Virus record (IMG/VR): IMGVR_UViG_3300042465_002756
Span: 1 to 37,277 of that record
Source: a virus
Reading direction: 5' to 3' (one strand)
DNA length: 37,277 nucleotides
In this document: one piece after another, positions 1 through 37,277 of the stretch
Position numbering within the stretch: the first letter of the stretch is position 1
Layout: the number at the start of each line of letters is the position of its first letter
Position numbers and translations under genes: made by a program
Notes under the pieces: model-generated
Seen by the model: the letters and a program-made list of their open reading frames with translations, nothing else
Told to the model about the DNA's origin: nothing
Database searches by the model: none

Positions 1-127
1 CCTTCTGTTCTGCCATCTCGGCAATCGGGTCCATCTGACACAGACGCCGGAACTCGGTAGGCAGCATTCCTGCCGCTAGCGCCAGCGCGTCGCCTTTTAG
101 ACCTAACTTGGCAGCGTCGTAAATGCG
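1..127. repeat. Left copy of 127-bp terminal overlap
   Basis: Bases 1-127 are identical to 37151-37277. The repeat lies wholly inside the small terminase coding sequence, which reads in frame across the join. A length of exactly 127 is a common maximum assembly k-mer, so this is most simply the overlap left when a circular genome was assembled, not a physical terminal repeat. P22-type phages package by headful and give circularly permuted DNA, which fits. Confidence 0.97.
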
Positions 128-190
128 CTGCAGACGCGCCTCTGTGGCAACCAACGTGCGCGCCGTGAGCGGAAGTGACTGGAAAGTCAT
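1..190 (-). CDS. Terminase small subunit, N-terminal part (continues at 37150)
   Basis: Starting at an ATG on the minus strand (190-188), the frame runs off the window start and continues in the same frame at 37150 of the circle, joining the C-terminal part at 36900-37277. The whole protein is 146 residues and begins MTFQSLPLTARTLVATEARL. The N-terminal half looks helical and fits a DNA-recognition domain, as expected for a TerS that binds the pac site and feeds DNA to the large subunit. A TAA codon directly precedes the ATG in frame, so the start cannot lie further upstream. No Shine-Dalgarno sequence is visible before it, which is unusual in this genome. Function is inferred mainly from position just upstream of the large terminase. 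Confidence 0.8.
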   Translation of the reverse strand, partial: MTFQSLPLTARTLVATEARLQRIYDAAKLGLKGDALALAAGMLPTEFRRLCQMDPIAEMAEQK

Positions 191-206
191 TTAGGTGGTG
201 CAACAG

Positions 207-298
207 ATTGTGTGGTGAGGTCATTATATATAAAAGAAAAAATTTTTGCACTGATACAAATTGTGTGGCGTGGACTGACAAATAAAAAAGTTTTTGCG
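207..298. repeat. Imperfect direct repeat flanking the late promoter
   Basis: Two copies of a module share ATTGTGTGG followed by A-rich sequence and TTTTTGC: 207-249 and 260-297. The second copy is about 5 nt shorter inside. The first copy contains the leftward TATAAT; the second does not. They could be paired binding sites for a late-gene activator, or a decayed promoter duplication. No gene overlaps them. Confidence 0.5.
223..251 (-). promoter_or_regulatory. Putative leftward late promoter
   Basis: Read on the minus strand there is a perfect TATAAT (228-223) with a weak -35 match GTGCAA (251-246) at 17-bp spacing. Transcription would start near 216, about 25 nt before the terminase ATG at 190. 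It is the only good promoter seen upstream of the whole leftward structural operon. The -35 is poor (3 of 6), so activation by a phage or host factor is possible. Confidence 0.5.
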
Positions 299-400
299 AG
301 GGGTCCGTTTTTGACCGGGCCAGCCGCCGGCCCTGGCCGGGGGCTATCAGCCGACCAGCCCCGATCGACGCAGGCTATCGGCTCCCAGCTGTCAGCTGTT

Positions 401-434
401 ACGTTATAACGTCACGCCAGCATGCCAGGCTGGC
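401..434. other. Cluster of small dyads in the intergenic region
   Basis: A perfect 12-bp palindrome ACGTTATAACGT lies at 401-412, followed by the interrupted dyad GCCAG-G-CTGGC at 424-434. Just upstream, GGCTATC occurs twice (345-351 and 373-379). Nothing here looks coding. The dyads lie between the late promoter and the ATGGGTCA array and may be protein-binding sites of the control region. Confidence 0.4.
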
Positions 435-484
435 GGGCGATGGGTCAAATGGGTCATGGCCCATAAGGTCAAGCTTGCGTGCTA

Positions 485-531
485 ATGGGTCATATGGGTC
501 AACCGTTTTTTAGTTGACCCATATGACCCAT
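485..531. other. Perfect 19-bp stem formed by inverted iteron pairs
   Basis: Bases 485-503 pair perfectly with 513-531, leaving a 9-nt T-rich loop at 504-512. Each arm is made of two ATGGGTCA units in 9-bp register, so one arm is a plus-strand iteron pair and the other its mirror image. The arm at 524-531 also overlaps the next plus-strand copy at 530. It could extrude as a cruciform or form a hairpin on single-stranded DNA. It is not followed by a T-run, so it is not a typical terminator. Confidence 0.8.
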
Positions 532-705
532 GGGTCAAATGGGTCACGACCCATCGCTATCGGTCGCACGCCCTGGAAAAAGGGTTAAAAAGGGCCAAAA
601 AAGCGCGCGCCATGGGGTCAATGGGTCAAATGGGTCACGTGGGTCATGGGTTTTTTTTTGGCGCCAAGAAAACGCGGCGCCACCGTCAGCGCGCCATATT
701 TCTAC

Positions 706-725
706 TACTGTACGGATATACAGTA
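706..725. promoter_or_regulatory. LexA (SOS) box
   Basis: The 20 bases TACTGTACGGATATACAGTA match the LexA operator consensus of gamma- and betaproteobacteria: CTGT (708-711), 8-nt spacer, ACAG (720-723), with matching TA flanks on both sides. The 7-bp arms are perfectly symmetrical. It lies in an AT-rich patch between the iteron array and the rightward early promoter. No strong promoter directly overlaps it. Control of origin firing, of a weak local promoter or of the early operon by host LexA is inferred. Confidence 0.7.
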
Positions 726-877
726 TTTTTAATTATTTGGTTAAACTTAAGAATCAATGACCCATAAGACCCATTCAGAGGGAAAATCGCTCCGCGCAGG
801 CAACCCACGCCAATACCCCTTTGGGATCCCCATGTTTATATTAGGGTTATCTGCTACGCGTTTTGTCGCACGCGTCA

Positions 878-912
878 ATGGGTCACGCAAAAAGCGCTTG
901 CAATGCTATAAA
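878..912 (+). promoter_or_regulatory. Rightward early promoter with iteron over the -35
   Basis: An extended -10, TGC-TATAAA, lies at 904-912, giving a start near 919 and about 50 nt of leader before the ATG at 972. The -35 position has no good match. It is instead occupied by a perfect ATGGGTCA copy at 878-885. A protein binding the iterons could therefore repress this promoter or act as its activator. Confidence 0.55.
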
Positions 913-935
913 TTATGTGGCAAAGTGTTGTTCAC

Positions 936-963
936 GCGATCGCCGATCGCATCAACCGAGGAG
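936..963 (+). promoter_or_regulatory. Leader module 1: dyad plus ATCAACCGAGGAGCA ribosome-binding site
   Basis: The dyad GCGATCG-C-CGATCGC (936-950) is followed directly by ATCAACCGAGGAGCA, containing GAGGAG (958-963), eight bases before the ATG at 972. The RBS selects 972 over the in-frame ATG at 915, which lies inside the promoter. Nearly the same module precedes the next gene. Confidence 0.65.
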
Positions 964-971
964 CACACAAC

Positions 972-1325
972 ATGCAAACCGTTACCTTAAAACAGCATCC
1001 TGAGATTCTCCGCGTTATCCGCGCCGCCGATCCTACCTACCGCAAAACGAAGGCGTTTATTTATACCCGCGAGAGTGTCACGCTACACGGCACGTATTGG
1101 GACGGCGGTTCGCGGTCTACCTATACAGCGGTAGAGCTGGCGACGGGCCGCAACAAAGGCGCGCCGCAATACGCGCCGCCTCAATTCGGCGGGCCGCGCC
1201 AAGCGCCTGAAGTGCAAATTCCGCCCGATGTTGTAATTGTCGAAACCGGTACGTTTTGCGGTAAGCCCGCGACGGCTACCGTGTATGTCAATCCCGCCAA
1301 CATGGCGCGCCTGTTAACCGTTTAA
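972..1325 (+). CDS. Conserved phage protein of unknown function
   Basis: This first gene of the rightward early operon encodes 117 residues. The central stretch reads TYWDGGSRSTYTAVELATGR, followed by a proline-rich segment and a C-terminal half containing GTFCGKPATATVYVNP. I recognise this as a protein found repeatedly in phages of Burkholderiales, but no function is known to me. It has no signal peptide and no membrane segment. The start at 972 is set by the GAGGAG ribosome-binding site. Its position next to the candidate origin and before the clamp gene suggests an early or replication-linked role, which is inference only. Confidence 0.8.
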   Translation: MQTVTLKQHPEILRVIRAADPTYRKTKAFIYTRESVTLHGTYWDGGSRSTYTAVELATGRNKGAPQYAPPQFGGPRQAPEVQIPPDVVIVETGTFCGKPATATVYVNPANMARLLTV

Positions 1326-1332
1326 TCAACCC

Positions 1333-1363
1333 GCGCGCCTACGGGCGCGCATCAACTGAGGAG
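1333..1363 (+). promoter_or_regulatory. Leader module 2: UACG-tetraloop hairpin plus RBS
   Basis: A 7-bp stem GCGCGCC (1333-1339) and GGCGCGC (1344-1350) closes the loop TACG, giving the very stable C(UACG)G form in RNA. It is followed by ATCAACTGAGGAGCA, 14 of 15 bases identical to module 1, then the ATG at 1372. There is no T-run, so it is not a terminator. An mRNA-stabilising or translation-tuning element is likely. Confidence 0.7.
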
Positions 1364-1371
1364 CAAATGTA

Positions 1372-1962
1372 ATGAAAATCACCATCGACCACAACATCGC
1401 CAAAGCCCTTTTGATCTGCGCCGCGAAACAAGATATTCGCTACTACCTAAAGGGCATATGCGTCGACGCCCGCGCGAACGGCGACGTTGTCCTTGTCACT
1501 ACCGACGGCCATCGTCTGCTAGCCTATCCCGTCGCCACTGATGCAATCGAAGCGCTCGCGCCCGGTCAGTACATCATCCCGCGCGAGGCGCTCGAGGCGG
1601 TCAAGCCCTGCAAAGCTGGCCGCCACATGCTACCGATCACTATCGAGATTGACACAGCAAAAGGGCTCGAAAACAAGATCACGGGCGCGACGTCAACCGT
1701 TACGCCCCTGATTGACGGTAAATTTCCCGATTGGCGGCGCGTGCTGCCGAAAACGGTATCGGGCGAGCCCGCCCAGTATCAGGCCGAGTACCTTGGTGAT
1801 TTTGGTCGCATCGCCGATTTGCTTGGCACTAAACAGCCGCACATACATTACAACGGCAGCGCAGCGGCGATCGTTGGCAATCTAGGCGCGGCGCTTGGCG
1901 TGCTTATGCCTATGCGCTCTGATGCTGAGTTCTCAGCCCTGCCCGCATGGGCGCTCGCCTGA
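1372..1962 (+). CDS. Shortened DnaN-like sliding clamp (domain II plus half of domain III)
   Basis: The 196-residue protein aligns with the middle and end of bacterial beta clamp. DIRYYLKGI (21-29), TDGHRL (44-49) and FPDWRRVLPK (118-127) match E. coli DnaN domain II; LMPMR (178-182) matches the DnaN C-terminus. Residue 1 falls at the start of DnaN domain II, so domain I is wholly absent. Between FPDWRRVLP and MPMR only about 55 residues remain, so the first half of domain III is also missing. All landmarks of the peptide-binding pocket (GHRL, P and RV of FPDWRRV, MPM) are kept. It could form a higher-order ring like phage T4 gp45, tether the phage polymerase, or act as a decoy that binds host clamp partners. 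A 14-residue tail follows MPMR. GAGGAG precedes the ATG. Confidence 0.88.
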   Translation: MKITIDHNIAKALLICAAKQDIRYYLKGICVDARANGDVVLVTTDGHRLLAYPVATDAIEALAPGQYIIPREALEAVKPCKAGRHMLPITIEIDTAKGLENKITGATSTVTPLIDGKFPDWRRVLPKTVSGEPAQYQAEYLGDFGRIADLLGTKQPHIHYNGSAAAIVGNLGAALGVLMPMRSDAEFSALPAWALA

Positions 1963-1971
1963 TCAATCCCA

Positions 1972-2004
1972 CGGGCGCGCAAGCGCCCGCCTCAACCCTT
2001 GGAG
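1972..2004 (+). promoter_or_regulatory. Leader module 3: GCAA-tetraloop hairpin plus RBS
   Basis: CGGGCGC (1972-1978) and GCGCCCG (1983-1989) form a 7-bp stem closed by GCAA, a GNRA tetraloop. TCAACCC and the Shine-Dalgarno GGAG (2001-2004) follow, nine bases before the ATG at 2014. This is the third gene in a row preceded by a compact GC hairpin between stop codon and RBS. Confidence 0.65.
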
Positions 2005-2013
2005 ACTCTCACC

Positions 2014-2448
2014 ATGACACGCACGCAAATCCTTCACGCGCTCGACGCCTTTCTGGAATCTCGCCCCGGTTTTGATCCGGCCAATTATCAAGGCGCGCCG
2101 CAAGCCTACCGCGCCGACTATCGCCGCGCGTATCAGCACCTGCAAGACGGGCGCGCGCTCATGCGCGCTGTCACGTGGCGCGACGGTATCGACGCGGATA
2201 CGCTCGCACGCGCTAAACATCATCGGATTGATTTCCGCCCGTCTAAGACCGGCAACACGCTCGAAGTCGACTACTGCACGGGGCAATACTACCCAGTCGA
2301 ATTTCGCGCCGCTGTCTGTCAAACCCTCTCGTCAGCCCTTTGGGATTATTTCCGCACGAAATGCGGATGCACTACCGCCGACGCTATCCGCACTATGGCG
2401 CGGCGCGAGCTGGGCCGCTCAATCGCCCGTCGCTGGTTTGGAGCCTGA
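2014..2448 (+). CDS. Conserved phage protein of unknown function
   Basis: The gene encodes 144 residues. Visible features are an N-terminal helical part rich in Arg and Tyr (YQGAPQAYRADYRRAYQHL) and a central TGQYYPVEFRAAVCQTLSSA segment, a combination I associate with small early proteins of Burkholderiales phages. I see no catalytic motif and assign no function. The start at 2014 is chosen because GGAG (2001-2004) precedes it at good distance; a TTG at 1999 is in frame but lacks a ribosome-binding site. The gene is followed one base later by a small membrane-protein gene. Confidence 0.75.
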   Translation: MTRTQILHALDAFLESRPGFDPANYQGAPQAYRADYRRAYQHLQDGRALMRAVTWRDGIDADTLARAKHHRIDFRPSKTGNTLEVDYCTGQYYPVEFRAAVCQTLSSALWDYFRTKCGCTTADAIRTMARRELGRSIARRWFGA

Positions 2449-2449
2449 C

Positions 2450-2578
2450 ATGCGCGCCTTACTCGCCTTGACCCTACTCGCCGCCGGCACCGGCGCTGCG
2501 CTCGCACTGCCTCCGCTCTGCGGAGCGCTCGCGCTGGTGCCCGGTTTGATCGCGGCTATGTTCACGATCGGGCATTGA
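2450..2578 (+). CDS. Small hydrophobic membrane protein (42 aa)
   Basis: The ATG at 2450 has the Shine-Dalgarno GGAG at 2440-2443, inside the end of the preceding gene. The product is almost entirely hydrophobic: a segment of Ala and Leu, a PPLCG turn, then a second hydrophobic segment ending in IGH. Two membrane-spanning helices in a hairpin are likely. Such small early membrane proteins can modify the host envelope or exclude other phages, but the role here is unknown. Good RBS and operon spacing support it as real. Confidence 0.65.
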   Translation: MRALLALTLLAAGTGAALALPPLCGALALVPGLIAAMFTIGH

Positions 2579-2622
2579 CCATCTGAAATCCATCTGAAAT
2601 CCATCTGAAATCCATCTGAAAT
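2579..2622. repeat. Four perfect tandem copies of an 11-bp unit
   Basis: CCATCTGAAAT is repeated exactly four times (2579, 2590, 2601, 2612), directly after the stop at 2578 and before the RBS of the next gene. Eleven base pairs is close to one helical turn, so identical sites would face the same side of the DNA. It is noncoding in the plus frames used here. It may be a regulatory binding array or a replication-slippage product. Confidence 0.9.
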
Positions 2623-2634
2623 GAGGGACTACAA

Positions 2635-2859
2635 ATGAATGTGAAAATTTTTATCGGCGCTGAAGGCGCATATGCTTGCATTAAAACCTTGCACGCAAAC
2701 ATGGACGTCCGCCTTGAACCTGGGCGATCGGCCGCGCAATCTTTGCGTGAATTGGGCGACGAATGGCGCGCCAAAGCGGCCCGCCTTCAACAGCGCGCGA
2801 TGTATTTAAATGAAGCGGCCGCTTTACTGGACGAACAAGAAAAGGCGCGCCACGAATGA
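2635..2859 (+). CDS. Conserved small phage protein, probable coiled coil
   Basis: The 74-residue product has an N-terminal half with VKIFIGAEGAYACIKTLHAN, then LEPGRSAAQSLRELGDEWRA leading into a long, charged helix rich in Ala, Arg and Glu that should form a coiled coil. I recognise the LEPGRSAAQSLRELGDEW segment from other Burkholderiales phages without known function. GAGGG at 2623-2627 serves as the ribosome-binding site. The gene follows the 11-bp repeat array and is the last sizeable gene before the terminator. Confidence 0.75.
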   Translation: MNVKIFIGAEGAYACIKTLHANMDVRLEPGRSAAQSLRELGDEWRAKAARLQQRAMYLNEAAALLDEQEKARHE

Positions 2860-2918
2860 TCGCGGCCGCTTTGGTTGCCCTCGCGGCCGCAATCCTTGCT
2901 ATTGTCTTACGCCTATAG
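2856..2918 (+). CDS. Possible 20-residue membrane micropeptide
   Basis: The ATG at 2856 overlaps the stop of the preceding gene as ATGA, the coupling used throughout this genome. The product is a single hydrophobic Ala/Leu/Ile helix ending Arg-Leu, and the TAG is at 2916-2918, just before the terminator. NotI-like GCGGCCGC words occur twice in it. The small size makes it uncertain; coupling and composition are the only support. Confidence 0.35.
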   Translation: MIAAALVALAAAILAIVLRL

Positions 2919-2940
2919 CCCGCTCCATGAACCCTTACCG

Positions 2941-2962
2941 GCCCGCTTACGCGGGCTTTTTT
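2941..2962 (+). terminator. Rho-independent terminator of the rightward early operon
   Basis: GCCCGC (2941-2946), loop TTAC, GCGGGC (2951-2956), then six T. It ends rightward transcription exactly where the leftward replication operon ends: the stop codon of the opposing gene lies at 2961-2963 in the T-run. On the minus strand there is no T-run after the stem, so it acts in one direction. Confidence 0.9.
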
Positions 2963-3626
2963 ATTTCACCCGGTAGTCGTGAAACACGGATCCGCTCGCC
3001 GGATCGCCGACCCGGCACGGGCGGACCCAAACCCGGCCCGTCGGCAGGGTCCGCCAATGTCCCCTGCGCTCATGGGCTCGCGGGCTCGCATGTGACCCGC
3101 CCGCCGACCCGCGATCGGCCCGCACGCGTGCGGTAACCTCGACGGTTCTCCATGCATACGCGGGCGCCTTTCCGCGCGCCATCTGGCGCCGTGCGGTAAA
3201 GGTCCGTGCGACCTCGGCCCGATAACCCTCGATCGCCTTCGACCCATCCAAGCGTGTTAGCAGACAATCTAAGATCGCGATTGCGATCCGGTCAAGGTCT
3301 GTCACGTGTCGATTGTCGCGCGTGTAGACGCGCAACCCACCCGTTTCGGGGTCCGCCACAATCGCTAATGGCGCGAAATCGTCTCGCGCCTCGCGCGTAA
3401 GCCTGACCCCGGCGATAGTGACCGATCCCTCGCCCGCCATCGCGCGGACGGCGAACCGAATCCCCTCGGCCACGCCAACGATCGCGATATCGTCAAACGG
3501 TAGATGCAGCAACCGCTCGGGCGCCACGTCCAACACGATATCACCCTCGATCTCGCCCAAATCAAACCAGACCGACTCCTCGGGAGTAGGGACCGCGCGC
3601 GACAATTCGCGCACTAGGGGCGTCAT
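2961..3626 (-). CDS. Conserved phage protein, last gene of the replication operon
   Basis: The 221-residue product has an acidic N-terminal half (ESVWFDLGEIEGDIVLDVAP) and a basic C-terminal half ending with RRGHWRTLPTGRVWVRPCRV and FHDYRVK. A conserved ending of the type HWR...G..VWV....G....G...HDYRV occurs in many phage proteins. I know of no function. The start overlaps the stop of the primase-helicase as ATGA (3623-3626), so it is translated with the replication genes and probably acts in DNA replication or its control. Confidence 0.75.
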   Translation of the reverse strand: MTPLVRELSRAVPTPEESVWFDLGEIEGDIVLDVAPERLLHLPFDDIAIVGVAEGIRFAVRAMAGEGSVTIAGVRLTREARDDFAPLAIVADPETGGLRVYTRDNRHVTDLDRIAIAILDCLLTRLDGSKAIEGYRAEVARTFTARRQMARGKAPAYAWRTVEVTARVRADRGSAGGSHASPRAHERRGHWRTLPTGRVWVRPCRVGDPASGSVFHDYRVK

Positions 3627-5956
3627 TTCACGGCCCTTAAGCCCGTGCCGCTCGCGTTATCAAGCATCCGTTTAATTTCGGCGCGATTGTTCCCGACACT
3701 CTCGAGCAGATCAGGCGCGCAGTAAAGGTGAACCTTCGATCCGTTCGGGGTTGTCTTGACCCGACCCAGATCGACCCAGCCCGCTTCCCGGAGCGCGTGG
3801 AAAAGCGCGTGTACGCTCGCCTTCGACCCGACAGGCATCAAGGGCTGCAGACGGTCTACCAAAGCCTGCCAGGGGGCTTTAATCGCGCCTAAAGCGAATT
3901 CGCCGCGACGATCGCGCATCATCTCGACCAGCGCCGACTCGACCAGCGACAAGCCCGCCGATAGCATGATCGCTTTCGCCTCGGTAAACGGAGGCGCGCC
4001 ACCAGGCGCGAATGCGCTAACGTCCCTCGAGCGCAGCCAACCAGCCACGGCAGCGCGTCCGCCCGCCTTGAACCAGTCCCAAATCGCAGCGCCCTCGGCC
4101 TTCGATAAGGGCCTCGCGTCCGACCACAACACGAACCAGCGGCGATCGTCCGACGGGAGCGTGATCGCCATGCGCTCATTCGAGAATGCGACCACGCTCA
4201 ACCGGTTCAGCGCATCAAACGGATGCAGGCCCTTGCGGTTGACCGGTATCAGTTCCGGCGGCGCGGCCAGCAACGGCTTCAGGCGGTTCTCAAGCGCACG
4301 ACGATCCGATGCGTCAGCCTGACGCAATTCATTGATGACCAGCACCTCAGCCATCAACGAATAGCCCCATTGGGAATTCAGTTCTTCATTCTTGATCAGC
4401 GCGATATTCTCGCGCGAGGGCCCGCCGACTGCCCATAGGAACGGCTCGAAAGTCGTATCCTTGCCAATGCCAGGTGCGCCACCCAGCAGCACGCCGTGAT
4501 TGATCTTCTGTTGCGGGTTTTGGACCTTGTAGGCCATCCAATCGAATAGGTGCTCACGCTCGGCAGCGTCCGGTAGCAACCGCTCGACCAGATCCAACCA
4601 CGGGCGCACATCGGCCTCGCCCTCGACCGTCGGCCTCGCGTCACGCCACAAGTTCGCGTAGACGTCCCCAGCGCGCGCGACCAGCACTGACTCGCCCGCA
4701 GCGTAGGTTACGCCTTGCAGGACTCGCGCGCCCATCGCCTGACGGTTTTCGTCAAAACTAATCGACGCCTCGACGCGGCGCTTCTTACCGTTTGACCCAG
4801 CGTGAACCGACCAGCAGGTGATATGCCGATAAATCGCGTTGAAATTACTGCGCGAATATTGTTTACGCTCGACCAGATCAAAGTAACCGTCATCGGCGTG
4901 CAGGTACGCGAACCGCTCAAACCAACCCTCGCGCTCGACCCGCCCCGCTTCGCGGCGCTCGACCTCGGCCACCACTGCCGCCGCAGCGTCGGGGTATTCC
5001 TCGGTCGGTGTCAACTTAGCCATGACCTCGGCCATGCGCTGCGTCAGCAGCTCGTCGCGCAGGCCCGGCGTATGCTTTGGCCCGCCCTGCTCGGCAACCC
5101 ACGCGAGGAAGCGCGCGCTGTCCCAATCGCCACAATGGCCGTGATAACAGCAATAGGCGCGCGTTAAGCCCAAATAACGGCCCTCGGGGTTGCCGTCGCT
5201 GTGTTCGGCATTATTCGGGCAAACGACCCCGGCCCAGCCCTCCGGGTTCGGGCGCGACAGCACGAGCCCCTGCGCCGACAACCACGCCAGCACGTCGTCA
5301 GAGCCGTCATCGGCCAGTCGAACCGGGCGCAGACCGTTGGCGTCATCCGGGCCGGGCTCGACGCCCAGCGCGGCGCAGAGGTCGGGCAGCGCATAAACGC
5401 GCTCGGGGTGGAACTCGACTAGACGGGCCTTGAAACCACCCTTGTCGGGTTTCAAGTTGACGCTACCCGGCAAGCGGAAGTTGCGGACAGGATTGATCGC
5501 GCCAGGGTCACTGTAGCCTGCTTCGGCGATCGCGCGGATGGCGGCGCTGTAAGCCGCCTTGGTGGGCTGATCCTCGGGGTCGAACGCGTAGCCCCACTGG
5601 AAGCTGCCCGCGCTTGTCTCCATGATCCAAGTCGGCGGCACGGGTGAGGTCTTCGGTGCCTTGCTGGGCTCGCCCACGTCATCCAGCACCATCACCAGCA
5701 CATAGTCGACATTAGCAGCGCTTGCGGACGGGCGCCCCTGCTCGAACCGATCAATGACAAACGACCCGGTGTTGCCGTACCAAGCGCCCTCACGCACCCG
5801 CGACAGGTCCGGCAGCGACGCCGGCCATGACGCCTTCAACGCGCCGTCGGCGTGGTACTGCAATTCGCCGTTCGCGTCCCTGCGTGGCTTCTGGCGCACA
5901 AACAACGCTGTCTCGCCCTCGGGCGCCAGATTGATGATAAACTGCTCGAAATTCAT
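3623..5956 (-). CDS. Primase-helicase (RepB-type primase with SF3 helicase)
   Basis: The protein has 777 residues. The N-terminal part resembles RepB-like archaeo-eukaryotic primases: VLVMVLDDVGEP (86-97, with Asp92 and Asp93) and IMETSAGSFQWGYAFD (111-126). A Cys/His cluster follows (CPNNAEH at 246-252 and YCCYHGHC at 268-275) and probably binds zinc. The C-terminal half is a superfamily 3 type helicase with Walker A GGAPGIGKD (492-500) and Walker B VLVINEL (538-544). Such fusions make primers and unwind DNA at the phage fork, and may recognise the origin; the iteron array is an obvious candidate target. GGGAG precedes the ATG. Downstream it is coupled to the small gene at 3626. Confidence 0.9.
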   Translation of the reverse strand: MNFEQFIINLAPEGETALFVRQKPRRDANGELQYHADGALKASWPASLPDLSRVREGAWYGNTGSFVIDRFEQGRPSASAANVDYVLVMVLDDVGEPSKAPKTSPVPPTWIMETSAGSFQWGYAFDPEDQPTKAAYSAAIRAIAEAGYSDPGAINPVRNFRLPGSVNLKPDKGGFKARLVEFHPERVYALPDLCAALGVEPGPDDANGLRPVRLADDGSDDVLAWLSAQGLVLSRPNPEGWAGVVCPNNAEHSDGNPEGRYLGLTRAYCCYHGHCGDWDSARFLAWVAEQGGPKHTPGLRDELLTQRMAEVMAKLTPTEEYPDAAAAVVAEVERREAGRVEREGWFERFAYLHADDGYFDLVERKQYSRSNFNAIYRHITCWSVHAGSNGKKRRVEASISFDENRQAMGARVLQGVTYAAGESVLVARAGDVYANLWRDARPTVEGEADVRPWLDLVERLLPDAAEREHLFDWMAYKVQNPQQKINHGVLLGGAPGIGKDTTFEPFLWAVGGPSRENIALIKNEELNSQWGYSLMAEVLVINELRQADASDRRALENRLKPLLAAPPELIPVNRKGLHPFDALNRLSVVAFSNERMAITLPSDDRRWFVLWSDARPLSKAEGAAIWDWFKAGGRAAVAGWLRSRDVSAFAPGGAPPFTEAKAIMLSAGLSLVESALVEMMRDRRGEFALGAIKAPWQALVDRLQPLMPVGSKASVHALFHALREAGWVDLGRVKTTPNGSKVHLYCAPDLLESVGNNRAEIKRMLDNASGTGLRAVK

Positions 5957-5975
5957 ACCTTCTCCCGTAGTTCAG

Positions 5976-6000
5976 CGCCCGCCTGCCAGCGGGCGTTTTT
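5976..6000 (+). terminator. Plus-strand terminator between polymerase and primase genes
   Basis: CGCCCGC (5976-5982), six-base loop, GCGGGCG (5989-5995), then five T. It is oriented to stop rightward transcription, yet every gene here is on the minus strand. The polymerase stop codon overlaps the T-run, just as at 2961. It would block antisense read-through beyond the first terminator. On the minus strand the hairpin lacks a T-run, so the operon can be read through. Confidence 0.7.
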
Positions 6001-7930
6001 ATTTGCCATATCTGGCCATGATCTTGGCCTCAACGGCGAGCGGCAACCCCACCGCCCAATCGGGTGGGGTCACCATGATACGCTCAAGCTCGGCCCGCAC
6101 CCGTTCAGGTTCAGCCGTCTCGATAACGATCTCATCATGCACATGCGCCACCACGCCCTCGCATTGACGCAGTGCGGCGCGTAGGATGTCATGCGCCGTA
6201 GCTTGGCAACAATTTTCACAGCTGAGCCCGCCCCACAAGCGCGCACGCGGCCACTCGGTCGCGTCAGCCGCAGGTTTCCATGACGCCTTGGCGTAGGTCA
6301 AGTGCTCGCCCTCGAACTTGGCGAACGGGTAGCAGAGCACACGCCCGCTGGGCAGCATGTACCAAAGGTGCTGTTTGTCGTAGACATACGTTATACGGCC
6401 CGCCGTGAACTCATGGCCCGGATGGCGCATCGCGGACATGTACGCGCGCTCAAGGTCTTGCCAAAACGCCACCGCCCACGGGTTCGACCGCCGCCAGGCG
6501 TCAACGATCCGCCGCGCCTGCGGCTCATCGAACCGCACGCCGTAGACGCGGCCCATCGCGCTGAACGCGCCGATCGACCCGCCGAACCCGAGCGCTAACT
6601 CCTGCACCTTACCGACCTGGCGCTGATCGTCGGTGACGTCCAAATATTGGACACCATAGGTCGCAGCGGCGTTGACCTTGTACGGGTCGAGGCGCTCGCG
6701 GAAGATGTCGAGCTTTTTCTCGCCCGCTGGGCTATTCGCCAGCCACGGGTTGACGCGGCCCTCGATAGCCGACCAGTCGGCCACAACAAACTGCTTACCC
6801 GGCGCGGGGACCAACGCCGGGCGCAGCATCGACTTCAGGACGTCGGTGACTCGCGGTCCGAAGGCCGGAACGACGCTGTGGCCTCGAACGAGGGCGTGTC
6901 TAAGATCAGCGGGTTTCTTGGCGGCCTTTCGCGGCATATTGTGCAACTGAGCCCCGAACGAGCTAGCTCGACCTGTCGCTGCGCCTCCAGCAAAAACAAA
7001 CGCACCTCGGATTCTCTGATCTTCTGCGTCAGCCAACGATGCGAGGCGGCTAAACTTCGCAGTCGCTGACGCCCATAAATCGTCGGCGCACTGGATAACT
7101 TCGGAGACGACGCTCGGTACTTCATCGGGATTCTCCATCGCGAGCAGGTTTGCCCGCACTGTTTTGTCGATGCTGTCCTTCGGCTCGCCGCCTTTGAATG
7201 ACTTAGCGAGCTTCCGGGCCTCCGGTCCAAGCCGGTCCAGCACCCACTGGCGCATCTTAGGTGAGCGCACTGACGTGACCATGCCCTCGGTCAACTCGAC
7301 AACACGCGCCTCGATCTCGACCCGCTCAGCCTCGCTGTAGCGCATAGCGGCAAGGCACAGGTCAACGTCCACCTTGACGCCTCGGTCGTTGATGCGCTCG
7401 TTCACGTGGTAGTCGGCCAGTTCCTCGGGCGACAGCTCGCGCAGGCTCTTACTGATCGCGCGCATGGCGCGGACGTCCTGTTTGCAATACTCGAAGAGCG
7501 CGGCCAAGTCGTCGGCGGTGTGCTTGAACGGTGGCAGGCAGCATTTGCGCACGAGCGCAGCGCCCTTGTGGTCTTTCTTCATGCTGGCGCCCGCGAACCG
7601 CCCGACGTCCTCAAGGCTACCAGGCGCACAGTTCGACCGCGCTTGTGCTGCGGTGCAGTAGAACTGCTCCAGCGCAGGCTCAGGTAGGTCAAGGTCGGGG
7701 CAGAGGACGTACCAAAAGATGAGCCGCTCGAACGCCGCATTATGTGCGCGGATCTGATGCGTCAGGATCTCACGCGGGAACGGCTGATCGGGCGTCCACA
7801 GTTCGACTTCGCCATCATCTATCGCATACGCCATGCAGAGCACCTGCGTCGACGGGTGCCGAGCGTAGTTGTACGGGCCGCGCGCGGGCAGGTCGCACTC
7901 GCTACGCGTTTCAAAGTCAAGGTAGACCAT
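5999..7930 (-). CDS. Family A DNA polymerase with 3'-5' exonuclease
   Basis: The 643-residue replicative polymerase has a proofreading exonuclease domain at its N-terminus: DFE at 5-7, AHNAAFER (62-69), YCKQD (148-152). The polymerase domain carries motif A VVADWSAIEGR (382-392, Asp385), motif B RQVGKVQELALGFGG (437-451, Lys441) and motif C HVHDE (596-600, Asp599). These are the hallmarks of PolA-type enzymes, so it should be active. It lies between the SSB candidate and the primase-helicase. AAGGTG precedes the ATG closely. The 125 bp upstream (7931-8055) are noncoding and hold only a weak hairpin. How it gains processivity is unknown; the DnaN-like protein at 1372 is a candidate partner. 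Confidence 0.95.
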   Translation of the reverse strand: MVYLDFETRSECDLPARGPYNYARHPSTQVLCMAYAIDDGEVELWTPDQPFPREILTHQIRAHNAAFERLIFWYVLCPDLDLPEPALEQFYCTAAQARSNCAPGSLEDVGRFAGASMKKDHKGAALVRKCCLPPFKHTADDLAALFEYCKQDVRAMRAISKSLRELSPEELADYHVNERINDRGVKVDVDLCLAAMRYSEAERVEIEARVVELTEGMVTSVRSPKMRQWVLDRLGPEARKLAKSFKGGEPKDSIDKTVRANLLAMENPDEVPSVVSEVIQCADDLWASATAKFSRLASLADAEDQRIRGAFVFAGGAATGRASSFGAQLHNMPRKAAKKPADLRHALVRGHSVVPAFGPRVTDVLKSMLRPALVPAPGKQFVVADWSAIEGRVNPWLANSPAGEKKLDIFRERLDPYKVNAAATYGVQYLDVTDDQRQVGKVQELALGFGGSIGAFSAMGRVYGVRFDEPQARRIVDAWRRSNPWAVAFWQDLERAYMSAMRHPGHEFTAGRITYVYDKQHLWYMLPSGRVLCYPFAKFEGEHLTYAKASWKPAADATEWPRARLWGGLSCENCCQATAHDILRAALRQCEGVVAHVHDEIVIETAEPERVRAELERIMVTPPDWAVGLPLAVEAKIMARYGK

Positions 7931-8055
7931 ACTTCACCTTAGTGTAGTGGATGCCCGTCTTTCCGGGCTGTCAGCTTGCCCCCGCCCGAGGAGACACTGC
8001 ACGAGGGCGTGACAAGCTGCCGGTGTTTCACGCCACCGCCGGCTGGGCGTCACTA

Positions 8056-8691
8056 TCAGGCCGCGCGCCGGCGACGACGTGGGCCTTCAGCGTTCTCAGC
8101 GGCAGGGGTATCCGCCTTTTCTTCACCATCCATCGACACCCATTCAATAATCTCGAAGACGGGCGTGTAAATGCGACCATAGCTGCGGTGCTGGTAATGA
8201 TCTTTCTTCAAGATCACAATAGGTACCGGCTTGTCAGCATCCTTCTCCACCTGCGCCGCGATGGCTACGGCCAACTGCTGCACGGCGCGCTTACCGCCCA
8301 CTGACGTGGTGGTGTAGCGGCACTCAAGGCCCGCGTCTTCACCAGTCAGGCACTTCAGCATCAGTCCCACCTGCTGCTCCCAGCCCTTCTTCGCGCTTGG
8401 GGGCGCGGCGTCAAGCTCTGGCAACGGTTGGGTCACCGACGACATCTTCTCGGCCAGCACCTCACCGTCGCCCCACGCAATAAATCCATGGACGAACGAG
8501 AAAGGATTGACCGCCCAACGGGCGTCGTCTTCAGCTTCGGTTTGATCGGCGCCGTAGACCCAATGGCCGGTTTTGTCCATCTTGATGATGGCAGACGACA
8601 TGGGCGCTACGGTTTCCAGCGTGCGAAGGCTGGTGGCGAGCGTTTGAACAGAGGGAAGACCTGCTTGAGCGAACTTTACGAGATTGGACAT
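8056..8691 (-). CDS. Probable single-stranded DNA-binding protein
   Basis: The 211-residue protein contains GHWVYGADQTEAEDDARWAV (42-61), then NPFSFVHGFIAWGDGEVLAE, a block I know from phage proteins encoded between a DUF2800 nuclease and a polymerase and sometimes called ssDNA-binding. A KKGWEQQ segment and a YTTTS-containing segment follow. The C-terminus is basic (five Arg), unlike the acidic tail of T7 gp2.5 or bacterial SSB. That is a reason for caution. AGGA lies six bases before the ATG. Position between nuclease and polymerase supports a role at the fork or in recombination. Confidence 0.6.
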   Translation of the reverse strand: MSNLVKFAQAGLPSVQTLATSLRTLETVAPMSSAIIKMDKTGHWVYGADQTEAEDDARWAVNPFSFVHGFIAWGDGEVLAEKMSSVTQPLPELDAAPPSAKKGWEQQVGLMLKCLTGEDAGLECRYTTTSVGGKRAVQQLAVAIAAQVEKDADKPVPIVILKKDHYQHRSYGRIYTPVFEIIEWVSMDGEEKADTPAAENAEGPRRRRRAA

Positions 8692-8700
8692 GACTTTTCC

Positions 8701-9774
8701 TTAGACAAGTTTAGAGAGGGCCGCAGTCAACTGCTGCCCGATTAGCACCTTCGCAGGCCGGGGATCGCTCTCCGGTGCGATGGTGTCGCCAGAACTGACA
8801 GAAACCGTCAGACCCTCGGGCAGCTTGAGCTTGTGCGCCTTCAGCACCTTCTCAACCTGCGCGGGAGACTTCAGGTCCATCAGTTCAGACTCCGCGACGC
8901 CAAGGGCGACAATCGCCTCCTTGGCCTCTTGTTCTTTAGCCCATGAGCGCTGCGCGCGCTTCGGTACAAGTTTATACCCTGGCACCTGGCCACCTTTCTC
9001 AAGCACCGCGAGCGCCGCTTTACGCGCGGCGTCGATGACCGCCTCGACCCGCTCAGCGTCTTGCAGGATAGCAGCAATCGCCTGTATTGGCAGCGCGTCG
9101 AGCTCCGCCTTGACCAGACGGTCGCGCGCGCCGTTCATCGCTGGGCAGATGATCTTCGCCGGGCACCACTTGCAATGCTCGCCCGCGTGGGGTGCGGTGT
9201 CCCGCTCAGCAGCGGCAAGAGCCATGCGCAGCTCATGCTCGAACTCACGCAGGCGCGCCTTGTCGGTCACCCAGCGCCGCACGACCGGCGGCTGCACGAT
9301 GATGAGCTCAACAAACGTCCGGTCACGGAAGGCCCAATGATCGCACGACAGCGCGGCAGCGGCGTAAAAGAGCAACTGATAGTTCTCTGCTGCTGTCACC
9401 TGGTGCCCGTCGCCGGTCTTCCAGTCGAGCACGTACGCGGTATCTTTGTCGAGCACGCCAATCATGTCGACAGTGCCGAACACGTCGGGATTCCACAGGT
9501 AGTGGACGCGCTTCTCAAGATCGAAGAGCGCCTCGGCGTGCGGGTCGACCTCGTTGTCGAACAGATCCAGCGCGGCCAGCACCTTCTCGTCGTCGATGTT
9601 GCGCGAGTCGATCTTCTCTTCCAACACCGCTTGCAGCAGCTCATGCCGGCGTGTGCCTTCGCGCATGTCATCGTTTTCTTCTTGCGCGGGCATCTGCTGC
9701 GAGAGCTTGACGCTGGCCGGACATTTGATGACGCGCTCGGCGGACGACCCACCTACGATTTTAGAATGGCTCAT
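8701..9774 (-). CDS. DUF2800 family Cas4/RecB-like nuclease
   Basis: The 357-residue protein has the PD-(D/E)XK signature: GTVDMIG (100-106, Asp103) and LDWKTG (116-121, Asp117 and Lys119). Four cysteines suited to a [4Fe-4S] cluster are present: Cys18 near the N-terminus and Cys201, Cys204 and Cys210 after the nuclease core, the split arrangement of Cas4 and AddB. Phage members are thought to act as exonucleases in recombination or DNA processing; the substrate here is unknown. The C-terminal third is helical and Ala/Lys-rich. The start overlaps the preceding gene as ATGA. Confidence 0.85.
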   Translation of the reverse strand: MSHSKIVGGSSAERVIKCPASVKLSQQMPAQEENDDMREGTRRHELLQAVLEEKIDSRNIDDEKVLAALDLFDNEVDPHAEALFDLEKRVHYLWNPDVFGTVDMIGVLDKDTAYVLDWKTGDGHQVTAAENYQLLFYAAAALSCDHWAFRDRTFVELIIVQPPVVRRWVTDKARLREFEHELRMALAAAERDTAPHAGEHCKWCPAKIICPAMNGARDRLVKAELDALPIQAIAAILQDAERVEAVIDAARKAALAVLEKGGQVPGYKLVPKRAQRSWAKEQEAKEAIVALGVAESELMDLKSPAQVEKVLKAHKLKLPEGLTVSVSSGDTIAPESDPRPAKVLIGQQLTAALSKLV

Positions 9775-10010
9775 GGCTGCCCCACGCTAACACGACCACC
9801 AACGCCGCGTGGCCACAAAAAGTCCACGCTCTCAACAGCGCCCAACGCGAGCAGGTCTGCTGCCGTGTACAGCGTCATGTTGTGACGCGGGTAGCCGGGG
9901 CCGACGAAGATTTCTTTATTGCGGTAGTGCGGCACGTAAGTAATCCCGCGCAACACGTACACCGTTTGCTCGTGCGTCTGCACTTGTTTGTTCTGGTCCA
10001 TCGCGCTCAC
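9771..10010 (-). CDS. Small protein of unknown function, first gene of the replication operon
   Basis: The product is 79 residues and starts at GTG (10010-10008). The Shine-Dalgarno GGAG lies six bases before this GTG, while the later ATG (10001) and the upstream ATG (10055, inside the promoter) are badly placed. It contains EQTVYVLRGITYVPHY and ends with a Gly/Val/Arg-rich tail. No domain is recognised. It is coupled by ATGA to the DUF2800 nuclease and is the first gene transcribed leftward from the divergent promoter. Confidence 0.7.
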   Translation of the reverse strand: MSAMDQNKQVQTHEQTVYVLRGITYVPHYRNKEIFVGPGYPRHNMTLYTAADLLALGAVESVDFLWPRGVGGRVSVGQP

Positions 10011-10025
10011 TTCAATCTCCTGTAG

Positions 10026-10072
10026 TTGACTAACGGAAACCGCATGGTATACCATCGCTTTGAAGTTTGCAA
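10026..10072. promoter_or_regulatory. Divergent promoter sharing a palindromic -10
   Basis: Rightward: TTGACT (10026-10031), 16 bp, TATACC (10048-10053) with an upstream TGG that makes an extended -10. Leftward: TTGCAA (10072-10067), 15 bp, TATACC (10051-10046), also with TGG. Both -10 elements lie in the 12-bp palindrome ATGGTATACCAT (10044-10055). One site thus serves the leftward replication operon and the rightward operon, and RNA polymerase can use it in only one direction at a time. The 15-bp leftward spacing is short. The palindrome could also be an operator. Confidence 0.6.
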
Positions 10073-10106
10073 CGGCATAAACTTTAGAGCATGCGGGAGA
10101 TCAAAA

Positions 10107-10382
10107 ATTTTAGAGCGCGACATAGAGAGGTACCTGGTGCGCCGGGTGAAGGAAATCGGCGGCATCGCGTACAAGTTCACATCCCCTGCACATCGAGGCG
10201 TGGCCGACCGGCTGGTCGTGCTGCCAGGCGGCGTGGTGTGGTTTGTGGAAGTGAAGAAGGTGGGTGGCCGCATGTCCACGCTGCAAGAGCTTTTTAAGCG
10301 CGACATGCTGAAGCTCGGCCAGAACTATATGACGCTGTGGGACATGGACGATGTGGACACGTTTATCAAGGGGGTGAAATGA
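10107..10382 (+). CDS. VRR-NUC domain nuclease, probable ATT start
   Basis: The 91-residue protein begins (M)LERDIERYLVRRVKEIGG, exactly where this family normally begins. It has YKFTSP, GVADRLVVLPGG with Asp34, and VEVKK (Glu48, Lys50), then Gln60, the PD-(D/E)XK core of VRR-NUC enzymes, which cut branched DNA or act as resolvases. No ATG, GTG or TTG stands at the right place. The codon at 10107 is ATT, preceded by GCGGGAG (10093-10099) at seven bases. In-frame TTG 10026 and ATG 10044 fall inside the promoter. The gene is coupled to the next by ATGA. Confidence 0.8.
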   Translation: MLERDIERYLVRRVKEIGGIAYKFTSPAHRGVADRLVVLPGGVVWFVEVKKVGGRMSTLQELFKRDMLKLGQNYMTLWDMDDVDTFIKGVK

Positions 10383-10699
10383 GCCTTGACGCAATGAAAC
10401 AAGCCTTGGAGGCGTTAGAGCGAGGCGAAACTAAATTGCGCTATGAAGCGATCACCGCTCTCCGCGCTGCAATCGAGCAGGCGCAGGCGCAGGAGCCGGT
10501 GGCGTGGGTATACCCCGAGGGGCTGGAGGCATTGAAAAGCGGCAGACCGTGGACTGCATACGGCAGTAGTGGGGAAGGACGAATTCCTTTGTATCTCAAT
10601 GACGCAGTAGCTCCAAGGGTAGAGCCCCGTTTCGGCGGGAGTGGTGCAGGGTTCGAGTCCCTGCCTGCGTCACCCACCCAACAGGAGAAGAACACATGA
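10379..10699 (+). CDS. Phage protein of unknown function with tRNA-like 3' end
   Basis: The ATG at 10379 overlaps the nuclease stop as ATGA; the ORF encodes 106 residues. The N-terminal part (LDAMKQALEALERGETKL) is helical, and the middle reads EPVAWVYPEGLEALKSGRPW then GRIPLY, a motif common in small phage proteins of unknown role. After IPLYLN the remaining 32 residues are encoded by the tRNA-like sequence at 10601-10672 and its flank, and they look like low-complexity sequence. The original C-terminus was probably near IPLY, with the element inserted or grown into the gene's end. Confidence 0.65.
   Translation: MSLDAMKQALEALERGETKLRYEAITALRAAIEQAQAQEPVAWVYPEGLEALKSGRPWTAYGSSGEGRIPLYLNDAVAPRVEPRFGGSGAGFESLPASPTQQEKNT
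10601..10672 (+). tRNA. tRNA-like sequence, probably defective, anticodon not assignable
   Basis: Acceptor arms GACGCAG (10601-10607) and CTGCGTC (10665-10671) pair perfectly. T8 and A9 follow, then a D arm GCTC...GAGC (10610-10613 with 10622-10625) and a T arm CAGGG-TTCGAGT-CCCTG (10647-10663) with a canonical loop. The anticodon arm is shortened: CCCG (10626-10629), TTTCGG, CGGG (10636-10639), and one extra C lies between T stem and acceptor. The 3' end reads ACCCA, not a clean CCA. It may be a degenerate tRNA, an unusual phage tRNA, or a tRNA mimic. It lies inside the ORF at 10379-10699. Confidence 0.5.
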
Positions 10700-10860
10700 C
10701 TGACTACACCGATTACGAAACGCAGCACCGCATTTTGAGAGAGTACCTGCAAGTGATGGTCGCCCGTGGCGACTGGCATGGCGTGGCGGATGCAGCAATG
10801 GACCTGCGTGAACTTGAGGCTGAGAATGAACCTTCGACCGTATCAAGACGAAGCCGCTGA
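10696..10860 (+). CDS. Conserved 54-residue phage protein
   Basis: This short ORF has AGGAG at 10683-10687 and an ATG at 10696, overlapping the stop of the preceding gene. The core, DWHGVADAAMDLRELEA, is a stretch I recognise as strongly conserved in small proteins of many phages and prophages, usually beside replication or helicase genes. The function is unknown. The product is mostly helical and acidic at the start. Its last 35 bases overlap the start of the helicase gene in another frame, and the helicase RBS lies inside it. Confidence 0.75.
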   Translation: MTDYTDYETQHRILREYLQVMVARGDWHGVADAAMDLRELEAENEPSTVSRRSR

Positions 10861-12115
10861 CTTCCTGTACGCGAACGACCGCGCGATGGTGCTTGCGCCA
10901 GTCGGCGCAGGTAAGACCGCGATCACGCTGACCGCCATGCAGGCCATGCTGACCGACTGCTACGCCTCGCGCTTCCTGGTGCTCGCGCCGCTGCGGGTCG
11001 CGCAGTCGGTCTGGCCGGCGGAAGCGGCGAAGTGGGCACCTAAGCTCAAGGTCGCGGTCGCTGTCGGCTCACCTGCGCGGCGCTTGGCGGCGCTGCACGG
11101 CACTGCGCGTGTGGTGGTCACTAACTACGACAACCTGCAGTGGCTCGCAGATCAAGAGCTAGACTTCGACGCCGTGGTGTTCGATGAACTGACGCGGCTC
11201 AAGAACCCCAGCGGTAAACGGTTCAAGGCGCTCTCGACCGTCATCGAGCCCATGCAAATCCGGTGGGGGCTGACAGGCAGCTTCACGTCTAACGGTCTGG
11301 AAGATGTGTTCGGTCAGTGCAAGATCGTTGACCAGCGCATGCTGGGCCGCAGCAAAGGCGCGTTTCTGCAGCAATACTTCCACTGCGTCAACCGCGACTT
11401 TGGTGATTACGTCGCGCTGCCTAACGCGCTGGAAGCGGTCATGCAGCGCATCAAACCGTGGACGTATGTACTGGAGCCTGGCGAGTACCGCGACCGCCTG
11501 CCGCCGCTCCACACGGTGCCGATCGAGCTGACCATGCCGATGGACGCCTACCGCGAGATGAAGCGCGAGATGGCACTGATCTACCCCAACGCCGAGGTCA
11601 TCGCCGCCAACGCCGCAGCGGTCACGAGCAAGTTGCAGCAGCTCGCTGCTGGGTTTGTCTACGACACCGAGCGACAAACGATCTGGACGTCATCGCACAA
11701 GCTGGACGCCATCGAAGATTTGCACGACGAGAACCAACGCGCGCCGATGCTGGTCTGGTATCAGTACAAGGCCGAGCTGGCCGCGCTCAAGGCGCGCTTC
11801 CCACGCTTGCAGACGCTCGACAACGACGACAGCATCCTGCGCTGGAACGCCGGCCAGATCGAGCTGCTGGCGGTCCACCCGGCCTCTGCGGGGCATGGGC
11901 TCAACCTGCAAGGCCAATCGCGCATGGTGTGGATGTCGCTGCCGTGGTCGCTTGAGCTTTACGAGCAGGCGGTAGGGCGGCTGCACCGTGGCGGCCAGGC
12001 GCATGAGGTCTGGAACTATGTATTGCAGACCAAGGGCACGATTGACGAGACGATTTTGAAAGCGCTGCAAGACAAGCGTGAGCTTGCGGCGCTGGCACTG
12101 GAGGCGCTGAAATGA
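10826..12115 (+). CDS. SNF2-type DEAD/DEAH-box helicase
   Basis: The 429-residue protein starts at the ATG at 10826, set by GAGG at 10816-10819. Motif I APVGAGKT (24-31), motif II VFDELTRLKN (118-127), motif III LTGS and C-terminal motifs SAGHGLNLQGQ and QAVGRLHRGGQ are all visible, so both RecA-like halves are complete. It belongs to the small SNF2-like helicases common in phages, which translocate on double-stranded DNA and may help replication, recombination or takeover of host DNA. It is coupled to the next gene by ATGA. Confidence 0.92.
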   Translation: MNLRPYQDEAADFLYANDRAMVLAPVGAGKTAITLTAMQAMLTDCYASRFLVLAPLRVAQSVWPAEAAKWAPKLKVAVAVGSPARRLAALHGTARVVVTNYDNLQWLADQELDFDAVVFDELTRLKNPSGKRFKALSTVIEPMQIRWGLTGSFTSNGLEDVFGQCKIVDQRMLGRSKGAFLQQYFHCVNRDFGDYVALPNALEAVMQRIKPWTYVLEPGEYRDRLPPLHTVPIELTMPMDAYREMKREMALIYPNAEVIAANAAAVTSKLQQLAAGFVYDTERQTIWTSSHKLDAIEDLHDENQRAPMLVWYQYKAELAALKARFPRLQTLDNDDSILRWNAGQIELLAVHPASAGHGLNLQGQSRMVWMSLPWSLELYEQAVGRLHRGGQAHEVWNYVLQTKGTIDETILKALQDKRELAALALEALK

Positions 12116-12267
12116 ACCGAATGAACGAACGACTCAAGGCCGCTCGAGCAGAGGCGCGCATACGGCAGCGGGAGTTTAACGCCGCCCAGCGCGCGCTCAA
12201 CCGGGTGCTCGCAGACATTGCAAAACTGGAGAAGCGAATTGAGCTTAACTCAAAACCTCGTACGTGA
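12112..12267 (+). CDS. Small basic coiled-coil protein (51 aa)
   Basis: The ATG overlaps the helicase stop as ATGA. The product is one long charged helix rich in Arg, Ala, Glu and Leu (ERLKAARAEARIRQREF), predicted to form a coiled coil. Similar tiny proteins commonly follow SNF2-like helicases in phage genomes. Its function is unknown. The last 29 bases overlap the start of the homing endonuclease gene, which suggests the latter was inserted into an existing tight gene array. Confidence 0.65.
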   Translation: MNRMNERLKAARAEARIRQREFNAAQRALNRVLADIAKLEKRIELNSKPRT

Positions 12268-12724
12268 ACTGTTTGAGTACCAAAATGGCGCGTTGCATTG
12301 GCGCGTAAGCCCGGCAAAGACTGTTTGCTCTGGCGATGCTGCCGGTTTTATGCAAGGCAATGGGTACCGAGGCGTAGTCATAAACCGCAAAATATACCCG
12401 CTGCACCGCGTAATATTTTTGCACCACCACGGGTATTTACCCGAGATAGTAGACCACGCAGACGGCAATATTTTGAACAACACGATAGAAAATTTGCGCG
12501 CCGCCACAATAGCTACTAACGGTGCTAACCGAAAAGTAGGCCGGAACAATTCATCGGGCGTAAAAAATGTCACTTGGGACAAACTTTCTGGGAAGTGGCA
12601 CGTTAGGCTGCAAAAGAATAAGCGTAGCTATTATTTTGGTGCGTACTGTGCATTAAAAGACGCCGCCGATGTAGCTATGCAAGCACGAAACATGATGTAC
12701 GGCGAATTTGCGAGGCACTTATGA
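12239..12724 (+). CDS. HNH homing endonuclease with AP2 DNA-binding domain
   Basis: The start is TTG at 12239, with GGAG at 12228-12231 seven bases before, giving 161 residues beginning (M)SLTQNLVRELFEY, the usual beginning of this family. The HNH core reads LHRVIFLHHHGYLP and VDHADGNILNNTIENLRAAT. The C-terminal SGVKNVTWDKLSGKWHVRL and YFGAY segments are a typical AP2 domain. Such enzymes cut specific DNA and spread themselves by repair. Its sequence is visibly richer in A and T than its neighbours, supporting recent transfer. Its stop overlaps the next ATG. Confidence 0.9.
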   Translation: MSLTQNLVRELFEYQNGALHWRVSPAKTVCSGDAAGFMQGNGYRGVVINRKIYPLHRVIFLHHHGYLPEIVDHADGNILNNTIENLRAATIATNGANRKVGRNNSSGVKNVTWDKLSGKWHVRLQKNKRSYYFGAYCALKDAADVAMQARNMMYGEFARHL

Positions 12725-12918
12725 ATCTTAGTTGGCGGGACTTGCAGAGGAAACTTAATCAACTAACGGAGAGCGAACTATGGAACCTGATCGAAGCGGA
12801 ACTGAACGGACAACGGCGCGTGTCGCTGATCGAGCGCATGCACATGCGGGCAGCAGCGTTACGCACTACGCGGGAGAGGCTGGAGCTTCTGAAGCGAGCG
12901 ACGCGCTCTACGCCGTAG
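12721..12918 (+). CDS. Conserved small phage protein
   Basis: The 65-residue product (LTESELWNLIEAELNGQRR, then SLIERMHMRAAALRTTRERL) is helical with many Arg and Glu residues. This pattern is familiar from small phage proteins encoded near SNF2 helicases, without known function. The ATG overlaps the stop of the endonuclease. Before that insertion it probably followed the small gene at 12112 directly. Confidence 0.7.
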   Translation: MNLSWRDLQRKLNQLTESELWNLIEAELNGQRRVSLIERMHMRAAALRTTRERLELLKRATRSTP

Positions 12919-12920
12919 GC

Positions 12921-13049
12921 GTGGCGACTGACGTCCAAAAGACGTGGCGACGGTACGGCTGGGTGCCGCCGTCAGAGCTGCCGGAGTACCATGAGAAGTG
13001 GGCGCGCGCCCAACAACCAACACGCATATCGGAGGTGGGACGTGGTTGA
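12921..13049 (+). CDS. Small protein with WRRYGWVPPSE motif
   Basis: Starting at GTG 12921, two bases after the preceding stop, the 42-residue product reads VQKTWRRYGWVPPSELPEYH near its N-terminus. A very similar segment is common in phage proteins of unknown function. An in-frame ATG at 12780 with GGAG would give 89 residues, but the extra part overlaps a conserved gene out of frame by 139 bases and has a composition unlike a protein. The short form is therefore preferred, although the RBS before 12921 is weak. Confidence 0.55.
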   Translation: MATDVQKTWRRYGWVPPSELPEYHEKWARAQQPTRISEVGRG

Positions 13050-13224
13050 TTACAGCGAAGGTTACCTGAACCTGAAGCGCATGGTGGACGAGATTTGGCA
13101 CGCCATTCTCGATAACGACATGACTCGCGCACGAGACATCTGCGCCGCAGCGGCTGTCGAAGCACGGCTTCTACGTCATCAGATCGGCTTGCAAGGCGAG
13201 AACAGGCATGACAACCAAGGATAA
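13042..13224 (+). CDS. Small protein of unknown function (60 aa)
   Basis: The start is GTG at 13042 with a strong GGAGG (13031-13035), six bases before. The product contains YLNLKRMVDEIWHAILDNDM and a second helix rich in Ala and Arg. It is predicted to be a small soluble helical protein, and no family is recognised. It overlaps the previous gene by 8 bases and the next by 17 bases, in the compact style of this operon. Confidence 0.65.
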   Translation: MVDYSEGYLNLKRMVDEIWHAILDNDMTRARDICAAAAVEARLLRHQIGLQGENRHDNQG

Positions 13225-13534
13225 GGTCTGGCGGTATATCAACGGCCACAAACGCGCCGTGACCGCGCAACAGCTTGCAGACTACTTCATACAGTCAAAG
13301 TCAACGATCATCAAGGTGCTCAATGAACTCAAGAACCAAGGCAAGCTCGAAGTCATCATGGCTACAGAGCCCGGTAACGGACGCCGCCCCTACGCCTGGC
13401 GGCTCAAACGATCTGGGGGCGTGGCCGTTCCCGAACTGGACGACGCACCGCCCCCAGCACCAGCTACACGACGCACCACCTATGACCGACCGATGCTCAA
13501 CTCCTACCCGCACATACGCGGATATGACGACTGA
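13208..13534 (+). CDS. Winged-helix DNA-binding protein
   Basis: The 108-residue protein has an N-terminal winged helix-turn-helix (about residues 1-70): VWRYINGHKRAVTAQQLADY, SKSTIIKVLNELKNQGKL, then a wing ending RRPYAWRLK. The C-terminal part is rich in Pro, Ala and Arg and is probably disordered. The fold resembles MarR- or ArsR-like regulators, so control of phage transcription is likely. The ATGGGTCA array and the palindromic divergent promoter are possible targets; this is inference. It is the only clear transcription-factor-like gene in the window. Confidence 0.75.
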   Translation: MTTKDKVWRYINGHKRAVTAQQLADYFIQSKSTIIKVLNELKNQGKLEVIMATEPGNGRRPYAWRLKRSGGVAVPELDDAPPPAPATRRTTYDRPMLNSYPHIRGYDD

Positions 13535-13549
13535 ACTGGGGAACGCAAA

Positions 13550-13870
13550 ATGGTAGACATGGTGAACCAGCCACCGCACTACACGCGAGGCGGCGTTGAG
13601 TGCATTGACGCGCTAGCGTCAGCAACCGCTGGGCTGGAAGGGCTTGACGCCGTCTGCACGGCCAACGCTATCAAGTACCTGTGGCGCTGGAAGTACAAGA
13701 ACGGCGTCGAGGATTTGCGCAAAGCGCAGTGGTATATCGCTAAGCTGATTGAGACATCTGTAACGCCAGAGCCCGACCTTCTTCGACGCGCCTCGCCCAA
13801 CCGCGACCAAACGTGGACCACGTGGGAAGTGTCTGTAGATAAACCAGACGACGGTCTTGGAAGCTGTTGA
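13550..13870 (+). CDS. DUF3310 protein
   Basis: The 106-residue product matches the DUF3310 pattern: VNQPPHYTRGGVECIDAL at the N-terminus, then ANAIKYLWRWKYKNGVEDLRK and AQWYIAKLIE. Phages often carry this small domain, whose function is unresolved. The family core ends near residue 68. The remaining 38 residues lie antisense over the end of the endolysin gene and look less conserved. GGGGA precedes the ATG. It is the last gene of the rightward operon, and no terminator is visible after it. Confidence 0.85.
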   Translation: MVDMVNQPPHYTRGGVECIDALASATAGLEGLDAVCTANAIKYLWRWKYKNGVEDLRKAQWYIAKLIETSVTPEPDLLRRASPNRDQTWTTWEVSVDKPDDGLGSC

Positions 13871-14258
13871 TGATGTCTTTTGCCGGCATGGCTGCGATCG
13901 CCCGCAACGTCAGCGGGCCGATCGCGCCGTCCGGTGTCGTGCCGATCGTCTCTTGTAAGAGCTTGGCCGCGCGGCCTGGGCCGCTGTTGATCGCGGTATC
14001 AAAAACAACGTAGTCCACGCCCGCAGGCAGTTCGTCGCCTTTGACCTTGTCCCAATACTTTTCTTTGTACAGCGGCGAGACGTCAGCAGGCGACAGCGCC
14101 CGCATCTCGGCCTCGGTCACAGGCCGACCGCACCACTTCTCCCACGTCGCCTTGGTGCAGCCAAGGTTAGTCATGCCGCCGGGGTCATCTTTATGGTTAC
14201 TCCAACCACCCTCGTGATGCAGCACCGCTGCTAACGCCGCGCCCCAGTTCTCTTTCAT
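13740..14258 (-). CDS. Endolysin, GH108 family muramidase
   Basis: The 172-residue enzyme opens with the GH108 signature HHEGGWSNHKDDPGGMTNLG (14-33), with Glu16 the expected catalytic acid. The C-terminal part (GVDYVVFDTAINSGPGRAAK through PDGAIGPLTLRAI) is the peptidoglycan-binding domain found with this family. It cleaves the glycan strands of peptidoglycan at the end of infection. There is no signal peptide, so it relies on the holin. It is coupled to the holin gene by ATGA. Its last 131 bases overlap the convergent DUF3310 gene. Confidence 0.93.
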   Translation of the reverse strand: MKENWGAALAAVLHHEGGWSNHKDDPGGMTNLGCTKATWEKWCGRPVTEAEMRALSPADVSPLYKEKYWDKVKGDELPAGVDYVVFDTAINSGPGRAAKLLQETIGTTPDGAIGPLTLRAIAAMPAKDIINSFQDRRLVYLQTLPTWSTFGRGWARRVEEGRALALQMSQSA

Positions 14259-14740
14259 TTCTTGCTCTCGATGGTGTCTTGTTTAGCCTTGGACCCGGCG
14301 CTCGAGCCAAAGAAGAAGTTCAGGATCGTTGCAACCACGGTCGCAAGAATGAACCCCAGCACCGTATCGGCAAAGCGCACGTTGTCAGTTGGAATCTTAA
14401 TGAGTGTAATCAGGAAGATGTAGCCCGCAGCGACGATCGACCAGAAGGTCGCCAGCACATAGACGAACGATTTGCTGATGTTGTTGCCGTTAATCAGCGC
14501 GGCGATCTGCATCGCGCGGGCGTCAGCGGTGTTCTTGTTCGCCTGCTCGACCATGAACTCTTCATGTTGCATCGCCCGCTCGCGCAGACGTGTGATGTCC
14601 TCGGCGCTCATGTCGGGCTTCAGCTCTACGCCAGTTTTCTCTTGGACGTAGTCGAGCCCCTTGTCCACGACCGCTTGCGCGACTTTGGGCAGGTTGTTCT
14701 GGATGAGGGTAGATACGATACCGGCAACGATGGGCAGCAT
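14255..14740 (-). CDS. Holin (GTA_holin_3TM-like)
   Basis: The 161-residue protein begins MLPIVAGIVSTLIQ and has a charged middle (about 40-85) followed by two strong membrane segments (SFVYVLATFWSIVAAGYIFL and TVLGFILATVVATILNFFF), with a short basic C-terminus. With the weakly hydrophobic N-terminus this matches the three-segment holins related to gene transfer agents. It would form lesions that release the endolysin. The ATG overlaps the stop of the upstream micropeptide as TAATG. Confidence 0.85.
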   Translation of the reverse strand: MLPIVAGIVSTLIQNNLPKVAQAVVDKGLDYVQEKTGVELKPDMSAEDITRLRERAMQHEEFMVEQANKNTADARAMQIAALINGNNISKSFVYVLATFWSIVAAGYIFLITLIKIPTDNVRFADTVLGFILATVVATILNFFFGSSAGSKAKQDTIESKK

Positions 14741-14814
14741 TATCGGCTTATCTCCGCTAAGAAAACCATGAGCGCGCCTACTAGGATCATTACGATAGTT
14801 ATCAGGTAGTTCAT
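14740..14814 (-). CDS. 24-residue membrane peptide in the lysis cassette
   Basis: An ORF from ATG 14814 to TAA 14742-14740 encodes one hydrophobic helix (MNYLITIVMILVGALM and four more hydrophobic residues) ending in charged EISR. Its ATG overlaps the upstream stop as ATGA, and its stop overlaps the holin ATG as TAATG. It therefore fills the gap exactly, a strong sign that it is translated. It could be a holin partner, an antiholin or a small spanin-like part; sequence alone does not decide. Confidence 0.7.
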   Translation of the reverse strand: MNYLITIVMILVGALMVFLAEISR

Positions 14815-15320
14815 TCCGGCCACCGATCCACCATGAACTTGATGATGTGGAAGAGGATCAACCCACCCGTAGCAACCACAACTGCTATGAAGATGGCGTC
14901 AGAACTGTTCTTGATGAACTTCTTACGCCGGCGCATTTGATCGTAAATCATTTTCTCACGCTGCTCTTTGATGCGCCGCCGCATTTGTATGAACTCAAGG
15001 TAGCCCTCGCGGCCAAGGTGCTGTAGCGCCCCGTAGTGGAACCAGTCGTACAGCGACTTTTCCATCTCTTTAATCTTGACCTGGGCGGCGTAGGCGTCAA
15101 ACGCCTCCGCTGTGGCGGATTTGGTGAAGACTAGCTTTTTGAAGAGTGGCGGTTTCTTGTTCGCCTCGATGTTCATCCACTCTTGCAGATCAGAGACGGC
15201 AGACGCCCACTTGCCGAGCTGACCAAAGACATCTTCGGCCTCTCGCCCTAGCTCCACCGCCTTCTTCAGTCCGTTGAAGACGGCAGTCGCAGTCGCCAAC
15301 AGACTGATTGGGTCTAGCAT
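14811..15320 (-). CDS. Membrane-anchored phage protein in the lysis cassette
   Basis: The 169-residue protein starts with DPISLLATATAVFNGLKKAV and has a long charged helical middle (MRRRIKEQREKMIYDQMRRR). It ends with a membrane segment (SSDAIFIAVVVATGGLILFH) near the C-terminus. This family occurs in many podoviruses next to lysis or internal-virion genes and has no settled function. The ATG at 15320 is preferred to the TTG at 15323 and overlaps the stop of the preceding gene as TGATG, with AGG upstream. Confidence 0.75.
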   Translation of the reverse strand: MLDPISLLATATAVFNGLKKAVELGREAEDVFGQLGKWASAVSDLQEWMNIEANKKPPLFKKLVFTKSATAEAFDAYAAQVKIKEMEKSLYDWFHYGALQHLGREGYLEFIQMRRRIKEQREKMIYDQMRRRKKFIKNSSDAIFIAVVVATGGLILFHIIKFMVDRWPE

Positions 15321-15487
15321 CAATGAACCTTCAGTACAAGCCCCAGTAACAACAGGATAATCGCGCCGGCCGCGCCGATCAAGATGTGTTCAATCCGCTT
15401 AATGCGTAGGATTGTCTCAGTCCAGCGCTCTGCGCAGACGGCCTCGTGCGTGTTCAAGCGAGCCTCCAGGTCATTAGTGGTTGCCAT
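15320..15487 (-). CDS. XhlA-like small membrane protein (55 aa)
   Basis: The short ORF has GAGG six bases before the ATG (15487). The product has a charged N-terminal helix (NDLEARLNTHEAVCAERWTE, then RIKRIEH) followed by a C-terminal membrane segment (ILIGAAGAIILLLLGLVLK). This layout, with a coiled-coil-like head and a single C-terminal helix, is that of XhlA-type haemolysin or holin helpers. It is coupled to the next gene by TGATG and probably takes part in lysis or anchors a virion protein. Confidence 0.75.
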   Translation of the reverse strand: MATTNDLEARLNTHEAVCAERWTETILRIKRIEHILIGAAGAIILLLLGLVLKVH

Positions 15488-15490
15488 CCA

Positions 15491-17377
15491 TTACCTCGCA
15501 AGGGCATTATCAACCGGCACCATTTGGCCAGCTTGTTGCGTAAGCAACGCATTGCGCGCCGCTATATCACTTACCAATCGTTCTGCCAATGGGTCGTATC
15601 GCGGTTGCGCCGCTCGCTGAGCCATTCCCGACATCAAATAGCGGCGCATCCCGCTTGAAATCATTGAGGGGGCTACCGCGCCAGCTTGCGCGCCAATCGC
15701 TGCACCCGCCGCGCCGCCTGATAGAGCCCCCAACGCCGCTCCAACTGCGCCAGTTGTGCCCAACATAGCGCCCGAACTGGGCGTGCCAAACTGTTGCGGC
15801 ATTTGCGTGACGCGCGGGAACACGTTTGCAAATTCACCGATTGTCTTTAGGTCGCCGGATAGATACCGACCTGCTTGCACTTGGCGTGCTATCTGCTGGG
15901 CGTTTACGTTGCCAGAGCCTTCGCGCACTGCATCTTCAATCGTGTGGCTGATAGCCATGCGTTGCCGGGCGGCGCGGAAGTTATCAAGCATCTGCGCAGC
16001 GTTTGGCGCGCCGCTTGCCGTGATACCTCGCTCGATTTGATTTTCCAACGCATCCGCAATCGCACGTTGCGCGTGCCCGATCTCCGGCTCATTTTTCTTA
16101 AAGCTGGCGGAGGCAGAGTTTCGCAGGCGCTGAACCGCTTGGACGGCGTCACCGGCGTCAAAATTTTGCACTAAGTGCGCATTGACAAGTTTGGATACTG
16201 TATCGGGAACGGCGGCCGGAAATGACCCTGCTGCACCTTGAAACTTTTGCTCTATGTTGACTAAGTCGTTAACGTAGTTGTTGTCTACGCCGATATTGCC
16301 AACTTGCTTGATGGGCGCGTACCCTTTAGCAAACTCATCCGTCCGAATTTTTTGCAGCGCCTCTGACGTAATTGGCGCGTCTTCTGGCATGCCCACCGCA
16401 CGGCGTGCTAGCTTGTTGGTCGTTTCTTGGTTCTTAGCCGACATCATCTGTTCAAGCATCGTTTTGCCAGCAATTCGTTCGGCCAATACAAAACGACCAG
16501 ACACAGGATCAACGCTACCAGGTGGCACAACATAACCTTCTGCTTGCCCCGCCGCAAGCGCCGTATCACGCGGTAGATTTTGCTGTTGTTTTGTCGTAAG
16601 CGAGCTTGGAAATACTTGCCGCACCCCACCAAGCGCCGCTTGCGCCGGGACAGTGACCGCTGACAGTGGATTAGTAGCCGTCGCGGCGGCAGTCAACGCG
16701 TTTGCAATTTGAGACGCTTGCGCGCCTACGTTTGCGCCTGTCGCAGCTAAAGCATTCGCCACAGCGGGCGCTTGCATGCGTTGAGCCACGCCCGCACCTG
16801 CGCCTAGTGCTCGTTGGCCAATACCCGCTCCGGTCCGTGCAACCCCTGCGCCGCCGGTCAGTAGCGTAGATAGATCAGCAGCGGCTCCTACAGGGTCTTC
16901 CGCTAGCGTGCGCTTCAAGTTTTCATACGACCCGTATCGGTCTTTGTACATGCCGCCCACAGCGTTTGCCATGTCCATAGCTTGCTGAGTAGCGGCAGGA
17001 TTAATATCAAACCGATCTATAAACGCGCGGACTGACTCAGGCACGGCAGCTCGAAGCGCGCCGGCGCCGACGTCTATGACTGCTTTTGCAGTTTGAACAG
17101 GCTGCGTAACTGCTTCATACAATCCAGTCGCAAACTGTTTTGCACTAGCTGGCAAATTTTTAGCTGCAGCCAACGGTACTTCGGTCGCGGCGTAAGTACG
17201 TCGCTCTGCTGGCATTGCTTCCGCTGCAGGAGCCGCCTCCGACGTTGCTGCAGGAGCCGCCATCAAAGACGGTAGCTGCGCTTCAATTAGTTTTTGCGCT
17301 TGTTCGGGCGTTGTGCCTTCTGGCACTTCAAACCGAGCAATGCGGCCATCAGGCAACTCAAACCGTGCGACTGGCAT
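15491..17377 (-). CDS. Internal virion / DNA-ejection protein (628 aa)
   Basis: The N-terminus FELPDGRIARFEVPEGTTPEQAQ matches a short module seen at the start of many phage internal or tail proteins. An Ala-rich linker (about 38-65) follows, then a long Ala/Gln-rich helical body. Near the C-terminus there is a Gly/Ala-rich hydrophobic stretch (AVGAALGALSGGAAGAAIGA) that could insert into membranes. Position after the other ejection proteins and before the lysis cassette fits a large ejected protein like P22 gp16 or gp20. The exact equivalent cannot be told. AAGGA precedes the ATG. Confidence 0.7.
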   Translation of the reverse strand: MPVARFELPDGRIARFEVPEGTTPEQAQKLIEAQLPSLMAAPAATSEAAPAAEAMPAERRTYAATEVPLAAAKNLPASAKQFATGLYEAVTQPVQTAKAVIDVGAGALRAAVPESVRAFIDRFDINPAATQQAMDMANAVGGMYKDRYGSYENLKRTLAEDPVGAAADLSTLLTGGAGVARTGAGIGQRALGAGAGVAQRMQAPAVANALAATGANVGAQASQIANALTAAATATNPLSAVTVPAQAALGGVRQVFPSSLTTKQQQNLPRDTALAAGQAEGYVVPPGSVDPVSGRFVLAERIAGKTMLEQMMSAKNQETTNKLARRAVGMPEDAPITSEALQKIRTDEFAKGYAPIKQVGNIGVDNNYVNDLVNIEQKFQGAAGSFPAAVPDTVSKLVNAHLVQNFDAGDAVQAVQRLRNSASASFKKNEPEIGHAQRAIADALENQIERGITASGAPNAAQMLDNFRAARQRMAISHTIEDAVREGSGNVNAQQIARQVQAGRYLSGDLKTIGEFANVFPRVTQMPQQFGTPSSGAMLGTTGAVGAALGALSGGAAGAAIGAQAGAVAPSMISSGMRRYLMSGMAQRAAQPRYDPLAERLVSDIAARNALLTQQAGQMVPVDNALAR

Positions 17378-17397
17378 AGCGGCATTCCTTACGGCGG

Positions 17398-18777
17398 TTA
17401 TTCTTCAAACCCGAGAAATTTAACCCCGCCTGCAGCAGGCGCAGGTGATTGAGGCGCTCCGCCTGCAGCAGCCCCACGCACGCGCGGCGTAGTGCTGCGC
17501 GGTGGTGCGGGAAGCGGAGGCAAATCCACCGGTGCAAATGTCGGCTCTTCTACCTTGAACCATTCGGCAGCTTTACCTGCTTTTTCTACTGACTTGTTGT
17601 GTGCTTGAATGACGTTCCTAGACGCGCGCTCGTTGATGTCAAGAATGCGTCGAATAGCTTTTTCATCCAACGTAATTTTGCCGCCAGCCATTTTTTCAGC
17701 GTACTCGCGGTCAGCGTTTGACAGACCCGTGCCCGCACCAAACTGTTTAATAAGTTGTCCCACACTAGCACCCATGTTGGCAGTGAAGGCTTGTGAGTTG
17801 GCGGAAGCGTCGGCGAATCCAGAGTCAATTCCAATAGTTTTAAGAGCTTGATTAAGGTTGACCAAAAACTCTGCGCCGGTGCCGGTCAACACGCCTTCTT
17901 TTAGCAGTTGACGGCCAGTGTTAATCGTATCCAGATTACTAGCAGCAGATAGCGCCCCTTCACGGCCTTTAGAAATTGTCTCTGCTTGTTTGTCGCCCAA
18001 CGCTGTCACTAGCGCGGATTCTTGGCGTTGATCAATGTTAATTTGCTGGCGTTTGACTGCTTGAGACGCGGTGTAAGCGGCTTTTTCTTCGGGAGTAGCA
18101 TTCTGAAACCATTTTGCTTCGCGGATGCTTGCAGGAATTAGATCTTCTCTTTCTTTTGCGGTCATGCCACCTTGCATGCCGCCAAGACGTGCCTCTTCAA
18201 TCCGCGCGCCTGCCACCGTCTTGCGGGCTTCAGCGCCGGTCTTAAGCGCTTTTGCTCGTTCATCTTCAAGTTTGGCAACGTACAAAGGCATTCCAGGCGT
18301 AGCGTCGATGAACCGACGCACGGCATTAAGCCGTTCTTCAGGCGACATCAGCATCATTTGTGATGCGGTCTGTTCAAGCCCTTCACCTAAATTGTTTTCT
18401 TTGAGATATTGCCAAGTGCGCGAAAACGTATCCAGTGATGGGTCAGTACGAATGTTGTGCAACGCTTGAGCAAACTTACCCATGCGGTCTTCGCGCGCCG
18501 CTTGCTCTTTTTGTAGCGCCTGTTGCTGCTCTTCGTATATCTTTGCGCCGCCCGGAAACCTTGCCAGTTGTTGCAAAGTGAGCGGTTGGCCGGTGGATAA
18601 CAGTTGCGCCAACTGATTCTCTCTCGCTGCTTCGCGCTCGATCTTTGCCGTCTGCGCTTGTCGCAGCGCATTGGCTTCCTGCAGCGCCTGCAATTGGCTA
18701 ACCTGCGCCATCATGTTCAGCGGCGAGGCAATCTCCGGCTGCCGGAACCCCATCGCAATTTGCGGAATCGTAGCCAT
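17398..18777 (-). CDS. Internal virion / DNA-ejection protein (459 aa)
   Basis: The N-terminal part reads MGFRQPEIASPLNMMAQVSQ and then a long Gln/Ala/Glu-rich helical region. The middle (VVTALGDKQAETISKGREGA-like segment, GVLTGTGAEFLVNLNQALKT) and SNADREYAEKMAGGKI-type segment are familiar from phage internal proteins that accompany DNA ejection. The C-terminus is rich in Pro and Ala. It is probably packaged in the head and ejected into the host envelope. AGGAG precedes the ATG. The role is inferred from composition, neighbours and resemblance. Confidence 0.65.
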   Translation of the reverse strand: MATIPQIAMGFRQPEIASPLNMMAQVSQLQALQEANALRQAQTAKIEREAARENQLAQLLSTGQPLTLQQLARFPGGAKIYEEQQQALQKEQAAREDRMGKFAQALHNIRTDPSLDTFSRTWQYLKENNLGEGLEQTASQMMLMSPEERLNAVRRFIDATPGMPLYVAKLEDERAKALKTGAEARKTVAGARIEEARLGGMQGGMTAKEREDLIPASIREAKWFQNATPEEKAAYTASQAVKRQQINIDQRQESALVTALGDKQAETISKGREGALSAASNLDTINTGRQLLKEGVLTGTGAEFLVNLNQALKTIGIDSGFADASANSQAFTANMGASVGQLIKQFGAGTGLSNADREYAEKMAGGKITLDEKAIRRILDINERASRNVIQAHNKSVEKAGKAAEWFKVEEPTFAPVDLPPLPAPPRSTTPRVRGAAAGGAPQSPAPAAGGVKFLGFEE

Positions 18778-18786
18778 GATGTCTCC

Positions 18787-19593
18787 TTACAGCATGCCTT
18801 GACCGTACTGACTGGCGTAGTCATACGACATCGGCGCATATACCGGGCGCGGGCGTTGCAGGGCGTTGAGCATCTGCTGCTGCATGTACAAGTTGCCCGT
18901 TTGACCGATGCCACCCGCCAGCGCGTTTGCCATGCCCATCGTTCCTGCCGCTTGCGCTGCACCAATCTGACCGGCTGCGCCTGCTTGCGCCGCGCCCAGC
19001 CCTGCCATCTGGCCTGCGATGTTAGACGTAAGCCCTTGGCCGGTAGCGGCAGCCTGCATAAGCGGCAACAGGCGCGCACTACGCTCGCCTGCAAACTGAC
19101 CATACTCTTGAGCGCCGAGTCCAGCTCGCGCCGCACGTTCAGCTTGAAAACGATTGAAAGCGTTTGAGTATTCTTGCAACGCAAAATTTTGCCCGTACCG
19201 CTGCAAATTTTTGCCGGTTGTGCCCGATAGCAGATTGCCCCGCGCCGCAGCACTTTGCTCCAACGCTTTTATGCCCTCTGCGAACCGGAACGCATAGCCA
19301 GGATCGGCTTGGAACTCAAACCGCTGAGACGCCAATTCAGCAGGCGATAGCCCGGCGGACGCTTGATATGGTTGAAAGCCGCGCAATTGCTGCATGAGCA
19401 TGTTTTGCGCTTCAAGCCCTGACTGCCGGTATGGCTCCTGCAGCTCAAGCTGACGGTTAAACATGCGCTCTTGCGCTTCTAGGCCCTCACGGGTGGCGGC
19501 GGCCTGCGTGCTGGCCGCGTCACGGGAGGCTTCTGCGCCAAGCAGGCCACTGAGAAGAGATCCGCCAGCAATTGCGGCTATTGGTTCAGGCAT
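18787..19593 (-). CDS. DNA transfer (ejection) protein
   Basis: The start at 19593 is set by GGAG seven bases before, giving 268 residues beginning MPEPIAAIAGGSLLSGLLGA. The first helix is Gly/Ala-rich and hydrophobic. Then come ASTQAAATREGLEAQ, QEPYRQSGLEAQNML and the signature FEFQADPGYAFRFAEGIKAL followed by SAAARGNLLSGTTGKNLQRY. This is the well-known family of phage DNA transfer proteins. It should be an internal head protein that enters the cell envelope with the DNA. The Gly/Ala-rich C-terminal half is low in complexity. Confidence 0.85.
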   Translation of the reverse strand: MPEPIAAIAGGSLLSGLLGAEASRDAASTQAAATREGLEAQERMFNRQLELQEPYRQSGLEAQNMLMQQLRGFQPYQASAGLSPAELASQRFEFQADPGYAFRFAEGIKALEQSAAARGNLLSGTTGKNLQRYGQNFALQEYSNAFNRFQAERAARAGLGAQEYGQFAGERSARLLPLMQAAATGQGLTSNIAGQMAGLGAAQAGAAGQIGAAQAAGTMGMANALAGGIGQTGNLYMQQQMLNALQRPRPVYAPMSYDYASQYGQGML

Positions 19594-20023
19594 TTGGAAA
19601 CTCCTGGCGGTAATCCGCAAAGTTCTCGCCGTACAGCGACAGGACGTCGCGGGCGGCGGCTAGGGCCGTTTCGGCACCGTGGCAAAGTCTGACAACTTCA
19701 AGCATGATGTCGTAGTAGCCCGCGCGCCAGACAAACGAACGCTCATCGGCCTTACCGGCGCGTTCGGCGGCGTCTGACGCCTTCCATCGCAACACAGCGC
19801 TTGATAGCATGGTAGAAAGCGCTTCCGCATTGGCAAGATAGAAAGGATTAGCTGGCAATCGTACCAGAAGGCGGTAGATTCCAACATCTAGTTGCGCACG
19901 ATCTATTGGCTTGTCTTGATCGACAACGTCGTCCAGCAACTGAAACGCCTCCCACACGTCCAACAGCCAATGCGCCGCCGGTGCTGGAAGCTCTAGCCGT
20001 TTGATGTGCTCGGCGATTGTCAT
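19586..20023 (-). CDS. Conserved phage protein next to the ejection genes
   Basis: The 145-residue protein is helical and rich in Leu, Ala and Trp: LLDVWEAFQLLDDVVDQDKP, LPANPFYLANAEAL, RWKASDAAER, FVWRAGYYDI and LSLYGENFADY are landmarks I know from podovirus proteins at this position. It could be a virion component or an assembly helper; no function is established. It overlaps its neighbours by a few bases on both sides (ATGA at 20020-20023). Confidence 0.7.
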   Translation of the reverse strand: MTIAEHIKRLELPAPAAHWLLDVWEAFQLLDDVVDQDKPIDRAQLDVGIYRLLVRLPANPFYLANAEALSTMLSSAVLRWKASDAAERAGKADERSFVWRAGYYDIMLEVVRLCHGAETALAAARDVLSLYGENFADYRQEFPNA

Positions 20024-20319
20024 AGCTTTTGCTGCAGCGCCTTCAAAACAAACATCGACTTGCGCTGTTCTAACCGTTCGGTCACTAACGTGCGCTCTAG
20101 TTTTTCTTTGAATTGCAGGTCCGACACAAGCTGAATCAGATCAAACGGCAGCACCTCAAACAGATCAACCGGCGGCGTGTTGCGGTACTGCGCTAAATCC
20201 GCAGGCCAAAACTTTGGCAGCATACCGATCATGGACGTGTAGTTGTCGATGTTGACTTGATAGTGCGCAATGTCAGCCTCACGCTGCTTGATTGCTTGCT
20301 GAAGTTCGTCTGCGGTCAT
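20020..20319 (-). CDS. Small helical protein of unknown function
   Basis: The start at ATG 20319 overlaps the upstream stop as ATGA, giving 99 residues. The first third (LQQAIKQREADIAHYQVNID) looks like a coiled coil, the middle is richer in Pro and aromatic residues, and the last part is charged and helical. The gene sits between a tail protein and the conserved 145-residue gene. A virion or chaperone role is possible but unproven. Confidence 0.65.
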   Translation of the reverse strand: MTADELQQAIKQREADIAHYQVNIDNYTSMIGMLPKFWPADLAQYRNTPPVDLFEVLPFDLIQLVSDLQFKEKLERTLVTERLEQRKSMFVLKALQQKL

Positions 20320-21326
20320 GGCGCTTTCCAAGCTACGCCATAAGCGTTGCCGGTCGGTAACGTCGAAGGATTAGCGTACTTGGTCCCAAATCCAGCGTTC
20401 CAAGGATAGACCGTCAAAAAAGGTGTGACTTCATGCGCCACTGCAATGTCAGCTTCAGACGGCGAAAACGCTACATCCCAAGCAATCCCTGTTGGCAACG
20501 TAGCGGGGTTAGCGTACCGCGTGCCAAATCCGCTTGCGCTCCACGGATAGGCAACGACATAGGGAGACCCGCCGCTAGACGCCGCAATCGTACTACCCGA
20601 GGGCGAAAACGTTATGCTGGTCGCGCCTGATGGCGGGCTAGCTGGGTCTGCGTATTTTGACCCAAACCCACTGCTCCATGCATACACGTGAACGCCGACG
20701 CCGCCGCTACTTGCGACGGCAATATCATTGCCAGACGGCGAAAACGTTACGCCGAAACCTGTGCTGCCGGGCAACACCGCCGGATTAGCGTATTTTGTCC
20801 CAAAGCCGCCTGCGCTCCACGGGTACGCCGTGACAAATGGAGATGTTTGGTGTGAAACTGCGATTGCGTTGCCGGTCGGTGAAAAGGCGACGCCGTACCC
20901 TATGCCAGTTGGTAACGTTGCTGGGTTAGCGTACTTAGTGCCAAAACCATTATTCCACGGATAAACTGATATGTAGGGCGAGCCAGCATCGGCAGTCGCT
21001 ATGTACGCGCCGTCCGCAGAAAATGTCACTGTACTTACTAGGCCAATTGGTAACGACGCCGGGTTCGCGTATTTGGTTCCAAATCCAGGCAGCCACGGGT
21101 ATGTAGAAATATATGGGCTGGTGTCATGTCCCACCGCTATGGCCGCGCCGTCGGGCGAAAACGCGGCGCTATAGCTAATAGCGGGCGGCAACGTCGCCGG
21201 GTCTGCGTATTTAGCGCCGAACCCGTTGCTCCACGCATAGGCGGATATAAACGGCGTTATGTTATGCGCTACGGCGATGTCGCAGCCTTTTAACGCACCA
21301 TCAATGGGGCGTGCGGCAAACGTCAT
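20316..21326 (-). CDS. Seven-bladed beta-propeller tail protein
   Basis: The 336-residue protein is built from seven repeats of about 44-46 residues. Each has a WD40/lactonase-like blade (FSPxGxxIAV) followed by a constant linker of the form YPWxxGFGTKYANPATLP. Seven copies fill the protein from near residue 15 to its end, so a closed seven-bladed propeller is expected. The start at 21326 is coupled by ATGA to the tail fibre gene upstream, so it is probably a virion tail component, perhaps receptor-binding or a cap on the fibre. The aromatic YPW and GFGTKYANP loops would line one face. No catalytic residues are evident. Confidence 0.8.
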   Translation of the reverse strand: MTFAARPIDGALKGCDIAVAHNITPFISAYAWSNGFGAKYADPATLPPAISYSAAFSPDGAAIAVGHDTSPYISTYPWLPGFGTKYANPASLPIGLVSTVTFSADGAYIATADAGSPYISVYPWNNGFGTKYANPATLPTGIGYGVAFSPTGNAIAVSHQTSPFVTAYPWSAGGFGTKYANPAVLPGSTGFGVTFSPSGNDIAVASSGGVGVHVYAWSSGFGSKYADPASPPSGATSITFSPSGSTIAASSGGSPYVVAYPWSASGFGTRYANPATLPTGIAWDVAFSPSEADIAVAHEVTPFLTVYPWNAGFGTKYANPSTLPTGNAYGVAWKAP

Positions 21327-22153
21327 GCGAACCCCTTCTGCAGCCCGACATACCAAAATCCGGTTGCCGCACGGTAAGTACCGACCAGCAAATCAACTGA
21401 GTTAGCCGCAGTGCTAAGCGCCTTGGTTGCACCTGACGGCCACTTAAAGCTAGTCGGCCATGTCATCGTACGCCCGCCAGTGGCATCCTGCGTGATGAAC
21501 CAGTTGATAGTCTGGCCGTCACCTGGATTGCTGATTGTTGGCGCTGTTGTGACATTGGCCGTAAACGTCGCGGTAAAAACATTCGACAACGCGCAATCTA
21601 CTGTCATGGCAGTTGCGCTAAACGTCACAACTACTGGCGAGGTACGCGCGTTGCCGGCAACGCTTAGATCGCCGTACAACGCAACATCTACATCGTTTGA
21701 CCCACCCGATTGACCAATCGTCATAACAGTCGGCGTAGACCGTAACACTGGGGTGCCGTTAACAGTCAACCCAAGCTGCCCGACAGCGGCCAAGTACATG
21801 CCCGTGTCGCTGTCAGTTGAAAACGTGTACGGCGGATTGGCCGCGCTGCCGCCTGACGCAAGAATTTGTGATGTGTTGATGGCGTTGCTGATGTTGTCAA
21901 CAGTCCAGATTTCTACGTCTGCTGCCGTCTTCAACACAAACTTGTAGGTGGTGTTATCCAGCCAAACGTTTGCTTCGCCGCGCGCGTTAAGAATGATTGG
22001 ATTGGTGTTTGGCGTACCGGCGCTAGAATCTGTGTACGTCGCAAGCGGCGTGGTGGTGCCGGCAGCGTACGTAAACAGTTTGCCGCCCACTAACGGGTTG
22101 CCGTTAGCGTCAAAAAACTGCAGTTTAGGGACAGATGATAGCGACGCGCTCAT
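21323..22153 (-). CDS. Tail fibre / tailspike-like protein with head-binding N-terminus
   Basis: The 276-residue protein starts with VPKLQFFDANGNPLVGGKLF, then TTPLATYTDSSAGTPNTNPI and LNARGEANVWLDNTTYKFVL (about 8-73), the N-terminal attachment domain shared by P22 tailspike-like proteins. The rest is Thr/Ser/Gly-rich and beta-predicted. The final 80 residues (GQTINWFITQDATGGRTMTW through FWYVGLQKGF) resemble a C-terminal domain common in phage fibres. No enzymatic tailspike domain is present; it is much shorter than P22 gp9. It overlaps neighbours by ATGA on both sides. Confidence 0.8.
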   Translation of the reverse strand: MSASLSSVPKLQFFDANGNPLVGGKLFTYAAGTTTPLATYTDSSAGTPNTNPIILNARGEANVWLDNTTYKFVLKTAADVEIWTVDNISNAINTSQILASGGSAANPPYTFSTDSDTGMYLAAVGQLGLTVNGTPVLRSTPTVMTIGQSGGSNDVDVALYGDLSVAGNARTSPVVVTFSATAMTVDCALSNVFTATFTANVTTAPTISNPGDGQTINWFITQDATGGRTMTWPTSFKWPSGATKALSTAANSVDLLVGTYRAATGFWYVGLQKGFA

Positions 22154-22707
22154 ATTGATACCTCAGAAACGGTCAGAATAGCGGACGGGATGGCCGGGCA
22201 AAACGCTGAAACAGGTTCTGCAAGCAAGATGATTGTCGTTGTGTCCACCGCCCAAACCAATTCAAAGTAGCTGCCGCCCTGCATATCCACCATAAAATTC
22301 CATGCGGCAACTGTTTCATCATCGTTATCTTTAACGCGAAGACGGCTGGCTGAGTTTGGAACATCAACGCCGTTGATCCGCGCCCAAACATAGATTAGCC
22401 CAGCGCCACCAGATGTTTTATCGACTTGCAGTGAAAACTGAATGTTATATGTCGATGTATCTGGAACGACAATTCTTGATGTAGGCGTCCCTCGATTGAT
22501 GCCAAACGCTGTAGCCGTTGTGTTAAAAGTTACCGGATAGCCGGTGTTGATCGCGGCGGCGGTTTGCGTCGTCGTATCGTAAAACGACCCGTGTCGCGGC
22601 TTGCGGTTTAGATACCGATACCATTCCCGAGACACTAGGTTTTGTGTGCCTTCTTCTATAAAAGGCACTCGTTGCGCGGGGATGCGAAATGGTTGCGGAT
22701 TAGGCAT
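22150..22707 (-). CDS. Tail-associated structural protein
   Basis: The 185-residue protein has a short N-terminal part with VPFIEEGTQNLVSREWYRYL, a segment seen in phage tail-linked proteins. The beta-rich C-terminal domain (TSRIVVPDTSTYNIQFSLQV, YVWARINGVDVPNSASRLRV, GSYFELVWAVDTTTIILLAE) has the look of a C1q/TNF-like jelly roll. It would lie between the gp10-like protein and the fibre. The exact virion role is not known. It overlaps the upstream gene by eight bases. Confidence 0.65.
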   Translation of the reverse strand: MPNPQPFRIPAQRVPFIEEGTQNLVSREWYRYLNRKPRHGSFYDTTTQTAAAINTGYPVTFNTTATAFGINRGTPTSRIVVPDTSTYNIQFSLQVDKTSGGAGLIYVWARINGVDVPNSASRLRVKDNDDETVAAWNFMVDMQGGSYFELVWAVDTTTIILLAEPVSAFCPAIPSAILTVSEVSI

Positions 22708-24205
22708 TAGTACCGCTCGCCCGTAGTTCAGCGCCCATGATGGCGATCTTAACCGGGTCAGTACCGCTTAGCTCATACACGCGGTCGCGCAGCTTTAGCG
22801 TCATGCCAAGCCGCCGCCAGATAACGCGCTTGCCCGTCTCGCCAATCGCACCCATTGAACGCCAATGTTCGTTTGACCAGGTGTGCCCGCCATCGTCAGA
22901 CCAGCGAAGCATGACCTGTGGATTACTACCTTGGCCTGTTACTAAACCTACGCCCGCCTCGCAATCTAGCTGCAAGTCGTGGTGAGTAGTGCGTTTAAGA
23001 TTGTTTTCGCCTGTGGGCAACGCGCGCCAAGAGCGTAGCCACCGTTGAGGTTCGCTATCGTCGGTGTATGTGTCAAGGTCAAGCTCATAGAGTTTGCCGT
23101 TGATGTAGTCGCCGACGATGATCTTGCCGTTGAACGACACCATGCAGTTGGCGCGATGGCGTGTGTACGAAGCGTTCTCCCAAGCGGCTCGCTCATGCCA
23201 ACGGCCTGTCGCAAGGTCATAGACCCAAGTTGCGCCAGCAGAAGGGAACGTCAAAACGTAAAACTGATGCCCGTCTTGTTGATACGCCATGCCGATGGCG
23301 TCCTCAATCGTGCTGTAACTTTGAATTGCAGTTTCGATCGCGTGCGTGCTGATGCGCGTGCCAATGTAGCCGTTTGACACGTAGACGATGCCCTGCCCTT
23401 CCGCATTTCGACCTAGCCAAAAAACACGGTTGGCAAGCTTTGTAGGCGTAAACCGCGCCGCACAGCCCAGTTCGTTGAACGCGCCTGCGATACGCTCAAG
23501 CGGAAAGTCGGGGCCGCCGGCGTTGTACCAAACTTCTGTGGTTGTCGTGCCAAACACCCAAATTTCACGGTTGCTGACCAGTACGGCCAAGATGTTATCT
23601 GGCGCGCCTTCAGCGCTGGCAAAATCCAGCGGGTCGACGGACGTGCCGTCAAGAAGCGCCGTTACCCATAGCTTTTGGCTGTTGGGTTCGCTAAACACAA
23701 AGTATCCGTCTATGAAGCCAACCGACGACGCGCCTGGGAAATCAGGGTCGGTAATTTGTGCAAACGCCGTGGTGCTGTTGTTGTAGATGTAAGAAGTACC
23801 CGCAGCATTGCTAAACGAAATGAACATCTGCGTGCCGTTGTCCGACATCGTCACTGGGTTAGTGCCGACGTTGGAGCTGACCGTACCGCGCAGCGTGGCC
23901 GCATAGTTAGCGTCCAATTCCCACAGTTTTGTTTGCGGGTAAGGCAGGGTAGCGGGTGCTTGCGCCGTCACCACATACAGTTTGTCTTTGTAGACATGCA
24001 GCCCTCGCACGGGCCCATCACTCAGCGGCGATGTGGGCGTGCCACTAACCGTTGGCGTGATGAGCTTGAGCCCTGGTGCTCGTTGTAAGTATGCGGGCTC
24101 TTTGCCTCCCTCGGCTACCAGCTCGGGAAATAGATTGACACAGCGATCGTTCGCCGCGTTGATGCTGCGAGCAACGTAGAAAGCGCCAAGAATAGGCGTT
24201 TTCAT
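22700..24205 (-). CDS. P22 gp10-like packaged DNA stabilisation protein
   Basis: The 501-residue protein starts with the family hallmark MKTPILGAFYVARSINAAND followed by RCVNLFPE. Later come GPVRGLHVYKDKLYVV, the WVFGTTTTEVWYNAGG-like segment and KLYELDLD, typical of the propeller-like tail hub proteins of the gp10 family. In P22, gp10 plugs the portal channel after packaging, together with gp4 and gp26, and binds the tailspike. The position right after the gp4-like gene fits. The ATG overlaps the upstream stop as TAATG. Confidence 0.9.
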   Translation of the reverse strand: MKTPILGAFYVARSINAANDRCVNLFPELVAEGGKEPAYLQRAPGLKLITPTVSGTPTSPLSDGPVRGLHVYKDKLYVVTAQAPATLPYPQTKLWELDANYAATLRGTVSSNVGTNPVTMSDNGTQMFISFSNAAGTSYIYNNSTTAFAQITDPDFPGASSVGFIDGYFVFSEPNSQKLWVTALLDGTSVDPLDFASAEGAPDNILAVLVSNREIWVFGTTTTEVWYNAGGPDFPLERIAGAFNELGCAARFTPTKLANRVFWLGRNAEGQGIVYVSNGYIGTRISTHAIETAIQSYSTIEDAIGMAYQQDGHQFYVLTFPSAGATWVYDLATGRWHERAAWENASYTRHRANCMVSFNGKIIVGDYINGKLYELDLDTYTDDSEPQRWLRSWRALPTGENNLKRTTHHDLQLDCEAGVGLVTGQGSNPQVMLRWSDDGGHTWSNEHWRSMGAIGETGKRVIWRRLGMTLKLRDRVYELSGTDPVKIAIMGAELRASGTNA

Positions 24206-24942
24206 TAGTAGTTACCCGCAAAGATGTTGTACCGCTGGCGCGTGCCGACGATGCTGTATGGAATCGCCATGATGTCGTCAGGATTGTTGATGCGCTTCAG
24301 GTTACGCTTAGACGTCATCGCAATCCGCTGCACCTGGCGCGAGGGCTCAACGCCAAACTCAGGCGCGATCTCGCAAGCCAAGTTGTAGCGGAACGCTCGC
24401 AGATAGCCTGGTGGAAACGCCAAGACGGTCGTCAAATTGACTGGCTGCGTTAGTTCTTCCACTGACACAATGTGAAACTCCAGTACACGCGTTGGTACTG
24501 GATAGATGTACATATCTACGTTGGGGTAGGTCATGTTGACCCACATGACTTGCGGGTAGGTGCTTCGCACCGTCTTAAGCGCGATCCCGTTGTACTGCTG
24601 CTGATTGATGAGCTTTAGGCCGTACGAGACGCCGGTAGACGGGTCTTTGAAGTACGAAGAATCATCAATCAAAATAGGCCGATTGCCAACAAAATCACCT
24701 GTTGGTCCCAATGTGCGGCTAATTACGGTCGCCGGCCAGCTAAAAATTTGATCTTGCGTGGAAAACACTGATAAACGTTCAGTGTTCCAAGACTCGATCA
24801 TTTCACCCATAGCAAGCAACACATCAGCAGAAGTTTCTGCTGATGGTGTCTCACCTTCAGCCAACATTCCAATCAAGCGCAGCGCGCCATTGACAATGTC
24901 ACCGGCGGATACTTGATTGCCGCTTAGCGTGAGAACGGTCAT
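24205..24942 (-). CDS. P22 gp4-like head-tail connector (tail accessory factor)
   Basis: The 245-residue protein contains ALRLIGMLAEGETPSAETSA (20-39), then DVLLAMGEMIESWNTERLSV, the classic beginning of P22 gp4-type tail accessory factors. LAFPPGYLRAFRYNLACEIA and EFGVEPSRQVQRIA-type C-terminal helices follow. It joins below the portal and starts closing the packaged head. Unlike P22 gp4 there is no obvious separate lytic domain. AGGAC precedes the ATG. Confidence 0.88.
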   Translation of the reverse strand: MTVLTLSGNQVSAGDIVNGALRLIGMLAEGETPSAETSADVLLAMGEMIESWNTERLSVFSTQDQIFSWPATVISRTLGPTGDFVGNRPILIDDSSYFKDPSTGVSYGLKLINQQQYNGIALKTVRSTYPQVMWVNMTYPNVDMYIYPVPTRVLEFHIVSVEELTQPVNLTTVLAFPPGYLRAFRYNLACEIAPEFGVEPSRQVQRIAMTSKRNLKRINNPDDIMAIPYSIVGTRQRYNIFAGNY

Positions 24943-24951
24943 AGCGTGTCC

Positions 24952-26310
24952 TTAATAAGCAACTTCAGTCGTTTCAATCTTACAGACCCAACGAATTGTC
25001 GTTGCCGCTTGCCCCGTAACAGTAACGGCAAGCCCGCCGTAAGTTGTATCAACAGTCAACGCAATCGACCATGCTGATGCGCCAGCATCGCTGTACGGGC
25101 TGGTAATCGTTGTTCCCCTAATCGTAGTGCTCGCAGCGTTAGCTCCGCGCTTAATCTGCCCATCAAACGTCCACGACTTTGTATCTCCACCGCCGGTAAC
25201 GTTAGCGATTACAGAGCCTCGGAAGTACACCGCAGAGTTGTTAGAAAGAATTAACTGATTGTTGGCCGCAGCAGCGCTACCGTCGCAAGTCAGCCTGGTT
25301 GCGGTCGCATTTGTTGTTTGCGTTCCGAGTACCAAAAGGGAAGTCTGAGACACGCCAGCTTTGGGCTCGATAGGCTGATAAGACGCCGGCGTCACTAATA
25401 TAGCTTTGATCCCCCGGTCTGTGCCCCGAGCCCCGCCTATGACCGTTGAGTAGTCGGCGGTTGTAACGTTACCTGTGCCGCCTATAACGACTGACACAAA
25501 CCCGTCAGAACTGTTTGTATCGCCGCCGATTACAACTGCGTAGTCTCCAGCCGCACCACTTAAATTGGCTCCTACCGCCGTTGCACCAAACCCAGAAATA
25601 GTAGTCGAACTACCTCCTACTACGGAAGACTTAGAGCCTGCGGCGTTATTTGAAGACCCGCCAATGGCTGCCCCGCCAGCACCGGTTGCGCTGTTGATGC
25701 TTCCGCCTACGACTGCGCTACTTATCGCAGTTGCAGTATTAACTTCGCCGCCTACTACCGCGCTGTACAAGCCAGACGCGGTGTTACGTCGTCCGCCGAT
25801 TAAGAGTGAATAATTGCCAGACGCGACTTGCGATGCGCTAGACCGAAGCGTTTGAAAATCTATTGCATATTGACCGCGCTTATTGCCCCCAGCAGCGGTA
25901 GCTGTAGGAACTTGCGCAAGCAAAGCACCGTTGCCTTTAGGTAAAAATGCTAGGTCAGCGTCGGTAGTGTTGGACTGGGGTGTGATTGAACTGACGTTAA
26001 CCGTTGCGTTAGGGGCTGCGGTGTAACTTGCGGACGTAATCCCAGCGCCGTCTAAAGGATCATCTAAAGAAACAGTTAGCGTGCTTGTGTTGTAGCCAGG
26101 CGCGGTAATGACAACGGTGTAGATACCGTTGGCAGCATAAAACAAATACCGCCCATCTGCCCCTGTGGTGATCGGGTTAACTTGAAAAACGAGTGGCGCT
26201 TGAGAACTGTAGATAGTTGCAAGCGCACCGGTAGAATCGTAAACAAAAACGCTAGCGCCGACTACCGGGTCGTTGCCAGAGTTTACGACAACATCAAAGT
26301 ACCCCTGCAT
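24952..26310 (-). CDS. Fibre-like protein with YadA-type head repeats
   Basis: The 452-residue protein has three parts. Residues 1-85 form an Ig/carboxypeptidase-regulatory-like domain (GASVFVYDSTGALATIY, ADGRYLFYAANGIYTVVITA). About 160-300 carry tandem 14-residue repeats of the type SAVVGGxxNxAxG, the left-handed parallel beta-roll of trimeric adhesin heads such as YadA. The C-terminal 130 residues are beta-rich (SWTFDGQIKRGANAAST). A trimeric fibre or head decoration used to bind host or mucus surfaces is likely. It lies between decoration and connector genes and overlaps the upstream 64-residue gene by 17 bases. Confidence 0.75.
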   Translation of the reverse strand: MQGYFDVVVNSGNDPVVGASVFVYDSTGALATIYSSQAPLVFQVNPITTGADGRYLFYAANGIYTVVITAPGYNTSTLTVSLDDPLDGAGITSASYTAAPNATVNVSSITPQSNTTDADLAFLPKGNGALLAQVPTATAAGGNKRGQYAIDFQTLRSSASQVASGNYSLLIGGRRNTASGLYSAVVGGEVNTATAISSAVVGGSINSATGAGGAAIGGSSNNAAGSKSSVVGGSSTTISGFGATAVGANLSGAAGDYAVVIGGDTNSSDGFVSVVIGGTGNVTTADYSTVIGGARGTDRGIKAILVTPASYQPIEPKAGVSQTSLLVLGTQTTNATATRLTCDGSAAAANNQLILSNNSAVYFRGSVIANVTGGGDTKSWTFDGQIKRGANAASTTIRGTTITSPYSDAGASAWSIALTVDTTYGGLAVTVTGQAATTIRWVCKIETTEVAY

Positions 26311-26488
26311 CTTTTTGCTCCCGCCGACGGCGCGGCCGCAACTCGTTTACCGGCATGGGCTCGGGCGTATCGTGTGACTCGCCGGGAGTATAGCGTGTCC
26401 AGCCGTTTTGTTCATCAAATTCGGCTTCTTGTTCGGCAATGGCTACCTTATCGCCGTGGACAGGATGTTTTAGGTAGATGATGGGCAT
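26294..26488 (-). CDS. Small conserved phage protein (64 aa)
   Basis: The product begins MPIIYLKHPVHGDKVAIAEQ and continues EAEFDEQNGWTRYTP. This start is shared by many small proteins encoded near phage capsid genes and has no known function. The C-terminus is basic (RPRRRREQK). Its ATG falls just after a terminator hairpin, so its translation may depend on read-through from the capsid operon. Confidence 0.75.
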   Translation of the reverse strand: MPIIYLKHPVHGDKVAIAEQEAEFDEQNGWTRYTPGESHDTPEPMPVNELRPRRRREQKDAGVL

Positions 26489-26490
26489 AA

Positions 26491-26512
26491 AAGCCGGGGG
26501 CCGAAGCCCCCG
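26491..26512 (-). terminator. Leftward terminator after the decoration gene
   Basis: On the minus strand, CGGGGGC and GCCCCCG (26512-26506 and 26501-26495) form a 7-bp stem with a TTCG tetraloop, followed by GGC and TTTT that runs into the next ATG at 26488. It lies six bases after the stop at 26519. It should partly stop capsid transcripts and so lower tail gene expression relative to coat and decoration. Confidence 0.7.
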
Positions 26513-26518
26513 TCCTGT

Positions 26519-26878
26519 TTAGCTGGATGCCATGATGACCCAGTTGGTGCCATCTTCGCAAACCAGCGTCGCCCAAGCACCTGCCGTTGCAGCCAGAATG
26601 GCCGTGCCAGCAGTGTTAGACGTACGCGGCTTGACGTTCGACGACGCCGAGATCACCGTGTAGGTTCCAGACAGGTTTTTGATGGTGACGGTCCGACCGA
26701 TGTAATCAGAACCGCGAGGCAACGTCACGGAGACGTTAGCAGCGGAACCGTTACACACCACGTAGTTCTCTTCATCGCCCAGGATAAAACTGGCAGTCTT
26801 AGTAACTGGAGCGTTGAGGTAGAACGCCGTAAGCGACGGGTCGGAGTACGCCACGCCAACAGGTTTATTGTTCGGCAT
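26519..26878 (-). CDS. Probable head decoration / structural protein
   Basis: The 119-residue protein contains PVTKTASFILGDEENYVVCN, then a Val/Thr-rich beta region (VSVTLPRGSDYIGRTVTIKN) and ends with WATLVCEDGTNWVIMASS. This beta-rich pattern is common in small phage structural proteins made next to coat protein. AGGAG precedes the ATG. Being placed between coat and a terminator suggests high expression, as for decoration proteins. Confidence 0.6.
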   Translation of the reverse strand: MPNNKPVGVAYSDPSLTAFYLNAPVTKTASFILGDEENYVVCNGSAANVSVTLPRGSDYIGRTVTIKNLSGTYTVISASSNVKPRTSNTAGTAILAATAGAWATLVCEDGTNWVIMASS

Positions 26879-26890
26879 GACGTATCTCCT

Positions 26891-27298
26891 TTAACCGATC
26901 CGATAGACCACGTACGCACCGTCCGCAGTTTTGCGGAAGCGGAACAGACCGCTAGACGTAACCGCTAGAGCCACCAACGCATTGCCACCGTCGGTAATGC
27001 CCGTGCCAAGCGACAGCGTAACCGTGCCTGACGACGTACCGATGTTAACAATTGCTAGGTCAAACGTGTTGCCAGCCGTAGCGTTGGGAAGCGCGTTGTC
27101 AATCGCAACCGCCGTCGGCAGCGTGTACGTTGCAGCCGAGGTGGAAGGATTGGCTACCAGCATACCGCCCAGAATCTGAGCAGCAGTTAGCGTTGCCGTG
27201 GACGTTGCGGTTTGGGGCGCGTCAGCCGCGCCCATGACGGTTTCAGCGCGATTGCCTGCGCCGACTTGATAACCGCCTGCACCATTGGGAAGAGCCAT
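26891..27298 (-). CDS. Probable head decoration / structural protein
   Basis: The 135-residue protein begins ALPNGAGGYQVGAGNRAETV and is Ala/Thr/Gly-rich, with beta-predicted segments (FDLAIVNIGTSSGTVTLSLG) ending FRKTADGAYVVYRIG. It directly follows the coat gene and its terminator. Its size and position fit a capsid-stabilising decoration protein. AAGGA precedes the ATG. No specific family is claimed. Confidence 0.6.
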   Translation of the reverse strand: MALPNGAGGYQVGAGNRAETVMGAADAPQTATSTATLTAAQILGGMLVANPSTSAATYTLPTAVAIDNALPNATAGNTFDLAIVNIGTSSGTVTLSLGTGITDGGNALVALAVTSSGLFRFRKTADGAYVVYRIG

Positions 27299-27323
27299 GA
27301 TTAAATCCTTTCAAAAATGTGGC

Positions 27324-27344
27324 AAAAGGGGGCCGTAGCCCCCT
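27324..27344 (-). terminator. Leftward terminator after the major coat gene
   Basis: On the minus strand, AGGGGGC (27344-27338) and GCCCCCT (27333-27327) form a 7-bp stem, loop TACG, followed by a short T-run (27327-27324). It sits 8 bp after the coat stop. With the similar hairpin at 26491-26512 it creates a stepped decrease in expression from coat to tail genes. Confidence 0.65.
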
Positions 27345-27351
27345 AATCCTA

Positions 27352-28554
27352 TCAACCCCAGAGACGGACGGCCATCTGCGGACGGATGACTGAGTATCCG
27401 TACAGCACGTCAATACGGCAGGGCAGACGGTCATTGTTGATGTCGTACTGACGAACAATACGCATCGAAATGCCGTTGTGAACCTGGCGCGAAGCCATGT
27501 CCACGCCTTGCGGCATCAGCAGATCGGCGGTCGCAAACGAGATCGCGTCACGGTGATACACAAGGTTCTGCGGGTACTGAGTGCTGGCGCTTCCCAAGAA
27601 GGTCACAACTGCGCCCGACTGCGGGAACGAATCCACGGTCGCCAGAGCTTGCGAGCTGGTGTAGATCGCCGGGCTCACGCTCACCGTGTACGCGCCGCCG
27701 GACGCGGTAGCGTCGGCAGTAGCTACGAACTGCTGCAGCGAACCAGTCGACTCACGAGTCTGCGGGTTGACCGCAAACACGTTGGCGATGGTGAACACGT
27801 CGCCGGCCCGGATGATCTGCGAACCAGTGCCGGTGATGGCAATGGTGGTCGCGCCTTGCGAGGACACGGTGGTCGTCACAGTGTGCGCGCCCGTGCGGGT
27901 GCCGGTCGTGAACTGCTTGATCGACTGGGACATGTTGACTTCGTCCAGCCCCAGGATGCCTTCGCCCATCATGCCGTTCTTGAACTGGCGGCTGATGGTG
28001 GAGGTGGGGTTGAAGAGGCCCTTCATGCCTTCGACCAGCGCTGCGTTGGCCGCCGGGTTGACGGTCGCGTAGCGGGGGCTCATGACAGCAGCGGCTTCGT
28101 TCAGCTTCTGCTGCGCCTGCAGCAGCACGAGGCTGGTGCCGGGGGTCGTGCCGGGAGTGCCAACCGACTGGTAAACGTTACGGAAGGCGTTGGCAACGTC
28201 AGCGTCGATGCTGGAAGCAAGCTGGCTGATACGAGGCTTCAGAACCCGTTCTGCGAAGTCATCGAGCTGCATGGTCAGCTCAGCGGTCGTGAAGTTCACG
28301 CCGATGTGCTTCTGGCTCGACACGGTCAGGGTGGTGAACTGTTCCTGATCGTCTTGAACTTGCAGCGCGGCACCGTCGGTCACCAGCGCGCGGTCCGGCA
28401 GACGGATACGCAGGGTGGAGCCGATTTTTGCGCCTTGAACAGCAAACGAATCGTCGTACTGCCTATTGACATTACGCGTAATAACCAAGGAGTTTTCCAA
28501 AATCTCCAAAGCCTTGCGTGTGATCATGTCAATCGTTAAGATTGAGTTAGCCAT
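27352..28554 (-). CDS. Major coat protein, P22 gp5-like
   Basis: The 400-residue protein begins ANSILTIDMITRKALEILEN and continues with NRQYDDSFAVQGAKIGSTLR and IRLPDRALVTDG, the typical start of P22-like coat proteins. The central region (about 210-290; TTTVSSQGATTIAITGTGSQ) is beta-rich and corresponds to the inserted domain of P22 coat. The C-terminus ends YGYSVIRPQMAVRLWG, as in the family. It builds the T=7 procapsid with the scaffold. AGAGGTG precedes the ATG. In other P22-like phages the scaffold gene precedes directly; here a homing endonuclease gene on the other strand lies between. Confidence 0.92.
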   Translation of the reverse strand: MANSILTIDMITRKALEILENSLVITRNVNRQYDDSFAVQGAKIGSTLRIRLPDRALVTDGAALQVQDDQEQFTTLTVSSQKHIGVNFTTAELTMQLDDFAERVLKPRISQLASSIDADVANAFRNVYQSVGTPGTTPGTSLVLLQAQQKLNEAAAVMSPRYATVNPAANAALVEGMKGLFNPTSTISRQFKNGMMGEGILGLDEVNMSQSIKQFTTGTRTGAHTVTTTVSSQGATTIAITGTGSQIIRAGDVFTIANVFAVNPQTRESTGSLQQFVATADATASGGAYTVSVSPAIYTSSQALATVDSFPQSGAVVTFLGSASTQYPQNLVYHRDAISFATADLLMPQGVDMASRQVHNGISMRIVRQYDINNDRLPCRIDVLYGYSVIRPQMAVRLWG

Positions 28555-28612
28555 TTTTCACCTCTTGAAGTTTTGTGATACTATTCTTATGTAGTCATCA
28601 ACAGGAAAAAAC

Positions 28613-29239
28613 ATGCTTACGATTACTTTTGACGGCATTGACTACCGCATTTTTAACGCAAGCTATGCTGTATCCCGCTGCGGGAAAGTTCTCAGAAAGT
28701 TCCAACCTTTTACGCCGCGCTGCAGGTCCGACGGCTACCTGTGCTGCGGGCACGATCTTGTTCATCGCATGGTAATGCAAATGTGGAGCAAAGAAAACAT
28801 ATCGCGGCGTCACATTCATCACATTAATGAAGACAAAACCGATAATCGGTTGGAAAACCTCGAGTGCCTTAGCTATCACGAACATCTGGGCGTCCGCCAC
28901 AAAGAAGCGCGGGCTGTTGCTGGAAAATACGAAAGAACCCCTGAAATTCGTGAAAAGATTCGGCAAAGCAAGCTGGGGAAAAAAGCGTCCGCCGAAACGC
29001 GCGCAAAAATGAGCGCGGCAAGGCTTGGTAAAAAACGCTTGTTTTTTAAGCGTGCTCAACCGTCTGAAGCTACGCGCCAGCTCCGCAGTCTTCAACATCA
29101 CTTCAATACGGCGTGCCGAATCGACGGAGTCGAATACCGGTCGTTCGCTGAAGCAGGTCGAATTTTGGGGCTTAAGCAGCATACGCTTAGGTACCGTTGT
29201 CTTTCTAAGAACTTTCCCAACTACCAAATAGTAAGTTAA
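28613..29239 (+). CDS. HNH homing endonuclease with NUMOD repeats, antisense to the late operon
   Basis: The 208-residue protein has an HNH core (HRMVMQMWSKENISRRHIHH, then INEDKTDNRLENLECLSYHE), NUMOD3-type repeats (REKIRQSKLGKKASAETRAK) and a C-terminal NUMOD1-like helix-turn-helix (EYRSFAEAGRILGLKQHTLR). It lies on the plus strand between coat and scaffold, the only plus-strand gene in the late region. AGGA precedes the ATG, and a weak extended -10 (TGA-TACTAT, 28576-28584) could give it its own promoter. Its TAA overlaps the scaffold stop codon. It is a mobile DNA-cutting gene, probably recently gained. Confidence 0.9.
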   Translation: MLTITFDGIDYRIFNASYAVSRCGKVLRKFQPFTPRCRSDGYLCCGHDLVHRMVMQMWSKENISRRHIHHINEDKTDNRLENLECLSYHEHLGVRHKEARAVAGKYERTPEIREKIRQSKLGKKASAETRAKMSAARLGKKRLFFKRAQPSEATRQLRSLQHHFNTACRIDGVEYRSFAEAGRILGLKQHTLRYRCLSKNFPNYQIVS

Positions 29240-30012
29240 CGCATGCCGTGTTTTGCTTCCCACGCACGAATCTGGCGCTGCCGTTCGGCTTCTATCCACT
29301 CGCTTGTGCTCATAGACTTCAGTGAGCGCGGGTCTGTGGTGTCGTAGGCCGGGCCGCGAGACGAGCCAGCGGCAACAGGTTGAATCGGCGCAGGGGCGTT
29401 AGACGGCTTCTTAACAGGTGGGCTCGATGCCACTTTGGCTTCGATTTTCCCGATTTCTTTAGCCTGCAAAATCGGCGATAGGCGCGAGATGCGATCCGCT
29501 TCTTTCGGGTTAAGCCCAAGGTAGTACGCTACATCGGGGCCAACGTCGGACGCCTGAATTGTCTGGGCCATCACGGTGGTGATCTTCAGACTTGGGTTGT
29601 ACGCAACAGCTTCAAAATCTTCGTACTTGTCCCGAGCCTGTTCTTCCTTGTCGTGATACGACTCCAGAATTGCTGCTTGTTGACGCTCCAATTCCCGTTG
29701 TTGCAAGAGCTGTTCGGCTTTTTGAGCCGCTAGTGCTTCGGCGTATTTTTCCACCGATTCAAACTGGTCTTGCGAAACAGAGGCTGGGGCGGCGGTCGGC
29801 AGTTCAGGTGCCTTAGTGCGCTCTCGTTCCCACGATCTACGCTCTCTTGCGAGGCGTTTTCCAATCATCGCGTCCACTTCTTCTTGCGTGAACGTTTTGA
29901 TTGTCTCCGGCGATGCTTCAACGGTTTCAGGCGTAGCCGTTACAACCTGTTCCGGCGCGGGTGCTTGCGCCGCTTCCGGCGCGTCCGCTACAACTTCAGG
30001 AGTGTTTTCCAT
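29236..30012 (-). CDS. Scaffold protein
   Basis: The 258-residue protein is acidic and Ala/Pro/Glu-rich at the N-terminus, then carries TFTQEEVDAMIGKRLARERR, a mark of phage scaffolds. A long charged coiled-coil middle (LLQQRELERQQAAILESYHD) follows, and a segment with YYLGLNPKEADRISRLSP. The C-terminus is basic (RQRQIRAWEAKHGMR), as needed for coat binding. Its stop overlaps the stop of the antisense endonuclease gene. A strong promoter lies 41 bp upstream. Confidence 0.88.
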   Translation of the reverse strand: MENTPEVVADAPEAAQAPAPEQVVTATPETVEASPETIKTFTQEEVDAMIGKRLARERRSWERERTKAPELPTAAPASVSQDQFESVEKYAEALAAQKAEQLLQQRELERQQAAILESYHDKEEQARDKYEDFEAVAYNPSLKITTVMAQTIQASDVGPDVAYYLGLNPKEADRISRLSPILQAKEIGKIEAKVASSPPVKKPSNAPAPIQPVAAGSSRGPAYDTTDPRSLKSMSTSEWIEAERQRQIRAWEAKHGMR

Positions 30013-30026
30013 GTCTACTCATAAGA

Positions 30027-30050
30027 GTACCTGGTGAACCGCACCAGTAC
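30027..30050 (-). promoter_or_regulatory. Inverted repeat in the scaffold leader
   Basis: GTACCTGGTG (30027-30036) and CACCAGTAC (30042-30050) pair with one bulged base and a five-base loop. It begins directly after the expected transcription start of the scaffold promoter. It may be an operator or a 5' hairpin protecting the capsid mRNA. Confidence 0.5.
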
Positions 30051-30059
30051 GGGTGTAAA

Positions 30060-30087
30060 TCTATACAGTAGTTAGATCAACTGTCAA
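30060..30087 (-). promoter_or_regulatory. Strong leftward promoter for scaffold and coat
   Basis: On the minus strand a perfect TTGACA (30087-30082) is followed after 16 bp by TATAGA (30065-30060). Transcription should start near 30053. It overlaps the end of the small gene at 30077-30232. An own sigma-70 promoter would give the capsid genes extra expression over the portal block. Confidence 0.65.
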
Positions 30088-30232
30088 GTTTTGCTGGCGG
30101 TGGGACTTGCTGCTCGATCTGCGCTTTCAGCTTTTGCCAGATGGCAACAGAAAGCTCCAGCGGCAACTTGCCTAGGCCCATCGCAATGATGTTGGCTTCC
30201 TCAACCGTGATCTTGATCTCGAACTCTTGCAT
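30077..30232 (-). CDS. Small conserved phage protein (51 aa)
   Basis: This short ORF starts one base after the preceding stop. The product, MQEFEIKITVEEANIIAMGL followed by GKLPLELSVAIWQKLKAQIE, has the beta-strand then helix layout of small proteins common between portal and scaffold in phages. The function is unknown. The RBS is weak, so translation is probably coupled to the gene at 30234. Its 3' end contains the scaffold -35. Confidence 0.65.
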   Translation of the reverse strand: MQEFEIKITVEEANIIAMGLGKLPLELSVAIWQKLKAQIEQQVPPPAKLDS

Positions 30233-30233
30233 G

Positions 30234-30539
30234 TTAGGCAGCCCAAGGCAGTCCGTTAGCCGTTACCGGGTGCAGTTGCTTCTCGACCTTAGCCATTAGA
30301 TTGGCTTCGATCTCGGCCTTCTGGTCGCCCAGCGCGTCATACACCCAGCCCAACACAATTTCTTCGGTCAGGTTCTCGTAGGGGATGAAACCGGGTTCGT
30401 CCGGGTTGTTAACGTAGGTAGTCGTGCCGCCGTAGAAGGCAGATGCCGAGTCTTGTTGAGCGGTGCAAGCCCACGCTACGGTGATGACAAACCCGTCGTT
30501 AATGACACGGGTCATATTTTGGATCGTCCAAGCGATCAT
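30234..30539 (-). CDS. Conserved phage protein near the capsid genes
   Basis: The 101-residue protein reads MIAWTIQNMTRVINDGFVIT at the start, then a Thr/Tyr-rich segment, GFIPYENLTEEIVLGWVYDA, and ends NGLPWAA. The IPYENLTEE..V.GWV and GLPW landmarks mark a widespread small phage family of unknown function (I associate it with DUF7936-type proteins). AGGAA precedes the ATG. Confidence 0.8.
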   Translation of the reverse strand: MIAWTIQNMTRVINDGFVITVAWACTAQQDSASAFYGGTTTYVNNPDEPGFIPYENLTEEIVLGWVYDALGDQKAEIEANLMAKVEKQLHPVTANGLPWAA

Positions 30540-30548
30540 ATTGGTTCC

Positions 30549-31295
30549 TTAAACAGAAGTGATAGTTTCCCAAGCAGCGCCAGAATAGACGCACAGCTTC
30601 GCAAGAGTGGTATCAAACACGATAAGCCCCGCAGCAGGAGAAGCAATGGCGTTCTTCTGTGTCGTGGTCATGTTGGGCATTCTTACGCCCTTGGTTGTGC
30701 TTTGTGCGTCTAGAATGGCTGATGCGTTGGGCGAACTCGTCCCAATACCCACGTTGCCAGCAAAATAGTTCGCCGCTGTCCCGCTGGCGTAGATGTTCCA
30801 CTTGTTAGAGCCGCTGGATACACCGGAGTAAATACCAAAATTAGACGCGCCAAGCGTTTGATCTGACACATACAGGCCATACTGCTCTGTAATCGTAGAG
30901 CCAGCACCTTTGGTACCCTCACCCGCTTGCAACTGTCGAACGCTTCCGATAGTAAATGAAGCCGCTGCCGTACTGACCGCAGAGAATAAGCCAATTGCGT
31001 TTGAGGTTACCCCCGACTGCGCAGTGCTTGTACTACCGATACCGTACGCGGTCGTGCCGTTCGTGATGTCACCACGGCTGCGAAGTACGTATGTAGATGT
31101 CGCCGCACCCCCAACCCCCATATACCCATTCACCTGCACAGTATCGGTGGAGGCGTTGCCGAGGATAGTGTTGCCAGTAACGTCCAGATTCGCTGTGATC
31201 TGGATGTCTCTGGGGCAAACGTAGGTATCGCCAGCCTGGGCGGCTTGGATCTGTGGAATTGCTGTATTCAGCAAAAGGACTTCATAGGCGGCCAC
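30549..31295 (-). CDS. Fibre-like structural protein
   Basis: The start is GTG (31295) with GGAG six bases before, giving 248 residues. The N-terminus (AAYEVLLLNTAIPQIQAAQA) is followed by a Ser/Thr/Gly-rich beta region. The C-terminal third (GNVGIGTSSPNASAILDAQS, GVRMPNMTTTQKNAIASPAA, GLIVFDTTLAKLCVYSGAAW) is the module frequently found before the ends of phage and bacterial fibre proteins. It could be a head or side fibre. Its place among portal-proximal genes, far from the tail block, is notable. Confidence 0.7.
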   Translation of the reverse strand: MAAYEVLLLNTAIPQIQAAQAGDTYVCPRDIQITANLDVTGNTILGNASTDTVQVNGYMGVGGAATSTYVLRSRGDITNGTTAYGIGSTSTAQSGVTSNAIGLFSAVSTAAASFTIGSVRQLQAGEGTKGAGSTITEQYGLYVSDQTLGASNFGIYSGVSSGSNKWNIYASGTAANYFAGNVGIGTSSPNASAILDAQSTTKGVRMPNMTTTQKNAIASPAAGLIVFDTTLAKLCVYSGAAWETITSV

Positions 31296-31305
31296 GGCGC
31301 TCTCC

Positions 31306-31533
31306 TTAAATCGGGTTGTAAGACGCGCCGTCGCTTGTCAGCACTGTCTCGACAACGTAAAAACTAGCGCCCGCACTATTCAATACTTCTTCATCGACAG
31401 TATAGGGCGTTGCATTGCTGGTCAGCACAATCCACGGTGGCCCAGGGTTAGGGCCAGCAAAATCAGTCGCTAGCGTGGCAACTGTGCCCAGCCCTAAGCC
31501 AAGTCCGTTGCGGACGGGTATGCCAAAGCTCAT
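31306..31533 (-). CDS. Small structural-region protein
   Basis: The 75-residue product begins MSFGIPVRNGLGLGLGTVAT, a start I recognise from small proteins in phage capsid regions. It is Thr/Gly/Ser-rich and probably beta-folded. It overlaps the upstream gene by ATGA. Function unknown. Confidence 0.65.
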   Translation of the reverse strand: MSFGIPVRNGLGLGLGTVATLATDFAGPNPGPPWIVLTSNATPYTVDEEVLNSAGASFYVVETVLTSDGASYNPI

Positions 31534-31832
31534 CGGATGTTGATTGGCTTAGCGTAGACCGTACCAGCAGAAGCGATCTGAATCGCACTGACTCGCCACG
31601 GTGCGCCGGTGCCTTGCGGCACGATGAACGGGATGGGCGTGTTAGCCGGGATGGGCGTCGAGCTGGTCGTTGCAGTCACGCCTTCGCCCACGGTCACGTA
31701 GGCAGCGGTCGTTGACCAGATCACTACGCCTTGCGGGCCTGCCGGCCAGGCCGTCGTGCTGCCCGCCGTGCCCGTGTAGGACGCGGTTCGGGCGGGAAAA
31801 TCGCCGTCAGCTAGAGGATTTAACAGTTCCAT
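31530..31832 (-). CDS. Conserved structural-region protein (100 aa)
   Basis: The product (LLNPLADGDFPARTASYTGT, WPAGPQGVVIWSTTAAYVTV, IPFIVPQGTGAPWRVSAIQI) is beta-predicted with many Pro, Thr and Gly residues. This resembles small phage proteins that decorate heads. AGGAC precedes the ATG. The function is not established. Confidence 0.65.
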   Translation of the reverse strand: MELLNPLADGDFPARTASYTGTAGSTTAWPAGPQGVVIWSTTAAYVTVGEGVTATTSSTPIPANTPIPFIVPQGTGAPWRVSAIQIASAGTVYAKPINIR

Positions 31833-31841
31833 TGTGCGTCC

Positions 31842-32204
31842 TTATGCGAGGAAGCGGAGCTTGTAGAGCGTAGATAGATACTGCCCTACGATCTCATCGA
31901 TGATGTTTTGAAGCGGTGTGTCGGCTTTATCGCAGACCTTGTACCGCATCTCTTCGACGTCAGCAAGTGAATCTTTGAGAAACTCAATGACGTCGCTGTT
32001 CTTCTTAGCGCCCATCAGCGTGATGGGGCCGATTAAACCGTGGCGACCTTGGTAGGCTTCCGCAAACTTGTCTGCAAGCTCAACGATATTGTCGTAGAAC
32101 TCGTTCAAAGCGACGTGTTTGGCGTAAGACTTAGTGTTGAGATGCACGCTGTGCGTGACATCGCGGGCTAGAAAAAGCGTACCGATAAAGTCTGCGCAGC
32201 TCAC
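31842..32204 (-). CDS. Ferritin-like phage protein (DUF5856-like)
   Basis: The 120-residue all-helical protein carries FIGTLFLARDVTHSVHLNTK, then SYAKHVALNEFYDNIVELAD and FAEAYQGRHGLIG. This spacing of His, Glu and Asp residues resembles the Dps/ferritin-like fold of DUF5856 proteins found next to phage portal genes. The start is GTG (32204), overlapping the portal stop as GTGA. Whether it binds metal or DNA is unknown. It may protect DNA or be structural. Confidence 0.65.
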   Translation of the reverse strand: MSCADFIGTLFLARDVTHSVHLNTKSYAKHVALNEFYDNIVELADKFAEAYQGRHGLIGPITLMGAKKNSDVIEFLKDSLADVEEMRYKVCDKADTPLQNIIDEIVGQYLSTLYKLRFLA

Positions 32205-34336
32205 TGCGGTACTCCTTGCATCGCCATCTGCTGTTGAGCGACCACCATATCACCGGCTGTCATCACGTCTTTTAGCGTCTGCATGACCACGTCTTGCACC
32301 TGATCAGGCGTCATACTGCTGGAAACTGCCTGGATTCGCTTAGTTTCAGCATTGTACTCGTCGATGCGCAGTTTTTGGGCTTCCATCGACTTGCCGACGT
32401 TTTGCAGCATGTTATACATCTGCTCCATCTGCGCTTGCATCACCTGAATCTGCTGATTGGCCGCTTGCAGCGCAGGATCGTCCTCGTCCTGCAGCAGTTT
32501 GGGGTCGATCATCTTCTTCAGACGCTCGGCCAGCTCCTGCGCTCCCGGCCAATCCATGTTCTTAACAAACAAATCGCCCGCCGCAGCCCACAGGTTCGGA
32601 TTGCCTTGCAGAATCTGGCTCATCGCGTCCATCGACTCCTGGCGCTTGGTCAGATAGCTCGGGCCAACCGTGACCTTGACGTCATACTTACCAACGCCAG
32701 GGTTGTAAATCTTCTGCACCACAACACCGGCTTCGTTCACCATCTTTCGCACGGGTTCCGGCTGGTTCGGATCAAGCCGCACCATGTCAGAGTTGCCATC
32801 GACCTGAATAATCCGCGCAATCCGAGGCGTATCATAGATTTTGGGGATCAAATCGACCAGTTGACGGCCTACGTAACGGATTGCTCGCGCGTAGTTATCG
32901 ACGTAATGGTAGGTGCCGACGTCGCCCTCACGCTGACGGGCCAAAATAGCCCGTCCAGAGCGCTCGTTTGAGGTCATCCCAAGGCTTGCGTTGTACTGCC
33001 CTGTAGCCGCTTTAATGTCTTCTGACGCGCCCATTTTGGCCTGAATTAGGCCTGTTTGGGCCATTGGCGGCTGTGCGCGCTGCGGAAGCGGCAAAATGTT
33101 ACCGGCACCGTCTGTTACGTCTGGATTGACCTCCAAATACGGGTAATTCGTCGTATTTGCGGTCTTCCACTTCTCTTCGTAGCCCTCAAACTGACCGCCG
33201 TAGCCAATAAACGGTGCTTTTGGCGCTAGCGCCAGCATTTCCGCTTCTTGGCTCACCCAGTAGTTGTACATCCGCTGGGCATCTTTAGCGTTTCTGACCA
33301 AACCTGAAATCTCAAGCTGGCCTTCAATGTTCCATTCGTTGCCGATAACGCGAATAACAGGGATGTACGACCCCGCCCAGTCGCGTTCTTCGATGATCTC
33401 GTAGCCGTTGGTCTTGCACCACTTGATCTTCTTACGTTGCACCTTGCGCTGACGGCTAGGTCTTAGACCCATTTCGCGCATCATCTTGTCTTGCGGGGTG
33501 CCTTGGAACGTCGTGGTGCCGTCCGGATACAGATTCAGCGTAGCAGGCGTGTAATCGCAGTAGAAATATTCTGCAATCCTCACCGTCATCTCGCCCAGCC
33601 ACTGCGACAGCGACTGGTCGCCTACGCCTTGCGTCATAATCGAGCTGACCGGCATAGCGTTGGGGTACAAGCGCTCATATTCGGTTTTCAGGATGTCTTC
33701 GGTGATGAAACACCACTCTGCATCCGCACCGCACGGGTCTTGGATCGTCGGGTCCATGTAGACCGAAAAGCTGTTCCGCACGCGCCCGATCTTGATGTCC
33801 TGATCAAAGCTTGTTTCGTCGCAATATTCGGTGAGAATCCGAATGTAACCCTCGCCAAACGTCACCTGGTTGTCGCACGCAGTGTCGTAGGCCACGTCAG
33901 CGTTAGAAATGTACTCAATGTGACGGATCATGCCGTCAAAAATCTCAGCAACCTCAACGTCCGCCTTGTCGTCGGCTGGGATGACGTTAGGCGACGGCCT
34001 GTTTTGCCGCTGCTCGTTAGTCACCTGGCGCACGTGTTGCGGCAGCTTGTTGATTGTCAAGCATGGCCTGGCGTTGATCGTCTGCCCGCTAACCGACCCG
34101 CGCACTGACAGCACGTCTGCCGGCCACTGGTAGTGGTTGTCCGGCGAGCCTGCCATAAACCGCAAGTCGTCCAACTGATCTTCGCGCGTATCACTGTATG
34201 CGCTTACAGCGGTTTTAAACCGCTGACGCATTTCTGACAGCCGATGCGAGTCGCTCTTTTTAGCGTGCTCGCCCTCATCGCCGCCTACATCCGCGACGTA
34301 GGCTGCCCCAGCCATGCCTGTTTGATCGTAAGCCAT
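32201..34336 (-). CDS. Portal protein, P22 gp1-like
   Basis: The 711-residue protein has KTAVSAYSDTREDQLDDLRF near the N-terminus and NHYQWPADV and NKLPQHVRQVTNEQRQNRPS, typical of P22-like portals. GYIRILTEYCDETSFDQDI and FSVYMDPTIQDPCGADAEWC follow, and the middle has ATGQYNASLGMTSNERSGRA. The C-terminus (about 630-711) is Gln/Met-rich and helical and would form the barrel. Twelve copies make the DNA channel at one head vertex, where terminase and the gp4-like connector bind. The ATG overlaps the preceding stop as TAATG. Confidence 0.93.
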   Translation of the reverse strand: MAYDQTGMAGAAYVADVGGDEGEHAKKSDSHRLSEMRQRFKTAVSAYSDTREDQLDDLRFMAGSPDNHYQWPADVLSVRGSVSGQTINARPCLTINKLPQHVRQVTNEQRQNRPSPNVIPADDKADVEVAEIFDGMIRHIEYISNADVAYDTACDNQVTFGEGYIRILTEYCDETSFDQDIKIGRVRNSFSVYMDPTIQDPCGADAEWCFITEDILKTEYERLYPNAMPVSSIMTQGVGDQSLSQWLGEMTVRIAEYFYCDYTPATLNLYPDGTTTFQGTPQDKMMREMGLRPSRQRKVQRKKIKWCKTNGYEIIEERDWAGSYIPVIRVIGNEWNIEGQLEISGLVRNAKDAQRMYNYWVSQEAEMLALAPKAPFIGYGGQFEGYEEKWKTANTTNYPYLEVNPDVTDGAGNILPLPQRAQPPMAQTGLIQAKMGASEDIKAATGQYNASLGMTSNERSGRAILARQREGDVGTYHYVDNYARAIRYVGRQLVDLIPKIYDTPRIARIIQVDGNSDMVRLDPNQPEPVRKMVNEAGVVVQKIYNPGVGKYDVKVTVGPSYLTKRQESMDAMSQILQGNPNLWAAAGDLFVKNMDWPGAQELAERLKKMIDPKLLQDEDDPALQAANQQIQVMQAQMEQMYNMLQNVGKSMEAQKLRIDEYNAETKRIQAVSSSMTPDQVQDVVMQTLKDVMTAGDMVVAQQQMAMQGVPQ

Positions 34337-34482
34337 TACTTCTTTTTCATTGGTGGTTTAGCCGCTGCGCGCTTGGTAGCGTATGCGATGGCGACTGCCT
34401 GTTTCACGGGCTTCCCTGAGCGTACTTCAGTAGAAATGTTCTTACGGAAGGCGGCTTTGCTGGGTGACTTGACGAGGGGCAT
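34336..34482 (-). CDS. Small basic phage protein (48 aa)
   Basis: This short ORF encodes MPLVKSPSKAAFRKNISTEV followed by RSGKPVKQAVAIAYATKRAA and a Lys-rich end. The pattern of a basic start, NI.TE...GKP.KQAVAIA and Lys-rich tail is very common in phage genomes near portal or terminase, without known function. It ends in TAATG overlap with the portal gene. Confidence 0.8.
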   Translation of the reverse strand: MPLVKSPSKAAFRKNISTEVRSGKPVKQAVAIAYATKRAAAKPPMKKK

Positions 34483-34484
34483 AA

Positions 34485-34643
34485 CTACCTCTTTTTAGCT
34501 GTTTTAGCCGACTCTTTGAACGCTTTTGCGGTCGGTGCACCGGGTGAACCTGGCTTTCGCATTTTCTCGCCAGACCCGGCTTTGATGCGCTCGCGTTTAG
34601 CGTGAATCGCTGCGTACAAACCAGGATCGCCGGGCTTTTTCAT
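34485..34643 (-). CDS. Small basic phage protein (52 aa)
   Basis: The ORF encodes KPGDPGLYAAIHAKRERIKA followed by GSGEKMRKPGSPGAPTAKAF and ESAKTAKKR. This is a well-conserved small phage protein, highly basic and perhaps nucleic-acid binding. Its function is unknown. The ATG overlaps the stop of the upstream endonuclease as ATGA. Confidence 0.8.
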   Translation of the reverse strand: MKKPGDPGLYAAIHAKRERIKAGSGEKMRKPGSPGAPTAKAFKESAKTAKKR

Positions 34644-35137
34644 TTGTGCGCTCCAACCGCAAGTTCTAGTCTATCGTCGCCAAGAAATTGTGCAACATCT
34701 CGGCACAACTCATAAAAATCTTCGTATGCAAAGTCTGATTTCATGCGATTTATTGCTTGGCACACCAAAATTGTATTTTCTGGCGTGTAGCCAATATCAC
34801 TGTGAATGCGCTCTATAGAGACTGTATTTAGATGCCCAGCTTCAAGCGTCATTTGGCGTCCGCTGTACGCGCATACGCCCCATTGAGTGTGCCAACACTT
34901 AACAATGTCTTGAATTGACAGAGAAAATTCTTGGCTGCGTTTAGCCGCGCTGTTTTTGGCGTTCCGCAAAAATACGCGAGCGCGGCCTTCAATCGTAGAG
35001 TTTATTTTTTCAAGCGAGCGAGCACTTCCTTTGCGGCAACATTCTTTGCACCAACTATGATAGCCGTCTGCCGTCTGCGCATGCTTAAAATACAAGTCAA
35101 ACGGCTTGCTGGTCTTGCACTTAAAGCAAGTCTTCAT
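34640..35137 (-). CDS. HNH endonuclease with N-terminal zinc ribbon
   Basis: From ATG 35137 the product has 165 residues. It opens with a zinc ribbon (MKTCFKCKTSKPFDLYFKHA and YHSWCKEC; four Cys in two CxxC pairs). The C-terminal half has an HNH-like core: CAYSGRQM, SIERIHSDIGYTPENTILVC and INRMKSDF. It lies within the terminase-portal interval on the same strand as its neighbours. It may be a mobile homing nuclease, or a packaging-associated HNH protein of the type found near terminases. A longer in-frame start at 35203 would overlap the upstream gene. Confidence 0.8.
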   Translation of the reverse strand: MKTCFKCKTSKPFDLYFKHAQTADGYHSWCKECCRKGSARSLEKINSTIEGRARVFLRNAKNSAAKRSQEFSLSIQDIVKCWHTQWGVCAYSGRQMTLEAGHLNTVSIERIHSDIGYTPENTILVCQAINRMKSDFAYEDFYELCRDVAQFLGDDRLELAVGAHK

Positions 35138-35138
35138 G

Positions 35139-35402
35139 TCAGCATTTCCATCGTTTGAGTGACGCTTTAGCGCGCTCTGCGTCGCCTTTGGCATTCCTGA
35201 CAACGCCTGACATGCGGGCGCAGAAGGATGCTTTGCGGCCTTTGTCAGCTTCAGTCTTCGGGTTGGGCGCGGGCGCTTTGAGGTTGCTGCCGGTGGCTGC
35301 GTTGTACTTGGCTCGGCCTTTGGCTGTCAGGCCAGCTCCCTTGGACACGGGCAGCTTCTCGCCGCGCCCCACTGCCAGACTGACAGATTTCTTCGTCGCC
35401 AT
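35139..35402 (-). CDS. Conserved basic phage protein (DUF6321-like, 87 aa)
   Basis: The product reads SVSLAVGRGEKLPVSKGAGL, then TAKGRAKYNAATGSNLKAPA, ASFCARMSGVVRNAKGDAER and ends LKRWKC. This is a widespread, strongly conserved phage protein usually encoded beside the terminase. Its function is unknown, although the high Lys/Arg content suggests nucleic-acid contact. The ATG at 35402 overlaps the terminase stop as TGATG and is preferred to the GTG at 35405. Confidence 0.82.
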   Translation of the reverse strand: MATKKSVSLAVGRGEKLPVSKGAGLTAKGRAKYNAATGSNLKAPAPNPKTEADKGRKASFCARMSGVVRNAKGDAERAKASLKRWKC

Positions 35403-36928
35403 CACGCACCCATCCAGCTTGTAGCGCCCGATGAGCGGTCTGCGTAGGTCTTGCGGATGTTGGCGATGCGTGGCTCACGGCTGGCGACCGGATAGGCAAA
35501 CGTCACGGCAATCGCGTCCGCCGCGTCGGGTGATGCTAGACCCCTGGCTTTCATATCTTTCTTGCTCTCCAAGAAGATTGTACCGCTCGAGTCTGGCTTG
35601 GTCTTGGGGCCGGTCAGGTCCGCTTTGAGCTGCCTGTCTGGCGCAATACTAGCCGTCTTTAGCCAGTCTCGCATCGCACCCCACAGCTCCGCGCGCTTGT
35701 TGCCCCACATAATCTGGTTCTTGGCTTTCCAGCCAAAGTTTACCCCACGCACCTTATACCGCTGTTCAACCAGCCGGTCAAGTATTCCATACCCCAACCC
35801 GCCTTCGTCAATCACCGTCAGCGTCGGCTTGTACTCCTCGATCGCGTCGATGACGTGCCCTACGGTCGTCATCGTGTCATCGCCCCGATACCGCTTGATT
35901 GCGATAATGTCTCGACCTTGCCTGACCGCAATGACTGTCGAGTCACCGCCTGACCTGGCCGGGTCAATCCCGATCACAATCGGTGCTGTCTCGTCTTTGT
36001 GCTTAGCGCGGCCAAAGGCGGCATCTACTATGGAAGGTCCGATAAACTGATCGTCGCCTGCGCTCGGGAACTCCCCAAACACCTCGACCTTGGCCTGTAT
36101 CGAGTCCTCGCCGTACTCCGCGATGATCTGCTCGTATATCTGCTTGTCGGTGCCCTCTACGTCGCGGGCGTCGATGTTCTCTGTTACCCAGAAGTCGCGC
36201 TTACTGTTAAAGCACTCGAAGAAGTAGCCTTGGTTGCGCCGGGGGTTGCTAAACGCGCACCAGAAGCGATGCGGCGTGTTCTCGGTAAAGAACCCCTGCG
36301 CTACGTCCCAGATCGGGTCTGGAATACCGGACGCCTCATCAAAGATCAGCAGCACCCCGTCGCTGTTGTGCAGACCGGCGTAAGCGTCCGGGTTTTCTTC
36401 TGACCACAGACGCCCCTCGACCGACCAGAAGCGCGTGCCCTTCTTTAGATCGCGCTCGACAATCTCAGCCAACCACTTGGCTGGCGTCACGCGCGTTGCG
36501 CTGATCTCGAACCAATGGCTGTTAATCATCATAGCCAGCCACTTGGTAATCTCAGACCAGGTAATGCTGCGGAGCTGCGCTTCGCTGTTAGCTGACACAA
36601 TCGTGGTGCTGCCGATTCGCGTGGACAGCATCCACAGTATCAGCCAAGACACCAGCGCCGACTTACCGATCCCACGGCCAGAGGCCACCGCCAGCCGAAA
36701 GACGTTGTAGTCGACGCGCCCGCCGTTGTCTTTGATGTGCTGAGTGATCTGCCGCAGAATCTTGCGCTGCCATTTGCGCGGGCCTGCATAGTGTTCTAGC
36801 GGCGTGCCCTTCTGGCCCCACGGAAACGCGAACAACACAAACGCTTCTGGGTCGTCTTTAATGCGCGGCTGCCAGAGCCGCACCATCAAAGTCTGTTCGT
36901 CAGATGCGCTGTAGATTGGCTGCTGCAA
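35402..36928 (-). CDS. Terminase large subunit
   Basis: The 508-residue motor protein has an ATPase domain with Walker A GRGIGKS (84-90) and Walker B LLIFDEAS (193-200), and a C-terminal RNase H-like nuclease beginning IGIDPARSGGDSTVI (319-333, Asp322). It pumps DNA through the portal and cuts headful lengths. The start codon is TTG (36928) with GGAG (36939-36936) seven bases before. It overlaps the end of the small terminase gene by 29 bases. N-terminal sequence FAFPWGQKGTPLEHYAGPRK is common in P22-group large terminases. Confidence 0.95.
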   Translation of the reverse strand: MQQPIYSASDEQTLMVRLWQPRIKDDPEAFVLFAFPWGQKGTPLEHYAGPRKWQRKILRQITQHIKDNGGRVDYNVFRLAVASGRGIGKSALVSWLILWMLSTRIGSTTIVSANSEAQLRSITWSEITKWLAMMINSHWFEISATRVTPAKWLAEIVERDLKKGTRFWSVEGRLWSEENPDAYAGLHNSDGVLLIFDEASGIPDPIWDVAQGFFTENTPHRFWCAFSNPRRNQGYFFECFNSKRDFWVTENIDARDVEGTDKQIYEQIIAEYGEDSIQAKVEVFGEFPSAGDDQFIGPSIVDAAFGRAKHKDETAPIVIGIDPARSGGDSTVIAVRQGRDIIAIKRYRGDDTMTTVGHVIDAIEEYKPTLTVIDEGGLGYGILDRLVEQRYKVRGVNFGWKAKNQIMWGNKRAELWGAMRDWLKTASIAPDRQLKADLTGPKTKPDSSGTIFLESKKDMKARGLASPDAADAIAVTFAYPVASREPRIANIRKTYADRSSGATSWMGA

Positions 36929-37277
36929 GGGATGGCTCCAGTTTCTCGGTCGCCTGCACGTCGATGACGCGCTGCTCTGCCTGTTCTAGCGCGCTGATGA
37001 CGCTGATCTGTTGTGCAACGTCAATTTGCACTTGCTGCTTAGCAACCCAATCGTGCCGATGTTTTAGCACCTCAAGCGCCGCTTTGGTATCGCCTGCCAA
37101 CGCCGCGCTCATCATAACAGCCGCTAGCTCTTTCTCTGCGTCAGCACGCCCCTTCTGTTCTGCCATCTCGGCAATCGGGTCCATCTGACACAGACGCCGG
37201 AACTCGGTAGGCAGCATTCCTGCCGCTAGCGCCAGCGCGTCGCCTTTTAGACCTAACTTGGCAGCGTCGTAAATGCG
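36900..37277 (-). CDS. Terminase small subunit, C-terminal part (N-terminal part at 1-190)
   Basis: This is the remainder of the gene that starts at 190 and crosses the artificial junction. The internal Met at 37217 is residue 42 of the full 146-residue protein. The middle has MDPIAEMAEQKGRADAEKEL and AALAGDTKAALEVLKHRHDW, and a helical tail rich in Gln and Glu (ISVISALEQAEQRVID). This is consistent with an oligomerising small terminase. The stop at 36900 lies inside the start of the large-subunit gene. Bases 37151-37277 duplicate 1-127. Confidence 0.82.
   Translation of the reverse strand, partial: RIYDAAKLGLKGDALALAAGMLPTEFRRLCQMDPIAEMAEQKGRADAEKELAAVMMSAALAGDTKAALEVLKHRHDWVAKQQVQIDVAQQISVISALEQAEQRVIDVQATEKLEPSLAAANLQRI
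37151..37277. repeat. Right copy of 127-bp terminal overlap
   Basis: Identical to bases 1-127. Removing one copy gives a circle of 37,150 bp in which the small terminase reading frame is uninterrupted. Confidence 0.97.

Follow-up and report, generated by a model that had tools for sequence, protein, structure and literature searches.

The window, by which we mean the entire 37,277-bp stretch analyzed here (positions 1-37,277 of IMG/VR record IMGVR_UViG_3300042465_002756), carries a 127-bp repeat at both ends and is, because of this terminal repeat, a complete circular P22-like podovirus genome of 37,150 bp. Since 127 is also a k-mer length that assemblers commonly use, the repeat probably arose during assembly of a genome that is circular or circularly permuted. 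Encoded proteins include a P22-like portal and coat, terminase, primase-helicase, family A polymerase, exonuclease, SNF2-like helicase, and endolysin. The terminase small subunit (TerS) gene starts at position 190 and heads a long leftward block of structural and lysis genes, the early genes run rightward from position 972, and a LexA box is placed between them. The features considered below are listed here.

1-190, minus strand: start of the TerS gene, which crosses the circular junction and continues to 36900
398-415, no strand assigned: second, family-specific palindrome GTTACGTTATAACGTCAC, which some boxless relatives have at the LexA position
441-646, plus strand: left iteron array, with TGGGTCA at 441, 450, 486, 495, 531, 540, 622, 631, and 640
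706-725, no strand assigned: near-consensus LexA (SOS) operator TACTGTACGGATATACAGTA, recurring in relatives with invariant half-sites
722-750, minus strand: possible leftward promoter, with a -10-like AATACT (722-727) overlapping the box and a -35-like TTAAGT (745-750)
758-773, minus strand: inverted iteron pair on the right, at a distance of 32 bp from the box
879-885, plus strand: single iteron beside the early promoter
898-926, plus strand: early rightward sigma70-like promoter TTGCAA-N17-CAAAGT, weak in the window and TTGACA-type in relatives
972-1325, plus strand: first early gene, 117 aa, function unassigned, varying among relatives
1372-1962, plus strand: short sliding-clamp-like protein, 196 aa
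3623-5956, minus strand: primase-helicase, with a RepB-primase-like N half and a DUF5906 helicase C half
35402-36928, minus strand: terminase large subunit (TerL), the query for finding relatives

The sliding-clamp-like protein (1372-1962) has approximately half the length of the bacterial beta clamp. Its family is labeled RusA-like resolvase in PHROGs, which is probably a mislabel.

The LexA box and its conservation

The earlier note had read positions 706-725 as a LexA box deviating only in the spacer, and both the position and the deviation were verified: TACTGTACGGATATACAGTA differs from the SOS consensus TACTGTATATATATACAGTA at three positions, all within the spacer. The features of an E. 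coli-type operator are present, namely the CTGT-N8-ACAG core, the extended TACTGT...ACAGTA, and an AT-rich spacer. An equally good match to TACTGTATATATATACAGTA was found neither elsewhere in the window nor in 100 dinucleotide shuffles, which bears out the view that this is not a chance match in 37 kb. The looser CTGT-N8-ACAG occurs twice in the window against 0.36 expected. The second occurrence (34194-34209) was rejected as an operator; it lies within the portal gene and is shared by the relative G001, and thus reflects coding conservation. The exact 20-mer TACTGTACGGATATACAGTA is present in 30 IMG/VR stretches, many of them from unrelated phages, while its reversed, uncomplemented form, used as a control, is present in none.

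Relatives were gathered by TerL and clamp searches, and counts are based on the 58 related IMG/VR TerL loci having sequence at the box region. A search for CTGT-N8-ACAG at the same place, as the earlier note had proposed, found it 600-1150 bp upstream of TerL in 23 of these 58 loci. Five control motifs with the same architecture were found in the same region of 0, 0, 0, 0, and 2 loci, respectively, and the LexA core is rare in other parts of the 58 loci. About 60% of the sampled relatives have no box, and it is also absent from Phage DSL-LC05, a Manatee Spring contig, and Rhodoferax phage P26218.

In an alignment of 18 distinct loci anchored at the box, both half-sites, CTGT and ACAG, were invariant (2.0 bits per column) and the flanks were mostly unconserved, with information mostly below 0.5 bits elsewhere. 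Outside the half-sites, conservation was confined to a TA immediately right of the box, on one side only, and to the inverted repeats. Several relatives carry the perfect consensus TACTGTATATATATACAGTA, and a genome usually has a single box, located at the origin. In L039, the closest boxed relative (95% nucleotide identity around TerL), the 20-mer is unchanged despite differing bases on its left. Judged from these alignments, the box is under selection at a fixed place, with conserved half-sites against diverged flanks. The combined results make it very probable that the operator at 706-725 is real.

Iterons and alternative sequences at the box position

The TGGGTCA copies of the left array follow a 9-bp period, with inverted copies at 515 and 524. 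The distance from the end of the box to the inverted pair on its right was 29-34 bp in all 19 boxed loci measured. Relatives show the same layout with other heptamers (GGGGTAG, TGGGCAA, and TAGGTCA). Iterons spaced by 9 bp with differing heptamers can be seen at 441-885 of the window and in relatives L040, L073, and L078.

The primase-helicase is a recombinant mosaic. Its N half is 93-100% identical to that of the GGGGTAG-type relative G004 in most 60-residue blocks, while its C half is about 95% identical to the GGGTCA-type relatives G001 and G003 and 46-71% identical to G004. This pattern indicates that the iteron type travels with the helicase half; the polymerase showed no corresponding split by iteron type. 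Part of this covariation could be due to linkage, but the window and G003 do not share the early genes that separate the iterons from the primase-helicase. The protein p221, encoded beside the primase-helicase, is common to both GGGTCA-type relatives and lacks a counterpart in GGGGTAG types, so that p221 and the helicase half are competing candidates for the iteron binder. The covariation of the iterons with the C half supports a replication origin, and the region around the box is probably that origin. The earlier note had put the box between a putative origin and the early promoter, which is roughly correct, but the box is better placed inside the repeat region, between 441-646 and 758-773. 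In origins of the P4 alpha type, too, a primase-helicase goes together with short iterons in direct and inverted orientation. The window phage shares these elements and differs in its 9-bp-spaced heptamers, which switch sequence between relatives, and in the LexA box inside them.

The distribution of the box argues for repeated gain or loss. In a 62-row TerL tree, the 24 boxed rows are scattered over deep clades, and 14 changes are required, 12 of them forced by well-supported branches. L067 has a TerL identical to that of the window over 406 aa, but its control region is boxless and approximately 90% identical to those of L041 and L047. Such a combination suggests that the control region has been exchanged by recombination. 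Absence of the box from close relatives had been named in the earlier note as evidence against its proposal. Several close relatives are indeed boxless, including the one with identical TerL; however, the slot holds another sequence there, so the site is exchangeable and not universal.

The box position of L086 and L052 is taken up by an 18-bp palindrome of the GTTAYGTTATAACRTAAC type, 31-33 bp before the inverted repeats (counted by hand on the sequences). With up to three mismatches allowed, control regions totaling 79 kb contained 17 matches to this palindrome, and the 364 kb outside them contained none. Its exact form occurs in 26 viral contigs, 22 of which carry TerS and TerL of the window's phage family, and the window itself holds a near copy at 398-415. 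The palindrome was absent from 120 Comamonadaceae genomes, and a literature search found no mention of it; it is therefore probably the site of a phage regulator. The family-specific palindrome GTTACGTTATAACGTAAC (window 398-415; L183-L208) lies close to TerS in many relatives. The boxless L055 has a different palindrome, TGCCTA-N5-TAGGCA, upstream of TerL and approximately at the slot. Possibly, the origin contains an exchangeable operator slot into which recombination plugs a site bound either by host LexA or by a different regulator specific to the phage. Such a slot would allow the signal gating origin firing and lysis to be switched with the remaining genome unchanged.

Hosts and lifestyle

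TerL relatives were found in metagenome-assembled genomes (MAGs) of Rhodoferax, Burkholderiales, a betaproteobacterium, and two other bins, and the hosts are probably freshwater Burkholderiales. Genes such as umuD and imuA are typical LexA targets. Three betaproteobacterial genomes were searched, and in two of them, both Burkholderiales MAGs holding phage relatives, the same operator lies directly before umuD-like and imuA-like genes, as named by reading their sequences. The MAG contigs with TerL relatives were considered as proof of lysogeny and rejected, as they are boxless and look like phage contigs. All eight MAG contigs with relatives lacked the box, and no boxed lysogen or carrier copy was found among them.

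The phage had been described as having no recognisable integrase or repressor, and this description holds. Matches to tyrosine integrase (PF00589), S24 repressor (PF00717), ParA (PF13614), and serine resolvase (PF00239) were absent from 21 records, some of them incomplete, in a search of families detectable by Pfam models. HTH_3 had no match in the window and matched in four relatives. The partition system expected of a phage-plasmid (ParA) was thus also missing from the 21 records. The absence of integrase and repressor fits an apparently lytic phage without proving it.

Proposed role of LexA

Measured from the start of the box, the early rightward promoter is found about 200-235 bp to the right; in the window the distance is about 190 bp. 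About half of the boxed loci show a leftward -10-like TATACT or AATACT that overlaps the box, and the matrix scores of this leftward promoter are moderate in several relatives and weak in the window. A stricter scan gave no promoter in the window's control region, so the assignments come from a weaker matrix scan. LexA at the box would most simply block the leftward promoter, toward TerS and across the iterons. A point against LexA control in the window is that the strong early promoter stands about 190 bp off and the overlapping leftward one is weak.

The earlier note had proposed that host DNA damage may control origin use or early expression. Conservation at a fixed place, E. coli-type operators in the likely hosts, and covariation of the iterons with the replication protein speak for this proposal; against it, LexA may act on the leftward (late-side) promoter instead of the early one. 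A genuine LexA operator, situated where it could affect the use of the origin or early expression, is well supported, and a regulatory role via host LexA is likely. That host LexA represses a promoter or origin at 706-725 until DNA damage occurs is, on balance, the reading we favor. In an undamaged host, LexA on the box would hold down the overlapping promoter or the firing of the adjacent iteron origin. DNA damage would lead to RecA-driven cleavage of LexA and release of the box, and lytic development would then proceed or accelerate. LexA binding, repression, and the direction of the affected promoter are steps that we infer, and the outcome may be deferment of lysis, extrachromosomal lysogeny, or a carrier state, the last of which the earlier note had raised together with pseudolysogeny. 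The recurrence of the box at the same spot in many relatives suggests that phage development is timed by the state of host DNA.

An alternative is that control by the box is limited to an accessory or DNA-repair function, such as an SOS-inducible extra gene, and leaves phage development untouched. The first early genes are variable, small, and moron-like, and SOS boxes of other phages often serve single accessory genes. However, the box persists while the downstream genes change, and its spacing is tied to the iterons and to no gene start, which makes this alternative unlikely. LexA titration is also improbable. Here the box would be a decoy, and replicating phage copies would soak up LexA and induce SOS for the benefit of the phage. 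The perfect consensus boxes of several relatives are consistent with a decoy, and with one box per genome at the origin its dosage would rise during replication. A single box in a fixed slot with fixed iteron spacing, and a conserved TA on one side only, nevertheless fit a regulatory site better. We give little credence to a palindrome bound by a phage protein or by a non-LexA host factor of similar sequence preference. Different palindromes, including GTTAYGTTATAACRTAAC, can fill the same slot, and phage proteins may act there, as GTTAYGTTATAACRTAAC is not in the 120 Comamonadaceae genomes. Against such a binder, the match to the SOS consensus includes the spacer, none of the 21 phage records encodes an S24 or LexA-like protein, and the likely hosts use the same operator. 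Chance, or an AT-rich palindrome kept purely for structure, is scarcely credible: AT-rich origin regions commonly contain palindromes, but control palindromes of equal make-up show no enrichment, the reversed 20-mer scored 0 against 30 for TACTGTACGGATATACAGTA, and the half-sites are invariant across clades.

Control by host LexA would relate these phages to several known systems. In 186 tum and CTXphi, LexA controls antirepressor or replication genes. Phages with such genes have been cited as a class (PMC9437464). As in our proposal, a host LexA site turns on a phage function after DNA damage, but that class has integration functions and its own repressor, neither of which was found in the window phage. 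Bacillus phage GIL01 has no integrase or repressor of its own, and host LexA serves its lysogeny and SOS induction (PMC4551915). GIL01 and the window phage are alike in that neither has a recognisable damage-sensitive repressor of its own or means of chromosomal integration, and in both the early control region contains a host LexA box. The genome of GIL01 is linear and 15 kb long, its host is Gram-positive, and its box, CGAAC-N4-GTTCG, lies in the mapped promoter P1 (PMC4551915), whereas the window phage has a Gram-negative-type box among origin iterons. In the window, only the weak leftward promoter overlaps the box, unlike the overlap with an early promoter in the GIL01 type. Lysogeny has been shown for GIL01, with gp7 as co-factor (PMC4551915), and none is known for the window phage. 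In CtrA phages of Alphaproteobacteria and in phi29 with Spo0A, operators of host regulators lie in promoter regions, and a delay of lysis has been proposed (PMC9437464). These phages are likewise apparently lytic with operators for a host regulator; in the window phage the regulator would be LexA and the signal DNA damage, with one site per genome, at the origin. Host-LexA-controlled phages are thus already known from GIL01, and what differs here is the phage group, the box among origin iterons, and the possibly exchangeable slot.

If LexA gates these phages, a large freshwater group usually counted as obligately lytic would respond to host DNA damage, for example from sunlight UV, and would sense it without integrase or repressor genes. 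Lifestyle predictions from such genes would miss this gating, and a lysis-deferring or carrier state would become directly testable.

Two smaller observations concern other parts of the window. Positions 10601-10672 resemble a tRNA in having an acceptor stem of 7 bp and a T arm, but for this element ARAGORN reported no tRNA and Rfam gave only a weak mascRNA match, below the cut-off. The HNH endonuclease encoded at 12218-12724 carries an AP2 domain and is likely to be of the homing type.
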